DNA of 64,000 bases, taken from Clostridium massiliamazoniense (GTDB taxonomy: Bacteria; Bacillota; Clostridia; Clostridiales; Clostridiaceae). Both the position numbers and the translations under genes were made by a program. Each line of letters starts with the position of its first letter. Within the stretch, counting starts at the first letter, position 1. Shown here piece by piece: positions 1-64,000 of the stretch. Location: assembly GCF_001403635.1 (NCBI RefSeq), contig NZ_LN879468.1, forward strand, positions 1,945,501-2,009,500, written 5' to 3'. A model generated the notes under the pieces. The model had not been told where the DNA came from. It searched no databases and saw only the letters and a list, made by a program, of their open reading frames with translations.

Positions 1-236
1 GATTAGCTAAAGGAATCAAATTAAACTATCCTGAATCAGTAGCACTTATTACAGATGCAATCATGGAAGGTGCTAGAGAGGGTAAAACTGTTGAAACTTT
101 AATGGATGAATGCAGAAAAATCTTAAAAAGAGATGAAGTTATGGAAGGAATTCCAGAAATGATTCATGCAATTCAAGTTGAATGTACTTTCCCAGATGGT
201 ACTAAACTTGTAACTGTTCATGATCCTATTCACTAA
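1..236 (+). CDS. ureA: Urease subunit gamma, 3' part (copy 1)
   Basis: Small structural subunit of the nickel enzyme urease, which hydrolyses urea to ammonia and carbamate in the cytoplasm. The window opens inside the gene, so only about the last 78 codons are visible, ending HDPIH-stop at 234-236. The reading matches the complete UreA at 21696-21998 residue for residue over most of its length, including the stretch [19 protein letters not shown]. The Shine-Dalgarno of ureB (AAGGAGG) follows directly, so ureA-ureB-ureC-ureE form one operon. Copy 2 ends DPIQ, so the two copies are diverged paralogues and not an assembly duplicate. The start and promoter lie outside the window. Confidence 0.95.
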
Positions 237-253
237 TTAAGGAGGCTTAAGTT

Positions 254-577
254 ATGATACCAGGAGAATACAAATTATCACAAAAAGCAATACAATACAA
301 TGCAGGCAGAGAAGCCACAGATTTAAAAGTAAAAAATACAGGCGATAGACCAGTTCAAGTTGGATCTCATTTTCACTTTTATGAAGTTAATAAAGCTTTA
401 GATTTTGACAGAGATGCTTCTTATGGTAAGAGATTAGACATACCAGCTGGAACAGCTGTAAGATTCGAACCAGGTGATGAAAAAGTAGTTCATTTAATAG
501 ACATTGGTGGAGTAAGAAGAGTTTACGGACTTAATAATAAAGTAGATGGATTCCTAGATGAAGGGGGCAAAAGATAA
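254..577 (+). CDS. ureB: Urease subunit beta (copy 1)
   Basis: Second structural urease subunit, 107 residues, the usual length for a separate beta chain. It starts MIPGEYKL and carries the conserved [15 protein letters not shown] segment and the [11 protein letters not shown] loop typical of the family. An AAGGAGG Shine-Dalgarno sits about 8 bases before the ATG. Its stop overlaps the ureC start by one base (TAATG), which suggests translational coupling. Compared with copy 2 (21356-21679) it differs at scattered sites, for instance SQK for AEE near residue 9 and Y for P after HFHF. It is expected to assemble with UreA and UreC as a (UreABC)3 unit. Confidence 0.97.
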
Positions 578-2292
578 TGAGCTTTGAAATAGATAGAAAA
601 CATTATTCAGATTTATTTGGACCTACTGCAGGAGATAGTATAAGACTTGCAGATACAGGTTTATTCTTAAAAATAGAAAAAGACCTAACAGTTTACGGCG
701 ATGAATGTAAATTCGGTGGTGGTAAATCTTTAAGAGATGGTATGGGGCAAAACTCAATCGAAACTAGAAAGAACCCTAAAGTAGTTGACTTAATAATCAC
801 AGGAGCTACTATAGTAGACTACACTGGAATTTATAAAGCTGATATTGGTATAAAAGATGGCAAAATAGCTGCTATCGGTAAAGGTGGTAACCCACATGGA
901 ATGGATGATATTGATTTTGTAGTTGGTGTTAGTACAGAAGCTTTAGCAGGAGAAGGTTGTATATTAACTGCTGGTGGTATTGATACACACGTTCACTACA
1001 TCAGCCCAGACTTAGTTGAAACAGCTCTACATGGAGGTATTACAACTGTTATAGGTGGAGGTACTGGTCCTAACGATGGTACTAATGCAACAACTTGTAC
1101 TCCAGGTGAATGGAACATACATAGAATGTTAGAATCCTTTGAATGTCTTCCAATAAACGTTGGTATATTAGGAAAAGGTAGTGGAGCTAGTGTAGAAGTT
1201 AACGCTGAGCAAATCAGAGCTGGTGCTTGTGGATTAAAAGTTCATGAAGACTGGGGTGCTACTAGATCAGCTATAAATTATTCATTAGCTGCTGCTGACG
1301 AATATGATGTTCAAGTTGCAATCCATACAGATACATTAAACGAAGGTGGATTCGTTGAAGATACAATTGATGCTATTAAAGGAAGAGTTATTCATACATT
1401 CCATACTGAAGGAGCTGGTGGTGGTCACGCACCTGATATCTTAAAAATGGCTTCACACTTAAACGTATTACCAGCATCAACAAACCCAACAAAACCATAC
1501 ACAGTTAACACAATAGCTGAGCACTTAGATATGCTTATGGTTTGTCACCACTTAGACTCAAAGGTTCCAGAAGATATAGCATTCGCTGACTCAAGAATAA
1601 GAAAACAAACTATCGCTGCTGAAGATATTCTTCATGACATGGGTATATTCAGTATCATGAGTTCAGATACAATGGCTATGGGAAGAATCGGAGAAGTTAT
1701 AGCTAGAACATGGCAAACAGCTTGTAAAATGAAAGAACAAAGAGGAATCATGGAAGGTGACTCAGAATACAACGATAACAACAGAATCAAGAGATATGTT
1801 TCTAAGTACACAATCAACCCAGCTATCGCTCATGGTGTATCAGAATATATCGGATCAGTTGAAGTTGGTAAAATTGCTGACTTAGTACTTTGGGATCCAG
1901 CATTCTTTGGCGTTAAACCTAAGATAGTAATCAAAGGTGGTATGATTAACCTTTCAGTTATGGGAGAAGCTAATGCTTCAATACCAACTTGTCAACCAGA
2001 ATTATTAAGAAATATGTTTGGTGCTTATGGTAAAGCTATTGGATCAACTTGTATTTCATTTGTATCACAATATGCTTACGACCATGACATAAAAGGACAA
2101 TTAGGATTAGAGAGAATAGTTCTTCCTGTAAGAGGCATCAGAAACTTAACTAAGAAAGATATGAAATTTAATGATCAAATGCCTGAATTAGAAGTAGATC
2201 CACAAACTTATGATGTTACAGTTAATGGTAAGCTTATTACTTGTGATCCTGCTGATGTTCTACCAATGGCTCAAAGATACTATTTATTCTAA
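577..2292 (+). CDS. ureC: Urease subunit alpha, catalytic (copy 1)
   Basis: Catalytic urease subunit, 571 residues. All residues of the di-nickel site are visible when aligned to the Klebsiella enzyme (offset +4): H138 and H140 in THVH, the carbamylated K221 and H223 in [10 protein letters not shown]250, H276 in HTFHTEGA, the flap C323 and H324 in VCHHLD, and D364 in SSDTMAMGR. The enzyme should therefore be active if it is metallated. By hand comparison it differs from copy 2 (19641-21356) at about 32 of 571 positions, and the first 110 residues are identical. Unusual changes are C190 (G in copy 2) and C at the TACKMK site (G in copy 2). The gene is coupled to ureB. Confidence 0.98.
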
Positions 2293-2311
2293 TTAAATTT
2301 GGAGGTTTAAA

Positions 2312-2803
2312 ATGATTTTAAATAAGTTTTTTGGAAATATAAAAGAATTAGGTAACATAAATCATCACCATGACCATAGAGATCATCATAATCATGGTGA
2401 TATAAATCATTATCATATTGAAACTGTAGTCCTTGATAAACCAATGGAATGCAATAATTTAAAGGTTACTTCTGATCATAACCATGAATATGAAATATCT
2501 ATTCCTAATAGAGAATTAAAAGATGGAGATATAATATTAAAGGATGGGCATAACTTAGTAGTGGTATCCATAGCTACTGATGAGGTTTTAGTCATTGAAC
2601 CTAAGAGTATGTTAGAGATGGGTGAAATAGCTCATTCACTTGGTAATAGGCATTTACCTGCTCAATTTAAGCACGGAAAGATGTTATTACAATGTGATAG
2701 CAGAATAGAAGAAATACTGAAATCAAGCAATATAGAATATTCAAAAGAAAAGGTGAGTTTAGATAAACCTTTTAGAAGTATTGATACTGGTCACATTCAC
2801 TAA
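2312..2803 (+). CDS. ureE: Urease accessory protein UreE (copy 1)
   Basis: Nickel metallochaperone that delivers Ni2+ to the UreD/F/G-apo-urease complex. It has 163 residues. The C-terminal two thirds carry the UreE core (LGNRHLPAQFKHGKMLLQCD, with the conserved HGKMLLQCD-like metal-binding region). A histidine-rich stretch lies near the N-terminus (about residues 18-36, with HHHDH and DHHNHGD motifs), whereas most UreE proteins have it at the C-terminus. AGGAGGT precedes the ATG. It is the last gene of this cluster: no ureF, ureG or ureD follows, and a terminator hairpin comes next. Copy 1 must therefore depend on accessory proteins encoded elsewhere, most plausibly at 17543-19001. Confidence 0.95.
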   Translation: MILNKFFGNIKELGNINHHHDHRDHHNHGDINHYHIETVVLDKPMECNNLKVTSDHNHEYEISIPNRELKDGDIILKDGHNLVVVSIATDEVLVIEPKSMLEMGEIAHSLGNRHLPAQFKHGKMLLQCDSRIEEILKSSNIEYSKEKVSLDKPFRSIDTGHIH

Positions 2804-2865
2804 AAACTTGTTCTATAAACTTATTTAAAACATGGCCTCTAATATATTTAGAATAAGTTAAATTA

Positions 2866-2898
2866 AAAAGAGATGTATGAAACTCATACATCTCTTTT
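2866..2898. terminator. Bidirectional terminator between ureE and SEC-C gene
   Basis: Perfect 15-bp inverted repeat (AAAAGAGATGTATGA / TCATACATCTCTTTT) with a 3-base loop, A-rich on the left and T-rich on the right. It serves the converging ureE (+) and SEC-C (-) genes. Confidence 0.85.
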
Positions 2899-2915
2899 AT
2901 ATTAATATTTATAGA

Positions 2916-3410
2916 TTATTTTCCACAACACTTTTTGTATTTTTTACCGCTTCCGCATGGACATGCGTCATTTCTACCTACTTTAGGTTCTTTAACGATA
3001 GTTTTTGATTTTTTATATGCTACTTCAATTTCAGCTCTCTTCTCTGCTGAGAATATTCCATCCCATTGAGGTAAATTATATAAATAATCTGCTTTAGCAT
3101 CTAACATATTGAAGTATAATTTTTCAAAATCAATATCTAAAGCTAATTCAGTATTAGCTTCTACTTTTTCTAAATCATATTCTGATTTTAAACTATCATT
3201 GATTCCATCAACAAATCCCATAATAAATTCTACACTTGCATTATACTCTTTTGCTAATTCTTCTATTGTAGTTTTCTTAACTTCTTTTGAAGCTAGTAAA
3301 TCTGTGTATATTCTTGTTTCTATATCACTATACTCGTTCCAAAACGCATCTTCACCTTTAGTTCTAACATAATCAACTACCATATCTGTCCATTGCTTAT
3401 ATAAACTCAT
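2916..3410 (-). CDS. SEC-C metal-binding domain protein
   Basis: A 164-residue protein ending in a SEC-C motif: [20 protein letters not shown], the CxCxSGx6CC zinc ligand pattern also found at the C-terminus of SecA. The rest is acidic and predicted helical, with no transmembrane segment or signal peptide. SEC-C proteins bind zinc and often contact ribosomes or SecB-like partners, but no function is established for this stand-alone form. It stands alone on the minus strand next to the urease cluster, with its own Shine-Dalgarno region (AGGAAG) before ATG at 3410. Family assignment is firm; function is unknown. Confidence 0.85.
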
Positions 3411-3486
3411 CTTTTATCTTCCTCTCTCAAAAAAATCTTAATTTGATTATAATAATATAATTCTATATTTTCAATATTTTACTTAA

Positions 3487-3642
3487 TTATTTAACTTCAT
3501 ATTTTGAAGTTTTATCACAATAACTACATTTTTCAGTGTTATTCTCTACAAGGTCAGGTGACTTTTCATATTCATTTATTATTTCTTCCATAGCTATGTC
3601 TACATGTTCTAAGCAAGAAAAAACTATTTCACTTGATTCCAT
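3487..3642 (-). CDS. Small CxxH/CxxC zinc-binding-like protein (YyzF/BA_5709 family)
   Basis: A 51-residue gene with an excellent Shine-Dalgarno (TAGGAGGGAAA) before ATG at 3642. The product begins MESSEIVFSCLEHVDIAMEE and ends with a CSYC pair. The CLEH (CxxH) and CSYC (CxxC) pairs are the signature of the CxxH/CxxC protein family (BA_5709; yyzF in B. subtilis), whose genes typically sit beside the YycJ metallohydrolase. Here it lies directly downstream of that gene on the same strand, 42 bases away. The four ligands suggest one zinc site. The function is unknown; the context links it to the cell-wall/WalJ locus. Confidence 0.85.
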   Translation of the reverse strand: MESSEIVFSCLEHVDIAMEEIINEYEKSPDLVENNTEKCSYCDKTSKYEVK

Positions 3643-3684
3643 ATATGTATTTCCCTCCTAGATGATAAATACATTAAGTCCATT

Positions 3685-4476
3685 TTAAATTCTAATAAAG
3701 TTACTTGGATTATTACGCTGTGCTACAGTAAGTTTTAAATCTTTATCCAAAACTATCCCTTTAGCATCTAATATATTGCTTACTGACTTATGTGCTAATT
3801 CTGGAACATTATTAGTGTTGCTTAAATGCCCTAAAATTATATTTTTAAAACTATTGTCCTTCATTAGTTCTACTATGGCATTACCACAATCTTCATTACA
3901 TAAATGACCTCTTTCGCTTAATACCCTTCTTTTTAAATCATAAGGGTAAGGTCCAAACTTTAACATTTCCACATCATGATTTGCCTCTAATAAAATTATT
4001 TCTGAATCTACAACATTTTGTCTTATTTCCTCAGTAAATGTTCCTATATCGGTTACTATACTTGCACTCTTTCCTTCCGTTCTTACTGTATACCCCATAG
4101 ATGATATTGAATCATGTGGAGTATTAAATGCTTGTATTTCTAAATCATCAATTGTAACTAATGATCTTTTTCCTATAACCTTTATATTTTTTTCGCTTAT
4201 CTTTCCTAGGCTCTTTTCCATTGCCTCCCAAGTTAGCTCATTTGCATAAATAGGAATATCAAATTTCCTTGAAATTATTCCAGCACCTTTAATATGGTCT
4301 ATATGTTCATGTGTAATGAATATACCTTTTATTAACTTTGGATTTTCTCCTATTACATCTAAGGCTTCTATTATCTTTTTTCCTGACAGTCCAGCATCAA
4401 TTAGGACTCTATTATTTTCTGATCCAACTAGTATGCTGTTTCCACTACTCCCACTGTATAATGAACAAAAAATCAT
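3685..4476 (-). CDS. walJ: MBL-fold metallohydrolase YycJ/WalJ
   Basis: A 263-residue metallo-beta-lactamase-fold hydrolase of the YycJ/WalJ family, linked in Bacillus and Streptococcus to the WalRK cell-wall regulon and to coordination of DNA replication with wall metabolism; related proteins act as 5' exonucleases. The metal motif THEHIDHIKG (HxHxDH) lies near residues 55-64, with later ligands in TDIGTF and ILGHLSN. The N-terminus SLYSGSSGNS is typical of the family. The usual partners walRK are not in the window; instead murA lies upstream and the CxxH/CxxC gene downstream. It is probably cotranscribed with murA (24-base gap). Confidence 0.9.
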   Translation of the reverse strand: MIFCSLYSGSSGNSILVGSENNRVLIDAGLSGKKIIEALDVIGENPKLIKGIFITHEHIDHIKGAGIISRKFDIPIYANELTWEAMEKSLGKISEKNIKVIGKRSLVTIDDLEIQAFNTPHDSISSMGYTVRTEGKSASIVTDIGTFTEEIRQNVVDSEIILLEANHDVEMLKFGPYPYDLKRRVLSERGHLCNEDCGNAIVELMKDNSFKNIILGHLSNTNNVPELAHKSVSNILDAKGIVLDKDLKLTVAQRNNPSNFIRI

Positions 4477-4500
4477 GCCTTCTCAACCCCAATATACTAA

Positions 4501-5757
4501 TTAATGTCTTCTTTCTATTTGAGCACCTAATTTATTGAATTTATCTTCAATATGAGGATATCCTCTATCTATGTGTTCTATATCTCTTATTTCTGTTTCG
4601 CCTTCAGCCACTAAACCAGCTATAACCATTGCTGCTCCAGCTCTTAAGTCAGTAGCTACTACAGAAGCTCCTTTTAATTTTTCAACACCTGTTATGTGTG
4701 CTATTGTTCCTTCAACTTCTATATTTGCACCCATTTTTATTAACTCAATAGCGTGCTTTTGTCTTGTTTCCCAAATGCTTTCAACTATAGTACTTTTTCC
4801 TGGTACAGTAGTTAAAAGTGCTGACATTGGTTGTTGAACATCTGTTGGGAATCCAGGGTATGGTGCAGTTTTTATATTGACACCATTTAAAGGTCCATCA
4901 ACATATACTCTAACAGTATCGTCACCTTCTTCTATTTTAACTCCCATTTCTAAAAGTTTAGCACTTATTGATTCTAAATGCTTAGGAATAACATTTGTTA
5001 ATGTTACATCTCCTCTTGTTGCTGCAGCAGCTATCATAAATGTTCCTGCTTCTATTTGATCTGGAACAACGCTATAATTACATCCTACAAGTTCTTTAAC
5101 ACCTTGTATTCTTATTACATCTGTACCTGCTCCTTTAATGTTAGCACCCATTGTATTTAAGAAATTAGCTACGTCAACTACATGTGGCTCTCTAGCAACA
5201 TTTTCTAATATAGTAGTTCCTTCTGCTAATGTAGCAGCTATCATAACGTTGATAGTTGCTCCTACACTTACTACATCAAAGAAAATATTAGCTCCTACTA
5301 ATTTTTCAGCTTCAACTACAACAGCACCATTTGTGATTTCAACATTAGCTCCTAATGCTTCAAATCCTTTTATATGTTGGTCTATTGGTCTCTCTCCAAT
5401 AGGGCATCCTCCAGGTAATTCTACTCTTGCTTTTTTAAATCTAGCTAAAAGTGAACCTATGAAATAGTAAGATGCTCTCATTCTTCTTACGTCTTCTGTA
5501 CATGCATCTGTATTATTTAAGTTTTCTGAATCTATTTCTAGTGTATTAGCACCTAACTTTGATACCTTAACTCCTAAACTTCCTAAGATTCTCTCATGAC
5601 AATGTATATCTTCTATATCTGGTACATTGTCTATTACACATTTTCCTTTGCTCGCTAAGATAGCAGCTGGTAGGATTGCTACAGCTGCATTTTTTGCTCC
5701 ATTTATTTCTACAAGCCCATTAAGAGCATTGCCTCCTCTAACGATTAATCTTTCCAT
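4501..5757 (-). CDS. murA: UDP-N-acetylglucosamine 1-carboxyvinyltransferase
   Basis: Catalyses the first committed step of peptidoglycan synthesis, transfer of enolpyruvate from PEP to UDP-GlcNAc, in the cytoplasm. About 418 residues. K22 (INGAKNAA) and the catalytic loop cysteine C118 ([11 protein letters not shown]) are present; because this is Cys and not Asp, the enzyme is expected to be fosfomycin-sensitive. An upstream in-frame GTG at 5766 exists, but the AAGGGTG Shine-Dalgarno is better spaced for the ATG at 5757 (MERLIVRGG), which I chose. Low-GC Gram-positives often have two MurA paralogues; only one is seen here. Confidence 0.95.
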
Positions 5758-6119
5758 CCATTTCACCCTTACTATCTATAAATTTTATAAAATAGTTCCT
5801 ATATATATCATTTTCCAATTATTTCTTTTTTATTCTTAAATGTCGTTTTTTTATAAATATCCTTTTTATTTTAAAGTATATTTATAGTGATTACAATATT
5901 TTTTCATAACCACCCATGTATACCATTATAACAATAATAGGTCAATATTAAAAGCAATTTTTTAATAGGTATATGGAACAATTTTTGTTAAATTAAAAAA
6001 TAGAAACAAAAATTTTTTTTATATTTTCTTTAACATCTTTAATTTGTTTTATAGATTGTTAATATGTTATAATTTAATAATAAATGGTATTTAAAGTTTG
6101 ATTTAAGTGAGGTTTAAAA
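5758..6119. other. AT-rich intergenic region with candidate promoter for the 2H gene
   Basis: The divergent gap between murA (-) and the phosphoesterase gene (+) holds no coding sequence that I can support. A plausible + promoter lies at 6044-6073: TTGTTT, 18 bases, then TATAAT preceded by TG (extended -10). The rest is poly-A/T-rich. Confidence 0.45.
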
Positions 6120-6653
6120 ATGAAATATTACTTAGTAGCATTATTTGATAACAATTCAAATGAACAAATTGCTCCTATAAAACGTGATTTATCAAGAAAA
6201 TATAGATTACCTAGGCAACAGGTTTATTCACATATTGTTTTAAAAACTTTTGATAGTCCCAATATAGAAAAGCTAGATGAAGTTTTAATTAAAATGTTTA
6301 AACCTTATAAAAAGTTTAAAGTTGAACTAACAGGTGATATATTTTGTTACGAAAATTCACCTAAAAACCTTAATTTAAAAATTGAAAATAAAGGTTATAT
6401 AAAAAAAATATCTAGATCATTAAGCGATATGTTAAAACTACATGGTTTTAATGTTAAAGATGAACATAATCAACTTTCTATTTCAATAAATAATTCTTTT
6501 ATGTTTAGGGATTTCAAGAAAGATTTCAATAATAATATAATTTTCAGAGGAACTCATCAATTTGAAACTTTAAAAATAGATAGAGTAGAGCTCTGGAAAA
6601 TCTCAAATAAAAAAGAAACAATTATTAAAAGTTATATTTTGCGTAATTATTAA
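6120..6653 (+). CDS. 2H phosphoesterase / 2'-5' RNA ligase-like protein
   Basis: A 177-residue protein resembling the LigT/2H phosphoesterase superfamily, which act on 2',3'-cyclic or 2'-5' phosphodiester ends of RNA or small nucleotides. The N-terminal MKYYLVALFD strand and the motif HIVLKTF near residue 38 fit the first H-x-(T/S)-x motif in relaxed form. The second motif near SISINNS or THQFETLKI is degenerate, so activity is uncertain. A GTGAGGT Shine-Dalgarno precedes the ATG. The gene is monocistronic, with a terminator directly after it. Family assignment rests on the N-terminal motif and size. Confidence 0.65.
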   Translation: MKYYLVALFDNNSNEQIAPIKRDLSRKYRLPRQQVYSHIVLKTFDSPNIEKLDEVLIKMFKPYKKFKVELTGDIFCYENSPKNLNLKIENKGYIKKISRSLSDMLKLHGFNVKDEHNQLSISINNSFMFRDFKKDFNNNIIFRGTHQFETLKIDRVELWKISNKKETIIKSYILRNY

Positions 6654-6658
6654 AATTT

Positions 6659-6691
6659 GGTCTATCAAACATTATTAATTTTTGATAGACC
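6659..6691 (+). terminator. Rho-independent terminator
   Basis: Perfect 11-bp stem GGTCTATCAAA / TTTGATAGACC followed by a T-rich run, just after the 2H phosphoesterase stop. Confidence 0.85.
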
Positions 6692-6823
6692 TTTTTATTA
6701 TATTTTTCTTAATATTTGGTATTTATTTTTTTGTAGTCGTTTTCTCCACTTTAAATTTTGCTTAATATTGTTTAAAATAGTTAAAGAACTTATTCTTAAA
6801 ATTTAGATAGGGGGATCTACTAA

Positions 6824-7303
6824 ATGAAGTTGGACTACTTTTTTACTTATCAAAAACAATTAAATGAAAGGATCTTAATAGATCAAAATTTAGATGATTA
6901 TAAAGTAACTGCTAGAATGCATCTTGCTCTTCAGGTTAACATAAGTGAATTAGCCAATGAAACTAAATGCTTTGTTTACTGGGATGATGTAAAATCGTCA
7001 CCATCAAAAGATATTATTTTAAAGAAGTATATTAATTGTTTAAATCACATTTTCACTATTGGTTTAGATAGAAGCTATACTGATATTGATGAAATAGCTA
7101 TAGAAAAAAGCTCTCTTTGTTTAAGCGACCAATTTTTAAACTTATTTGTAGATATCAATGACCTACGTACCTCACCATCTGAAGATCATTACTCCACGTT
7201 ACTAGAGGATTTCTTTGCCTTAGGTTTTAGTCTAGGACTATCTTTAGATGTTATTAAAGAAACATTTTTTAATAAGGATATTTTTGAAGTAGCTCTATCT
7301 TAA
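6824..7303 (+). CDS. Dimeric dUTPase-like protein with degenerate active site
   Basis: A 159-residue all-alpha NTP pyrophosphohydrolase-fold protein of the dimeric dUTPase (dUTPase_2) family. The helix ALQVNISELANET followed by YW, and LKKYINCLNHIFTIGLD, align with the family pattern (ALQVELGELANE, then LEEYVDCLHFILSIGLE). Three of the four metal-binding acids appear changed: the EXXE motif reads N39-x-x-E42 and the EXXD motif reads K68-x-x-N71. It may therefore lack dUTP hydrolysis and work as a regulatory or structural pseudoenzyme. Its own Shine-Dalgarno (AGGGGGA) and a downstream terminator mark a single-gene unit. Confidence 0.75.
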   Translation: MKLDYFFTYQKQLNERILIDQNLDDYKVTARMHLALQVNISELANETKCFVYWDDVKSSPSKDIILKKYINCLNHIFTIGLDRSYTDIDEIAIEKSSLCLSDQFLNLFVDINDLRTSPSEDHYSTLLEDFFALGFSLGLSLDVIKETFFNKDIFEVALS

Positions 7304-7320
7304 AAATGGAGCTACTTCAA
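7284..7320 (+). terminator. Terminator overlapping the dUTPase-like stop codon
   Basis: 12-bp stem TTGAAGTAGCTC / GAGCTACTTCAA. The left arm covers the last codons of the gene and the stop lies in the loop. The T-run after it is short. Confidence 0.7.
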
Positions 7321-7454
7321 AAATTTTATTTAACTTAATTAAATCCATATTTTGAAACTTATCTAAAAACTCATCCCTTATTAACTTTCATTTTATATCA
7401 CAAAAAAAACTCAATTCATATAATATATAGAAAGTACTATAGGAGTTTTAAACC

Positions 7455-8651
7455 ATGTTTTTCAGTGAAAAAAAACTTTCTAGAGACCTTAATTTACTAT
7501 TAAAAAAAGATCTCCTTACATCCTATAGAGTAATTATTGAATTAAAAAATAAAAATATACTTATTGATGATATTATAAAAAGGCTTAAAGGAGTCTTAAT
7601 AAATAATATAAATTCTATCGGATTAGTCTCTGCAGAACTTAGTCCTTTTGCAATTAAAAGATTAATAGAATATCCAGATATTAAATTTATTTCTCTTGAT
7701 GAATATTGCTTTTTGTGCGGCTTAAGTTTAACTACAGCAAACAAAGCAAGCTTCAGACAATATTCTTCATTAACAGGTAAAGGAATTTCTATAGCACTAT
7801 TAGATAGTGGAGCATTTCCTCATCCCGATTTAATATCTCCTCAAAATAAAATTGCAGAATTTCATGACTTAGTAAATGAATATAAGTATCCCTATGATGA
7901 TAATGGTCATGGCACAGCCTTAGCGTCTCTTCTTTGTGGCAGTGGAATAAGCTCACGATTTCTTTATAAAGGAATTGCTGAAAATGCTAATCTTATAATT
8001 TATAAGGTGTTCAATAAGCTAGGTCGGGCATATTTATCTGATATTTTCTATACCCTTGATTCTATAATTACTCAAATTCAAAATGGAACTATAATAAAAT
8101 TACTTTTACTTCCATTTGAAAATTTCTCTACCAATTTGAAACATATAGATTATTTTAATGAACTTTTATCCATGTTAATTTCTTTGGGTTCAATCCCTAT
8201 AATGCCTGTTGGTAGCAATAGCAATTCCTATAATAGCATTTCAGGGTTAGCTCTAAATAATAATAGTATTCTAGTTGGAGGCTTAGAAAATATGTCTAAC
8301 TCTCCTAGCGCTTATAGCTTTTCATCCTGTGGTTCAAAAAAAATTGCTCCTTTAGTTTCTTTTTGTTGTAGTAATATTATTTGTGCCAATACTGACCCTA
8401 ATTATATATCAGAAAGAAATTCTATTAAGCTCTATCCACATAAATTAAAAGATAATTATAAAACATTATCAGGAACTTCGGTTTCCTCTACTTATCTTTG
8501 CGGACTTTGTGCTTTATTATTAGAAAAGTATCCAGAGTACAATTTCAATGATGTAAAATCTAAAATCGAACTATGTTCCCAAGAAATTGATGGTCTAGAT
8601 TTTAATCATATCGGAAAAGGAACCTTGAACCTAGAAGAATTTTTAAAATAA
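7455..8651 (+). CDS. S8 family subtilisin-like serine protease
   Basis: A 398-residue subtilase with an intact triad: D117 in ALLDSG, H152 in DDNGHGTALAS and S342 in LSGTSVSS. The oxyanion asparagine is probably in PVGSNSNS. Residues 1-95 form an N-terminal domain resembling a short inhibitor/prodomain. No signal peptide or lipobox is visible, so it is probably intracellular or spore-associated rather than secreted. It is unusually rich in cysteine (FCLCG, SFCCSNIIC and others). TAGGAG lies before the ATG. The gene is monocistronic and flanked by terminators. The substrate is unknown. Confidence 0.88.
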   Translation: MFFSEKKLSRDLNLLLKKDLLTSYRVIIELKNKNILIDDIIKRLKGVLINNINSIGLVSAELSPFAIKRLIEYPDIKFISLDEYCFLCGLSLTTANKASFRQYSSLTGKGISIALLDSGAFPHPDLISPQNKIAEFHDLVNEYKYPYDDNGHGTALASLLCGSGISSRFLYKGIAENANLIIYKVFNKLGRAYLSDIFYTLDSIITQIQNGTIIKLLLLPFENFSTNLKHIDYFNELLSMLISLGSIPIMPVGSNSNSYNSISGLALNNNSILVGGLENMSNSPSAYSFSSCGSKKIAPLVSFCCSNIICANTDPNYISERNSIKLYPHKLKDNYKTLSGTSVSSTYLCGLCALLLEKYPEYNFNDVKSKIELCSQEIDGLDFNHIGKGTLNLEEFLK

Positions 8652-8660
8652 TAAAATCAA

Positions 8661-8689
8661 TATAGGGTTGACCAAATAACAACCCTATA
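8661..8689 (+). terminator. Rho-independent terminator after the subtilase
   Basis: 10-bp stem TATAGGGTTG / CAACCCTATA with a 9-base loop, followed by TTTCTTT. Confidence 0.8.
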
Positions 8690-8822
8690 TTTCTTTAAAT
8701 TAAATTGATAAATTTTTCCTTATTTCACATAATAATGTTTGTTGAGTGTTAAAAATCTCTTTGATATAATGGTTAAAGACGGTTTTTAAACTTATATAAT
8801 TTTAAGAAAGGTAGCAAATATT

Positions 8823-9818
8823 ATGAGTGCTTTTTTGTTAAAAAACTCAGGCCTTGATTTTACGCCTATTAGTAACATATTTATAGAAAAATATATGACC
8901 AAGGCTAGAGGTGAATTTGTAAAGGTATATATACTTTTACTTAAATGTAGTATTAGTGGTGAACCTGGAATAAGTTCATCAATTCTTGCTGCTAAACTTA
9001 ATTTACTAGAATCTGAAATAAATAATGCATTAAAATATTGGAACGATGAGGGTGTCATAAAATTAATTCCTATTGATAAAATGAACAACTTCAATATAGA
9101 ATTTGTTAATTTAGCTGAAAACTATGACCCAAAAGGCGAAAAATTAGATTTATTAAGTGCTTTAGATAATAAAAATACAAAAGAAATGCTAAAAGAAATT
9201 GAAATTTTACTTGGAAGGACTTTATCTTCAAAGGAAATGATTACTTATCTATCTTGGGAAACAGAACTTGGATTCTCTCTTGAATTAATTCTTTTCCTTA
9301 TAGAATATTGTGTATCTAAAAATAAAAAAAGTGCTAGCTACATAGAAAAAGTTGCCCTTGCTTGGCATGATTCAGGAATTAAAACTATTGAAGAAGCAAA
9401 TAGACAAATAGCTAATACCGAAGATAAGTGGGTAAAAATAAGAGAGGTTCTTAATTACTTAGGAATAAAAAATACAGATATAATGAAACCACAACAAGAT
9501 ATGATTGAGAAATGGCTTCTTGACTATAATTTTTCTACAGAAATCATATTAAGAGCTTGTAAAATCTGTTCAGAACGTTTAAACAGAGCCGATTTTAAGT
9601 ATATAGATGGTATCTTAAGAAAATGGAATGAAGCTGGATATAAATCTCTAGAAGATATTCAATCTAAAGACATTCAAAAACAAAGTAATTTTAATAAGCA
9701 AAATAATTTCAAACAGCAATCTACTAAAGCAGTTAAAACTCTTAGATTTTCTAACTACGATCAAAGAGATATTGATTATGATGCAATAGAAGATGAATTG
9801 TTGGGGTGGGATGATTAA
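8823..9818 (+). CDS. DnaD/DnaB-like replication initiation protein
   Basis: A 331-residue protein that in Firmicutes helps load the replicative helicase at oriC and at stalled forks. Residues about 1-100 form a winged-helix-like DnaD N-terminal domain. Two DnaD-type C-terminal domains follow, each ending with the YxxxIxxxW-like signature: YIEKVALAWHDSGI near residue 177 and YIDGILRKWNEAG near 260. An asparagine/glutamine-rich linker and an acidic tail (DELLGWDD) close the protein. Its stop overlaps the next ATG by one base (TAATG), coupling it to the DnaC/DnaI-like ATPase, as expected for partner loaders. Confidence 0.9.
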   Translation: MSAFLLKNSGLDFTPISNIFIEKYMTKARGEFVKVYILLLKCSISGEPGISSSILAAKLNLLESEINNALKYWNDEGVIKLIPIDKMNNFNIEFVNLAENYDPKGEKLDLLSALDNKNTKEMLKEIEILLGRTLSSKEMITYLSWETELGFSLELILFLIEYCVSKNKKSASYIEKVALAWHDSGIKTIEEANRQIANTEDKWVKIREVLNYLGIKNTDIMKPQQDMIEKWLLDYNFSTEIILRACKICSERLNRADFKYIDGILRKWNEAGYKSLEDIQSKDIQKQSNFNKQNNFKQQSTKAVKTLRFSNYDQRDIDYDAIEDELLGWDD

Positions 9819-10819
9819 TGATTAAAAGCTATAAAAGTGAGTTAATGGATTATTACGAAAATATTCGTAAAACTGAAAAAGATAACTTACACAAAAGAAA
9901 AAAAGAAATTGAAGAGAATCACCCTGAAATAATTAAGATGGATAATGAAATAGGTAGACTATCAGTAAAATTATCATTAACAGTAATGAAAAATTCTCCT
10001 GATAAGGATAAAGAAATATTAAAAATTAAGGATAGAATAGAAAGCCTTAGAGAACAAAAGTATGAGACTTTAGTTGCTAATGGTTATAACATGTTCTATT
10101 TAAATCTTAATTATAAGTGTGATAAGTGTAAAGACACTGGCTATGTAGGCATAAACAAATGTACTTGTTATAATAAAAATCTTATTAACATATATTATAA
10201 AAAATCTAATATAGAAAAACTATTACAATCAAATAATTTTAATAATTTTGATCTTGATAAGTTTAGAAAAGTAGCTATAGAGGGGGAACCTATGTCCCCT
10301 TATGAAAATATGCAAAGAAATTACGATAGAATTCAAAACTCCTATCTTAATAACTTTCATAACAATAATATGAATCTATTATTTTTTGGTAATTCTGGAA
10401 CTGGAAAATCATTTTTCTCCCATTGTATAGCTAAATACTTAATGGATAATGGTTTTTTAGTTGTTTATAGAACTGCTGATGAGCTACTAAAAACACTTAA
10501 TGAATTACGTTTTAGTAAAGATAAAAGTTCTACTTTAAAAGATTTAGAGGCTCTTTTATACGATTGTGACTTACTTATAATAGATGATTTAGGAACTGAA
10601 TTAATATCTGATTATAATGTTACAGAGTTTTTCACGTTTTTAAATAAAAAATTATTAAACAATAAAAAAATGCTTATTTCAACTAATTTTTCATTGAATA
10701 GAATTAAAGAAAATTATGATGAACGTATTAGTTCTAGATTACTAGGTAACTTTACACCTATAAAATTTTTTGGTGATGATATTAGAGTTGAATCAAAAAG
10801 AAAAAAAAGAACACATTAA
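9818..10819 (+). CDS. DnaC/DnaI-like helicase loader ATPase
   Basis: A 333-residue AAA+ ATPase of the DnaC/DnaI family, which places the DnaB helicase on single-stranded DNA. An N-terminal coiled-coil segment (about residues 10-85) is followed by a cysteine cluster CDKCKDTGYVGINKCTCY (zinc-binding, as in DnaI). The Walker A is GNSGTGKSFFSH (about 189-200) and the Walker B is LLIIDDLGTE, with a sensor region STNFSL and an arginine-finger region ERISSRLLG. It is translationally coupled to the DnaD-like gene. The final codons lie within the terminator stem. The target helicase DnaB is encoded at 32546-33880. Confidence 0.92.
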   Translation: MIKSYKSELMDYYENIRKTEKDNLHKRKKEIEENHPEIIKMDNEIGRLSVKLSLTVMKNSPDKDKEILKIKDRIESLREQKYETLVANGYNMFYLNLNYKCDKCKDTGYVGINKCTCYNKNLINIYYKKSNIEKLLQSNNFNNFDLDKFRKVAIEGEPMSPYENMQRNYDRIQNSYLNNFHNNNMNLLFFGNSGTGKSFFSHCIAKYLMDNGFLVVYRTADELLKTLNELRFSKDKSSTLKDLEALLYDCDLLIIDDLGTELISDYNVTEFFTFLNKKLLNNKKMLISTNFSLNRIKENYDERISSRLLGNFTPIKFFGDDIRVESKRKKRTH

Positions 10820-10834
10820 TTTGTGTTCTTTTTT
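10803..10834 (+). terminator. Terminator of the DnaD-DnaC unit
   Basis: Inverted repeat AAAAAAGAACACA / TGTGTTCTTTTTT with a 6-base loop. It includes the dnaC-like stop codon and ends in a T-run. Confidence 0.85.
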
Positions 10835-10895
10835 ATTCTTAATTTTAGATAGTTATATCAATGATAGATTTTTCTAAGTTTTTTATTTTAAACAT

Positions 10896-10923
10896 AAAAA
10901 AAGTCTTCAAATATTGAAGACTT
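10896..10923 (-). terminator. Terminator of the tRNA operon
   Basis: 10-bp stem AAGTCTTCAA / TTGAAGACTT with a 3-base loop, and a T-run on the minus strand. It abuts the CCA end of the last tRNA (10924). Confidence 0.9.
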
Positions 10924-11001
10924 TGGCGACTCAGAAGGGGCTCGAACCCTCGACCTCCGGCGTGACAGGCCGGCACTCTAACCAAGCTGAGCTACTGAGC
11001 C
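10924..11001 (-). tRNA. tRNA-Asp(GTC), copy 1
   Basis: Cloverleaf on the minus strand: GGCTCAG acceptor, D-arm, anticodon loop CTGTCAC (anticodon GTC) closed by GCCGG stems, T-loop TTCGAGC, discriminator G and encoded CCA. It is the last gene of the operon. Sequence identical to copies 2 and 3. Confidence 0.97.
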
Positions 11002-11006
11002 AAATA

Positions 11007-11082
11007 TGGTGGTCGCAACAGGGATCGAACCTGTGACCCCCTGCTTGTAAGGCAGGTGCTCTCCCAGCTGAGCTATGCGACC
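11007..11082 (-). tRNA. tRNA-Val(TAC), copy 1
   Basis: Minus-strand cloverleaf: GGTCGCA acceptor, anticodon loop CTTACAA (TAC) on a CTGC-rich stem, T-loop TTCGATC, encoded ACCA end. 76 bases with CCA. Identical to copies 2 and 3. Confidence 0.97.
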
Positions 11083-11087
11083 TAATT

Positions 11088-11162
11088 TGGTGACCCCTAG
11101 GGGAATCGAACCCCTGTTACCACCGTGAAAGGGTGGTGTCTTAACCGCTTGACCAAGGGGCC
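11088..11162 (-). tRNA. tRNA-Glu(TTC), copy 1
   Basis: Minus-strand cloverleaf: GGCCCCT acceptor, anticodon loop CTTTCAC (TTC) on a CCACC/GGTGG stem, T-loop TTCGATT, encoded CCA. 75 bases. Identical to copies 2 and 3. Confidence 0.97.
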
Positions 11163-11191
11163 TTACTGGTTTTTAAATATTAAATTTAAAA

Positions 11192-11267
11192 TGGAGCTGA
11201 CAATCGGAATCGAACCGATAACCTGCTGATTACAAGTCAGCTGCTCTGCCAATTGAGCCATGTCAGC
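11192..11267 (-). tRNA. tRNA-Thr(TGT)
   Basis: Minus-strand cloverleaf: GCTGACA acceptor, anticodon loop CTTGTAA (TGT) on a GCTGA/TCAGC stem, T-loop TTCGATT, encoded CCA. It is the only member outside the Glu-Val-Asp cassettes and has the longest spacer (29 bases) downstream, before Glu copy 1. Confidence 0.97.
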
Positions 11268-11273
11268 ATAATA

Positions 11274-11351
11274 TGGCGACTCAGAAGGGGCTCGAACCCT
11301 CGACCTCCGGCGTGACAGGCCGGCACTCTAACCAAGCTGAGCTACTGAGCC
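11274..11351 (-). tRNA. tRNA-Asp(GTC), copy 2
   Basis: Identical in sequence to the Asp gene at 10924-11001, with anticodon loop CTGTCAC and encoded CCA. Confidence 0.97.
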
Positions 11352-11358
11352 GAATATT

Positions 11359-11434
11359 TGGTGGTCGCAACAGGGATCGAACCTGTGACCCCCTGCTTGT
11401 AAGGCAGGTGCTCTCCCAGCTGAGCTATGCGACC
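11359..11434 (-). tRNA. tRNA-Val(TAC), copy 2
   Basis: Identical in sequence to the Val gene at 11007-11082, with anticodon loop CTTACAA and encoded CCA. Confidence 0.97.
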
Positions 11435-11451
11435 TCATTGAAAAGTTTAAA

Positions 11452-11526
11452 TGGTGACCCCTAGGGGAATCGAACCCCTGTTACCACCGTGAAAGGGTGG
11501 TGTCTTAACCGCTTGACCAAGGGGCC
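11452..11526 (-). tRNA. tRNA-Glu(TTC), copy 2
   Basis: Identical in sequence to the Glu gene at 11088-11162, with anticodon loop CTTTCAC and encoded CCA. Confidence 0.97.
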
Positions 11527-11531
11527 ATAAA

Positions 11532-11609
11532 TGGCGACTCAGAAGGGGCTCGAACCCTCGACCTCCGGCGTGACAGGCCGGCACTCTAACCAAGCTGAGC
11601 TACTGAGCC
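11532..11609 (-). tRNA. tRNA-Asp(GTC), copy 3
   Basis: Identical in sequence to the other two Asp genes, with anticodon GTC and encoded CCA. Confidence 0.97.
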
Positions 11610-11615
11610 AATATG

Positions 11616-11691
11616 TGGTGGTCGCAACAGGGATCGAACCTGTGACCCCCTGCTTGTAAGGCAGGTGCTCTCCCAGCTGAGCTATGCGACC
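11616..11691 (-). tRNA. tRNA-Val(TAC), copy 3
   Basis: Identical in sequence to the other two Val genes, with anticodon TAC and encoded CCA. Confidence 0.97.
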
Positions 11692-11695
11692 TTGT

Positions 11696-11770
11696 TGGTG
11701 ACCCCTAGGGGAATCGAACCCCTGTTACCACCGTGAAAGGGTGGTGTCTTAACCGCTTGACCAAGGGGCC
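11696..11770 (-). tRNA. tRNA-Glu(TTC), copy 3 (first gene of the operon)
   Basis: Identical in sequence to the other two Glu genes, with anticodon TTC and encoded CCA. It is nearest the promoter at 11851-11879. Confidence 0.97.
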
Positions 11771-11850
11771 TCATAGCTTACTTCCACATATTCAATGGTT
11801 TAAACTTTTCTTTTTTTATTTGTTCCGTCGTTCACGACTTAACATAGACT

Positions 11851-11879
11851 ATAATACAGAAATTCTTTAAAAGTGTCAA
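11851..11879 (-). promoter_or_regulatory. Strong promoter of the tRNA operon
   Basis: On the minus strand TTGACA (11874-11879), a 17-base spacer, then TATTAT (11851-11856). A leader of about 70 bases precedes tRNA-Glu and includes a small hairpin GTCG-TTCA-CGAC at 11827-11838. No other gene lies between 11771 and 11958. Confidence 0.85.
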
Positions 11880-11958
11880 CAGTTTTTTTGTATTTTTTTT
11901 ATTTTTTTTGACAGCTTTTATAAAAACCGTGATATTTACTCATTATTTAAAGATAATT

Positions 11959-12534
11959 TTATATATTTATTTTATCCATTTTCAAAATATTATATTTAAT
12001 TTTTCTAACTTCTTTTAAATTTTCTCCATATAATTTCATTTTATTTTTTATTTTTTCCATCTCAAAATTAGATAATTCTAAAAATTTTTCTTTTTCTACT
12101 TCTTGAATATTAAAATAAAAATCTTTATTTTTAAATTTTTTACCATTAACTGTAAGATGTATAGGATACTTATTATTAATCATCAAATAACATTCTTTTT
12201 CCCACATATTTCTTCTTCCCACTATTCTATTTTCATCAATTAATATATTTATTGACTTCAAATCTTCTTTTGTAATTTTTTCTATTTCTTCTGTTAATAG
12301 CTCGTAAAACTTCTGTGGCATTCCTCTAAGTATTTTTATTTTTAATAAATCTTTGTTTTCTAATATTATATCTTCTACTTTATTTTCTCCACTTAATTCT
12401 ACTTCATTTATAGGTATTTCCTTTAGTTTTCCTGCTCTTCCTAAGTTAATAACTACTTTATCATAATTTATTCTTTTAACTTTATACTCATGTCCTTTAA
12501 TCTCACTGTTTTCACTTTTTATTGTTGCCTTCAT
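11959..12534 (-). CDS. Hypothetical protein, 191 residues
   Basis: I do not recognise this protein. It is very rich in lysine and glutamate, with a basic N-terminal part (MKATIKSENSEIKGHEYKVK), alternating strands, then a helical stretch (LTEEIEKITKEDLKSINI) and a lysine-rich C-terminus. No transmembrane segment or signal peptide is visible. A strong Shine-Dalgarno (GAGGTGAT) precedes ATG at 12534. The reading frame stays open for 24 codons upstream, but that extension lacks a ribosome site. It stands alone between the tRNA promoter and the divergent flavoprotein gene. Confidence 0.7.
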   Translation of the reverse strand: MKATIKSENSEIKGHEYKVKRINYDKVVINLGRAGKLKEIPINEVELSGENKVEDIILENKDLLKIKILRGMPQKFYELLTEEIEKITKEDLKSINILIDENRIVGRRNMWEKECYLMINNKYPIHLTVNGKKFKNKDFYFNIQEVEKEKFLELSNFEMEKIKNKMKLYGENLKEVRKIKYNILKMDKINI

Positions 12535-12749
12535 AGCTATCACCTCAAATTTATTATTTGTAAAAAACTTTTTTATTATAAAAAATCTTAATTCTATTAA
12601 CTCCAAAAATCTCCTTAATTTTTATAACAATTTATATATCCTAAATATAACTTATATTGATTTTTCTTAAGTTTCTCAATTATTCTTTCTTATGATAAAA
12701 TCTATATTAATCACATTTTATTTTGAAAATTAAAAGGAGTGCTTTTTTT

Positions 12750-13997
12750 ATGATATATCATGAATTAATTGTTTTAGGTGGAGGTGCTTCTGGGCTTATG
12801 GCTGCTACAGCAGCTAAAGATTTTGGTTTAGATGTTGCTTTAGTAGAAGGTAATGATAGAATTGGAAAGAAAATATTAACTACAGGAAATGGAAGATGTA
12901 ATATAACTAATTCATTAATTTCATTTCCCTTTTTAAACTATCATAGCACTAATGATGGTTTTTACTGCAAGACACTTAATAAGTTTTCTGTAGAAGATAC
13001 AAAAGCTTTCTTTTTAAACCTTGGATTACCTATAATAGAGCTTACTAAAGGAAGAAATTATCCACAATCTCTTCAAGCATCTTCAGTTGTGGATATTTTT
13101 AGATTTGCCTTAGAAGATAGAGGTGTACCTTTATATAATTCTTTTAAAGTATCTAAAATCGAAAAGAAAAAAGGAAAATATCTTTTATATACTAAAAATC
13201 AAGATATGGAGCCTATAAGCTGTTCTAAATTAATAATAGCTACTGGAGGTAGATCAGCTGTTCCAACTGGTTCAGATGGCTCAGGATACCATTTAGCTGA
13301 AAAACTTGGACATAAATTAATTAAACAAAGTCCAGCTATTGTACAGCTAAAATTAGAACATCCTTCACTAAAAGCCTTATCAGGAATAAAATTTGATGGC
13401 TTTGCTGAAGTTGTTAGTGACGGGGGATCTTTAAGAAAAGAGTTTGGAGAAATACTATTTACTAACTATGGAATATCTGGTCCCCCTATACTTCAAATTT
13501 CTAGAGAAGCAGCTAGAAGAGCTGTAGCAGGACACGATGTTAAAGTAGTGGTAGACCTATCACCAGGTAAAACACAAGAAGAAATTGAAAATTTCCTTGA
13601 AGGTCACTTTGCCATATTAGGACACAGAAAAGTTATTGATTCCTTAGTAGGAGTAATCAATAAAAAACTTATTCCTATAATCTTAAAAGAAGCTGGCATA
13701 AAGGATCTTCAAAAACCTTGTTATGATTTAACTTGGAAAGAAAAAGCTCAGTTATTTAAACTATTCAAACACTGGGAATTCAAATGTATTGATGGAAATG
13801 GTTTTGGTGCTGCTCAAGTTACAGTTGGTGGTATAGATACTACAGACATAAATTCAGAAACATTAGAATCAAAAATACAAGAAAACCTATACTTCTGTGG
13901 AGAAGTTTTAGATGTAGATGGAGATTGTGGTGGATTTAACCTTCAATGGGCTTGGAGCTCTGGTTATGTTGCTGCTCTAAGCTGTTCTCAAAAGTAA
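12750..13997 (+). CDS. HI0933-family NAD(P)/FAD-dependent oxidoreductase
   Basis: A 415-residue flavoprotein of the HI0933/BaiN-like family. The N-terminal Rossmann motif LGGGASGLMAA binds FAD ADP; TTGNGRCNITN and ATGGRS are family signatures; the C-terminal GGFNLQWAWSSGYVA closes the FAD site. Family members reduce flavins or unsaturated substrates, and the substrate here is unknown. AAGGAG lies ahead of ATG at 12750 (MIYHELIVLGGG); an in-frame extension back to 12723 has no ribosome site. The gene is monocistronic and ends in a terminator shared with the converging thioesterase gene. Confidence 0.88.
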   Translation: MIYHELIVLGGGASGLMAATAAKDFGLDVALVEGNDRIGKKILTTGNGRCNITNSLISFPFLNYHSTNDGFYCKTLNKFSVEDTKAFFLNLGLPIIELTKGRNYPQSLQASSVVDIFRFALEDRGVPLYNSFKVSKIEKKKGKYLLYTKNQDMEPISCSKLIIATGGRSAVPTGSDGSGYHLAEKLGHKLIKQSPAIVQLKLEHPSLKALSGIKFDGFAEVVSDGGSLRKEFGEILFTNYGISGPPILQISREAARRAVAGHDVKVVVDLSPGKTQEEIENFLEGHFAILGHRKVIDSLVGVINKKLIPIILKEAGIKDLQKPCYDLTWKEKAQLFKLFKHWEFKCIDGNGFGAAQVTVGGIDTTDINSETLESKIQENLYFCGEVLDVDGDCGGFNLQWAWSSGYVAALSCSQK

Positions 13998-14005
13998 AAT
14001 AAATT

Positions 14006-14055
14006 AAAAAGACTATAAGAAGTTTATTAAAATAAAGTTTCTTTATAGTCTTTTT
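14006..14055. terminator. Bidirectional terminator
   Basis: AAAAAGACTATAA / TTATAGTCTTTTT long stem between the converging flavoprotein (+) and thioesterase (-) genes, with A/T runs on both sides. Confidence 0.8.
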
Positions 14056-14066
14056 TATTCTAATTT

Positions 14067-14828
14067 TTATTTTCTTTTTCTCCATTTAAATTCCATAACA
14101 TTAACTTCTTCCTCTAAATGATTATAGAAATTATAAACAGATCTATATCCATTTTCTATTTCAGTTAATGCTGCATTTATCTTTACATCAAATTCCTTTT
14201 GCATTTCTTTTTCAAATTTTATTTTTATTTCTTCTATTTCATAACCTTCTAACACTTCATTATCAAGGGTATTTAAAGCCCATTCTATGTACCTAACATT
14301 ATTAACATGTTTATTACTATCTGTATCGGTATTTCTTATTTTAAATATCTTCTCAGCTTCTATAGGGCTAATTTGATCAATAATTACTCTCTTAGGTTTC
14401 TCAAAAGCTTTTTTCTCTACACAATAAATTTCATAATATCTATCAGGTATTTTGCATAATCTTCTCTTATTCATATCTATAGTTACAGCTAAAGCTTTAC
14501 CTTCTATAACTACTTCTCCCTTACTGTCTTTTACTACATAAATTCTAGTAGCATAAAATTTCTGCATACTTTCTACCCAAGTAGTAATTTCTAACTTTTC
14601 TCTATACATTGGATATCTATTAATTTTAACAGAACAGTCTAAGTAAACTTGAGCTATTCCATTAGCAGTTTCTTCTAAAAAATTTAATCCTCCAGCTTCT
14701 CCATGTCCTAAAGAAACATCAGTAAAAAAGTTCATTATAGAAGTTACCCTACATTTATAGTCTTCGTCTATATCACAAAACATAATTTCATAATTTTTTT
14801 TATAAAAATCATTTTTTATCTTATCCAT
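14067..14828 (-). CDS. Acyl-ACP thioesterase (hotdog fold)
   Basis: A 253-residue double-hotdog acyl-ACP thioesterase of the bacterial FatA/FatB-like family, which releases free fatty acids from acyl carrier protein. The N-terminal hotdog contains the helix SIMNFFTDVSLGHGEAGG. The second hotdog carries the catalytic signature RNTDTDSNKHVNNVRYIEW, with the D...N.H pattern of the active site. No targeting signal, so cytoplasmic. GGAG lies before ATG at 14828. It stands alone and has no fatty acid synthesis genes nearby. Chain-length preference cannot be read from the sequence. Confidence 0.88.
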   Translation of the reverse strand: MDKIKNDFYKKNYEIMFCDIDEDYKCRVTSIMNFFTDVSLGHGEAGGLNFLEETANGIAQVYLDCSVKINRYPMYREKLEITTWVESMQKFYATRIYVVKDSKGEVVIEGKALAVTIDMNKRRLCKIPDRYYEIYCVEKKAFEKPKRVIIDQISPIEAEKIFKIRNTDTDSNKHVNNVRYIEWALNTLDNEVLEGYEIEEIKIKFEKEMQKEFDVKINAALTEIENGYRSVYNFYNHLEEEVNVMEFKWRKRK

Positions 14829-14970
14829 AACAATCTCCTCTTTAGTTAATTATTCACAATAAATATTATAATACGAAAACATACTATTTATTAGGAAAAA
14901 GTTAAAAGTTATGATATAAAAAATAATCTTTAAAATTTTCTTACGCCTATTTTTTTCTTTTTAAAACAAA

Positions 14971-14990
14971 AAAAGCCCCAAGGGGCTTTT
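14971..14990 (-). terminator. Rubrerythrin terminator
   Basis: Perfect stem AAAAGCCCC / GGGGCTTTT right after the rubrerythrin stop, with a minus-strand T-run of 8. Confidence 0.92.
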
Positions 14991-14993
14991 ATA

Positions 14994-15536
14994 TTATTGG
15001 AAGTATCTGTTTAATAATCCTGCGAAAGCTTTTCCGTGTCTAGCTTCGTCTTTACACATTTCATGAACTGTGTCATGTATTGCATCTAAGTTTAATTCTT
15101 TAGCTAATGTAGCTAAATCTTTTTTACCTTGGCAAGCACCGTGTTCAGCATTTACTCTAGCTTGTAAGTTAGCTTTTGTATCAGCTTCTACAACTTCTCC
15201 TAACATTTCAGCAAATTTAGCTGCATGTTCTGCTTCTTCGAAAGCTATTCTTTTATAAGCTTCTGCTACTTCTGGATATCCTTCTCTATCAGCTTGTCTT
15301 GACATTGCTAAGTACATACCTACTTCTGTACATTCTCCCATAAAGTTAGCTTGTAATCCTTCGATTATTCTTGGATCTACGTCTTTAGCAACTCCAACTC
15401 TATGCTCATCAGCGTATACCATTTCTCCACTTTGTTCCATGAATTTATCAGCACCTACTCCACAAACTGGACATTTAGCTGGTGCAGCTTCTCCTTCATA
15501 AACATATCCACATACTGTACAAACAAATTTTTTCAT
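14994..15536 (-). CDS. Reverse rubrerythrin (rubredoxin domain first)
   Basis: A 180-residue peroxide-scavenging non-haem iron protein. The rubredoxin domain is N-terminal ([21 protein letters not shown], four Cys for one iron), followed by the ferritin-like four-helix diiron domain with E in [13 protein letters not shown] near residue 113 and DEARH near 163. This domain order is the reverse of classical rubrerythrin and matches the clostridial revRbr proteins, which use NADH-derived electrons to reduce H2O2 and O2. AGGAGG precedes the ATG. The promoter carries a PerR-like palindrome (see 15614-15642). It is monocistronic, with strong codon adaptation. Confidence 0.95.
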
Positions 15537-15613
15537 AATTTAATCCTCCTAAAAATATCTCATTTATTCAATTTATTTATTTAAATCTCGTTGTTTATTA
15601 ACCTTATGTGTTT

Positions 15614-15642
15614 ATTATATAATAATAATTATTATTTAGCAA
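15614..15642 (-). promoter_or_regulatory. Rubrerythrin promoter with PerR-like palindrome
   Basis: On the minus strand TTGCTA (15637-15642), a 17-base spacer, then TATAAT (15614-15619). The spacer is almost entirely the perfect palindrome AATAATAATTATTATT (15621-15636), close to the PerR-box style TTATAATnATTATAA. Repressor binding here would block RNA polymerase. The promoter is clear; the PerR assignment is inference. Confidence 0.65.
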
Positions 15643-15682
15643 TAGTTTTCCGATAATTTTTTTAAAATTTTTTTACATAAAA

Positions 15683-15731
15683 AAAACTTAAAAGGGACTG
15701 TATCATCTACTGATAAAGTTCCTTTTAAGTC
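15683..15731 (-). terminator. Terminator after the DUF1858 gene
   Basis: ACTTAAAAGGGA / TCCTTTTAAGT stem closing an internal loop with GTATCAT-type sequence, and a minus-strand T-run. Confidence 0.75.
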
Positions 15732-15746
15732 CAAGACATAAGTCAA

Positions 15747-15929
15747 TTATTTATTTAAAGCCTCTAATAAAGTTTCTAAATTTAAACCGTGTACCATAGC
15801 TGCTTCTTCTACAGTTTCTCCTGCTGATGATGGACATCCTACGCAACCCATACCCATTTCCATTAATACTATAGCTTTGCTGTTATCTTTGCTTATTATT
15901 TCTCCAATTGTCATATCTTTAGTTATCAT
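15747..15929 (-). CDS. DUF1858 domain protein
   Basis: A 60-residue protein of the DUF1858 family, with the pattern MTIGEII, then MGMGCVGCPSSAGETVEEAA, a conserved CxxC. It resembles ScdA-type N-terminal domains and is often found beside hybrid-cluster or iron-sulfur proteins in anaerobes. AAGGAG precedes ATG at 15929; an upstream in-frame ATG at 15995 would add a hydrophobic stretch without a ribosome site, so it was not chosen. The neighbouring rubrerythrin suggests a redox or stress context, but the function is not established. Confidence 0.85.
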   Translation of the reverse strand: MITKDMTIGEIISKDNSKAIVLMEMGMGCVGCPSSAGETVEEAAMVHGLNLETLLEALNK

Positions 15930-16037
15930 ATTTTTCAACTCCTTAATGATTGTATGTATTAAGATAATTATACTAAAGTAAACCTTTAATTTCAACTAAA
16001 ATAGTAGGAAATAAGTCTTCTCCTACTACAATAGAAA

Positions 16038-16505
16038 TTAAAACTTAATTTCTTTTTTTGCTTTACTTATTACTATTCTATCTGGTGGATTTATTTTGTC
16101 CATTGATGGTAATTCATTTTTAGAAAAACTTTGAACATCTATAGTTTCTATAGAATCCCCTTTTATCTCTCCTTCATATTCATTGCAAATATATATAACC
16201 GAAGCATTGTAAATTTCATCTCCATTAGGATAAGTATAATGACATTGCTCCCCTGAAAAAACATCAAATAGCTTTAAATTCTTCACCTTAAGATTAATTT
16301 CTTCCTGAGCTTCTCTTATAGCTACTTCTTCAAAGGTTTCACCAGGCTCCATTGACCCTCCTGGAATTCCCCACATTTTATTATCACTTCTTCTTTGTAA
16401 TATTAATTTATTATTCTCATCAAATATTAAAACCCCTGCAGAAGTCATTATTAAGGGTCTATTTGAGTTTTTTAATTCTTTTCTTAAATTTATTATATAG
16501 CCCAT
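16038..16505 (-). CDS. NUDIX hydrolase
   Basis: A 155-residue Nudix hydrolase with a full Nudix box: GGSMEPGETFEEVAIREAQEE (GX5EX7REUXEE pattern) near residue 50. The preceding strand VLIFDENNKLILQRRSDNKMWGIPGG is typical of enzymes acting on nucleoside diphosphate derivatives. The substrate is unknown. AAAGGAG lies upstream of the ATG, with a second AGGA nearer. An inverted repeat TTAATTGCA / TGCAATTAA (16541-16582) lies in its leader or promoter. It is monocistronic. Confidence 0.88.
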   Translation of the reverse strand: MGYIINLRKELKNSNRPLIMTSAGVLIFDENNKLILQRRSDNKMWGIPGGSMEPGETFEEVAIREAQEEINLKVKNLKLFDVFSGEQCHYTYPNGDEIYNASVIYICNEYEGEIKGDSIETIDVQSFSKNELPSMDKINPPDRIVISKAKKEIKF

Positions 16506-16668
16506 CTTATCCTACTACTCCTTTATTTCTCCTACGCAACTTAATTGCATACTCTTAAAACTACTATTTCTATTGCAATTAAGCCTTATGATTCATTTAA
16601 TTCACAATCTTATTATACCAAATTAAAGCTGTTATTATGTGAAATTAACATGTTTAAGCTATAAAAAA

Positions 16669-16713
16669 AGACCATATATAGATTGGCCTAATGCCTTTTC
16701 TATATACAGTCTT
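16669..16713 (-). terminator. Terminator after ureI
   Basis: Imperfect stem pairing AGACCATATATAGA with TCTATATACAGTCTT around a 16-base loop, followed by seven Ts on the minus strand. Confidence 0.75.
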
Positions 16714-16725
16714 ATTATCTTTATC

Positions 16726-17238
16726 TTAGTGCCAGTGGTTTGTTAACATTAAGAATCCTGGTATCCAAGCTGTTACGATACCCTCGAATACTCCTAACCA
16801 ACCAACGAATGAGCCAAGGTTTTTCTTAGCAACACATTCAACCCATCCAGTGAACCATAGAACTCCCCATAACCACCAGATAACTGCCATTTTCCAACCA
16901 TGACCACCGTCCCAGCATAATATACCAGCTGGAATTGAGTTAACAGCAACGAATAAGCTATACCAACCATATGGTCTTGTATCTAAATCAAATATTCCAT
17001 TGATACCTACATAAAGGTATGTGAAACCAAATAGTAATCCAGTAGCTGATGAATAGTAACTTGAAATTCCGCCACCTGAATATAAAGCGTATCCTGCAGT
17101 AATAAAGTTTAAGAATAGTGAAAGTCCACCATTAAATAAGTTCATGACAGCAGCTGATTTTGAATCTACTTTTTGTAATCTGCTGACACCGTTACTGAAA
17201 AGTGTAATCCCTACGTATAGTAAAGCTTCTCCTAACAT
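16726..17238 (-). CDS. ureI: UreI/AmiS-family urea channel
   Basis: A 170-residue inner-membrane urea channel that would feed external urea to cytoplasmic urease. It follows H. pylori UreI closely: MLGEALLYVGITLFSNGV, SAAVMNLFNGGLS, GLLFGFTYLYVGI, RPYGWYSLFVAVNSIPA, WLWGVLWFTGWVE and AWIPGFLMLTNHWH at the end. Six membrane segments are expected. Both extracellular loops are much shorter than in H. pylori (SGGGISSYYSS and CWDGGHGWK) and have only one histidine, so acid gating as in H. pylori is doubtful. It is separated from ureD by 304 bases and starts inside a hairpin (17236-17263). Confidence 0.93.
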   Translation of the reverse strand: MLGEALLYVGITLFSNGVSRLQKVDSKSAAVMNLFNGGLSLFLNFITAGYALYSGGGISSYYSSATGLLFGFTYLYVGINGIFDLDTRPYGWYSLFVAVNSIPAGILCWDGGHGWKMAVIWWLWGVLWFTGWVECVAKKNLGSFVGWLGVFEGIVTAWIPGFLMLTNHWH

Positions 17239-17263
17239 ATTAAAACCTCCTCGTTTTAATATG
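17236..17263 (-). promoter_or_regulatory. Hairpin sequestering the ureI start codon
   Basis: On the mRNA, CATATTAAAAC / GTTTTAATATG form a perfect 11-bp stem whose 6-base loop is GAGGAG. The loop is the Shine-Dalgarno sequence and the ATG of ureI ends the 3' arm. Translation would need the AU-rich stem to open, as in RNA thermometers and other start-site switches. The structure is read directly; regulation is inference. Confidence 0.75.
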
Positions 17264-17542
17264 ACTACCTAAAATACTAATATCACATTAGTTATATTTA
17301 TCTTTTGTGTATAAAATTTAGTTATAATTTCCATAAAGTTTTATCATCTACGGTTTATGTAGCTCTTATATAAGATAAGTTGATTAAGGATCTTATATAA
17401 ATCGATATTATCTTCTATAGCTAATCTGAATCTCAGCAAATTAATTGCAGTCATATTTTTCATTTGTATTTTTATTTATCTAATATAACTATATTGAAAA
17501 AATATGGTTATAAATTAGCTAGTCTTATGTAAATATCAATTA
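17264..17542 (-). other. ureD-ureI intergenic leader with hairpins
   Basis: No gene. On the minus strand it holds an 11-bp stem-loop (TTATATAAGAT / ATCTTATATAA, 17366-17400, loop 13) without a T-run, and a smaller one (ACTAAT-atcac-ATTAGT, 17276-17292). These may separate ureI expression from ureGD or process the transcript. I see no clear promoter. Confidence 0.5.
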
Positions 17543-18388
17543 TTAATATTTACGTATATTTATTGGACCTAGTCCAAATAACTTTTCTCTTAAGTGATAA
17601 TGTACTTCATCTATAGCTTTTTGAATTTCTTGAGTTAAATTTCCTAAAACTCTTATTATAAATCCATTAGATTCTAAAGAAGATACTCCAAATTTAACAT
17701 CTAGTTCTAAAGCATTAATAAGTTCTCTTGCTTTTTCAACATCTTCTTCTGTTATTCTACTATCAACAACAACCATTGTTCCAAAGTTAACGTATCCTTC
17801 TAGTAATCCTAGTTCAGTTACATCATACTCCCTTGGATTTAATTGTAAGTTATCAAGTAAAAGAAGTTTATTATCTACATATATTTTATTTCTCATTCTA
17901 ACGGCCTCATATTGGAATTTAGCTCCATCTGGTGACCATCCTGATGTTATTCCATCAGTGTATATTAAAGTTGAGTTTTTATCCATATAGATTGTTGTAT
18001 CTTGGTTATAAACAGCATTTTTATAAAGAATAACACTATCTGAAATATACTCTAAAACTGAATTTTCTTCCATTTTTATAGTAGTTTGTTGATATGATGC
18101 TTCTTTATTTTTTTCACATTTATAAACCTTTGTAGGCGCTTGAGTAGTTATTATTACTTTAGCATCTTTTTTTAATGTGATTGAGTTTTTATAAACTTCA
18201 CCTTCAACATATCCACCACCTAGGTGTAATAAGAAATAACATGGTGTTTTTTCTCTTCCTAGATATATAGCTGGAGATATTTTAGAAGCTCCTACAAATT
18301 GACTTGTAGTTGCAACTGTTCCATTAGGTAAGTTCTCTAAAACAAGCTCAGTATCACCTGCTATTTTACTTTTCATATCATTAATCAT
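17543..18388 (-). CDS. ureD: Urease accessory protein UreD (UreH)
   Basis: A 281-residue urease maturation scaffold that binds apo-urease first and recruits UreF and UreG for nickel insertion. Family features seen: the PLHLGGGY-like strand here reading LLHLGGGYVEGE, ITTQAPTKVYKC, then LEYISDSVILYKNA and ITSGWSPDGAKF (family SGR-like turn). It starts one base after the ureG stop, with GAGGGAA as ribosome site inside ureG. The order G-D without F before it is unusual. Only this copy exists in the window, so it must serve both structural clusters if both are made. Confidence 0.93.
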   Translation of the reverse strand: MINDMKSKIAGDTELVLENLPNGTVATTSQFVGASKISPAIYLGREKTPCYFLLHLGGGYVEGEVYKNSITLKKDAKVIITTQAPTKVYKCEKNKEASYQQTTIKMEENSVLEYISDSVILYKNAVYNQDTTIYMDKNSTLIYTDGITSGWSPDGAKFQYEAVRMRNKIYVDNKLLLLDNLQLNPREYDVTELGLLEGYVNFGTMVVVDSRITEEDVEKARELINALELDVKFGVSSLESNGFIIRVLGNLTQEIQKAIDEVHYHLREKLFGLGPINIRKY

Positions 18389-18389
18389 C

Positions 18390-19001
18390 TTATGAAATTC
18401 CCTCTAATAAACATTTTTCTTTTATCCATTTTATAACAGAGTTTATTCCTTCATCTGTTTTAAGGTTAGTGAATATAAATTCTTTTTGTCCTCTAAATGT
18501 TAAAGTATCTTGTTTCATAACTTCTAAGTTTGCTCCAACATATGGTGCTAAATCTATTTTGTTTATTATGAATAAATCACTTTTGATCATTCCTTGACCT
18601 GCTTTTCTAGGTATTTTTTCACCTTGAGCAACGTCTATTATGTATATTGAGAAATCAACTAAATCTGGACTGAATGTAGCAGCTAAGTTATCTCCACCAC
18701 TTTCTACAAATATGATATCTAAGTTATCAAATTTATGTTTTAATTCCTCTACAGCAGCAAAGTTCATTGAAGCATCTTCTCTGATTGCTGTGTGTGGACA
18801 TCCACCAGTTTCAACTCCAACTATTCTGTCTTCATCTAAAACTGAGTTTTTAACCATGAATTTAGCATCTTCTTTTGTATAAATATCATTTGTTATTACT
18901 GCAAGTTCATAATCACTTGCCATTTGTCTTGTTAATCTTTCTATTAAAAGAGTTTTACCTGCTCCAACAGGTCCTCCAACACCAATTACTACTGGTCTCA
19001 T
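18390..19001 (-). CDS. ureG: Urease accessory GTPase UreG
   Basis: A 203-residue SIMIBI-class GTPase that drives nickel insertion into urease. P-loop [11 protein letters not shown] near residues 7-17, EDAKFMV switch region, the nickel-binding CPH motif in [31 protein letters not shown], and NKID for guanine specificity. ATG at 19001 ([10 protein letters not shown]) has GGAGGT about 8 bases ahead; an upstream ATG at 19016 overlaps that site and was rejected. It follows ureE after a 119-base gap holding a strong hairpin, where ureF is expected in the common ureABCEFGD order. Confidence 0.96.
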
Positions 19002-19046
19002 AACAAGTACCTCCATATTTAAAAAATATTTTGCTGATTTATGTAA

Positions 19047-19086
19047 GTTTATCTTGAGAGGGAGAGCCCCTCTCTTTTAGATAAAC
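19047..19086 (-). repeat. Strong stem-loop between ureE and ureG
   Basis: GTTTATCT / AGATAAAC (8 bp) outside and GAGAGGG / CCCTCTC (7 bp) inside, separated by a small internal loop. GC-rich for this genome and without a T-run on the minus strand, so more likely a processing or stabilising element than a terminator. It lies where ureF would usually be. Confidence 0.7.
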
Positions 19087-19120
19087 CACAAGATTTTAAA
19101 ATAAGTCATTTTAGAATTAA

Positions 19121-19615
19121 TTAATGTATATGTCCAGTATCAATATTTCTAAAAGGCTTATCTAAGCTCACCTTTTCTTTTGAATATTCTATATTGCTTG
19201 CTTTCAATATTTCTTCTATTCTACTATCACATTGTAATAACATCTTTCCATGCTTAAATTGAGCAGGTAAATGTCTATTTCCAAGTGAATGAGCTACTTG
19301 ACCCATTTCTATCATACTCTTAGGCTCAATAACTAAAACTTCATCAGTTGCTATAGTTACTACAACTATATTATGCCCATCTTTTAGAATAATATCACCA
19401 TCTTTTAATATTTTTCCTTCGATAGAAATTTCATATTCATGATTATGGTCAGAAACAACCTTTAAACCGTTGCATTCCATTGGTTTATCAAGGACTACAG
19501 TTTCAATATGATATTGATTTATATCATCATGGTGATGATGATGCTCTACTTCATCATGGTGATGATTTATACTATTTAATTCTTTTATATTTCCAAATAA
19601 CTTATTTAAAACCAT
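19121..19615 (-). CDS. ureE: Urease accessory protein UreE (copy 2)
   Basis: A 164-residue nickel chaperone, paralogue of the copy at 2312-2803. The core from about residue 36 is nearly the same (IETVVLDKPMECN, then LGNRHLPAQFKHGKMLLQCD). The N-terminal histidine-rich stretch differs: HHHDEVEHHHHHDD (about residues 18-31) against HHHDHRDHHNHGD in copy 1. Such stretches bind several nickel ions. GGAGG lies before the ATG. It follows ureC by 25 bases. The C-terminus ends DTGHIH, which may hold a further metal-binding site. Confidence 0.95.
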   Translation of the reverse strand: MVLNKLFGNIKELNSINHHHDEVEHHHHHDDINQYHIETVVLDKPMECNGLKVVSDHNHEYEISIEGKILKDGDIILKDGHNIVVVTIATDEVLVIEPKSMIEMGQVAHSLGNRHLPAQFKHGKMLLQCDSRIEEILKASNIEYSKEKVSLDKPFRNIDTGHIH

Positions 19616-19640
19616 TTATATTCCTCCAAATACTTATCGA

Positions 19641-21356
19641 TTAGAATAAGAAGTATCTTTGAGCCATTGGTAAAACTTCAGCTGGTTCACAGTCTATAAG
19701 TTTTCCATCAACTGTAACATCGTAAGTTTGTGGATCTACTTCTAATTCAGGCATTTGATCGTTAAGTTTCATGTCTTTCTTAGTTAAGTTTCTGATTCCT
19801 CTTACTGGAAGAACTATTCTCTCTAATCCTAATTGTCCTTTTATGTCATGGTCGTAAGCATATTGTGATACGAATGTAGCACAAGTTGTTCCGATAGCTT
19901 TACCATAAGCACCGTACATATTTCTTAATAATTCTGGTTGACAAGTTGGTATTGAAGCGTTAGCTTCTCCCATAACTGAAAGGTTAATCATACCACCTTT
20001 GATTACTATCTTAGGTTTAACACCGAAGAATGCTGGATCCCAAACTACTAAGTCAGCCATTTTACCAACTTCAACTGATCCTATGAATTCTGATACACCG
20101 TGAGCGATAGCTGGGTTGATTGTGTACTTAGCAACATATCTCTTGATTCTGTTGTTATCGTTGTACTCTGAGTCACCTTCCATGATTCCTCTTTGTTCTT
20201 TCATTTTTCCAGCTGTTTGCCATGTTCTAGCTATAACTTCTCCGATTCTTCCCATAGCCATTGTATCTGAACTCATGATACTGAATACACCCATGTCGTG
20301 AAGAATATCTTCAGCAGCGATAGTTTGTTTTCTTATTCTTGAGTCAGCGAATGCTATATCTTCTGGAACTTTAGCATCTAAGTGGTGACAAACCATAAGC
20401 ATATCTAAGTGCTCAGCTATTGTATTAACTGTATATGGTTTTGTTGGGTTTGTTGATGCTGGTAATACGTTTAAGTGTGAAGCCATTTTTAAGATATCAG
20501 GTGCGTGTCCACCACCAGCTCCTTCTGTATGGAATGTATGAATAACTCTTCCTTTAATAGCTTCTATTGTATTTTCAACGAATCCACCTTCGTTTAATGT
20601 ATCTGTATGGATTGCAACTTGAACATCATATTCGTCAGCAGCAGCTAATGAATAATCTATAGCTGATCTAGTAGCACCCCAGTCTTCGTGAATTTTTAAT
20701 CCACAAGCACCAGCTCTGATTTGCTCAGCGTTAACTTCTACGTTAGCTCCGCTACCTTTTCCTAAGATACCAACGTTTACTGGAAGTCCTTCGAATGCTT
20801 CTAACATTCTATGTATGTTCCATTCACCTGGAGTACAAGTTGTTGCGTTAGTACCATCGTTAGGACCAGTACCTCCACCTATAACAGTTGTGATACCACC
20901 GTGTAATGCAACTTCTGCTAAATCTGGGCTGATAAAGTGAACGTGTGTATCAATACCACCAGCAGTTACTATGCATCCTTCTCCTGCTAAAGCTTCTGTA
21001 CTAACACCAACTATAAAGTCAACGTTATCCATTCCGTGTGGGTTACCACCTTTACCGATAGCAGCTATTTTTCCGTCTTTTATACCGATATCAGCTTTGT
21101 AAATTCCAGTGTAGTCTACTATAGTAGCTCCTGTGATTATTAAGTCAACTACTTTAGGGTTCTTTCTAGTTTCGATTGAGTTTTGACCCATACCGTCTCT
21201 TAAAGATTTACCACCACCGAATTTACATTCGTCTCCGTAAACTGTTAAGTCTTTTTCTATTTTTAAGAATAAACCTGTATCTGCAAGTCTTATACTATCT
21301 CCTGCAGTAGGTCCAAATAAATCTGAATAATGTTTTCTATCTATTTCAAAGCTCAT
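19641..21356 (-). CDS. ureC: Urease subunit alpha, catalytic (copy 2)
   Basis: A 571-residue catalytic urease subunit with all active-site residues: H138/H140, K221 and H223 (GLKIHEDWG), H250, H276, C323-H324 and D364. It overlaps the ureB stop by one base, so the two are coupled. Codon use is enriched in C-ending codons (AAC, ATC, CAC) compared with neighbours, as in highly expressed genes, and copy 1 shares this. Copy 2 retains the more usual residues at sites where copy 1 has cysteine (G190, and G in TAGKMK), so copy 2 looks like the more conserved version. Confidence 0.98.
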
Positions 21357-21679
21357 TACTTTCTACCTCCTTCATCTAGGAATCCATCTACTTGATTGTT
21401 TAATCCGTATACTCTTCTTACTCCAGCGATGTCTATTAATTTAACTATTTTCTCATCACCTGGCTCGAATCTTACAGCTGTTCCAGCTGGTATATCTAAT
21501 CTCTTACCAAAAGCTGCTTCTCTATCAAATTGTAAAGCTTTGTTTACTTCTGGGAAGTGGAAATGTGATCCTACTTGAACTGGTCTATCTCCTGTGTTAG
21601 TAACTTTAAGCTCGATTGCTTCTCTACCTGCATTGTATTGTATTGCTTCTTCTGCTAATTTGTATTCTCCTGGTATCAT
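21356..21679 (-). CDS. ureB: Urease subunit beta (copy 2)
   Basis: A 107-residue urease beta subunit: [20 protein letters not shown], the VGSHFHF strand and the [11 protein letters not shown] loop. GGAGG precedes the ATG, 16 bases after ureA. The TAATG overlap with ureC keeps subunits in step. Differences from copy 1 cluster on surface positions (AEE/SQK, Q/D at residue 50, KL/HL). Confidence 0.97.
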
Positions 21680-21695
21680 AATTCAAACCTCCTTA

Positions 21696-21998
21696 TTATT
21701 GAATAGGGTCATGAACAGTTACAAGTTTAGTACCATCTGGGAAAGTACATTCAACTTGAATTGCATGAATCATTTCTGGAATTCCTTCCATAACTTCATC
21801 TCTTTTTAAGATTTTTCTGCATTCATCCATTAATTGTTCAACTCTTTTACCTTCTCTAGCACCTTCCATTATTGCATCTGTAATAAGTGCTACTGATTCA
21901 GGGTAGTTTAATTTGATTCCTTTAGCTAATCTTCTTCTAGCAACATCAGCTGCTACAACTATCATTAGCTTTTCTTGTTCTTTCATTGATAATCTCAT
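21696..21998 (-). CDS. ureA: Urease subunit gamma (copy 2)
   Basis: A complete 100-residue UreA, first gene of the operon. It starts [20 protein letters not shown], has the [14 protein letters not shown] motif and ends HDPIQ. AGGAGG lies 7 bases before ATG at 21998. A candidate sigma-A-type promoter and two palindromes lie upstream (22032-22129). Downstream order is B, C, E, G, D. Confidence 0.97.
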
Positions 21999-22031
21999 TT
22001 ACTAATTCCTCCTTTATATTAAGAAATTTTA

Positions 22032-22055
22032 TAATAACATTTATAAAAGTTATTA
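22032..22055 (-). promoter_or_regulatory. Inverted repeat in the ureA leader
   Basis: TAATAAC / GTTATTA with a 10-base spacer, 34 bases upstream of the ureA ATG and downstream of the likely transcription start. It could be an operator or a leader hairpin. No NikR-like GTATGA site is seen. Confidence 0.4.
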
Positions 22056-22101
22056 CCATTAATTAACTATTTCAATATATTGCACTGATTTGTTTAAATA
22101 A

Positions 22102-22129
22102 ATTTTAAAATTTATTTATAGGTTGTCCA
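22102..22129 (-). promoter_or_regulatory. Candidate urease operon promoter
   Basis: On the minus strand TGGACA (22124-22129), a 16-base spacer, then TAAAAT (22102-22107). A perfect 22-base palindrome spans 22096-22117 and covers the -10, so a dimeric repressor could act there; the palindrome is pure A/T and may be chance. Confidence 0.45.
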
Positions 22130-22572
22130 AAATATTAAGTCTAAACTTAACTAATTTTGTGCACATCAACGCAACAAAATTTAAATTTATTAAACTTATT
22201 AAAATCAATATCGAAGTTCAATATCTAATTACAATTTAAACTTTTCGTTCTTATATGTCAAACAAAGTGATTATTAAAATTCATTATTTATCCTTTTATT
22301 TTCTTCAAGTTTTTTCAATAAAAAGTCTTTTTTTTGTATATTTAATAAAATTAATTCCTTTTCTAATAAATAAACAATAAATTTTACTATTTGATAAGAA
22401 TGTTAATAAACTTAAAATTATATTAACATTCTTTACACTGATACTGCCTATAATATTCATTTTCCATATTTTTTCTTGGTAAATATTATTGAATTCTTAC
22501 TGATTATTATAATTTTTTCTTAAATTTATCTAATTAAATATAATATGTAATTAAATTAGAATTGTATTTTTA
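22130..22572. other. Intergenic region between ureA promoter and purA
   Basis: Very AT-rich and without a supportable gene. Near the purA end (about 22526-22562) an imperfect inverted repeat TCTAATT / AATTAGA could end purA transcripts but lacks a T-run. Nothing else recognised. Confidence 0.5.
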
Positions 22573-23856
22573 TTAATAATTTATTCTTATTGTTTGACTT
22601 CTCTTCGGTCCTACAGATATTATAGAAACTTTTGTTTCAGTTAACTCCTCAATTCTCCTTATATACTTCTTAGCATTCTCAGGAATATCTTTATAATCAC
22701 TTATTTTTTCTATTTCTTCACTCCATCCATCAAATTCTTCATAAATTGGCTTACATCTAGCTAACTTTTCTAAACTTGCCGGAAAATAATCTATTTTTTC
22801 TCCATCTAATTCATAGGCAATGCAAAGTTTAACCTTGTCTAATCCAGCTAAAGTATCTATTTTAGTAATAGTAAAAGAAGTTAAACCATTAACCCTTGCT
22901 GATTTTTTTAATATTACAGTATCTAACCACCCACAACGTCTAGACCTTCCTGTTGTTACCCCATATTCATGACCTTTTTCCCTTATCCATTCTCCTATTT
23001 CATCATTTAATTCTGTAGGAAAAGGCCCTTTGCCAACTCTCGTTGTATAAGCCTTAGCTATTCCTAGAACCTCATCAATTAAATTTGGTCCTATTCCTAC
23101 ACCACTTGCAACACCACAGGATGTTGTATTTGATGATGTCACATAAGGATATGTTCCATAGTCTATATCTAATAACATTCCTTGAGCCCCTTCAAATAAT
23201 ATATTTTTCTCATTTTTTATATTTTTAAATATTTCTACAGATGTATCTTTAACAAAAGGCTCTAATCTTTTTGAGAAGTTATTATATTGATCAAATATTT
23301 CCTCAAATTTTAATTCTTCTCCATTTAACACTTCCTTTATATATTTATTTTTTATCTCTAAGTTTCTTCTAAGCTTTTCCTCAAAAATTTTATTATCTAT
23401 TAAATCACAAACTCTTATACCTATTCTCTCAAATTTATCTGTATAACATGGACCAATTCCCTTAAAGGTAGTTCCAATACTATGGCTTCCCTTCATTTTT
23501 TCACTTAATTTATCAATTTCTATATGATAAGGCATTATAATATGAGCTCTATCGCTTATTATTAATTTTTTCGGAGTTACATCTACTCCTAAATCCTTTA
23601 AATAATCAATTTCTTTAAATAGAGCTCTTGGGTCTACAACTACTCCATTTCCTATTACATTTAATTTATCTTCATATAGTATTCCAGAAGGAATTAAGTG
23701 CAATTTGTATTGCTTCTCTCCTACCTCTACAGTATGCCCTGCATTATTCCCACCTTGAAATCTGACAATAACATCTGCATTTTCTGCTAAATAATCTGTC
23801 ATTTTTCCTTTTCCTTCATCTCCCCATTGTGCACCTACTACAACAAATGATGACAT
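22573..23856 (-). CDS. purA: Adenylosuccinate synthetase
   Basis: A 427-residue enzyme joining IMP and aspartate with GTP to give adenylosuccinate, the first step from IMP to [20 protein letters not shown] (GTP/IMP-binding start, catalytic Asp and Lys), GGNNAGHTV (catalytic His), GPCYTDK and the C-terminal TKIDTLAG are all present. ATG at 23856 ([10 protein letters not shown]) has GAGGAGG ahead of it; an in-frame TTG at 23874 overlaps that site. It is monocistronic here, away from other purine genes. Confidence 0.97.
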
Positions 23857-23984
23857 TCCTAAAATCCTCCTCAAAGTAAAATTTATTATTTTCCTTAGTA
23901 TTATTCAAAATCTATCTATTTATAATAAAATTTTAACTTCTGCATAAAATTATAAAGAATTATATTATATAAGGAGAAAAACAA

Positions 23985-24584
23985 ATGAAAGAACTTACAA
24001 CAAAAAAATTTAATTTTCAATCTATAAACGGACTTAGTGAAAAACAACTTGATGCTCATTTCAAATTATATAAAGGTTATGTTACTAAAGTTAATGAAAT
24101 CTCTCAATTATCTAAGAATCCTGAAGACTTTAAAGGTTCAAATCCTACTTTTAGTGAAATGAGAAATCAAAAATTAGGTGAAACTTATGCTCTAAATGGA
24201 GTAAAATTACATGAATTATACTTTGAAAATATTTGTGATCCTAAAGGGGAACCTAGCGAAGAATTAAATAAACTTATTAGTGGTTGCTTCAAAGACAAAG
24301 ATGAAATGATTGCTTATTTAAAAGAAGTAGCTTTAAGTGTTAGAGGATGGGCTATTGTTGCTTTAGATTGCCTAACTCAAAGCCTTAGAGTTATTGGAGC
24401 TGATTTACATGATTATGGTGCTGTTTGGGGTGCAACTCCTATTATTGTAATCGACGTTTATGAACATGCTTACTTTATGGATTATGGTTCTGATAGAGGA
24501 GCTTACCTTGATAAAATCCTACCTAACTTAAACTGGGATGTTATTAATGAAAGAGTAAAAAAAGAAGCTTCTAAGTGGAGCTAA
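23985..24584 (+). CDS. Fe/Mn superoxide dismutase family protein
   Basis: A 199-residue protein of the iron/manganese SOD family, which removes superoxide. Likely metal ligands are H in LDAHFKLYKGYV, H in GVKLHELYF, and D and H in VIDVYEHAYFMDYG; VRGWAIVALD corresponds to the family GSGWAWL region. The first helix is one residue shorter between ligand and gateway tyrosine than in classical SODs, as in a clostridial SOD-like subgroup, so activity is likely but not certain. AAGGAG precedes the ATG. Together with reverse rubrerythrin at 14994 it indicates oxygen defence. Confidence 0.82.
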   Translation: MKELTTKKFNFQSINGLSEKQLDAHFKLYKGYVTKVNEISQLSKNPEDFKGSNPTFSEMRNQKLGETYALNGVKLHELYFENICDPKGEPSEELNKLISGCFKDKDEMIAYLKEVALSVRGWAIVALDCLTQSLRVIGADLHDYGAVWGATPIIVIDVYEHAYFMDYGSDRGAYLDKILPNLNWDVINERVKKEASKWS

Positions 24585-24600
24585 TTTTTTAACAATAAGA

Positions 24601-24626
24601 GGATGTATCAAATTACAGATACATCC
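24601..24626 (+). terminator. Terminator after the SOD gene
   Basis: Perfect 9-bp stem GGATGTATC / GATACATCC with an 8-base loop, followed by TTA. It belongs to a recurring GGATGTATCA-type terminator family in this window. The T-run is weak. Confidence 0.6.
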
Positions 24627-24738
24627 TTATCTAGCTATATAGGTTCACCATTTGTGACCACTCACCTACGCAAAGAAGCTCTAATACTAGTTCAATGGTC
24701 ACAGCATTTTGTACCTATATAGCTATCTCGGCAGATAA
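24627..24738. ncRNA. Undescribed large hairpin element, possible structured RNA
   Basis: Nested pairing: TTATC/GATAA (24627-24631 with 24734-24738), a perfect 13-bp arm TAGCTATATAGGT / ACCTATATAGCTA (24632-24644 with 24713-24725), an internal loop, an 8-bp arm TGTGACCA / TGGTCACA (24653-24660 with 24696-24703) and a 35-base apical loop. No open frame. It matches no riboswitch consensus that I know. It could be an RNA (either strand), a MITE-like remnant or an extended terminator. Confidence 0.5.
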
Positions 24739-24769
24739 AAAATACATTTATAAAAGTAATATAAATTAA

Positions 24770-24791
24770 GGTGCTGATTTGATACAGCACC
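24770..24791 (-). terminator. Terminator of the membrane protein gene
   Basis: GGTGCTG / CAGCACC stem with loop ATTTGATA, reaching the stop codon of the gene. Its loop is the reverse complement of the TATCAAAT in the SOD terminator loop. Confidence 0.6.
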
Positions 24792-25387
24792 TATCTTACT
24801 CTTACTTTATGCATTTTTAAATAATTTGCATACTTAAGTCTGTTTTTATTCCAATCTACATATCCGTAGAATAATCCAGCAAATAACCAAGCTACATATT
24901 GCATTACTGCTGGAACAAGTGCTTCATGAGGGTAGTAACATAGCGCTGTAGCTATAATAACTCCCCAAAAGAATAATCCATTAAATATTAAGTAATATCC
25001 TATAAATCTCATACTTCTAAAAGCGCCCATATTCTTATTATATAAATTATTCATAAAATTCCATTGAAATTCTCCATAAATAAAACCAGATATTATTACT
25101 ACTATTATTTTTATTATTAAAGAATCTATACTTGCTCTATTTACTCCTAAAATATATGTAAATATTACTTCTAAAAATATTATTGCTGGTATAAATTTAG
25201 CAAATAAAGTATCTATAATAATAAATTTAGTTTTTCCTCTTTCTAAAGTTAATTTATAATAATCCTTTTCTTTACTTTTTTCATATTTCACTGCTAATGC
25301 TCTTTTTTCTTTGTATCCAATAGCGAATAGTATTATTGCTATAATCATCAATATTATATTAGTAATTATAATCTCATTATTATGCAT
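24791..25387 (-). CDS. Membrane protein of unknown function
   Basis: A 198-residue protein that I do not recognise. About five hydrophobic segments are visible: residues 7-24, 55-80 (broken), 92-108, 128-150 and 160-177. A basic loop (KEKRALAVKYEKSKEKDYYK) follows the first segment, and the C-terminus is strongly basic (KYANYLKMHKVRVR). No enzyme motif. It sits downstream of the decarboxylase gene on the same strand, but a terminator-like structure (25502-25561) separates them, so cotranscription is doubtful. Confidence 0.65.
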   Translation of the reverse strand: MHNNEIIITNIILMIIAIILFAIGYKEKRALAVKYEKSKEKDYYKLTLERGKTKFIIIDTLFAKFIPAIIFLEVIFTYILGVNRASIDSLIIKIIVVIISGFIYGEFQWNFMNNLYNKNMGAFRSMRFIGYYLIFNGLFFWGVIIATALCYYPHEALVPAVMQYVAWLFAGLFYGYVDWNKNRLKYANYLKMHKVRVR

Positions 25388-25501
25388 TATATTCTATCCC
25401 CTTTTTCATTCAATTTTCTTACTAAAATCTTTTTAAAGTAATATTATTGATTCCAATTATATTATTTTAAAGAAATTTTAATTAATTATATATTCTAAAA
25501 A

Positions 25502-25561
25502 AGAGGAGTATCAAAACACCCTTAATATTACACGGTCTTGTAATTTTGATAGATCCCCTCT
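25502..25561 (-). terminator. Terminator after the decarboxylase gene
   Basis: AGAGG/CCTCT and TATCAAAA/TTTTGATA outer arms with an inner hairpin ATTACA-CGGTCT-TGTAAT, giving a branched structure, then minus-strand Ts. Confidence 0.65.
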
Positions 25562-25573
25562 AACTACTAAATA

Positions 25574-27439
25574 TTAAAATTCAATATCTTTTATAACTTC
25601 TCCTAATAATTTAACCATACTCTTGTCCATCTCTTTTGAATAATATTCAAAAACTTCTGGTCTATTTAAGAAAGGTGATAATACACAAGATCTTAATACT
25701 ACTACATTGTGAACTCTTTCCCATTCTGATTCTGGCATTCCACATCTTAATACTAAATCTTTTGGTGCATCTCCATAGTCAGCATGATTAAATTCAGTAT
25801 GTGATATCATTAAATCACTTTTATATGGTTCATCTGAAGCTCTAACTTTTTTATTATAAAATTCTTCTGTTAATTTATTTAATACATCAAGATTTTTATT
25901 TCCTTTAAAGTTAACAATAAAATCAACCATATTGAAATCAGGTTCAGTTAAAGTATGAAGCTCTATGATTTTATCTCCAACTTTATATTCTTTAATTTCT
26001 TTTATTTTTCTATATAAATTATGAGAACCTTCTATACTTGCTCCTAATAACTTACCGTAACCTGTTATATTAAGAGGTAGTGTTCTATGTGCTGCCCAAA
26101 CTGCAGCTGCAGCTGCTCCTGGCTTTGAACCAGCTAAAATAAATGCTCCTAATAATTCTGGTGCTGCATTTGTTTTTGGGAATACATAACTTGCATAATA
26201 AGAAACTATATTTCTCATTCTTTTATCTTTGATTACTATACCACCTGCTTGATATGGAACATAACCCATTTTATGAGGGTCCATTGTAATACTATCAGCT
26301 TCTGATAAAGCTTTAAATCCTTCATAAACTTCATCATTAGGCCAATAGAAATTAGGATTTTTAAATACTCCATGTTTTATAAATTCATCATGTAATTTAT
26401 CTTTTGGTATGAAATTAAAGTTTTCATCTAAGAAGATAGCTCTTCCATATCCACCATAAGCTGCATCTATATGATAATAGAAGTTAATACCTTTCTTAGA
26501 ATATTCTTTTTTCATTTCAATCACTTTATGAACTCTATCTATAGCTCCTTCTTCAGTTGTACCAATGACTGATATAACTGCCATTATAGGTATATGTTGT
26601 TCTACTAATTTATCTATTTCAGCTTTTAATATATCTGTATCCATTCTATAATTATTATCTACTGGGATTGATATTATATTATCTGAACCAACACCTATTA
26701 AATCAGTTGCCTTAATCCATGAGTAGTGTTTAGTTTGAGGTACTATAATCTTACCTAATTTACCCATTTTATCATGTTTAGCTCTAATTGAATGATTTTT
26801 TATCTCATCCATTTTATCCATATGTCTATCTAATATATCTAACATTTCTGGAAGAGACATATTTAAAAGTTCCCATTCGGATCTTCCTTCAACTTCTTCT
26901 GGTATAACTTCTTTAATAGCTAATGGAATTGATTTAACATTTCTTGCATACCATAAAGCTTCATAGTTAGCTATAGAACCATCTGCAGAAATATGTCCCC
27001 AACTTTCTCCTATTTTATATCCCATTAATCTACACATGTCATCTCCAACTTCAGCCTCTAAATCTGAAGTAGCTGGACCTGCTTCATAAGCAACATTATT
27101 TCCGTTATATAATGTTGCTGCAAAGTATCCTAATAATGAAGGCATTAATGTTTCTGAACACATATGTCCTATATATCTTGGTGAATGCCAAGGCATCATT
27201 TTACTTCTTAATCTTGATGAAAGTTCATCTAAAGTATTTTCTAATCTTTCAACACTTTCTTTATACTCAGTAGATTCTTTATCTCTTAATGTTATAACTT
27301 TTCCATCCTCTGGATGATAATTTTTTCTCCATTCAGCATGATCATCAAACATTCTTAAAAGATTACTTTTAAATAACTCTTTATTTTCTGATTTTGGCCC
27401 TATAAACATAGCCTCTAAGCTTACATCTTGTTTGCTCAT
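25574..27439 (-). CDS. Tyrosine-decarboxylase-like PLP-dependent group II decarboxylase
   Basis: A 621-residue PLP enzyme, the length of Enterococcus tyrosine decarboxylase (about 620) rather than of glutamate decarboxylase GadB (about 466). Shared landmarks: HMCSETLMPSLLGY, NGNNVAYEAGPATSDLEAEVG, GHISADGSIANYEALWYARN, HIDAAYGGYGRAIF, and the PLP lysine in DPHKMGYVPYQAGG. It consumes a cytoplasmic proton per amino acid decarboxylated. TTAGGAGTG lies before ATG at 27439 (MSKQDVSLEAMF); a 13-residue upstream extension lacks a ribosome site. It diverges from a GadC-like antiporter gene at 28247. Tyrosine is the best substrate guess; a related aromatic or acidic amino acid is possible. Confidence 0.85.
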   Translation of the reverse strand: MSKQDVSLEAMFIGPKSENKELFKSNLLRMFDDHAEWRKNYHPEDGKVITLRDKESTEYKESVERLENTLDELSSRLRSKMMPWHSPRYIGHMCSETLMPSLLGYFAATLYNGNNVAYEAGPATSDLEAEVGDDMCRLMGYKIGESWGHISADGSIANYEALWYARNVKSIPLAIKEVIPEEVEGRSEWELLNMSLPEMLDILDRHMDKMDEIKNHSIRAKHDKMGKLGKIIVPQTKHYSWIKATDLIGVGSDNIISIPVDNNYRMDTDILKAEIDKLVEQHIPIMAVISVIGTTEEGAIDRVHKVIEMKKEYSKKGINFYYHIDAAYGGYGRAIFLDENFNFIPKDKLHDEFIKHGVFKNPNFYWPNDEVYEGFKALSEADSITMDPHKMGYVPYQAGGIVIKDKRMRNIVSYYASYVFPKTNAAPELLGAFILAGSKPGAAAAAVWAAHRTLPLNITGYGKLLGASIEGSHNLYRKIKEIKEYKVGDKIIELHTLTEPDFNMVDFIVNFKGNKNLDVLNKLTEEFYNKKVRASDEPYKSDLMISHTEFNHADYGDAPKDLVLRCGMPESEWERVHNVVVLRSCVLSPFLNRPEVFEYYSKEMDKSMVKLLGEVIKDIEF

Positions 27440-28246
27440 TTTAATCACTCCTAACATTATGAATACCATAAAATCCATAAAGCTCCTTTAATATAATCTT
27501 TTAAATAAAAACTCTAGAATATCTTAAAGCAACTCTATGGCTTAATCATATTACTTTAAAATTTTAAAAACAAATCTCTTTAAAATTAAATTGTCAAAAA
27601 AAATATATATATACATTCACATAATAAAAAAAAATATACTTCCATTTAAAATACTTTACTATTTCTAAAGCAAATTGTTATAAATAATACATTTTTAACA
27701 GTTAATACATATTTTATAAAATTTAAAGTAATTTTCACTTATATAAGTTATTAACCAATATATTATAAATAATTGATATTATTCCAATATTATATATTAC
27801 TATCTAATTTAAAGATAATTAGCTTTTTCACTGCATTTTTCTTGATTAATGCACAATAATGTTTTTCAAATAAACCTAGTGATATTCCTTAATTTCTTAA
27901 TTTTTGAGAGTTTTTTCAATAAAGAGAAAAAAATATTAAATTTGAATCTTTGTTTTACTTTTTTATTTATTTTGAATATAAACCCCTTTAATTATATCTA
28001 TTTTTAATTTTTCGTTAAAAATTTATCAGAACTTAATCAACTTCACCAATTTGTAAAGTTTATCTTATACTCCTATAATTTACATATAAACCACTTTACT
28101 GTGTTAATTTAGATTCTAAATCTACTTAATTAACTTTTAAAATTAAATAGTTCAATGAAGATAAACAATTTGTGATTTAGCATCTAAATGAACATAGCTT
28201 AGGAGTTATTATAATTAAATTATAATTACGAAAGGAGTTATGTCTT
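27440..28246. other. Divergent intergenic region between decarboxylase and antiporter
   Basis: About 800 bases of very AT-rich DNA without a supportable gene. No T-box (no GGGTGGNACC-type motif) or known riboswitch was found. Two TATAAT hexamers (28210-28215 and 28221-28226) precede the antiporter gene, but I see no convincing -35. It probably carries control sites for both genes. Confidence 0.5.
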
Positions 28247-29728
28247 ATGGCTAATTCAAAAGAACAAGGAGAAAAAACTGGTAAGTTAACTCTTATGGGA
28301 TTCTTCTCAATGACAGCTTCAATGGTTTTAGCTGCCTATGAATTCCCAACATTTGCAACATCAGGTTTTTCACTAGTATTCTTCTTAATATTTGCAGGTA
28401 TACTATTTTTCCTACCAGTTGCATTATGTGCAGCAGAGATGGCTACAACACCAGGTTGGGAGGAAGGAGGAGTTTTCACTTGGTCTAGTAGATCCTTGAA
28501 TAGTAATAAACTTGGTTTTGCCCATGTATTCTATCAATGGTTTGCAACATCAATAGGTTTCTCAGCAATGATGTACTACGTTATAGGTGCATTAGCTTAT
28601 TTATTTGGGTTCCCAGCACTATCAACAAATCCTTTAATTAAATTTGTTTGTATGGTAGTTATTTTCTGGATTATAGTTTTCTCTCAATTTGGAGGAACAA
28701 AAAATACAGCAATTATTACTAAAGTTGGTTTTATAGCTGGTATCTTAATACCTGCTATTTGCTTAATACTTCTTGGTATATGGTATGTAGCCACTGGTCA
28801 TCCAATTCACACTACACTTAGTGGTGCTGCTTTAATACCAGATTTCTCAAAATTTAATACATTAGTTGTATTTGTTACTTTCGTCCTCTCCTATATAGGA
28901 GTTGAGGCATCAGCTACCCATGTTCATGAAATGGAAAATCCAAATAGGGATTATCCACTAAGTATGTTTATGCTAGTAGTCCTTGCTATAGTTTTAAATA
29001 CTCTTGGTGGTCTTACTATAGCAATGGTTATACCAGAAGCTCATATTAACTTAAGTTCTGGTATTATCCAAACATATTCTACTGTATGTGCTTTATTCTC
29101 AACATCCACTTGGTATATTAGAATTCTTGCTTTATTAATGGCAGTTGGTGTATGTGCTGAACTTAGTGCTTGGGTTGTTGGTCCTTCCTTTGGTATGCTT
29201 AGATGTGCTCAAGAAGGCTATTTACCAAAATACTTAACAAAAGTTAATAAAAATAATGTGCCAGTTAGATTAATAGTAATTCATGCTCTTATTGTTTCAT
29301 TCTGGTTCGCTTTATTAACATTTGGTGGTGGTACTGGTGGCGGTAATATGTCCTTCTTAACTGCTATGTCATTGACAACTGTAACATTCTTAATGGGTTA
29401 TATTATATTCTTCTGTGCTTATTTGAAAAAAGTATATAAACATACTGAATTAAAGAGTTCTTATAATATCCCAGGTGGTAAAGCAGGAAAAACTATTGTT
29501 TCAGTTGTTGGATTAATAGTTACTTTAATGGCTTTATGTATTTCATTTGTTCCACCACAAGGTTTAACAGCTAGTCAATCAAAAACTTATGAAATTATAC
29601 TAGTAATAAGCTTTATTATTATAGCTTGTATACCATTTGTATGCTATTCATGGTATAGTTCATATAAAAAATCTCATGGTATAAAAACACCAGCTGAAAC
29701 AGTTGCTGAAACTACAAAAGCTAACTAA
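28247..29728 (+). CDS. GadC-like amino acid antiporter (glutamate:GABA antiporter family)
   Basis: A 493-residue APC-superfamily transporter with 12 expected membrane segments. It follows E. coli GadC closely (LTLMGFFSMTASMVLAAYEF, CAAEMATTPGWEEGGVF, SYIGVEASATHVHEM, ELSAWVVGPSFGM). The GadC C-terminal pH plug is absent: the tail after the last helix is short and ends PAETVAETTKAN. The tyrosine/tyramine antiporter TyrP of enterococci belongs to the same family, which would fit the divergent decarboxylase. Exchange of a substrate for its decarboxylated amine exports positive charge and aids acid resistance. AAAGGAG lies ahead of the ATG. Substrate unproven. Confidence 0.88.
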   Translation: MANSKEQGEKTGKLTLMGFFSMTASMVLAAYEFPTFATSGFSLVFFLIFAGILFFLPVALCAAEMATTPGWEEGGVFTWSSRSLNSNKLGFAHVFYQWFATSIGFSAMMYYVIGALAYLFGFPALSTNPLIKFVCMVVIFWIIVFSQFGGTKNTAIITKVGFIAGILIPAICLILLGIWYVATGHPIHTTLSGAALIPDFSKFNTLVVFVTFVLSYIGVEASATHVHEMENPNRDYPLSMFMLVVLAIVLNTLGGLTIAMVIPEAHINLSSGIIQTYSTVCALFSTSTWYIRILALLMAVGVCAELSAWVVGPSFGMLRCAQEGYLPKYLTKVNKNNVPVRLIVIHALIVSFWFALLTFGGGTGGGNMSFLTAMSLTTVTFLMGYIIFFCAYLKKVYKHTELKSSYNIPGGKAGKTIVSVVGLIVTLMALCISFVPPQGLTASQSKTYEIILVISFIIIACIPFVCYSWYSSYKKSHGIKTPAETVAETTKAN

Positions 29729-29742
29729 ATTTATTCTATTTT

Positions 29743-29776
29743 AGAGACTAAATTCAAATTTATGAATTTAGTCTCT
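29743..29776 (+). terminator. Terminator after the antiporter gene
   Basis: Perfect 14-bp stem AGAGACTAAATTCA / TGAATTTAGTCTCT followed by seven or more Ts. Confidence 0.93.
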
Positions 29777-29898
29777 TTTTTTAATAATATTTAATAAAAA
29801 CATAAAAAAATAATGTAATCTTTATTGCTTAATAGGAGAAAATAAATTACTATGTTCTTATAATTCAATTGAATTATTGTAATAAAGGAGATGATTTT

Positions 29899-30582
29899 AT
29901 GAATAGATATGGAGTTTTTGATGTTATAGGACCTATAATGATAGGACCTTCAAGTTCCCATACAGCAGCTGCTGCAAGACTTGGTAAAGTGGCCTCTACC
30001 ATATGTGGTAAGCCTATAAAAAAGGTAACTTTTCTCCTTCATGGTTCTTTTGCTAAAACTTATAAAGGCCATGGTACTGATAAAGCGTTAATTGCAGGTA
30101 TTTTAGGTATGGAGCCTTCTGACCATAACCTAAGAAATTCTTTTGAAATATCTAAAAATAAAGGTTTAGAAGTTGAATTTGTAGAAACTGATTTAGGAGA
30201 TGATGTTCATCCTAATACAGTTAAATTTCTTATGAATACTACTGATTCTGATATTATTGAAGTAATGGGCTCTTCCATTGGTGGTGGTGCAATTAAAATC
30301 ACAGAAGTTGCTGGATGCAGTGTAGACTTTACAGGGCAATATCCTACACTAATAATATCTAATAAAGATATCCCAGGTTCTATCTCTGCAATAACAAATA
30401 TTATCTATGAGCATAATATAAACATTGCAACTCTTAAAGTTTATAGAGTTCAAAAAGGACAAACCGCTAGTATGTTATTTGAATTAGATAATAATTTACC
30501 TAAGGAAGCTTTAGATGAAATTCGTGCTGTTCCATCAGTTTATAAAGCTATCTTAATAAGCCCAGAATCCAAGGAGGTATAA
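29899..30582 (+). CDS. sdaAB: L-serine ammonia-lyase, iron-sulfur-dependent, beta subunit
   Basis: A 227-residue subunit of L-serine dehydratase, which converts serine to pyruvate and ammonia. MNRYGVFDVIGPIMIGPSSSHTAAAARLGK is the family start, with the SSSHT serine-binding loop. Residues about 150-220 form an ACT domain (PTLIISNKDIPGSISAITN). AAAGGAGAT precedes ATG at 29899; upstream in-frame codons from 29869 lack a ribosome site. The alpha subunit follows after 2 bases. Ammonia release makes it a possible contributor to acid tolerance. Confidence 0.94.
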   Translation: MNRYGVFDVIGPIMIGPSSSHTAAAARLGKVASTICGKPIKKVTFLLHGSFAKTYKGHGTDKALIAGILGMEPSDHNLRNSFEISKNKGLEVEFVETDLGDDVHPNTVKFLMNTTDSDIIEVMGSSIGGGAIKITEVAGCSVDFTGQYPTLIISNKDIPGSISAITNIIYEHNINIATLKVYRVQKGQTASMLFELDNNLPKEALDEIRAVPSVYKAILISPESKEV

Positions 30583-30584
30583 AG

Positions 30585-31460
30585 ATGTTTGCTAAAAATG
30601 GTGCTGATTTACTTGAAATTTGTGCTAAAAATCATTGGAGTTTAGCTGATTTTGCAATAAATTATGAAATAGAAAATAATAAACTATCTAGAGAAGATGT
30701 TATAGAAAACATGAGAAAAGTTCTAGATGTTATGAAGGAAAGCGTAACTGTTGGAGTTGAAAAGGAAGTTATCTGCCTTAGTGGTCTTACAGGTGGTAAC
30801 GCTTATAAGGTTGGTAAATATTTAGAAAAAGGAAATACTCTTTGTGGTGATACAATAGTTAAAGCTATAGCAAGAGCTATGTCTTGTTCAGAACTTAATG
30901 CAACAATGGGAAAAATAGTAGCTTGTCCTACGGCTGGTTCCTGTGGAATTCTTCCTGCTGTAATAACTACAGTTGGTGAAAAATTAAATCTTTCTGATGA
31001 AGAAATGATTAAAGGACTTCTTGTTTCCTCTGCTGTCGGAATGATAATTGGTCAAAATGCTACCTTTGCTGGAGCAGAAGGTGGATGTCAAGCTGAATGT
31101 GGTGCAGCTTCTGCCATGGCTTCTGCTGCAACTGTATTTCTTATGGGTGGAACTAATGAAATGTGCTTACACGCTGCTGCCATAGTAATAAAAAACATAT
31201 TAGGATTAGTATGTGACCCTGTTGCTGGAATAGTTGAAGTTCCTTGTGTAAAAAGAAACTTTGCTGGTGCTGTAAGTGCTTTAAGTACTGCTGATTTAGT
31301 AATGGCTGGAGTTATTAGTTACATACCATTTGATGATGTTGTAGAAGCAATGTATAAGGTAGGTAAAACTTTACCAGAATCCCTAAGAGAAACTGCTTTA
31401 GGTGGTCTTGCTGTAACAAAAACAGGATTAGAATTTAAAGAAAAAGTTTTTGGTAAATAA
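30585..31460 (+). CDS. sdaAA: L-serine ammonia-lyase, iron-sulfur-dependent, alpha subunit
   Basis: A 291-residue catalytic subunit holding an oxygen-sensitive 4Fe-4S cluster that acts as Lewis acid. Candidate cluster cysteines are in ACPTAGSCGILPAV and CDPVAGIVEVPC, with CQAECGAASAMASAA between. AAGGAGG lies before the ATG, overlapping the end of the beta-subunit gene. The two genes form an operon ending in the hairpin at 31466-31502. Such enzymes let clostridia ferment serine to pyruvate. Confidence 0.95.
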   Translation: MFAKNGADLLEICAKNHWSLADFAINYEIENNKLSREDVIENMRKVLDVMKESVTVGVEKEVICLSGLTGGNAYKVGKYLEKGNTLCGDTIVKAIARAMSCSELNATMGKIVACPTAGSCGILPAVITTVGEKLNLSDEEMIKGLLVSSAVGMIIGQNATFAGAEGGCQAECGAASAMASAATVFLMGGTNEMCLHAAAIVIKNILGLVCDPVAGIVEVPCVKRNFAGAVSALSTADLVMAGVISYIPFDDVVEAMYKVGKTLPESLRETALGGLAVTKTGLEFKEKVFGK

Positions 31461-31465
31461 CAAAA

Positions 31466-31502
31466 ATAAGGCTGGAATCTATTAATATAGATTCAGCCTT
31501 AT
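31466..31502 (+). terminator. Terminator of the serine dehydratase operon
   Basis: ATAAGGCTGGAATCTAT pairs with ATAGATTCAGCCTTAT (one bulged base), followed by CTTTTT. Confidence 0.9.
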
Positions 31503-31630
31503 CTTTTTAGGAGTTTGTTTTCTTTGCTTGTTCATGTGTCATGTGTTTTATAATTTGTTCAAAAGTAATCATTGATAATGATTATCTGTCTCTATGTCTT
31601 TATTATATTCTAATTGATAACCAATGTCAA

Positions 31631-32440
31631 TTACTTTTTACTCATTTTTTTAGATTTTTCTTCACAAGTTTTCATAGCATTTATTATTGCTTTTCTTAAA
31701 CCTTCTTCTTCTAGCTTTGTAACAGCTTCTATAGTTGTTCCTCCAGGTGAACAAACTTTATCTCTCAACATAGCTGGATGCTCATTAGATTCTAATACCA
31801 TCTTAGCTGAACCTAACAATGATTGTGCTGCTAAATTATATGCTTTATTTGCTGGAATTCCAAATCTAATTGCTGCTTCTCCCATTGCTTCTATTATCAT
31901 ATAAGCATAAGCAGGTGATGATCCACATAAAGCTATGAATCCATGGAAGTTTTCTTCATTTATCTCTTCAACTTTTCCAAAACTATTAAAGATTTCTTTT
32001 ATCTCTTCAAGTTCTTCTAAAGTTACATTTTCATTAGCACATAAAGCTGTCATAGCTTCTCCTACTAAGGCTGGTGTATTTGGCATAGCTCTTGTTATTT
32101 TTAAATTCTCAATACTAAACCAACTTTCTACATCATGAATAGTAATTCCAGCTGCAATTATAACTATAATTGTATTTTGTTTTATGTTTTCTCTTATTTC
32201 TTTTATTACTTTTTTATATAAGTTAGGCTTAATAGCTAATACTAAAATATCACTTTTCTCAGCTACTTCTATATTATTACCTATATTAACATTAAATTTT
32301 TCTCTTAATTTATTTTTACTTTCATCACTTTTAGCTGAACATATTATATTTTCAGGTGAAAACTTATTTGAAGAAATCATTCCTGAAAGCATAGCTGTTC
32401 CCATATTTCCACAACCAATAAAACCAATAATTCTTTCCAA
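31631..32440 (-). CDS. proC: Pyrroline-5-carboxylate reductase
   Basis: The last step of proline synthesis: NAD(P)H reduction of pyrroline-5-carboxylate. About 269 residues. N-terminal Rossmann motif IIGFIGCGNMGTAML, then ITRAMPNTPALVGEA and the C-terminal family signature LRDKVCSPGGTTIEAV. AAAGGAG is best spaced for a TTG start at 32440 (MERIIGFIG); GTG codons at 32443 and 32449 are alternatives. It is monocistronic, 26 bases from the dnaB terminator palindrome. Confidence 0.93.
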   Translation of the reverse strand: MERIIGFIGCGNMGTAMLSGMISSNKFSPENIICSAKSDESKNKLREKFNVNIGNNIEVAEKSDILVLAIKPNLYKKVIKEIRENIKQNTIIVIIAAGITIHDVESWFSIENLKITRAMPNTPALVGEAMTALCANENVTLEELEEIKEIFNSFGKVEEINEENFHGFIALCGSSPAYAYMIIEAMGEAAIRFGIPANKAYNLAAQSLLGSAKMVLESNEHPAMLRDKVCSPGGTTIEAVTKLEEEGLRKAIINAMKTCEEKSKKMSKK

Positions 32441-32466
32441 CACCTTCACTCCTTTATCAAGCCTTT

Positions 32467-32506
32467 AAATAAAACAAAGAATTTTATAAAATTCTTTGTT
32501 TTATTT
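32467..32506 (-). terminator. dnaB terminator (perfect 40-base palindrome)
   Basis: AAATAAAACAAAGAATTTTA joined directly to its exact reverse complement. It follows the dnaB stop and precedes proC. The duplex is long and AT-rich with T-rich flanks. Confidence 0.75.
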
Positions 32507-32545
32507 TAATTTTTATTTTGTTTTATTTCAAATCTATAAGCTAAT

Positions 32546-33880
32546 TTATTCAATATCCGATAAATCAAGATTACCGAATCTACTATATTGACCAAGCCAT
32601 GCTAGTTTAACAGTTCCAACTGGACCGTTTCTTTGCTTAGCTATAATGCATTCACCTATATTTTTATCCTCTGTTTCTTTATTATAGTATTCATCTCTAT
32701 ATAAAAACATAACAAGGTCAGCATCTTGCTCTATAGAACCAGATTCTCTTAAGTCAGAAAGCATAGGTCTATGATCAGCTCTTTGCTCAGGTGCACGAGA
32801 TAACTGTGATAATGCTATTACTGGACATTTCATTTCCTTTGCTATTGCTTTGATATTTCTTGATATTTCTGAAACCTCTTGTTGTCTACTTTCTTCACCG
32901 CTACCACTCATAAGTTGAAGATAGTCTATTAAAATTAGGTCTATTCCATATTCTATTTTTAATTTTCTACACTTAGACCTCATTTCCATTATTGATACAC
33001 CAGCAGTATCATCTATATATATTTTTGCTGATGATAATGGACCTGCCGCCTTGGCTATATTTTCCCAATCCTTATCTTCTAATTGACCTGTTCTTAAAGC
33101 AAGCATATCTACACTAGCTTGAGAACAAAGTAATTTATATGCCAATTGTTCCTTTGACATCTCTAAAGAAAATATAACAACACTTTTACCTTCTTTTAAA
33201 GCTGCATGTTCTGCTATATTTAAAGCAAAAGTTGTTTTTCCCATTGATGGTCTAGCAGCTATAAGAACCATGTCTCCTGGTTGGAACCCTGAAGTTTTTT
33301 CATCTAAATCTGTAAACCCAGAACCTACACCAGTTATTTCACCTTTATTATTATAAAGTCTCTCAATATCTGAAAGCCCTCTTTCTAATACATCACTTAT
33401 ATGTTCAAACTCTCCAGAATTTTTTGTTTCTGATATATCAAATATTTTCTTTTCAGCTCCATCTATTACACCAGATACATTTTCTTGATTATTATAACAA
33501 TTCTCAATTATTTCTGTTGATGATTTTATAAGCTTTCTTAATGTTGATTTATCAGCAACTATTTTTATATATTCCTTAACATTTGCTGAAGTTAAAACAC
33601 CTTCTACTATCTCATTTATGTAACTTATTCCACCTGATTTTTCTAATCTGTCGCTAGATTTTAAGTACTCCGTTAGAGTAACTTGGTCTACCGCTTCATC
33701 TCTCTGAAACATCTCTACTATACTTTTAAATATGGTCTTATGTGAATCTCTATAAAAATCCTCATAAGATAGGGCCTCTGCTGCTTTTGCTATAGCTGTT
33801 CTATCTATCATCATAGCCCCTAAAATAGCCTGCTCAGCCTCTATGCTTTGAGGTAAACTTTTCATTACAGGTGCATCCAA
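32546..33880 (-). CDS. dnaB: Replicative DNA helicase DnaB
   Basis: A 444-residue hexameric helicase of the replisome. N-terminal interaction domain (SIEAEQAILGAMMID), then the RecA-like motor: Walker A ARPSMGKTTFALN, Walker B DLILIDYLQLM, and the arginine finger region SDLRESGSIEQDADLV. The GGAGGG ribosome site is spaced for a TTG start at 33880 (MDAPVMKSLPQ); an upstream in-frame GTG at 33907 would overlap it. It follows lonC, rplI and gdpP in the conserved Firmicute order but is separated from lonC by two hairpins. Its loaders are probably the DnaD/DnaC pair at 8823-10819. Confidence 0.96.
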   Translation of the reverse strand: MDAPVMKSLPQSIEAEQAILGAMMIDRTAIAKAAEALSYEDFYRDSHKTIFKSIVEMFQRDEAVDQVTLTEYLKSSDRLEKSGGISYINEIVEGVLTSANVKEYIKIVADKSTLRKLIKSSTEIIENCYNNQENVSGVIDGAEKKIFDISETKNSGEFEHISDVLERGLSDIERLYNNKGEITGVGSGFTDLDEKTSGFQPGDMVLIAARPSMGKTTFALNIAEHAALKEGKSVVIFSLEMSKEQLAYKLLCSQASVDMLALRTGQLEDKDWENIAKAAGPLSSAKIYIDDTAGVSIMEMRSKCRKLKIEYGIDLILIDYLQLMSGSGEESRQQEVSEISRNIKAIAKEMKCPVIALSQLSRAPEQRADHRPMLSDLRESGSIEQDADLVMFLYRDEYYNKETEDKNIGECIIAKQRNGPVGTVKLAWLGQYSRFGNLDLSDIE

Positions 33881-33931
33881 ACTCTTTCTCCCTCCAAATC
33901 TCACCAAATTACTAGTCTAATACCGAATTAA

Positions 33932-33964
33932 AAATTTAGATGGAGTAATACTCCATCTAAATTT
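33932..33964 (-). terminator. Hairpin upstream of dnaB
   Basis: 15-bp perfect stem AAATTTAGATGGAGT / ACTCCATCTAAATTT with a 3-base loop between lonC and dnaB. On the minus strand it is followed by TTTAATT, so it could terminate read-through or attenuate dnaB. Confidence 0.65.
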
Positions 33965-34006
33965 AGTCTCACTTTATATTATATCATTATTATAAAATAT
34001 TAAAAC

Positions 34007-34035
34007 AAAAGAGTACACCAAATGTGTACCCTTTT
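34007..34035 (-). terminator. lonC terminator
   Basis: GTACAC / GTGTAC core extended by AAAAG/CTTTT, about 70 bases past the lonC stop, with Ts on the minus strand. Confidence 0.75.
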
Positions 34036-34102
34036 TAGCATAAAACTCGACTCGCATTCGCTCGCTGAGTAATTTCTACCAGCCAAATTAAAATTTGTGG
34101 TA

Positions 34103-36001
34103 TTAGTTAAATGCAATGTCTAATAACTCATTTATGTCACTTATTGCTTTTACTTCTATATCTTTAAGATTTCTAGGTATTTCTCTTTCGTTATCCTTTG
34201 GTACTGTAACGATTTTTATACCTTTTCTCTTAGCTCCATATATTTTTTCAAATATTCCACCAACAGGTTTAATATGCCCTCTTAAAGATATCTCTCCTGT
34301 TACAGCTAAGTCTTGTCTTATAGGCTTTTCTAATAAAGCACTTATAATACAAAGTGTTATTGCTGCACCAGCTGAAGGACCATCTATTTTTCCTCCTCCA
34401 ACTACGTTTACGTGAATATCATAATCTTTTATATCTTTATCAGTTACTCTTCTAATAACTGAAGCAGCATTAAATACTGAGTCTTTTGCCATTGACCCAG
34501 CTGTATCATTAAATCTTATATGTCCTGACCCAGGTTTTTTAGCTTTAAATGTAACAGCTTCTATTTCTAAAGTTGAACCTAAGAAACCAGCAACACCTAA
34601 ACCTGAAACCTTTCCGATTTCTCTTCCATCTAGTTCTTCTGCTCTTTCGTATGGTATGAATCTACCCACACTTAGAACTTCTTCAACATCTTTAAGCATT
34701 ACTTTTACTCTTTTAGGTTCTGCACTCTTGCTTCTTAGAAGTGCTTGTCCGTAAGCATCAGCTAAGATATTTACAGCTTTTCTACCTTCTATTGTGTATC
34801 TAGCTATAAGCTCATTTACACCTTTTTCTAGTATTGCACCTAATTTTTTAGCTGCATTTGTAACTATTTTTTCAATGTCAGCTGCATTTAAAGGTTCAAA
34901 ATAAACCTCTGTACATCTTGATCTAAGAGCTGGGTTTATTTCTCCAGGACTTCTTGTTGTTGCACCTATTAATACGAAGTCTGCTGGTGCTCCATTATCA
35001 AATAAATATTTTATATATTTGGGAACATTCTTATCATCTGGATCATAATAAGATGATGAAAATTCTACTCTTTTATCTTCTAAAACTTTTAATAATTTAT
35101 TTTGTAAGAATGAATCTAATTCTCCAATTTCATCTATGAATAAGATTCCACCATGTGCCTCTGTAACTAATCCTGTTTTTGGTTCTGGAACTCCTATTTC
35201 TGCAAGGTCTCTTTTACTGCCTTGATAAATAGGATCATGAACTGATCCTAATAGTGGGTTAGATATTTCTCTTGGATCCCATCTTAAAGTAGTTCCATCA
35301 ACCTCAACAAATTTTGAATCATCATCAAATGCTGATTGCTTTATTTTTTTAGCTTCTTCTAAAGCTATTCTAGCAGCAGTTGTTTTACCAACCCCTGGAG
35401 GTCCGTAAAGAATTATATGTTGTGGATATGGTGATACTAATTTTGAAATTAATGATTTAATTGCTCTTTCTTGCCCTACAATTTCTTTAAAAATATCAGG
35501 TCTTAATAATGACATGATATTTTTATTTGGCACTCTATTATCTAAAGCTTCTAAATCTTCTAATTTCTTTAAAGTCCCTGCATTTTCAGGTCCTTTCTTT
35601 TTCTTTATTATTTCAAGTCTCATTTCATCCATGTACTTTTCTTGCTTTTCTTCAAGAGCTCTGTTAACTTCACCGGTTATTTTTTTCTTTAAATATCTCT
35701 TAGCAAGTTCTCCAGACATAAAAGCACAAGTCTCTTCTAAAACTTTTTCTACTTCATCTTCTGTTGGAACAGTTTTTATTCCTTTGCCTTCTGAAACTAT
35801 TACATTTAGTGCATATAACTTTTCATAAGCATTTTCTGAATCTACATATTTTTGAAGTTTAAATCTTATAGTTCTAGCTCTAATAGCTCCCTCATCTAGC
35901 ATTTTTGCTGCTACATCAAAAAGGACATCTACTTGTTCTCCTAGACTAAGACCATCTTCCATCAAATATTGTATAGCTTTATTTTTATCTATAGTCTTCA
36001 A
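34103..36001 (-). CDS. lonC: Lon-family ATP-dependent protease LonC
   Basis: A 632-residue Lon-type protease lacking the long N-terminal Lon domain, matching the clostridial/sporulation LonC group. AAA+ module: Walker A ILYGPPGVGKTTAAR (about residue 195), Walker B HGGILFIDEIGELD, sensor region GATTRSPGEINPALRSRC. The C-terminal serine-lysine protease domain has GGGKIDGPSAGAAI with the catalytic Ser, and the Lys in GHIKPVGGIFEKIYGAK. No transmembrane segment, so soluble, unlike LonB. It lies 14 bases after rplI, probably in one operon with gdpP and rplI. Confidence 0.92.
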   Translation of the reverse strand: MKTIDKNKAIQYLMEDGLSLGEQVDVLFDVAAKMLDEGAIRARTIRFKLQKYVDSENAYEKLYALNVIVSEGKGIKTVPTEDEVEKVLEETCAFMSGELAKRYLKKKITGEVNRALEEKQEKYMDEMRLEIIKKKKGPENAGTLKKLEDLEALDNRVPNKNIMSLLRPDIFKEIVGQERAIKSLISKLVSPYPQHIILYGPPGVGKTTAARIALEEAKKIKQSAFDDDSKFVEVDGTTLRWDPREISNPLLGSVHDPIYQGSKRDLAEIGVPEPKTGLVTEAHGGILFIDEIGELDSFLQNKLLKVLEDKRVEFSSSYYDPDDKNVPKYIKYLFDNGAPADFVLIGATTRSPGEINPALRSRCTEVYFEPLNAADIEKIVTNAAKKLGAILEKGVNELIARYTIEGRKAVNILADAYGQALLRSKSAEPKRVKVMLKDVEEVLSVGRFIPYERAEELDGREIGKVSGLGVAGFLGSTLEIEAVTFKAKKPGSGHIRFNDTAGSMAKDSVFNAASVIRRVTDKDIKDYDIHVNVVGGGKIDGPSAGAAITLCIISALLEKPIRQDLAVTGEISLRGHIKPVGGIFEKIYGAKRKGIKIVTVPKDNEREIPRNLKDIEVKAISDINELLDIAFN

Positions 36002-36015
36002 ATTTATAATCCCCC

Positions 36016-36462
36016 TTATGCTACAGGAACAACCATTACTTTCATTTTTGTTGATACTTCAGGGTATAACTTAACGTCTATTATATATGTTCCTGCTACT
36101 TTTATTGTATCCATTGTTATTTTCTTTTTATCTATTTTTACATTAAATTGTTTTTCTATAAGTTCTGCTACGTCTTTGCTTGTTATAGCTCCGAATAACT
36201 TTCCATTTTCTCCAGCTTTACCTTCTATTTTTATGACTTTATCTTTTAATTCTGCTGCTAATTTTTGAGCAGCCTCTATTTCAGCTAATTTTTGTCTTCT
36301 TTCATTTTCTTTTTTAACATTTAAAACGTGAACGTTGTTATCTGTAGCTTCCTGAGCTAACTTTTTAGGGAATAAAAAGTTTCTTGCATATCCATCTGAT
36401 GGATTAACAATATCTCCTTTTTTACCTAATCCTTTAACATCTTTTAATAATATAACCTTCAT
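36016..36462 (-). CDS. rplI: Ribosomal protein L9
   Basis: A 148-residue large-subunit protein. [36 protein letters not shown] is the diagnostic N-terminal rRNA-binding domain, followed by the long connecting helix ([21 protein letters not shown]) and a C-terminal domain ([13 protein letters not shown]). It sits 2 bases after gdpP, within the yybS-gdpP-rplI cluster conserved in Firmicutes. Confidence 0.97.
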
Positions 36463-36464
36463 TA

Positions 36465-38426
36465 TTATTCACCTTCCTTTAAATATTCCTTTAAAACATC
36501 TTCCAACATTTCAATAGCTTTATCCATTGAAATATTATGAAATCTAGTTCCAGCCATGGTCATATGACCACCGCCGCCTAATCTCTCCATTATCACTTGA
36601 ACATTTATTTCTCCGAGAGATCTAGAACTCAAATATATATCTTCTCCTGATTTTACAAAAACAAAAGAACAACTTATTCCGCTTATAGTTAACAACTCAT
36701 CTGCTCCTTGAGCAGCTAAAGCCGTATCAGTAATTTCTTCTGGGCACTTAGCTATAGCTATTCCATTAACAACTTTTGCAGATTTAATTACTTCTGCCTT
36801 CATCAAATAGCTTCCCAAATCATTATCAAATATTTTTTTTACTTCTACAGTATCAGCACCTAATTTTCTTAGAAAAGCTGCTGCTTCAAAAGTTCTAACT
36901 CCGGTTTTATAAGTAAAATTCTTTGTATCTAAACAAATTCCAGCAAGTAAAGCTTCTGCTTCAATCCTTTTAAGCATAGGTTTTTCAAGCATATACTGTA
37001 TCATTTCTGTTATTAGTTCTGATGTAGATGATGCATAAACCTCTATATAGTTTAATAATGCACCTTTAATATAATCAGTGGATATTCTGTGATGATCTAT
37101 TATAACTACTCTATCACAATTCCTCAAAAATTCAAAATTTGAGATATAACTTTCGTTATGAACATCAACTACTATTATAAGAGATTTATTTGTTATAACT
37201 TTCTTAGCTTCTTTAAAATCACTTATAATATCATTATAATCTTGCAATTCAGTTAAGTCTTTAATAAAATTATCTACTGTTTTGGTATTATCTTCAAGAA
37301 CTATTTTGCAATCTTTTCCTAAAGCTCTTACAGTAGCTGATAATCCTAGAGCAGCTCCAAAACAATCCATATCTGTTTTTTTATGACCAACTATAAATAC
37401 AGAATCACTTTCATATATTAAATCCTTTAAAGCATGAGCTATTACCCTTGCTTTAACTCTTGTACGTTTTTCTTTTTCTCTTGCATTCCCTCCAAAGATT
37501 TGAAATTCCTTGTCTGTTTTTATAACAACTTGGTCACCACCTCGCCCAAGAGCCAATTCTAAGGCTTTAAATGCATACATTTGGTTTTCTTGTGGATTTC
37601 CACCATACCTACCAACTCCAACACTTAATGTGACTGATACCTTATTGTAAAAATCAATTTCCCTGAATTTATCTAATATATCAAACTTTCTACTTATTTC
37701 TTTATCTATTACAGAATCTAATACTGATAATACGTATTTATTATCATCATACTTTGCTATCATTGCACCTAATGAATCAGCATATTTGTTTATATTTTTT
37801 TCAATTTCAGCTAAAAACATAGGTCTATTTTCCTGCTCTATATCTATTATAACTTCCTCTAAATTATCTACTTCTATTAAAACAACGCTTTGTTTAGTTA
37901 CTTTATTAGCTGGTATTATTTTATTAAAATTCACTAATATATAGATTTTTTGGTCTTTATCACTACAATAAATTTTTTTACCATAAACCTCATATATAGA
38001 TTTTTTTATTTTTAAATTTTGACTTGTATTTTTTTTTCCCTTTATTATAGTCTCTAAGTTAATCTCTTTTAAAATATACTTTAGATTTTCACCTATTATA
38101 TCACTATTAGCAAATTCCTGTTTAAACCTTTCATTAACCCATCTAATTTCTCCAGTATCACTTATAATACAAGCAGGATAAACAAAATTTAAAACATTAT
38201 CCTTAATACCTTCTTCTAAGTTTTTAGACATAGAAATTGTATCTCTTTTAAAGTCCTTAAAATTACAATTGGTATAACATACTATTAAAGTCAAAAGGAT
38301 AATGTACGCCACTGATACTATAACAAATAATATCCAATCATTCTTATATCCTAAAAGAATAAGTATTAAAATCACTATGGAAGTAATTATATATATTGGC
38401 GATTTACTTTTAATTTTTGAAAACAT
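36465..38426 (-). CDS. gdpP: Cyclic-di-AMP phosphodiesterase GdpP
   Basis: A 653-residue membrane-bound enzyme that hydrolyses c-di-AMP to pApA, controlling potassium and wall homeostasis. Two N-terminal membrane helices (about residues 13-51), a PAS domain (about 85-150), a degenerate GGDEF domain (about 175-300), then DHH ([31 protein letters not shown]) and DHHA1 ([11 protein letters not shown]). The orthologue YybT lies in the same place in B. subtilis. The broken yybS gene is upstream. Confidence 0.96.
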
Positions 38427-38464
38427 AAATTTCTCCTCTAAAACTCCACTTTTAATAACAATAG

Positions 38465-39456
38465 TTATTCAACCTTTTCCATTATTATTTTCATTAAACT
38501 ATTCTTATTTATGCCTCTTGTATCCATTATCAAGTCAATCAGTCCTAATATCCCCATAAATAATACTCCTATTGCCCCAGTAAACATCATGATTATAACC
38601 AGCATAACTGGTATAGCTCTTAAATTCCCAAGTGGAGAATTTTTTTCTATTAAGAAATAAATCAGACTTAACCCTTCCATAGAATAAATAACAAAAAGTA
38701 ACATCATGGAAGAAAAAATAATGCTATTTCCTATATTTAACCCATTCTGAGCTAATATTATTCCAAATATACTTACTATTACTAATATTAATGCAACTAT
38801 GGGATGTATATACCATCTACTAAAAGACTCTATTTGATTTACTTTAAAATTTAATCTTTTTAAAATATTATTAGCTATAATAATACTTACTAAAGCCATT
38901 ATAAATGCATATATAATAAGTACTGTTGGCATTATTATTAAAATATTTTTCATAGTAAAAAAACTACTCAATTGATTAATATTATTAGCTTTATCACCTA
39001 ATAATTTTGCTGATTCTGCCATCATCGGTTTATATAAATCTATAATATATTTTTGTATAAAAGTTGTTAGACTTATATTAAGAATCATATATATATACTT
39101 ATACTTATAATCAAGGATATTAAACTCCCTATTATTAACATACAAAATGTACTTCCACTACTTCTATTTTTTTTAATAGAATGACCATAAGCAAAACTTA
39201 ATATCACAACAGGAATCGCCGAAACAACTCCATTAATTATACCCGTAAATAAACTAAGTAATATTGCTGAGGCTATACTTCCAACAGCCCACAACTTTAA
39301 ATTATGCTTAACATAAATTAATGCCAACGGGATAAATGCTATAGCTACCATTAATATAGTAAAACCCAAGAAATTACCTATTAACATAATTACAAATGTT
39401 AATGCTATTAATACTGCTGAATCAGTTATAGCCCTTGCTCCTGTGCTATCTTTCAT
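38465..39456 (-). pseudogene. yybS: YybS-like (DUF2232) membrane protein, frameshifted
   Basis: Two frames together make one DUF2232/YybS-type protein of about 315 residues with eight or so membrane segments. The N-terminal part (39456 down to a TGA at about 39085, starting MKDSTGARAITDSAVLIALT) stops within a run of TA repeats. The C-terminal part (LTTFIQKYIIDLYKPMMAES to EKVE at 38465) continues in another frame. The mRNA reads AG(TA)5TG; with one TA fewer the frames join in phase. Its place upstream of gdpP matches yybS in Bacillus. Causes could be slippage, decay, phase variation or a sequencing error. Confidence 0.85.
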
Positions 39457-39481
39457 TGTTCCTCCTATGTTTATTTATATT

Positions 39482-39799
39482 TTAATATCTATTTTTAAAG
39501 TGTCTTAATAACTTACTAAGGCTTCCCCCGTCTTTTTCTAAAACATCATCTTCTATTATGGCCATTTTCAAACTTTTTTTAACACTCTCATCAACTTCCA
39601 TAGAACTATAGCCAAGTTTCTCAGCTAATACATATAAAACTATTATTATTGACCCAATACAATCTACTATAGCATCCTTTGTTGCTGATGCCCCTTTAGT
39701 TAATATGCTAAATAATTCTCCTATTATACAAAGTAGTTGTGCCTTTAATTCTTCTATAGCCTTAATATTACCCATTATATTAAAATCATCTTTTCTCAT
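39482..39799 (-). CDS. MazG-like family protein
   Basis: A 105-residue small all-alpha protein resembling the MazG-like family found beside rpsR/yybS in clostridia. The helices AIEELKAQLLCIIGELFSILTKG and DAIVDCIGSIIIVLYVLAEKLG correspond to the MazG helical pair, but the acidic metal pairs are incomplete, so nucleotide pyrophosphatase activity is doubtful. GGGGGA lies ahead of the ATG. It follows rpsR after the terminator at 39890-39909 and precedes yybS by 25 bases. Confidence 0.75.
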   Translation of the reverse strand: MRKDDFNIMGNIKAIEELKAQLLCIIGELFSILTKGASATKDAIVDCIGSIIIVLYVLAEKLGYSSMEVDESVKKSLKMAIIEDDVLEKDGGSLSKLLRHFKNRY

Positions 39800-39889
39800 A
39801 AAATCCCCCTATCTCCCCATTCTCTATATATTAATTTTAGTTTTTTTCATATATTTATGCAACAAAAAGCTTTTTATTTAAATAAAAAA

Positions 39890-39909
39890 CCCCTAACTAA
39901 TGTTAGGGG
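39890..39909 (-). terminator. rpsF-ssb-rpsR operon terminator
   Basis: CCCCTAAC / GTTAGGGG stem with a 4-base loop and a minus-strand T-run, just after rpsR. Confidence 0.93.
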
Positions 39910-39923
39910 CTCTAAAAAGCATT

Positions 39924-40166
39924 TTACTCAGTTGTAAATGGTAATAATGCTATGTTTCTTGATCTCTTTATAGCTTCAGTTAACTCTCTTTGGTGCTTAG
40001 CACAAGTTCCTGAAATTCTTCTTGGTAATATTTTACCTCTTTCAGTGATGTACTTCTTTAATTTTGGTACATCTTTGTAATCTATGTTAGTAGATTTTTC
40101 TACACAGAAAGAACAAACTTTTCTTCTTGCTCTTCTTGGTTTTCCTCTTCTCATTTCTCTGCTCAT
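39924..40166 (-). CDS. rpsR: Ribosomal protein S18
   Basis: An 80-residue small-subunit protein. [33 protein letters not shown] and [19 protein letters not shown] are diagnostic. The CxxC pair and later CAKH suggest a zinc-binding (C+) form. It is last in rpsF-ssb-rpsR, with AGGAGG ahead of the ATG. Confidence 0.97.
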
Positions 40167-40192
40167 TTTTCCTACCTCCTTACTTTTTTGAA

Positions 40193-40639
40193 TTAGAACG
40201 GAATGTCTCCATCATCTATTGGCATCATATCATCGTTTGAATTGTGGCTAAATGAACTATCTGGTGTATCAAAAGCATTTCCACCCATGTTGTTATCCAT
40301 ACCGAATGAATTTGCACCTCTAGAAGCTCCTCCATCACCAGAAATGAATTCAAAATTTTCTACTACAACTTCTGTAGTATATCTTTTTGTACCATCCTTA
40401 GCATCGTAGCTTCCTGTTCTAATGTTACCATTAATAGCTATTTGTCTGCCTTTAGTTAAGTATTGTGCTATTGTTTCCCCAGTCTTACCAAAAGCTATGC
40501 AATTTATGAAATCCGCTTCATCCCTTTTCATTTGTCTGTTTACAGCAACTGTAAATCTAGTAACAGCAGTACCGCTACCAGCAGCAAATCTTAAATCAGG
40601 ATCTTTTGTAAGTCTGCCAATAAGTATAACCTTATTCAT
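40193..40639 (-). CDS. ssb: Single-stranded DNA-binding protein
   Basis: A 148-residue OB-fold protein coating single-stranded [39 protein letters not shown] and [17 protein letters not shown] are typical. The C-terminal acidic tip DDGDIPF recruits replication and repair partners. It lies between rpsF and rpsR as in most bacteria. Confidence 0.97.
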
Positions 40640-40653
40640 ACAATAATCACCTC

Positions 40654-40941
40654 TTACTTCTCTTCTCTAACGATTATGTGTCTTAAAACGCCATCAGTTA
40701 TTCTGAATACTCTGTCTAACTCTTTTGGTAATTCAGTGTCAGCAGTGAAGTTTATTAAAGTGTAGTAACCTTCGTTAACTTTCTTTATTTCGTAAGCAAG
40801 TTTTCTCTTACCCCAGAAATCAACGTTGTCAACAGTTCCGTTACCAGCTTCTATAACACCTTTGAACTTTTCGATTAAAGCTTTAACAGCTTCCTCGTCT
40901 AGTGATGGGTGTGCTATAAATATATTTTCGTACTTTCTCAT
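40654..40941 (-). CDS. rpsF: Ribosomal protein S6
   Basis: A 95-residue small-subunit protein, first of the rpsF-ssb-rpsR operon. MRKYENIFIAHPSLDEE, WGKRKLAYEIKKVNEGYYTL and ITDGVLRHIIVR are diagnostic. GGAGG lies before the ATG. It binds S18 on the ribosome. Confidence 0.97.
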   Translation of the reverse strand: MRKYENIFIAHPSLDEEAVKALIEKFKGVIEAGNGTVDNVDFWGKRKLAYEIKKVNEGYYTLINFTADTELPKELDRVFRITDGVLRHIIVREEK

Positions 40942-41106
40942 TATCTACACCTCCTCCCTATGGACTCTGGCCGTGTTTTACACAGCAGGGATTTACAATA
41001 CAATATTCTATCACTTTTATTTTGCTATTTCAAGTTTAATTTATTAAGTAACTTGAAAATAATTTTTCATTTTTTCAAAAATTTTGCTTTTAAATTATCA
41101 TTAATA

Positions 41107-41301
41107 CTAATTCTCAGCTTTCTCTATTACCTTTTTAGCGTTTTTTTGGAACTTACTTCTAGGTAACATAACGATTCTTTTACATCCTGTACATTTTATT
41201 TTTACATCTGCACCTACTCTTATAACTTCCCACTTATCAGTTCCACAAGGATGCATTTTTTTCATTTGAACTATATCGCCTAAATCAAACTTATCTATCA
41301 T
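41107..41301 (-). CDS. DUF951 domain protein
   Basis: A 64-residue DUF951 protein: FDLGDIVQMKKMHPCGTDKWEVIRVGADVKIKCTGCKRIVMLPRSKF. The C...CxxC arrangement suggests a zinc ribbon, and the fold is probably an OB-like barrel. It is common in Firmicutes between mscS/parB and rpsF. The function is not established. It is 11 bases after the mscS gene, so cotranscribed. Confidence 0.9.
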   Translation of the reverse strand: MIDKFDLGDIVQMKKMHPCGTDKWEVIRVGADVKIKCTGCKRIVMLPRSKFQKNAKKVIEKAEN

Positions 41302-41312
41302 AGAAAAACCTC

Positions 41313-42206
41313 CTAAACATTTTGAACTTCATTAACTATTTTTAATTTATTATAAGGTATTTCTATACCTTCTTTATCCAATTCTTCTTTTATCATTTTT
41401 CTTAATTCTGCTTCTGCAGCCCATTGTGTCATTGGTTTAACATCACCAAGAACTTTGATGGTCATTCCAGATGGACCAAATGCAGTTACTCCAATAACTC
41501 TTGGCTTTGTTACCACATCACTATTGTACTCCGCAAATTTGTCACAAACCCTTTTTATTACCTCGATGGAATGGTCTATACTTTCTTCATAAGCAATTTC
41601 TATTTCAACCTTTATTTGAACATTGCCCTTAGTATGATTAGTTACTGTTGTCACTAAACCATTTGGTATTATATGATGATCTCCTGAAAAGTCTCTTAAT
41701 ACTGTTGACCTAAGTCCTATGGTTTCAACTATACCTTTATATTTATCAATAGTAACATAATCTCCAACTGCATACTGATCTTCAAACAAAATAAATATAC
41801 CATTTATTAAATCCTTAATAAATCCTTGTGCTCCAAGACCTATGGCAACTCCCCCAATGGATGATAAAATAGTTAACTGAATTGAACCACCAGCAAATAT
41901 CCCCACTATAGTTACTATGCCAAGAGTATATACACTATATCTTAATATACTTTTTAATAGAGACCCTAAGGTATTTGCTCTTTTTTCATCCATTGAAAAT
42001 TTGCTATTTGCTGCAATTTGTTTTTCTACTATCTTATTTATAATTTTATTTCCAAATTTTATAGTAAATAAAACTATAATTAAAACTACTACAGACCAAA
42101 AAAACTTATAAATATATTTATCTAAAGCATCAAGATTTATTTTGAACTTTCCAAGTCCAATATCCATAAGTCTATTTTCACTATTTATAACTTCCCCTAA
42201 AAACAC
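41313..42206 (-). CDS. Small-conductance mechanosensitive channel MscS family
   Basis: A 297-residue channel opened by membrane tension in osmotic downshift. Three membrane helices (about residues 29-48, 76-100 and 105-135); the pore helix reads GGVAIGLGAQGFIKDLINGIFILFEDQ, the MscS signature. A beta domain (YAVGDYVTIDKYKGIVETIGLRST) and an alpha/beta C-terminal domain follow. It starts at a GTG (42206) with a G-rich ribosome site (GGGGGAAA). Co-directional with the DUF951 gene. Confidence 0.93.
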   Translation of the reverse strand: MFLGEVINSENRLMDIGLGKFKINLDALDKYIYKFFWSVVVLIIVLFTIKFGNKIINKIVEKQIAANSKFSMDEKRANTLGSLLKSILRYSVYTLGIVTIVGIFAGGSIQLTILSSIGGVAIGLGAQGFIKDLINGIFILFEDQYAVGDYVTIDKYKGIVETIGLRSTVLRDFSGDHHIIPNGLVTTVTNHTKGNVQIKVEIEIAYEESIDHSIEVIKRVCDKFAEYNSDVVTKPRVIGVTAFGPSGMTIKVLGDVKPMTQWAAEAELRKMIKEELDKEGIEIPYNKLKIVNEVQNV

Positions 42207-42238
42207 TATTTAATTTTCCCCCTTCAATCAATAACTAC

Positions 42239-42484
42239 TTATTTATATAATCTAAAGCCCTTTTCATCTCTTATGTATATATTTTTAAATTTTATTTTTT
42301 CATCAGTTATTAAAGTTTCAATTTTATCTATTTCACTTTCAGGGAATCTTAAGCTTATACCACAACTCTTTGTTATATATGTTGGAGTTGGCATAACCAT
42401 AGCTTTTATTTCATTTTCATTCATAATTTTTTCCCCTGACATAGCTTCATGTGTATTATTAAAAACCATTATAAAAAAATTCAT
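42239..42484 (-). CDS. DUF3343 protein (putative Se/S carrier-like)
   Basis: An 81-residue protein of the DUF3343 family, with MPTPTYITKSCGISLRF as the conserved core and a single conserved Cys. The family has been proposed as a selenium/sulfur carrier and often sits beside the class-V cysteine desulfurase-like protein family to which the divergent gene at 42716 belongs. AAAGGAAA precedes the ATG. The carrier role is inference from family and context. Confidence 0.85.
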   Translation of the reverse strand: MNFFIMVFNNTHEAMSGEKIMNENEIKAMVMPTPTYITKSCGISLRFPESEIDKIETLITDEKIKFKNIYIRDEKGFRLYK

Positions 42485-42715
42485 TTTTTATTTTCCTTTC
42501 AAAATTTCTTTACTATCTAAAGGTATTTTAAAACTAAATACTTTAGTGTTATTATTATTTTAAAGATAGATTTTTATAAACTAAAACTTAATTCAACTAA
42601 AACTATCTCTAATCTAAAAATAAGCATCTTACTATATTTATATTTTACTTACTATAATAGAATTTGCAAAACTTTTAGATAATAAAAAAATATTTTTTAT
42701 GAGGTTAAAAATTAT

Positions 42716-43861
42716 ATGAATACAATTTATTTAGATAATGCAGCAACTTCATTTCCAAAACCAATTGAAGTTGTTAACTCTATGAGTGATTACATGATTA
42801 ATAGTGGTGGAAATCCTTCTAGAGGTTCTTCATCCTTATCCATGAAAGGAAATAGAGTTATTTATACAGGAAGAGAAACTATAAGTAACTTTTTTAATTT
42901 CCCCAAATCTGAAAATGTAATATTTACAAGTAATATAACATCATCATTAAATATAATACTTAATTCTTTAGTAAAGGAAAATTGGCATGTTATAACTTCA
43001 ACTATGGACCACAATTCAGTTCTTAGACCTTTAACTAGATTAGAAAAAGAAAAAAATATTTCTTTAGATATTGTTGAAGCTTCAAAGGAAGGCTTTGTTT
43101 CTGTTGAAAGCATTAAAGAAAAAATAACTGATAAAACTAAGGTTATAGTTCTTTCACACAGTTCAAATCTTTGTGGATCTATTCAGCCAATAAAAGAAAT
43201 TGGTGCTATTTGTAAGGAAAGAAACATATTCTTTATTGTTGATAGTGCACAAACTGCTGGAGTTATCCCTATAGACATACAAGATTTAAATATCAATGCC
43301 TTAGCCTTTACTGGACATAAATCTCTATTTGGACCACAAGGCATAGGTGGATTTATTATTGATGATAAAATTAATGAAGCTATGGATGTTCTATTTACAG
43401 GAGGAACTGGAAGTTCATCTTATTCCTTAGAGCATCCTCTAATACTTCCAGATAAATTTGAATCTGGTACTCCTAATACTCCTGGAATTATAGGATTAAC
43501 AAAGGGGATTGAGTTTATAAATAAAGAAGGTATTAATACAATTAGAGAAAAAGAAGAATTTCTATGTAAGTATGCCTTAGAAAAATTATTAAATATGAAT
43601 AATATAACTATTTATGGCTCAAAAAATTATTATGATAGAACTTCAACCATACCTTTTAATTTAAAAAATATAGATCCATCAGAGCTTGGTTTTATACTAG
43701 ATAGTGAATTCAATATAATTACAAGAACAGGTCTTCACTGTGCTCCACTTGCTCATAAAACCCTAGGTTCATTCCCTAATGGCTCTGTGAGAATTAGTTT
43801 AGGCTACTTTAACTCAACTAGTGATATAGATACTCTTGTAGATGCACTTAATAAACTTTAA
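42716..43861 (+). CDS. Cysteine desulfurase-like aminotransferase (class V)
   Basis: A 381-residue PLP enzyme of the cysteine desulfurase family. MNTIYLDNAATSFPKPIEVV, STMDHNSVLRP (His over PLP), SHSSNLCGSIQPI, VDSAQTAGVIPIDI, and the PLP lysine in AFTGHKSLFGPQG. The catalytic loop cysteine is present: TGLHCAPLAHKTLG. It resembles the EF_2568-type subgroup associated with selenium or molybdoenzyme sulfuration rather than IscS/SufS. GAGGTT lies ahead of the ATG. It diverges from the DUF3343 gene and precedes the permease by 16 bases. Confidence 0.9.
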   Translation: MNTIYLDNAATSFPKPIEVVNSMSDYMINSGGNPSRGSSSLSMKGNRVIYTGRETISNFFNFPKSENVIFTSNITSSLNIILNSLVKENWHVITSTMDHNSVLRPLTRLEKEKNISLDIVEASKEGFVSVESIKEKITDKTKVIVLSHSSNLCGSIQPIKEIGAICKERNIFFIVDSAQTAGVIPIDIQDLNINALAFTGHKSLFGPQGIGGFIIDDKINEAMDVLFTGGTGSSSYSLEHPLILPDKFESGTPNTPGIIGLTKGIEFINKEGINTIREKEEFLCKYALEKLLNMNNITIYGSKNYYDRTSTIPFNLKNIDPSELGFILDSEFNIITRTGLHCAPLAHKTLGSFPNGSVRISLGYFNSTSDIDTLVDALNKL

Positions 43862-43877
43862 CTAGGAGGTAAATTTT

Positions 43878-44927
43878 ATTTTAGAGCGTTTTGAAAAACT
43901 AGGTATCTTTTTCATATTATATAGCCTTGGCTTTATAATTTTTTTTAGTACATTAAAATTTAGTTTTCCATTTGTATTAGCTTTAATTTTTGCATACCTA
44001 TTAAAATACCCAACAAAGTATTTAATCACTAAATTAAAGCTAAACAATTGGTCTGCTTCTTTAATTTCTACCATTATATTTTTTCTCTTAATCTTCACTT
44101 TCACAATTTCTATAATCTTTGTATTAGTATCAGAGATGATTAATTTAACAAAATCTCTTCAAAGTTTACTTAATATAAATCCTGAAGATATTATAGATAC
44201 TTTAAACATATTAAACTCTAAATTCCTAATAACTGTTGATAATGAAATATTAAATCTAATAAAAACAAATATTTTTTCATCACTAAAAACCTTTATAACA
44301 GCAGCCCTTAATTCCACTTCAGCACTACTTCAATGGTTAATTCATTTTCTAGGATATATACCTTCTGCTGCTATAGCTTTCATCTGTACTATAATATCTA
44401 CTTATTTTTTCACAAAAAAAATGGTTTCATTTAATAGCTATGAATATTTAAAAAGAGTCTTTCCTAATAGAAAAGAAAAAATAATAAATATATTTTTAGA
44501 AATAAGAAAAAATGTTTTAAATTATTTTATAGCTTATTTAGTAATAATTTTAATTTCTACATCTATTACTTTTATAGGATTTTCTATTCTAAAAATTAAT
44601 TACTCCTTATTTTTAAGTATCTTAGCTGGACTATTAGATATATTGCCTATATTAGGTATAGCGTTAGTTTATATTCCTCTTGCTATTTTTTATTTTATAA
44701 AAGGAAACTATTTTGTAGCTATATCACTTCTAGCTCTTTATGGATTAATATCATTATTAAGACAAATTATAGAACCTAAAATAATGTCCTTTTCCCTCGG
44801 AATACATCCAGTAGCCTCCTTAGCTGCTATGTTCATAGGACTTCAAATTCAGGGTTTTATAGGAATAATCTTTTGTTTATTTCTTATAGTTTCTTACAAC
44901 ATACTGAAAAAAGTTAACTTATTATAG
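43878..44927 (+). CDS. AI-2E family permease (YtvI-like), apparent ATT start
   Basis: A membrane protein of about 349 residues of the AI-2E transporter family; sporulation protein YtvI is a member, and many members are Na+/H+ or small-solute carriers. The frame is open and clearly coding from 43878 (ILERFEKLGIFFILYSLGF), eight hydrophobic segments follow, and the family motif region GLLDILPILGIALVYIPLA lies near residue 250. AGGAGGT is 7 bases before ATT at 43878. No ATG, GTG or TTG occurs in frame until 44136, which would remove 86 residues and several helices. ATT is thus the likely start, or a mutated ATG. Confidence 0.8.
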   Translation: MLERFEKLGIFFILYSLGFIIFFSTLKFSFPFVLALIFAYLLKYPTKYLITKLKLNNWSASLISTIIFFLLIFTFTISIIFVLVSEMINLTKSLQSLLNINPEDIIDTLNILNSKFLITVDNEILNLIKTNIFSSLKTFITAALNSTSALLQWLIHFLGYIPSAAIAFICTIISTYFFTKKMVSFNSYEYLKRVFPNRKEKIINIFLEIRKNVLNYFIAYLVIILISTSITFIGFSILKINYSLFLSILAGLLDILPILGIALVYIPLAIFYFIKGNYFVAISLLALYGLISLLRQIIEPKIMSFSLGIHPVASLAAMFIGLQIQGFIGIIFCLFLIVSYNILKKVNLL

Positions 44928-44974
44928 TATAAATAACTCTTTTTTGGATAATAATTCAAAAAAGGAGTGATTTT

Positions 44975-45571
44975 ATGGAAAAGAAAATATATATAGATGC
45001 AATAGATAAAAAATCATCTTTCATGGTAAAAGATTTTCTATACTCTAACTTAAAATCACAAATAATAGCTAAAAAAAATTTAGTATTTTTGTGCATAGGT
45101 TCAGATCGTTCTACAGGTGATTCTTTAGGTCCTCTAATTGGTCATAAACTTATTAACTTAAAAAGAAAAAATATTCACATTTATGGTACTTTAGAAAAAC
45201 CAGTTCATGCTGAAAATCTTTCAGATACAATCGAAGAAATCAAATCAACAATTAAGAACCCCTATATAATAGCTATAGATGCCTGTTTAGGTTCTATAAA
45301 TAATGTTGGTAAAATAATAATTCAAAAAGCTCCACTTACTCCCGGAATAGCATTTAACAAAAATTTGCCCAAAGTTGGACACCTTAGTATTTTAGGTATT
45401 GTTAATATATCTAGCAATCTAGATTTTATGGTGTTGCAAAATACTCGTCTATATACAGTAATGAAAATTGCAGACTCAATCTATTATGGTATTCATTTAT
45501 TTTTAATTCAGGCTCTTGGTTACAATAAAGATCAACTATTAGATTTAAAAATTGAAAATATAATAGAATAA
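44975..45571 (+). CDS. yyaC: Spore protease YyaC
   Basis: A 198-residue protein of the sporulation YyaC family, related to the GPR/HybD germination and hydrogenase maturation proteases. CIGSDRSTGDSLGPLIGHKL near residue 48 and IAIDACLGSINNVGKI are family signatures with the metal-ligand acids. In B. subtilis yyaC lies in the same neighbourhood, close to spo0J. AAAAGGAG lies ahead of the ATG. It marks the host as a spore former. Exact substrate not known to me. Confidence 0.92.
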   Translation: MEKKIYIDAIDKKSSFMVKDFLYSNLKSQIIAKKNLVFLCIGSDRSTGDSLGPLIGHKLINLKRKNIHIYGTLEKPVHAENLSDTIEEIKSTIKNPYIIAIDACLGSINNVGKIIIQKAPLTPGIAFNKNLPKVGHLSILGIVNISSNLDFMVLQNTRLYTVMKIADSIYYGIHLFLIQALGYNKDQLLDLKIENIIE

Positions 45572-45578
45572 AAAGAAA

Positions 45579-45607
45579 GGGATGTACCTTTTAACTTGAT
45601 ACATCCC
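45579..45607. terminator. Bidirectional terminator
   Basis: GGGATGTA / TACATCCC stem between the converging yyaC (+) and DUF4446 (-) genes, one of the recurring GGATGTATCA-type hairpins. Confidence 0.75.
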
Positions 45608-45617
45608 TATTTTAAAA

Positions 45618-46115
45618 TTATTTATTCATTGCTTGTTCTAAAGCTTTAGCTTCTTCTTCTGATAATTCATACCTTGATATACCCTTATCTACTGGTTTAG
45701 CATAAGTAGTACTTTCCATTCTACCATAAATTCCTGTTATTATAACTCCATCATTATTTCCATCTAATAATGCTACTGAAAAGCTTAAATCACTTCCTAC
45801 ATCTTCAAAAGCTTTATATCTAATAACTCCAACTTTTTGAACACATGATTTTATACCTACTTCTAATTTTTCAAATCTTTCTGCAAGTCCTGATGCACTT
45901 GCTTCAGCTTTATTTATCTTATCTAATGATGAACTAATAACTTCTTCTAAGCTCTTGTTATTTTCCCCTCTCATCATTTTATTATATCTTTTCTTATTTT
46001 TTCCTAATCCTGTAAATAAAATTAATATTAATATAAATTCTAAAATTGCAAATGCACCTATCCCTAAAACTATATAAATAAGATTTGGCTCCATTATTGA
46101 TGTAATATTGTTCAA
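45618..46115 (-). CDS. DUF4446 family protein
   Basis: A 165-residue protein with one N-terminal membrane helix (LIYIVLGIGAFAILEFILILILF), a helical linker and a conserved C-terminal domain (VQKVGVIRYKAFEDVGSDLSFSVALLDGNNDGVIITGIYGR) that defines DUF4446. It is regularly found next to parB in clostridia. Function unknown. A parS site lies between it and parB. Confidence 0.9.
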   Translation of the reverse strand: MNNITSIMEPNLIYIVLGIGAFAILEFILILILFTGLGKNKKRYNKMMRGENNKSLEEVISSSLDKINKAEASASGLAERFEKLEVGIKSCVQKVGVIRYKAFEDVGSDLSFSVALLDGNNDGVIITGIYGRMESTTYAKPVDKGISRYELSEEEAKALEQAMNK

Positions 46116-46138
46116 ACTTTTCTCATCCTTTCTGAATT

Positions 46139-46154
46139 TGTTTCACGTGAAACA
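46139..46154. promoter_or_regulatory. parS site 1
   Basis: TGTTTCACGTGAAACA, a perfect 16-base palindrome equal to the bacterial parS consensus, directly against the parB stop codon. It is the ParB loading site. Confidence 0.97.
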
Positions 46155-47027
46155 TTAAATGTTTATGATATCCAGAATTCTTTGTAAATCTTCTTCAGAA
46201 TAATATTCGATTTCTATTTTTCCCTTATTCTTATTATTGTTATTTATGCTAACCTTTGTCCCAAAGTAATCCTGTAATCTGTCCTTGATGTCTTTATAGT
46301 ATGGATTATATACTATTTCTTTTTCTTTTTCTTCTTTTTTATCATCTTTATTTAATAAAGCTTTTATGATTTTTTCAGTATCTCTTACTGATAAATTATC
46401 ATCTATTATCTTTTGGGCCATCTTATATTGTTCATCATTTTTTAAAGCTAATAGAGCTCTGCCATGACCTTCAGAGATAACACCTTGTATTATATACTCT
46501 TGTACTCTAGAATCTAGATTTAGAAGTCTCATAGTATTAGCTATAGATACTCTAGACTTTCCTATTTTAAGTGCTAATTTATCTTGGGTAAACTTAAATT
46601 CTTTTATTAATTTTTTAAAGGCTAAAGCTTCTTCAATGGCATTTAAGTCTTCTCTTTGTATGTTTTCTATCAATGATACTTGCAATAAATCTTCACTAGA
46701 TAATTCCTTTATTATAACAGGAACTTCTTTTAACTCTGCAACTCTTGCTGCTCTCCATCTTCTTTCTCCTGCTATAATTTTATATGTATCATCATCATTC
46801 TTTTGTACTATTAAAGGTTGTATTATTCCATGTTCCTTTATTGATTGACTTAATTCTACTATTTTATTATCATCAAAAAATCTTCTTGGTTGTTCTACAT
46901 TAGCTTTCACCTTAAATATATCAACCATTTTTATATTATTTTTATCTTCTTTAATAACTTCGTTATTTTCTATTTCCTCTGGAATCAATGCCCCTAAGCC
47001 TTTTCCTAAACCAAATTTTTTACCCAT
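46155..47027 (-). CDS. parB: Chromosome partitioning protein ParB (Spo0J)
   Basis: A 290-residue CTPase that loads at parS and spreads to form the partition complex. N-terminal basic peptide MGKKFGLGKGLGALIP, box VEQPRRFFDDNKIVELSQSIKEHGIIQPL, CTP-binding GERRWRAARVAEL, box II ENIQREDLNAIEEA, and an HTH (FTQDKLALKIGKSRVSIANTMRLL). The start overlaps the parA stop by one base. parS sites flank the operon on both sides. Confidence 0.97.
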   Translation of the reverse strand: MGKKFGLGKGLGALIPEEIENNEVIKEDKNNIKMVDIFKVKANVEQPRRFFDDNKIVELSQSIKEHGIIQPLIVQKNDDDTYKIIAGERRWRAARVAELKEVPVIIKELSSEDLLQVSLIENIQREDLNAIEEALAFKKLIKEFKFTQDKLALKIGKSRVSIANTMRLLNLDSRVQEYIIQGVISEGHGRALLALKNDEQYKMAQKIIDDNLSVRDTEKIIKALLNKDDKKEEKEKEIVYNPYYKDIKDRLQDYFGTKVSINNNNKNKGKIEIEYYSEEDLQRILDIINI

Positions 47028-47800
47028 TATAAATCCACTCCCTGTCTTTTAAGGAATTCCCTTGTTACAGCTTCATAAGCTTCTGCACCTTTACATTTAT
47101 CATCATATAAAACTATTGGTAATCCAAAGCTTGGTGCTTCTGCTAACCTTATATTTCTTGGTATTGTTGAAACATAAAGTTTTTCATTAAAATAACTTTT
47201 TACTTCTTTATAAACTTCATTGCTTAAATTAGTTCTACTATCATACATAGTCATTATAGCACCTTCAACTTCTAAAGAAGTATTTAATTGCTTTTTAACT
47301 AAATTTATAGTTTTTATCAATTGACTAACCCCTTCTAAAGCATAATATTCCGCTTGAATAGGAATTAATACCGAATTAGAACTTACTAAAGCATTTAAAC
47401 TTAACATTCCTAATGATGGTGGACAATCTATGAAGATATAATCATAATCATTTTCAATTTCTTTTATTTTTTCTAATAGTATATATTCTCTTTTTTCTGT
47501 TCCCATCATTTCAACTTCTGCGCCTGCTAAGTCCATATTTGCTGGAGCAACGTGTAACTTGTCTACTAATTGGCTTTTGATTATAACATCTTTTAATTTT
47601 GAATCTTCTGTTAGAATGTTATACATTGATTTATCTATCTTTCTTTTATCTATACCAAGACCACTAGTAGTATTACCTTGTGGGTCCATATCTATTGCTA
47701 ATACTCTATAACCTAAAGTTGCTAAATAAGAACATATATTTATATTAGTGGTAGTCTTACCAACACCACCTTTTTGATTAAAAACACATATAGTCTTCAT
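47027..47800 (-). CDS. parA: Chromosome partitioning ATPase ParA (Soj)
   Basis: A 257-residue deviant-Walker ATPase. KGGVGKTTTNINI is the deviant P-loop with signature Lys, then DMDPQGNTTSGLG and FIDCPPSLGMLSLNAL. It works with ParB and regulates DnaA in Bacillus. The short N-terminus without an HTH is typical of chromosomal Soj. It is translated just before parB. Confidence 0.97.
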   Translation of the reverse strand: MKTICVFNQKGGVGKTTTNINICSYLATLGYRVLAIDMDPQGNTTSGLGIDKRKIDKSMYNILTEDSKLKDVIIKSQLVDKLHVAPANMDLAGAEVEMMGTEKREYILLEKIKEIENDYDYIFIDCPPSLGMLSLNALVSSNSVLIPIQAEYYALEGVSQLIKTINLVKKQLNTSLEVEGAIMTMYDSRTNLSNEVYKEVKSYFNEKLYVSTIPRNIRLAEAPSFGLPIVLYDDKCKGAEAYEAVTREFLKRQGVDL

Positions 47801-47919
47801 GGCACTCCCAAAACGTTATTACGTATTGAGATGTTCACCTCCCTTCCCTCATAAATATTATATAGTCAAAAATAACATATTTAAAGTATATTATTGCTTA
47901 ATTGGAATTATTTTTTTAA

Positions 47920-47935
47920 TGTTTCACGTGAAACA
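47920..47935. promoter_or_regulatory. parS site 2
   Basis: TGTTTCACGTGAAACA, identical to site 1, 120 bases upstream of parA in the region that should hold the parAB promoter. Confidence 0.97.
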
Positions 47936-48353
47936 TTTTATCTTATAACTACTCTCTTTAATACTTTAATCTACTATAAGCCTAAGTTAAAAGTTACCTA
48001 TTCCTAGATAATTTCATCTAAAATTTGGATTGATTCACTATTTTCTCTTCTCTTCTTTATTTTATATAATACGGTTAATATTTCCTAATAATTAAAATGT
48101 TTTAATTCTATATTATTCAGTGGAAAAACAAACCTATAATTGACTATTATATTATTCACTGGTAGAATTACTCTTAAAACCTACCAATATATTAATTCAA
48201 ATGAATTTTATCTCATTATTTAATTATTAAGTTAGATAATCCTATTTTAAGTTAAGTTAATTAAAAATAAAATTTGATAATTTAACTTAAAATTATTAAA
48301 AATAATAATTAATTACACAAAAGAAATACAATTAAATAACGGAGGATAACTTA
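47936..48353. other. Intergenic region with inverted repeat upstream of the antiporter gene
   Basis: No gene. A 12-bp inverted repeat ATTTTAAGTTAA / TTAACTTAAAAT (48244-48255 with 48282-48293, spacer 26) lies 60 bases before the antiporter ATG and may be an operator or leader hairpin. Half-repeats TTATTCAGTGG and TTATTCACTGG (about 48115 and 48157) also occur. No riboswitch recognised. Confidence 0.5.
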
Positions 48354-49766
48354 ATGGAAAAAAAACTTGGTTTATTTGGATTAATTGCTATGGTTGTTGG
48401 TTCCATGATAGGTAGTGGTATATTTCAATTACCATCTGAAATGGCCAATGCTTGCGGACCTTTAGCAACAATAATCGCTTGGATTATAACAGGTGTAGGT
48501 ATGTTCTTTATAGGAAAAGTTTTTCAAACATTATCAGACAAAAGACCAGACTTATATGATGGTATCTACACATATTCAAGAGAAGGTTTTGGCCAGTATA
48601 TTGGTTTTTTATCAGCTTGGGGCTATTGGTTTAGCCATCTTTTAGGAAATGTTTCATATGTAGTTTTATTTATTTATGCTTTACATAATTTCTTTCCTCA
48701 AATAGGAGGCTTAGATAGTATACCTTCATTAATCATTTCTGTAATAATGATCTGGGGAATTATCTTTATAATTGCTAAAAGTATGAAAATAGCCAATCAA
48801 CTAAATGAAATTACTACAATAACAAAATTAATCCCTGTCATATTAGCTATAATTTTATTAATAATATGTTTTAAATCCAATATCTTCTTTAAAGATATAT
48901 TTGCTGAACATTTAATAAATAATACAGGCTCAACTTTAGGATCTATTTCTAACCAAGTTCGTAATGGATTTTTAAATACAATTTGGGTATTTGTTGGTAT
49001 AGAAAGTGCTGTTGTTATTTCTGAAAGAGCAAAGAATCCTAAGGATGTTGGAAAAGCAACAATTATAGGTTATATATTTACCTTAATATGTTATGTTCTT
49101 GTTTCACTACTTAGTTATGGAGCTTTAAAGCAAGATGTTCTAGTAAACTTACAAAATCCTGCCCTTGGTGGTGTTTTACAAAGAACCTATGGAACTTGGG
49201 CTGCTGTAATAATAAATTTAGGAGTTCTTGTATCTGTATTAGGTGCTTGGATTGCTTGGAATATAATAAATGCAGAAGTTCCTATGTCCGTAGCAAGAGA
49301 TAGAGTTTTCCCTAAAATCTTAGCTAAAAAATCAAAAAGTGGTGCTGCTATAAATGCATTAATTTTAAATGCAATCATAATGCAAGTAGTATTTGTATTT
49401 GCTATGTTTGCTAATAATGCTTTTACATTAGTTACTAACATTGCTACAGCAATGGTATTATTACCTTACTTATTATCTGCTTTATTCTTAATGAAATTAG
49501 CTAAAAAAGATGGAGAAACTAAAAACTTTATTTATGGATTAATCGGATTAATCTTTGCATTATTTGCTCTTTCCACATCTGGAATTACTGGACTTGCTCA
49601 GATTATGATTTTATATGCTTTAGGATTAATTTTCTTAATAATACGTTCTGTAGAGAATAAAGAAAAAATATTTAATGCTAAATGGGAAGCTATCCTATGT
49701 ACAATAATAACAATATTAGGATTACTATCATTAATTTACTTTGTATTTCCTTTATTCTCAAAATAA
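48354..49766 (+). CDS. Basic amino acid/polyamine antiporter (ArcD/HdcP-like)
   Basis: A 470-residue APC-family transporter with 12 predicted membrane segments. KLGLFGLIAMVVGSMIGSGIFQLP is the substrate-binding first helix; then YSREGFGQYIGFLSAWGYWFS and VFVGIESAVVISERAKNPKDVGKA. These fit the arginine:ornithine (ArcD) and histidine:histamine antiporter subgroup. No decarboxylase or arginine deiminase genes adjoin it, so the substrate is open. GGAGGA precedes the ATG. It lies on + between parA and noc, both on -, breaking the usual noc-soj-spo0J order and so likely an insertion. Confidence 0.87.
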   Translation: MEKKLGLFGLIAMVVGSMIGSGIFQLPSEMANACGPLATIIAWIITGVGMFFIGKVFQTLSDKRPDLYDGIYTYSREGFGQYIGFLSAWGYWFSHLLGNVSYVVLFIYALHNFFPQIGGLDSIPSLIISVIMIWGIIFIIAKSMKIANQLNEITTITKLIPVILAIILLIICFKSNIFFKDIFAEHLINNTGSTLGSISNQVRNGFLNTIWVFVGIESAVVISERAKNPKDVGKATIIGYIFTLICYVLVSLLSYGALKQDVLVNLQNPALGGVLQRTYGTWAAVIINLGVLVSVLGAWIAWNIINAEVPMSVARDRVFPKILAKKSKSGAAINALILNAIIMQVVFVFAMFANNAFTLVTNIATAMVLLPYLLSALFLMKLAKKDGETKNFIYGLIGLIFALFALSTSGITGLAQIMILYALGLIFLIIRSVENKEKIFNAKWEAILCTIITILGLLSLIYFVFPLFSK

Positions 49767-49792
49767 AAAAGGTTGCGTTAGCAACCTTTTTT
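49765..49792. terminator. Bidirectional terminator
   Basis: AAAAAAGGTTGC-GTTA-GCAACCTTTTTT, perfect, between the antiporter (+) and noc (-). Confidence 0.93.
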
Positions 49793-50572
49793 TTATTTTT
49801 TTTTTGGTATTTTAACTGTTATTTGCACGTACTCTCCACAATCCTTTGAAGCATACTTAGCTGGAATTTTAAATTTATCAAAAATTTGTTTTATTGAATT
49901 AACATATATCTTAGTTTGAAAAGAACCTAATATTTTTTTCTTTTCTTCTTTCTTTAAATCATCTCCAGCTATTTCTAAAAGCTTTCTATTTACAAGTTCT
50001 TCTGTATTTTTAACATTCAAAGCTTTTTCAACAACTTCTTCTATAACTCTTATTTGCAAATCTTCATTAGGTAATGAAAGTAATGCCCGACTATGTCTCT
50101 CTGTTAAATTTCCTTCTAATACTTTCCTTCTTACTACTGAAGTTAACTTCAATAATCTTAATTTATTAGCTATTGTAGATTGTTTTTTTCCCATTTTTTC
50201 AGCTAACTGTTCCTGAGTAAATTTATGATCATGTATAAGATTATAGTAAGCCTCTGCTTCTTCTATGAAATTTAAATCTTCTCTTTGTAAATTTTCCAAA
50301 AGGGCAATTTCTGCTGATTCTACATCTGTAATATCAACAATAGCACAAGGAATTTTCTCTAATCCAGCTAACTTAGATGCTCTCCATCTTCTTTCCCCTG
50401 CAACGATTTCAAAAACACTACCAATTCTTCTTATGGTTATAGGCTGTATCACTCCATATTCTTTTATAGATAATGAAAGCTCTTCTAAAGCCTCCCTATC
50501 AAAATACTTTCTAGGCTGATAAGCATTAGGTATTATTTTATCTAATTGAACATATACTACTTGATTGTGCAT
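49793..50572 (-). CDS. noc: Nucleoid occlusion protein Noc (ParB family)
   Basis: A 259-residue ParB paralogue, membrane-linked inhibitor of division over the nucleoid in Bacillus. VVYVQLDKIIPNAYQPRKYFDREALEEL, AGERRWRASKLAGL (CTP site), ENLQREDLNFIEEAEAYY, then HTH FTQEQLAEKMGKKQSTIANKLRLL. Its location next to rsmG fits noc (gidA-gidB-noc-soj-spo0J order). The start is uncertain: ATG 50572 chosen, ATG 50584 (MVWE) possible. No Noc-binding consensus (TTTCCCGGGAAA) was seen in the window. Confidence 0.9.
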   Translation of the reverse strand: MHNQVVYVQLDKIIPNAYQPRKYFDREALEELSLSIKEYGVIQPITIRRIGSVFEIVAGERRWRASKLAGLEKIPCAIVDITDVESAEIALLENLQREDLNFIEEAEAYYNLIHDHKFTQEQLAEKMGKKQSTIANKLRLLKLTSVVRRKVLEGNLTERHSRALLSLPNEDLQIRVIEEVVEKALNVKNTEELVNRKLLEIAGDDLKKEEKKKILGSFQTKIYVNSIKQIFDKFKIPAKYASKDCGEYVQITVKIPKKK

Positions 50573-50679
50573 TTCCCATACCATCCCTTATAAATCCTTA
50601 AATTTTCCATATATATTTATTATGTTAATAAATCTTAATGTACTTTGTCAATAAATCCCTTAACTTCTTAACATTAAAT

Positions 50680-51399
50680 TTATTTTAGGGGTTTTCTCTT
50701 TATATTTCCCATATTTCTTGGATAAGTTTTTCCACAACCTTTTATAATTTTTACAATAACTAAATTATGATTTAAATCAGTTTCTTCTATTTTTACTGGT
50801 TTAACTTCTTCAATAACACCACCTAAAGTTTTAACAGCATTTCTTCCATCTACTAATTCTTCCTCTATATTTGGCCCTTTTAAAGCTATAAAATATCCAC
50901 CTGTTTTTACATAAGGTATACAAAATTCTGAAAGCATAGACATATTTGCAACAGCTCTTGAAGTTGCTATATCGAAACTTTGTCTTAATTCTTTTTGTCT
51001 TGAACCTTCCTCTGCTCTAGCATGAATTGTTCTTATATTTTTTAATCCTAAGCTATTTATAACTATATTTAAAAAATTAATTCTTTTATTTAAAGCATCT
51101 AATAATGTTACTTCAACATCATCTCTCATTATAGCTATTGGAAGCCCTGGAAAACCAGCACCTGTTCCTACATCTATAATAGTTTTTGCAGTTTTAAATT
51201 GTTCAGCTTCAAAAGCATTAATACAATCTATGAAATGTTTTTTTACTATATCTTCATCTTCTGTTATAGCAGTTAAATTTATTTTTTCATTCCATTCCTT
51301 TAATAAGTCTTTATATAACATAAATTTTTTATATTTATCCTCATTAAACTCCATTCCAACTCTTTCACTTGCATTTTTCATTAATTCATAATATTGCAT
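50680..51399 (-). CDS. rsmG: 16S rRNA (guanine527-N7)-methyltransferase RsmG
   Basis: A 239-residue SAM-dependent methyltransferase (GidB) modifying G527 of 16S rRNA; loss gives low-level streptomycin resistance. Motif [32 protein letters not shown], and [30 protein letters not shown] lies ahead of the ATG. The region between it and mnmG carries a DnaA-box cluster (51419-51606). Confidence 0.96.
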
Positions 51400-51418
51400 T
51401 TTTGTCCTCCTTAATTTT

Positions 51419-51606
51419 TGTGGATTATTTTATGGCTAACTTTATCCACAGATTATTTTTAAAATTTATTTTTTATTTATCTGTGGATAACTTTTTAAAA
51501 TAAAACTTTAACTCTATTTGAATTAAACTTTAGTCTATAAAATTATCCACAGGGTATATAACTAATAACCTTATTAAATCACAAAAGTAATTATACCTGT
51601 GGATAA
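51419..51606. repeat. DnaA-box cluster between rsmG and mnmG
   Basis: Four perfect boxes: TTATCCACA at 51442-51450 and 51543-51551, TGTGGATAA at 51482-51490 and 51598-51606, plus the near match TGTGGATTA at 51419-51427. They are set in very AT-rich DNA about 7 kb from dnaA. Confidence 0.85.
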
Positions 51607-51644
51607 ATATATCATAAACTCTAAATTTCATAATTTTAAAAATT

Positions 51645-51679
51645 AATAAAGGGATATATCTACGATACAACCCTTTATT
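51645..51679 (-). terminator. mnmG terminator
   Basis: AATAAAGGG / CCCTTTATT outer stem with a partly paired ATATCTAC-GATAC interior, just after the mnmG stop, giving Ts on the minus strand. Confidence 0.7.
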
Positions 51680-51685
51680 TTAATC

Positions 51686-53572
51686 CTATTGTTTATTTTG
51701 TCTCTTATTATATTGCTCTAAGTATATTAAAAGAACTGATATATCAGCTGGTGAAACCCCTGATATTCTTGAAGCTTGCCCTATATTTAATGGTCTTATT
51801 TTAGATAATTTTTGAACTGCCTCAACTCTAAGACTATTAACCTCTTCATAATTAATTTCTTCAGGTATTAATCTATTTTCAATCTTCTTGAATTTAGCAA
51901 CTTGCTCTAATTGAGTTTCTATATATCCTTCATATCTTGCCATTATATTTATTTGTTCCCCAATATCCATAGGTAATTCTGGTCTTTCAGGGTCTAAAGG
52001 CTTTAATGAGAAGTAATCAAGTTCAGGTCTTTTAATAAGTTCATATAATCTTATTGGTTTCTTTAATTCCACTGAACCTAAACTAACTAAAAACTCATTT
52101 ACTTCATTTTTATTTGTTATTTGAAGTTCTTTTAATCTTTCAAGCTCATTTTCTATGTTTTCTTTTCTTTCAATGAACTTTTTATATCTTTCATCATCTA
52201 CAAGTCCAACTTCTCTACCTATTTCAGTAAGTCTTAAATCAGCATTGTCTTGTCTTAATAAAAGTCTATATTCTGCTCTTGATGTCATCATTCTATAAGG
52301 TTCATTAGTTCCTTTAGTAACTAAATCATCTATTAAAACTCCAGCATATCCATCTGATCTTGTAAGTATCATTGGATTCTTATTTTTAACTTTAAGTGCT
52401 GCGTTAATACCAGCAACAATTCCTTGTGCACCAGCTTCCTCATATCCTGAGCTTCCATTTATTTGACCTGCACTAAAGAACCCTTTAATATGCTTTAATT
52501 CTAATGTTGGTAAAAGTTGCGTTGGATCAATACAATCATACTCAATGGCATAACCAGTTCTCATAACTTCTACATTTTCAAGACCTTCTATAGTTCTTAA
52601 CATTGCTATTTGAACATCTTCAGGAAGTGATGATGACATTCCACCAACATACATTTCATCAGTATCATCACCTTCTGGTTCTATAAATACTTGATGTCTT
52701 TCCTTATCAGGGAATCTCATAACTTTATCTTCTATAGATGGACAATATCTAGGTCCTACGCCATTAATAGTTCCATTATACATAGGTGCTCTATCAATAT
52801 TATCTCTTATAACCTTATGTGTTTCTTCATTTGTATAAGTTAACCAACAAGAAACTTGTTCTCTATCAACATTTTCATGTAAAAATGAGAATGGCACTAT
52901 TCTATCATCACCTGGTTGTTCTATCATTTTTGAAAAATCAACAGTTCTCTTATTTATTCTTGCTGGAGTACCTGTTTTAAATCTTCTAAGTGAAATTCCA
53001 AGTTCCTCTAAACAATCAGATAAACTCATAGCTGGAATTAAACCATTTGGTCCTGATGTATATTTAACATCTCCAGTGATTACACTACTCTTTAAATATG
53101 TTCCAGTTGTTAGAACAACAGATTTACAAGTAAAGTATGCACCATTCTTAGTTAAAACACCTTTAACTTCATTATCCTCTACATCAATACTTACAACTTC
53201 AGCTTGTTTAACTGTAAGGTTTTCTTGTCCTTCTAATACTCTTTTCATTCTATTTTGATAAGCTTTTTTATCAGCTTGTGCTCTTAATGAGTGAACAGCT
53301 GGTCCCTTTGATGTATTAAGCATTCTTGATTGAATGAAAGTATTATCTATATTAATACCCATTTCTCCACCTAAAGCATCAATTTCTCTAACTAAATGTC
53401 CTTTAGCTGTTCCCCCTATATTAGGGTTACAAGGCATTAAAGCCATTGCATCTAAAGCTAGAGTACAAAGTAATGTCTTGCATCCCATTCTAGCTGAAGC
53501 TAAAGCTGCCTCTGCTCCTGCATGACCAGCTCCAACAACAACTACTTCATAATCTCCTGCATTATATCTCAT
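51686..53572 (-). CDS. mnmG: tRNA uridine-5-carboxymethylaminomethyl modification enzyme MnmG
   Basis: A 628-residue FAD/NADH enzyme that with MnmE modifies wobble U34. FAD motif [66 protein letters not shown], and the C-terminal [12 protein letters not shown]-type segment reading [15 protein letters not shown]. It is 12 bases after mnmE, one operon. Start ATG 53572 ([16 protein letters not shown]). Confidence 0.97.
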
Positions 53573-53584
53573 AGTTAAACTCTC

Positions 53585-54961
53585 CTACTTTCCACAACAA
53601 AATTCTGCGAATATTTTATTAACCACATCTTCTTCAACTTCCGCCCCTGTGATCTCTCCTAAAGCCTTTAAGGCTGAAGTTACATAAATAGAAACTAAAT
53701 CTAAGAATTCATTTCTATTCATACCATTTAAACCTTGATTTAAATTTTCTATAGCTCTATATAAGGCTTGCTTATGTCTTGTATTAGTAACTATAAGACT
53801 TTCACTATCAATTTTTCCACTAAAGAATAAATTCTTTATTTCATCTTTAAGTATATCTATTCCTAAAGCTTCTTTTGCTGAAATTTCGATTTTATTTTCT
53901 AAGTCTTTTAGCTCGTCTAAATCAATTTTTCTTTCTAAATCAACCTTATTTAATAAAACTAAGTATTTTTTATCTTTTATATAATTTATTATCTCTCTAT
54001 CTTCCTCATCAAGCTCTCTACTTGTATCTAACATAAAAATTACTAAGTCAGCTTGATTAATTTTTTCCTTAGATCTTTCAACACCTATCTTTTCTACAAC
54101 ATCCTCTGTTTCTCTGATTCCAGCTGTATCTATTATTCTAACAGGTATTCCATCTAAATTTATATATTCTTCTATAACATCTCTAGTAGTACCAGCTATA
54201 TCTGTTACTATGGCTCTTTTTTCATTTAAAAGTATATTCATTAGCGATGATTTTCCTACATTAGGCTTTCCTACAATTACTATATTTAAGCCTTCTCTTA
54301 TAAGTTTTCCTTCATCAGCACTTTCTATAAGAGTGTCTACTTCATTTATAAGTCCTTCTATTCCAGCTTTAACTCTTGGAGGAATAGTTTCATCTGGTTC
54401 TTCATCATCTTCTGTAAAGTCTACTGCATATTCTATTAAAGCTAAGACATTAAGTGCTTCCGCTCTAAGTCTTTCTATTTCCTTTGATAATCTACCTTCA
54501 CTTTGCATCATTGCAGATTTCATGGAAAGCTCCGTTTTAGCACTAATTATATCCATAACAGCTTCTGCCTGACTTAAATCTATTCTTCCATTTAAAAAAG
54601 CCCTTTTAGTGAATTCACCAGGATCTGCAAGTCTAGCACCAGCTTTTATTACTGCTTGTAATACTCTATTTGTTGAAATAACTCCACCGTGACAATTTAT
54701 CTCAACAGTATCTTCTGCTGTAAAACTTTTAGGTCCTTTCATAAAACTAACAATAACTTCATCTATTACTTCATTATTTTCATCAACTACATGACCATAT
54801 CTCATTGTATAAGGCTTCATTGATGCCATGTCTTTTCCATTAACAGCTCTAAAAACTTTATCAACAATATGTAAAGACTTATCCCCAGATACTCTTATTA
54901 TTGCTATTCCACCTTCTCCTAAAGCTGTAGCAATAGCTGCAATAGTATCAAATTCTCTCAT
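53585..54961 (-). CDS. mnmE: tRNA modification GTPase MnmE
   Basis: A 458-residue GTPase, partner of Mnm[27 protein letters not shown], formyl-THF-binding N-domain, then a G domain with [14 protein letters not shown], the [12 protein letters not shown] switch, DTAGIRET and NKVD; the C-terminal FCCGK ends with the CxGK motif holding the catalytic cysteine. ATG at 54961 chosen; a TTG five codons upstream lacks a ribosome site. Upstream lies a 500-base gap. Confidence 0.97.
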
Positions 54962-55442
54962 AACTTCCGTTGCCAAAATCTATAAATATCTATAAGTCTT
55001 AATTAATTATCTATTTTAAAACTTTATGATATTATTAGTTTTTTATATTGGCAAACGTTTTTTCACCTCACTTTCATTCATTTTATATTTTTTTGTCTAA
55101 CTTATTTTTTAGTTAATTCTTTATTTATTTAAATTTAATTTATCCTGTATCTTACCCTTATCTGATGATTAATGCTTGTAATACTCCCATCCTATAAGAT
55201 AAAAATAACTAAACATACATCTCTTAGATAACTTTTATTAAAATTCAGAGAAAGCATTAAATCTGTCTTAATTAACTTTCAATTTATCTATTATAACTTT
55301 AATTATTTCTTTAAAATTATTTTTTAAAACAAAAAAAATTTTTTCCTCAGAATTTATAAAAATATATGAAATTTTTAATTAAAATTAAGTTTCACTTTAT
55401 TTTACCTAAGTAAATATAATAAGTCAAAATTAATGAAATAAA
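54962..55442. other. Intergenic region between mnmE and jag
   Basis: AT-rich, no supportable gene on either strand. It should contain the mnmE-mnmG promoter, but I see no clear hexamer pair. Nothing else recognised. Confidence 0.5.
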
Positions 55443-55468
55443 AAAAGAAGCCTATTATGGCTTCTTTT
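55443..55468 (-). terminator. jag terminator
   Basis: AAAAGAAGCC / GGCTTCTTTT, 10-bp stem with a 6-base loop, next to the jag stop. Confidence 0.92.
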
Positions 55469-55469
55469 G

Positions 55470-56105
55470 CTATTTCTTTAAACTAATTAAAACACGTCTA
55501 AAAGGTTCTACACCTTCGCTAGTAGTAGTTACTTCTAAATCATTTTGAAGAGTTGCATGGATTATTCTTCTTTCATAAGATTGCATAGGTTCAAGTTTAT
55601 AACTTCTTCCATATTTTTTAACCTTATATGCAGTTTTTAAAGCTAGATTTTCAAGAGTTTTTTCTCTTTTTTCTCTATAATTTTCTGCATTTAGAATAAC
55701 CCTTTTATAAGATGTTTTTTCGTCTTTATTAACGACTATACTTGTTAAATATTGAAGAGAATTTAAAGTTTCTCCTCTATATCCAATAGCATATTTAACA
55801 TCTTTTCCTGTAATATTTATTTTTACAATATCATCAGTTTCTTCAACAATTAATTCTGTAGAAATTCCCATTTCATTAAGAACACTTTTTAAAAAATCAA
55901 TGCCTAACTCTAAAGATGTTGGTTTAATATCTACCAATATTCTAGCTGGCTTAGTTCCTATAAAATTCAAGAATCCCTTACTGCCTTCTTCTAGTACTTT
56001 AAAGTTTACTCTATCTTTTGTAAGATTAAGCTCCTTCAAAGCTTTTTCTAAAGCTTCTTCTACAGACTTACCACTAACTTCAACTTGCTTCACCCTTTTC
56101 ACCAC
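55470..56105 (-). CDS. jag: RNA-binding protein Jag/KhpB
   Basis: A 211-residue protein with an N-terminal Jag domain (VEVSGKSVEEALEKALKELNL, GFLNFIGTKPARI), a KH domain (YAIGYRGETLNSLQYLTS) and an R3H domain ending ERRIIHATLQNDLEVTTTSEGVEP. KhpB partners KhpA in RNA binding and cell elongation and is often next to yidC. It follows yidC after 9 bases. Confidence 0.95.
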   Translation of the reverse strand: MVKRVKQVEVSGKSVEEALEKALKELNLTKDRVNFKVLEEGSKGFLNFIGTKPARILVDIKPTSLELGIDFLKSVLNEMGISTELIVEETDDIVKINITGKDVKYAIGYRGETLNSLQYLTSIVVNKDEKTSYKRVILNAENYREKREKTLENLALKTAYKVKKYGRSYKLEPMQSYERRIIHATLQNDLEVTTTSEGVEPFRRVLISLKK

Positions 56106-56114
56106 CTAAATTAA

Positions 56115-56858
56115 TTATTTCTTTTTCTTATTATTTTTCTTAGGTGTAACATCAATAACTCCAGCAGCAGCTTCTTTTGCCATCATTTTTTTCTTCATAG
56201 GTCTTGTCATTAAGAAATATGTTTGAATTATTTGAATTATATTACCAGTTATCCAATATATAACTAGAAGAGCTGGGAATTTCATTGACATAAATCCTAA
56301 CATTAATGCCATACCTATGTTCATAGCACCCATGTTAATAGGTCCTTGTTGACCATTTTGTGATGTGCTCTTTGACATTAAGTAAGATGATGCATAAGTA
56401 CTTAAACCTGATAAAACAGGTAAGATGTAGTATGGATCATGACTTTGTAAGTTTGGTATCCATAAGAATGGTACTCCTTGAGTCCCTGGTAAACTATAAA
56501 ATACATAATAAAGAGCAAATAATATAGGCATTTGTATAAATAGTGGTAAACATCCACCTGCCATAGAAACATTATTCTCTTTATAAATTCTCATTGTTTC
56601 TGCATTTAATTTTTCAGGATTATTTTTATACTTTTGTTGTACTTCTTTTAATAAAGGTTGAATTTCTTGCATTCCAGCTTGAGATTTTAATTGTTTCATT
56701 GTTAATGGTAAAATTAATAATCTTACTAATATAGTTAATAAAATTACCGCTATAACATATGAAGTACCCTTATCAATCCCAAAACCACTCATGTATACAT
56801 AAAATACATGGAATATTTTAGAAAATATATCCGTAATAGGTTTTAATATATTCTGCAC
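56115..56858 (-). CDS. yidC: Membrane protein insertase YidC/SpoIIIJ
   Basis: A 247-residue insertase of the Oxa1/YidC family, short Gram-positive type. About five membrane helices: SYVIAVILLTILVRLLILPLTMKQL carries the conserved positively charged Arg in the groove. MRIYKENNVSMAGGCLPLFIQMP and a basic tail (KKKMMAKEAAAG to KKNNKKKK) follow. No lipobox is visible at the N-terminus, unlike B. subtilis SpoIIIJ. It starts at GTG 56858. Confidence 0.95.
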   Translation of the reverse strand: MQNILKPITDIFSKIFHVFYVYMSGFGIDKGTSYVIAVILLTILVRLLILPLTMKQLKSQAGMQEIQPLLKEVQQKYKNNPEKLNAETMRIYKENNVSMAGGCLPLFIQMPILFALYYVFYSLPGTQGVPFLWIPNLQSHDPYYILPVLSGLSTYASSYLMSKSTSQNGQQGPINMGAMNIGMALMLGFMSMKFPALLVIYWITGNIIQIIQTYFLMTRPMKKKMMAKEAAAGVIDVTPKKNNKKKK

Positions 56859-56885
56859 CCTTTATCAAACCTCCCAAATATTTTA

Positions 56886-57098
56886 TTATTTTAAAGGGTC
56901 ATAACCACCCTTATGGAATGGATGACATCTTAAAATTCTTTTTATCGCTAAAAATCCTCCTTTTAGAGCACCATATTTTTCAATAGCTTCAATTGCATAT
57001 TGCGAACAAGTCGGAACATATATGCAAGTTGGTCTGCCCTTCAAAGGAGATATATACTTTCTGTACAATTTAACTATTTTTATTAATAACCTTTTCAT
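56886..57098 (-). CDS. yidD: Membrane protein insertion efficiency factor YidD
   Basis: A 70-residue protein with the family features [39 protein letters not shown] and [17 protein letters not shown], with three conserved cysteines. It overlaps the end of rnpA by 29 bases. AGGTG precedes ATG at 57098; a GTG at 57110 is an alternative. It is followed by yidC. Confidence 0.95.
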
Positions 57099-57456
57099 CC
57101 TTAATGACACCTGCCTTAAAAAACAAGTTTCTCATAGATCTTTCTATTTCATAAAAGTCTTTATCATTAATAGCGGTTCTAGCTATAAAAACAAAATCAT
57201 AACCTTCTTTTAAAGCTATATTTTTAAATTTTGTTCTATAATTTTCTTGAATAAGTCGCTTCACTCTGCTTCTAACGACACTCTTACCAACTTTTTTGCT
57301 TACTGAAATTCCTACTTTATTATAAGGATTTTTATTTTCATCTAAATTTTTTCTATTTTTAAAAACGTATAAGACCAGTAACTTATTCGAAAAAGATGCC
57401 CCACGTCTGTAAACTAATCTAAATTCTTTATTCTTTCTTAGTTTTTCAATACTCAT
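57070..57456 (-). CDS. rnpA: Ribonuclease P protein component
   Basis: A 128-residue basic protein of RNase P, which trims tRNA 5' ends. [41 protein letters not shown] (the RNR-type motif) and [11 protein letters not shown] are diagnostic. GGAGAG lies before the ATG. It sits after rpmH beyond a small terminator hairpin, the nearly universal order. Confidence 0.96.
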
Positions 57457-57500
57457 TTGAAAGCTTCTCTCCTTAAAAATCTGCCATTATTGCAGAAAAA

Positions 57501-57518
57501 GGCCACATTATAGTGGCC
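57501..57518 (-). terminator. Attenuating hairpin between rpmH and rnpA
   Basis: GGCCAC-attata-GTGGCC followed by TTTTT on the minus strand, one base after the rpmH stop. It probably makes L34 mRNA more abundant than rnpA mRNA. Confidence 0.8.
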
Positions 57519-57519
57519 C

Positions 57520-57654
57520 TTATGCTGTTAATTTTTTTCTACCTTTTTGTCTTCTAGCTTTTAAAATATTTCTTCCAGATTTAGTTTTCATTCTCTTTCT
57601 GAAACCATGCTCTTTTTTTCTTTGTCTCTTTTTTGGTTGATATGTCATGAACAT
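57520..57654 (-). CDS. rpmH: Ribosomal protein L34
   Basis: A 44-residue basic ribosomal protein, too short for ordinary gene-length cut-offs. [20 protein letters not shown] begins it; [20 protein letters not shown] continues, and it ends KLTA. An AGGGGGTG ribosome site lies about 10 bases before ATG 57654; ATG 57648 (MTYQPKK) is a second option. A perfect consensus promoter is upstream. It is the last gene before oriC. Confidence 0.97.
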
Positions 57655-57733
57655 TGAAAATGCACCCCCTTTTTCAAAAAATTATTTATAGTAATAAAAA
57701 CTATATACTTACCTTTTTAAGTTTTACCTTTTA

Positions 57734-57762
57734 ATTATATAGTTCTCTATTTACAATGTCAA
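57734..57762 (-). promoter_or_regulatory. rpmH promoter, perfect consensus
   Basis: On the minus strand TTGACA (57757-57762), a 17-base spacer, TATAAT (57734-57739). It drives rpmH and, through the leaky hairpin, rnpA and yidD. Confidence 0.92.
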
Positions 57763-57865
57763 GAAAATACACTATTATAGTTATGTTAAAATTTATTATA
57801 ATAAATAATGTTAAGTCATTTAATATAATACTTTAGTAGTAATAAAAAGATGATCTTTTATAATT

Positions 57866-58689
57866 TTATCCACAATTCAAAATAATAAATAGTATTTAAT
57901 TGTTTATAACTTCATTTAACCTGTGGATAAATTAAGACTTACTTTAATATTCATGTAACTTTATTTTTTAATTTAAGTTTAAAATCTCACCTACTTGTAC
58001 ATAATTAAAACAAATCTTAGATATTTCAATAAAAATCTTAAATTTCAAAATTAATATTTCAATATACAACAAAGAAACTAAAATTTTATCCACAACCTTT
58101 TGTTTTTTATCCACATTAATTTATTTTATTACTATATTTTTTTATTAAAATATTATTATGTTTTCCACATGTTATTTAAAGTATTTCTTTAGCGCATCTT
58201 ACTCTATCTATTTTACATAATATCTACCATGTATATTTTTTGTATTTTATACTTATCCACAAAGTTATCCACAGGTTCCTATTTCCTTGGATTTTTTTTA
58301 CACCATGATAAAGTTATCCACAGATAAAGTTATCCACAGACAAGCATTTTTTGTGGATAACTTATTGAAACCCCCTATGACTTTATGGTATTATAGTTAG
58401 GTATTATTCATAAAATTTGGATATTAGTACAAGTTATCCACACCTGTGGATAAACCTGTTGATAACATGTGAATTATTTGTTGATTATTTTTTTAAAGAT
58501 CATTTAAACTTAGTATTTAAGCCATTATTCAACTTGTTGATAATGTGGATAAAAGTTATCCACATGTTGTGGATAACTACTTTTCCACAGAGTTATCAAC
58601 AGAGTTATCAACAGCTGTTTAAAAGTTACTCACAATTTAAATTTTATACAGCTTGTTCTGTGGATAATTTGTGGATAACTTGTGGATAA
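57866..58689. other. oriC, upstream DnaA-box array (incA/B-like)
   Basis: Gene-free region between rpmH and dnaA. Perfect boxes TTATCCACA/TGTGGATAA at 57866, 57922, 58086, 58107, 58253, 58265, 58314, 58330, 58352, 58434, 58445, 58544, 58556, 58568, 58659, 58670 and 58681 (9 bases each), in both orientations, plus variants such as TTATCAACA near 58593. Density is highest in the last 440 bases. The flanking DNA is AT-rich. With the array after dnaA it makes a bipartite origin as in B. subtilis. Confidence 0.95.
58365..58394 (+). promoter_or_regulatory. Candidate dnaA promoter within the box array
   Basis: TTGAAA (58365-58370), 18 bases, TATTAT (58389-58394). DnaA boxes on both sides (58352 and 58434) suggest autorepression. 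Confidence 0.55.
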
Positions 58690-58768
58690 CTCAAATATTC
58701 AATTTTATACTAAGAAAACGAAAGCACTTATAGAAATATTTTACTTATTTAATTTTGGAGGATATAAA

Positions 58769-60136
58769 ATGGATGCTCAACTAAATAAAACATGGGAACA
58801 AGCATCAGAAATTATAAAGAATGAACTTAATGAAATAAGCTTTAATACTTGGATAAAAAATTGTAATCCTCTTTCTATCTCTGATAATATATTAAAGCTT
58901 ACTGTTCCTAATGAATTTACTAAAGGAATATTGAATAAGAGATATAAAGACTTGGTTGTTGAAGCATTAAAAATAGTTACTTCAAGAACCATGGAGGTTG
59001 AATTTCTTCTAGAAAGTGATGTAGAAGCTGAAGAAAATGCTGAAAAAGACACAGATATTATAAATCCAGAAGACCAACTAAAAGGCTCTGTTACTGTTAG
59101 CGATGAAATGACAGCTACTTTAAATCCTAAATATACTTTCAATTCATTTGTTATAGGTAACAGTAATAGATTTGCTCATGCTGCATCTTTAGCAGTAGCT
59201 GAATCTCCAGCTAAAGCATATAATCCTCTATTTATTTATGGAGGTGTCGGCCTTGGAAAGACGCACTTAATGCATGCTATCGGGCATTACATATTAAATG
59301 AAAATCCAAAAGCAAAAGTAGTTTATGTTTCCTCAGAAAAATTTACTAATGAGCTTATTAATGCTATTAAAGATGATAAAAATGAGGAATTCAGAAATAA
59401 ATACAGAAATGTAGATGTACTTTTGATTGATGATATTCAGTTCATAGGTGGAAAAGAAAGAACTCAAGAGGAATTCTTCCATACATTCAATGCATTACAT
59501 GAAGATAATAAACAAATAATTTTGTCATCAGATAGACCACCAAAGGAAATTCCAACCTTAGAAGATAGATTACGTTCTAGATTTGAGTGGGGCTTAATTG
59601 CAGATATTCAGCCACCTGATTTTGAAACTAGAATGGCTATTTTAAAGAAAAAAGCTGATTCAGAAAAACTTAACGTTGCTAATGAAGTTATGGTCTACAT
59701 TGCAACAAAGATTAAATCAAATATTAGAGAACTTGAGGGCGCATTAATAAGAATAGTTGCCTATTCTTCTTTAACAAACAGAGAAATCACTGTTGATTTA
59801 GCATCTGAAGCTTTAAAAGATATTATCGCTAATAAAGGTACTTCTGCTGTAACAGTAGAAACTATCCAAGAAGCTATTGCTAATTATTTTAATCTAAGAG
59901 TAGATGATTTAAAATCCCAAAGAAGATTAAGAACTATAGCATACCCAAGACAAATAGCCATGTATTTAAGTAGAAAATTAACTGATATGTCTTTACCTAA
60001 AATCGGTGAAGAATTTGGAGGTAGAGATCATACTACTGTAATACATGCTTATGAAAAAATTTCCGAAAATCTAAAAACTGATGAGGCATTACAAAATACA
60101 ATAAATGATATAACTAACAAGTTAAATAGAAAATAA
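58769..60136 (+). CDS. dnaA: Chromosomal replication initiator DnaA
   Basis: A 455-residue AAA+ initiator. Domain [24 protein letters not shown], a linker, AAA+ domain with Walker [17 protein letters not shown] and Walker [15 protein letters not shown], sensor SSDRPPKEI, arginine-finger box [12 protein letters not shown], and domain IV with DnaA signature [20 protein letters not shown] precedes ATG at 58769; the frame is open upstream into the origin but without a ribosome site. It lies between two DnaA-box arrays. Confidence 0.98.
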
Positions 60137-60145
60137 TCCACAGGC

Positions 60146-60400
60146 TGTGGATAACTTTCTGTGGATAAGTGTTGATTTTTTATTTTATCAACATTTCCTT
60201 TTTTTCTCTGTGGATAACTCACATAGTTATCCACAGAGTTATCCACAAGTTTCACATTATGTAAACCGTTGATATTACTATGTTTAGCATAGTTATCCAC
60301 ATTATCCACAGGCCCTATTACTATTATATATATATTATCTATATATTTTTATCTATATTTTAAGTAAAATTTTAAAATATATCTTTTTTAATTTTAAGGA
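60146..60400. other. oriC, dnaA-dnaN box array and probable unwinding element
   Basis: Seven perfect DnaA boxes at 60146, 60160, 60209, 60227, 60239, 60293 and 60302. The last two boxes nearly touch and are followed by a short GC patch (GGCCC, 60311-60315), a trinucleotide-like tract TATTACTATTAT (60316-60327) and then almost pure A/T to 60400. This is the DnaA-box / GC / DnaA-trio / AT-rich layout described for Bacillus unwinding sites. Confidence 0.85.
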
Positions 60401-60411
60401 GGATTTTTGAT

Positions 60412-61512
60412 ATGAAATTCACATGTGAAAAAAGTAAATTACAAGAAGCTATAGCTATAGCTCAAAAAGCAATAACTGGTAAAAGTACTATGCCTATTTT
60501 AGAAGGTATGTACATAGAGTGTAAAAACAATTTAATTACATTTATCGGTTCTGATAAAGACGTTAGTATCGAAACAAAAATTGAAGCTAATGTTATTGAA
60601 CAAGGTGCAATAGTTGTTGATGCTAAAATCTTAGGAGAAATAGTAAGAAAATTACCTAATGATGAAGTTCACATAACAACAAAAGAAAATAACATAATAG
60701 AAATTCAGTGTAAAAAATCAGTTTTTGATTTAATCCACATGAATGCAGAAGATTTCCCAAGCTTACCAAACATAAGTGAAGACATGAACTGTTCAATACC
60801 TCAAGGATTATTAAAAAATATGATTAAAGGAACAGCCTTTGCAACAGCTCAAGATGAAACTAGACCAATACTTCAAGGTATTCTTTTTGAAGTTAAAGAT
60901 TCAAACCTTAATTTAGTTGCTCTTGATGGATATAGATTAGCTTTAAGAAGAGAATTCATAGATAATCCAAATAATATCAGTGCTGTAATACCAGGAAAAA
61001 CTTTCAATGAGGTATCAAAAATACTAGATGATTCAAACAATATAGTAAATATTACCTTTACAAGCAATCATATTTTATTCAATGTTGGTAATACTAAAAT
61101 AATATCAAGACTATTAGAGGGTGAATTTATAAGCTACAGTTCTTTATTACCAAAAGAACATAAAATACTTATTGATGTAAATAGACAAGAATTACAAAAT
61201 GGTATTGAAAGAGCATCTTTAATGGCTAAGGACGGAAATACTAATTTGGTTAAGTTTAACATATCAAATGATATTATAGTTATAACTTCTAATTCTCAAT
61301 TGGGAAAAGTAAGGGAAGAAGTGGAAATGGAAATGCAAGGAGAAGAATTGCAAATTGCATTTAACTCAAAATATCTTTTAGATGTCTTGAAAAATATGGA
61401 AGAAGAAAATATCCAAATTAAATTAACTAGTGGAGTTTCACCATGTATAATAAAAAATAAAAACAATGATGACTGTGAATATTTAGTATTACCAGTTAGA
61501 ATGGCTAAGTAA
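60412..61512 (+). CDS. dnaN: DNA polymerase III sliding clamp (beta subunit)
   Basis: A 366-residue ring-forming clamp. MKFTCEKSKLQEAIAIAQKAI, three repeated clamp domains, PILQGILFEVKDSNLNLVALDGYRLALR in domain II and the C-terminal YLVLPVRMAK forming the protein-binding pocket. AAGGAGG precedes the ATG. It follows the downstream origin array. Confidence 0.97.
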   Translation: MKFTCEKSKLQEAIAIAQKAITGKSTMPILEGMYIECKNNLITFIGSDKDVSIETKIEANVIEQGAIVVDAKILGEIVRKLPNDEVHITTKENNIIEIQCKKSVFDLIHMNAEDFPSLPNISEDMNCSIPQGLLKNMIKGTAFATAQDETRPILQGILFEVKDSNLNLVALDGYRLALRREFIDNPNNISAVIPGKTFNEVSKILDDSNNIVNITFTSNHILFNVGNTKIISRLLEGEFISYSSLLPKEHKILIDVNRQELQNGIERASLMAKDGNTNLVKFNISNDIIVITSNSQLGKVREEVEMEMQGEELQIAFNSKYLLDVLKNMEEENIQIKLTSGVSPCIIKNKNNDDCEYLVLPVRMAK

Positions 61513-61534
61513 AATATTTTTTAGGAGGAAATAG

Positions 61535-61567
61535 CTATAAGTCATAAAATAATTTTATGGCTTATAG
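61535..61567 (+). promoter_or_regulatory. 15-bp hairpin between Shine-Dalgarno and yaaA
   Basis: CTATAAGTCATAAAA pairs with TTTTATGGCTTATAG (one T-G wobble) around a 3-base loop. AGGAGGA (61523-61529) lies just before it. ATG 61557 is inside the 3' arm; ATG 61581 comes 13 bases after the hairpin. Confidence 0.65.
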
Positions 61568-61580
61568 TTTAATTAAGGTT

Positions 61581-61787
61581 ATGCAAGAAATAAAAATAAA
61601 TACAGAATTTATAAAATTAGATTCATTTTTAAAATGGTGTGGAGCAGTTTCTCTAGGATCTGAAGCAAAAATGTTTGTTCAAGATGGAATGGTTTCTGTA
61701 AATGGAGAAATTTGCACTCAAAGAGGGAAAAAATTAAGAGTAGGGGATGAAGTAGAGTTTGAAGGAGAAATTTATAAGTTAATTTAA
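61581..61787 (+). CDS. yaaA: S4-domain RNA-binding protein YaaA
   Basis: A protein of about 68 residues with an S4 RNA-binding domain: [44 protein letters not shown]. It is conserved between dnaN and recF in Firmicutes and thought to act in ribosome assembly or quality control. The start is ambiguous: ATG 61581 ([10 protein letters not shown], matches family length) has only a weak AAGG; ATG 61557 would add eight residues and lies in a hairpin. The strong AGGAGGA is 27-51 bases upstream. Confidence 0.9.
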
Positions 61788-61840
61788 TAAAATCAAGATT
61801 TATAGTTAAGTTATATGTTATAATTAATATAGGTGTTTAT

Positions 61841-62926
61841 ATGTATATTAAGAATTTACAATTATTAAATTATAGAAATTTCAAAACTCTAGCAATTAGC
61901 TTAGGACCAAATGTCAATGTTTTTATGGGAAATAATGCCCAAGGAAAAACAAACATTCTTGAAGCTATTTATTATTGTGCCTTTGCAAAATCTCATAGAA
62001 CCAATAGAGATAAAGAACTTGTAGAATTAAATTCAAACAGGGCATTTATAAGGTTAGAGGTTGCTAAAAGTAGATTAGACAAAAGAATAGATATAAATAT
62101 ATTAAAGGACGGAAAAAAAGCTATACAAATAAATTCGATAAAGGTCGCTAAAATTGGTGAGTTGGTTGGGACTTTCAATGTTGTTATGTTTTCACCAGAG
62201 GACCTAAGAATTGTTAAAGAATCACCTGGTGTAAGACGTAAGTTTCTTGATATGGAATTATGTCAACTAAATTCAAAGTATTATTATAATTTAGTTCAAT
62301 ACAATAAAATTTTAAATCAAAGAAATACAGTATTGAAAAATAAAAATATAGATGAATCAATGCTAGACATTTACGATATGCAATTAGCTAAGTACGGAGA
62401 ACTTATAATAAAGTCTAGATTAAATTATATGGATAAATTAAACCACTATGCTGAAGATATCCACAGGGATATAACTAGTGGAAAAGAAATTATAGAGTTT
62501 AAATATATTTCTACTGTCAAGAATTTAGATACAATAGAAAATTCGATATTAACTCAATTACAAGCAAATAGAAAAAAAGATATAGAAAAGAGAATCACAT
62601 CCATAGGCCCACATAGAGACGATTTTACAATCCTATTAAATTCTATGGATGCTAAAATTTATGGCTCACAAGGACAACAAAGAACTTCTGTTTTAACAAT
62701 TAAGTTTGCGTCATTAAAAATAATAAAAGAGCTTACAGGAGAATTTCCAGTATTGCTTTTAGATGATGTATTGTCTGAGCTAGATTTTAGTAGAAAAGCA
62801 TATATATTAAGGTCTATAAAAGGAATTCAGAGTATAATAACATGTACAGGAATTGAGGATTTAACAAATTATTTGGATGATAAATCTAAAGTGTTTAAAG
62901 TTAAGGAAGGTTCAATAATTACTTAA
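61841..62926 (+). CDS. recF: DNA replication and repair protein RecF
   Basis: A 361-residue SMC-like ATPase that directs RecA loading at gaps. MYIKNLQLLNYRNF, Walker A FMGNNAQGKTNILEAIYYC, RTSVLTIKFASL with signature region GSQGQQRT, and Walker B PVLLLDDVLSELDFSRK. AGGTG lies ahead of the ATG. Part of the dnaN-yaaA-recF-remB-gyrB string. Confidence 0.97.
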   Translation: MYIKNLQLLNYRNFKTLAISLGPNVNVFMGNNAQGKTNILEAIYYCAFAKSHRTNRDKELVELNSNRAFIRLEVAKSRLDKRIDINILKDGKKAIQINSIKVAKIGELVGTFNVVMFSPEDLRIVKESPGVRRKFLDMELCQLNSKYYYNLVQYNKILNQRNTVLKNKNIDESMLDIYDMQLAKYGELIIKSRLNYMDKLNHYAEDIHRDITSGKEIIEFKYISTVKNLDTIENSILTQLQANRKKDIEKRITSIGPHRDDFTILLNSMDAKIYGSQGQQRTSVLTIKFASLKIIKELTGEFPVLLLDDVLSELDFSRKAYILRSIKGIQSIITCTGIEDLTNYLDDKSKVFKVKEGSIIT

Positions 62927-62948
62927 TTGTTCAGAAGGAGGAAGATCT

Positions 62949-63215
62949 GTGTTTTTACATTTAGGGGAGAATGTTGTTGTTCCCATCAAGGATGTTATAG
63001 GAATATTTGATATAAAATCTGCCATGGATAGTTCAGATACTATTCAATTTTTAAGAATGGCAGATGAAGATGGTTTTGTTGAGAGAATAACAGATGAAGC
63101 ACCCAAATCTTTTGTGGTTGCAGAGGTAAATAAAATGAGTAGAATTTACCTTTCACCAATATCTTCATCAACATTAACAAAACGTACAGATGTTAATTAC
63201 CATCATAATCCTTAA
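62949..63215 (+). CDS. remB: Extracellular matrix regulator RemB (YaaB, DUF370)
   Basis: An 88-residue DUF370-type protein: MFLHLGENVVVPIKDVIGIFDIKSA, then SSDTIQFLRMADEDGFVERI and SFVVAEVNKMSRIYLSPISSSTL. It starts at GTG 62949 with AGGAGG 8 bases before. The orthologue yaaB/remB lies between recF and gyrB in Bacillus, where Rem proteins affect biofilm genes. Confidence 0.93.
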   Translation: MFLHLGENVVVPIKDVIGIFDIKSAMDSSDTIQFLRMADEDGFVERITDEAPKSFVVAEVNKMSRIYLSPISSSTLTKRTDVNYHHNP

Positions 63216-63272
63216 ATCTTAATGCTTTGGCCTTAATTTTTTAGGTGGAGTGTATGTAGTAGGAGGAATTAT

Positions 63273-64000
63273 ATGTTACAAGAAAATAATCAAAGTTATG
63301 ATGCGAGTCAAATACAGGTTCTAGAAGGTCTTGAAGCTGTAAGAAAAAGACCTGGAATGTACATAGGAAGTACAAGTTCAAGGGGATTACACCATTTAGT
63401 ATATGAAATAGTAGACAATAGTATAGATGAGGCTTTAGCTGGTTATTGTGATACAATCAAAGTTTATATACATAAAGATAATTCAATAACAGTTTCAGAT
63501 AATGGTAGAGGTATGCCAGTTGGAATGCATCCTAAAATGCATAAACCAACAGTTGAAGTAATAATGACAGTTCTTCATGCTGGGGGAAAATTTGGAGGCG
63601 GTGGATATAAAGTATCTGGTGGTCTTCATGGAGTTGGTGCATCAGTTGTTAATGCTCTATCAGAACAGTGTGAAGTTACTGTATATAGAGATGGTGAAGT
63701 TTGGAAACAAAGTTATGAAAGAGGTAATGTAACTAGTGACCTTGAAAAAATAGGTGAAACGGACAGACATGGAACAACTGTTCATTTTAAGCCAGATAGA
63801 GAAATCTTTGAAGAAACAGTATATGATGTTGAGATACTAGAACAAAGATTAAGAGAATTGGCATTTTTAAATAAAGGTATAAGAATAGAATTAATAGATG
63901 AAAGAGAAGAAGAAGTTAAGGCAGAAGAATTCCATTATGAAGGTGGAATAAAATCATTTGTTTCTTACTTAAACAGAAATAAAGAAGCCTTATATCAAGA
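63273..64000 (+). CDS. gyrB: DNA gyrase subunit B, 5' part
   Basis: The first 242 codons of GyrB; the gene runs off the window. [40 protein letters not shown], the GHKL ATP-binding pieces [14 protein letters not shown] and DNGRGMPV, and [25 protein letters not shown] are visible. AGGAGG lies 6 bases ahead of ATG 63273. Gyrase introduces negative supercoils; gyrA is expected just beyond the window. Confidence 0.98.

Follow-up and report, generated by a model that had tools for sequence, protein, structure and literature searches.

The start codon of ureI lies in a perfect 11-bp hairpin at 17236–17263 on the minus strand of the window, the stretch of 64,000 nucleotides that was analyzed. The gene (16726–17238, minus strand) codes for a urea channel of the AmiS/UreI family (Pfam AmiS_UreI match, 4e-57), and its start agrees with the start position in most relatives. 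Read on the minus strand from 17263 to 17236, the site is CATATTAAAAC-GAGGAG-GTTTTAATATG and ends in the ureI ATG. The 5′ arm occupies 17263–17253, the GAGGAG loop 17252–17247, and the 3′ arm 17246–17236; the ATG (17236–17238) is paired to a CAT (17263–17261) at the base of the stem.

The sequence, coordinates, and pairing of this start-site hairpin are confirmed: the 11 perfect Watson-Crick pairs and the ATG/CAT pairing of the original prediction were seen in the sequence, and the coordinates agree. Two details had to be corrected. The stem was said to hold one G-C pair, but two were counted (C17263-G17236 and C17253-G17246). The loop was said to be exactly the ribosome site, but the Shine–Dalgarno sequence (SD) AGGAGGU, at 17251–17245 on the minus strand, reaches from the loop, which holds five of its bases, two bases into the stem. 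The spacing from GGAGG to the ATG is 7 nt. As for the interpretation, the masked start codon with the SD in the loop is confirmed, and the thermometer is not supported.

We file the structure as a predicted start-site hairpin, which is a known kind, and claim no regulation by it. Our preferred explanation, held tentatively and with somewhat less than even confidence, is a lineage-specific hairpin that may damp ureI translation by a fixed amount.

Predicted folding and the cost of opening the start

Folded in isolation, the hairpin has a predicted energy of −9.7 kcal/mol at 37°C, and none of 200 shuffled sequences was as good. In longer contexts the whole fold is unremarkable (85 nt: z −1.8, 11 of 200 shuffles as good; 141 nt: z −1.5, 15 of 200 shuffles as good). 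Within an 80-nt context, the predicted mean pairing of the ureI ATG is 0.98. Opening of the start codon is predicted to cost 4.2 kcal/mol, the highest value among the 47 scored starts of the window (median 0.9), which supports attenuation. Among the 72 distinct ureI leaders compared, two exceed this cost; they are taken from other genomes, a set made up of 51 ureI loci and 26 places in 19 of the 206 family genomes, partly overlapping. Against attenuation, the predicted opening of the region from −15 to +3 (10.6 kcal/mol) ranks only third among the 47 starts, and five of the 72 leaders are as high or higher.

In the attenuation that we propose, the 30S subunit would pair with the SD displayed in the loop, would extend this pairing two bases into the stem, and would then open the AU-rich stem at a cost to reach the ATG. 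Opening by the ribosome, which formed part of the original prediction, is plausible. The SD and the anti-SD 9-mer are predicted to form a duplex of eight pairs (−12.3 kcal/mol) that could pay for opening the stem of −9.7 kcal/mol. Because the opening would have a cost, less channel should be made per mRNA than from an open start. The expected effect is a fixed damping, or possibly none, and would not require a sensor.

In the excerpt available of PMC3858243, docking before unfolding is described for structured mRNAs of E. coli, S1 is given as not essential in B. subtilis, and most mRNAs of B. subtilis are said to carry a strong SD. The E. coli rpsO mRNA, as presented in that excerpt, is like the proposed ureI case in that its folded site first receives the ribosome and is unfolded only afterwards; it is a pseudoknot recognized by S15 and needs S1, whereas ureI has a simple hairpin with a strong SD (PMC3858243). 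If it attenuates, the ureI hairpin would set how much urea channel is made per mRNA in a urease-bearing bacterium, and it would offer a clean natural test of ribosomes opening a stem from an SD displayed in its loop.

A different hairpin is predicted at the ureI start of two species, in the family genomes G002 and G003 (L205 and L204). Their leader carries CTCTATAAAATAATTTATATTTTATAGGAGG, which is predicted to pair the SD with an upstream CTCT. Like the hairpin of the window, it is AT-rich and located at the ribosome site of ureI; it pairs the SD and leaves the ATG outside the helix, whereas the window hairpin pairs the ATG. The sequence is identical in both genomes despite differing intergenic DNA around it, and each carries it as a single copy; within three mismatches, it is absent from the remaining 204 genomes of the family. 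The UreI proteins of G002 and G003 are 91% identical, and the aligned stretch is 81% identical overall. This second hairpin supports attenuation and makes start-site structure as a theme on ureI a little more believable, although it could be a DNA site instead.

Relatives, chance, and a possibly neutral palindrome

None of the 72 distinct leaders has the hairpin of the window. The original prediction had looked to compensatory base changes in related leaders, and with the stem absent from 72 of 72 there was no covariation to count; it had also named related ureI leaders lacking the stem as a finding that would refute it, and this is what the comparison gave. Within this set the hairpin is not a conserved cis-regulatory RNA whose structure is kept through compensatory changes. 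With loops of up to 12 nt, arms over the start in the 72 leaders reach 6 bp at most, and arms whose loop contains the SD reach 7 bp at most. Of the nearest partial cases, the one in Sarcina ventriculi (L034/L055) has seven AU pairs around the SD, a predicted energy of −1.1 kcal/mol, and an end one base before the ATG; the other (L073) has six pairs. Three of 59 mapped loci (L009, L036, and L092) have ureI immediately behind ureD in the same orientation, and the hairpin is absent from the leaders of these as well (the last compared as L061, the gene of G007).

The 28-bp site has no copy within three mismatches in any of the 206 family genomes. The exact 28-mer was not found in viral contigs, and a search of phages for other copies gave no match. 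How far this absence reaches depends on the distance of the relatives. The best UreI match among the genomes compared is 67% identical; for comparison, the DNA of the gene at 60412–61512, presumably dnaN, is 84% identical at best (G004), 76%–81% identical to six other searched members of the genus of G001, and 74% identical to that of G003, which is outside this set. The window therefore probably comes from a further species of that group. Since the best UreI relative is only 67% identical, the absence of the hairpin shows lineage restriction and not absence of function; a function gained recently in this lineage would be compatible with it.

That the palindrome is neutral is a serious possibility, almost as likely as attenuation. 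It would be an AT-rich perfect inverted repeat that arose by chance or by a template-switch mutation and has little effect because the strong SD would let the ribosome open it. The absence from all leaders and family genomes described above favors this explanation and counts against attenuation. We estimated chance with a strict rule: a perfect stem, a loop of 3–12 nt holding the SD, and a 3′ arm reaching the start codon. For this and the other counts of scored starts, a script chose the gene starts by an open frame of at least 300 nt with an SD core upstream, and not from annotation. In the window, the ureI arm has 11 bp, and the other 46 scored starts have 5 bp at most. Elsewhere, 1845 starts were scored, drawn from the 51 ureI loci and from two relatives, G004 (1.2 Mb) and G001 (0.8 Mb); 16 of them reach 7 bp, four reach 8, two reach 9, and none reaches 10. 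The loci were joined end to end in the scripts. A few of the 1845 starts were counted twice because of an overlap between L034 and the stretch of G001. That the ureI arm exceeds all of these starts is a point for attenuation.

The decay of the arm-length counts, when extrapolated, gives a probability of about 2.5e-4 per start for an arm of at least 11 bp. Scaled up, this is about 0.01 (1%) for the 47 window starts and about 0.5 such sites per genome of some 1900 starts. The original prediction had, besides, picked its site from among many places. The first value speaks against a neutral palindrome, as does the arm that ends exactly with the ATG and places the SD in the loop. The second speaks for it and against attenuation: with about one such site expected per two genomes, a chance origin is plausible. 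At present, the hairpin is one site in one lineage, near the chance yield of a genome.

A looser rule allowed loops of up to 30 nt and either arm on the start codon. Other starts of the window reach 8 and 7 bp under this rule, and perfect stems of 10–12 bp were found at four of 1308 starts in G004 and G001. Because such stems occur in relatives, masked starts are rare and not unique, which again favors a neutral origin over attenuation.

Irrespective of starts, 14 perfect inverted repeats of the window have arms of at least 11 bp and loops of 3–12 nt, whereas 20 shuffles gave 0.8 on average; by their position, we take many of the others to be terminators or replication-origin repeats. One perfect 11-bp inverted repeat, at 27089–27119, lies inside a gene that looks like a glutamate decarboxylase, an identity we assume. 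In G001 (C3, near 197568), the gene of a small protein that by eye resembles a zinc ribbon has a start region (−50 to +20) with a folding energy of −17.9 kcal/mol, so its start is more strongly structured than that of ureI.

The upstream leader and less likely explanations

The gap between ureD and ureI (17239–17542, minus strand, 304 bases) would serve as the leader if transcription reads through. It gave only short, weak family matches: at E ≤ 0.001 it matched 82 of the 206 genomes, but no match among the places listed exceeded 48.2 bits or 87 bases, and these matches probably reflect composition noise. Apart from the hairpin, the gap shows no unusual degree of structure (z −1.3). It contains a second perfect 11-bp inverted repeat with a 13-nt loop (17366–17400, minus strand). 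A search of 1.1 kb on both strands for a promoter of ureI's own gave one site, against 7.5 expected. A 39-codon open frame (17344–17463, minus strand) was also seen in the gap, with no SD by eye; its 39-residue product matched no Pfam family, and its best match in seven genomes had an E value of 0.16.

One segment of the leader (17447–17457, minus strand) could form nine perfect pairs (AGTCATATT) with 17258–17268, a weak complement that could free the ATG. In a 367-nt model, which takes in the entire gap and continues 60 bases past the ATG, this segment competes for the 5′ arm: the AUG-closing pair drops to a probability of 0.11 at 37°C, against the mean of 0.98 for the start codon in the 80-nt model, and the five inner pairs of the stem stay at 0.85–0.87. 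This competing pairing in the longest leader modeled weighs against attenuation; with an RNA that starts far upstream, the hairpin might not lock the start codon in the first place. When the RNA starts at 17420 or later, the lowest stem-pair probability is at least 0.69, and in a 310-nt model that ends three bases after the ATG the lowest-energy fold retains the whole hairpin. Shuffled leaders have a complement of at least nine pairs in 10% of 300 cases, and in 11% of 150 the competition is as strong. We treat strand exchange by 17447–17457 as a lead only.

These observations bear on a riboregulator of the toehold-switch type, in which 17447–17457 or an RNA acting in trans would pair with the 5′ arm and its flank and free the ATG. 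The complement and the low closing-pair probability of the 367-nt model agree with it, as does a topology in which the loop displays the SD and the hairpin contains the start codon; the frequency of equal complements and competition among shuffles, and the intact hairpin in the 310-nt fold, argue against it, and we consider it unlikely. In the excerpt available of PMC7247568, synthetic toehold switches have the ribosome binding site in a loop and the start codon in a bulge. The ureI site resembles these designs in that the loop carries the ribosome site, the hairpin includes the start codon, and the RNA upstream is single-stranded (PMC7247568). Unlike them, it has all three ATG bases paired, at the stem base, and not bulged, its SD enters the stem, its trigger is only hypothetical, and its loop has 6 nt, compared with 11–12 nt in two design series of that excerpt (PMC7247568).

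Less probable again is a true natural counterpart of these switches, with a segment about 190 nt upstream, or an RNA in trans, that would invade the 5′ arm and release the ATG; synthesis of the UreI channel would then depend on the state of the ureD–ureI leader. In titles and the openings of abstracts, with subscription journals mostly uncovered, we found no literature on a ureI start hairpin or on a natural toehold of this topology. PMC6733600 reportedly deals with metastable structures of a toxin mRNA from Helicobacter pylori.

It is also improbable, a little more so than a riboregulator in general, that the 28-bp palindrome works as DNA, bound by a putative repressor with the RNA hairpin as a by-product. 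The site is symmetric and AT-rich, and another palindrome occurs at the ureI start of G002 and G003, as would suit an operator. Few other matches were found in the window, however, with no second palindrome among them: allowing one mismatch, the arm matches at eight places where 5.5 are expected, and two of the eight belong to the hairpin itself; allowing three mismatches, the half-site has two, one its own, against 0.4 expected. The lack of a copy in the 206 genomes likewise speaks against an operator, and the palindrome overlaps the SD and not a recognized promoter.

The original prediction also proposed that the stem might respond to temperature, ionic strength, or pH, and we find an RNA thermometer or pH switch hardly credible. 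The ureI gene is tied to acid stress, and its AU-rich stem covers the start codon, a placement shared with ROSE, fourU, and similar thermometers, which are AU-rich hairpins at a translation start. Those thermometers pair the SD and melt at physiological temperature, whereas five of the seven SD bases of ureI are in the loop. The thermometer reading fails on the predicted energies, which keep the stem closed at 45°C: whether 28 or 85 nt are modeled, the probabilities of the outer, middle, and inner pairs all stay at or above 0.91, and no melting is predicted within the organism's temperature range. The hairpin energy comes near zero (about −0.5 kcal/mol) only around 70°C. Watson-Crick pairs are not titrated near neutral pH, and a search of Rfam matched no known thermometer family.

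The urease genes around ureI

The gene order of the cluster is ureA, B, C, E, G, D, I, and ureD (17543–18388, minus strand) is the upstream neighbor of ureI. The window has two urease clusters (3–2803 and 16726–21998), in opposite orientation and about 14 kb apart. Between them, UreC is 94% and UreB 84% identical, and the genes of the first (254–2803) stop at ureE. No ureF is present: in the second cluster, about 104 bases (19017–19120) separate ureE from the ureG that comes next, and this spacer holds a hairpin-like repeat by eye. A UreF query gave no credible match within the 64-kb window. Five of seven genomes of the genus carry ureI, and all five also have UreF; the ureF of the present genome may lie elsewhere in it.

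The Rfam model 5′ ureB sRNA matched antisense to both ureC genes (730–1024 and 20912–21205), which may merely reflect conserved coding sequence. The record titled Sarcina ventriculi NCTC12966 (L086, L087, and G001) was seen to have two urease clusters and three ureI genes; the excerpt available of PMC7859188 describes S. ventriculi as being without urease genes, unlike Ca. S. troglodytae. A plasmid search with the urease cluster as query returned 41 records. Among the 20 listed, identity was 64%–70%, and most matches lay in urease genes wherever annotation exists.
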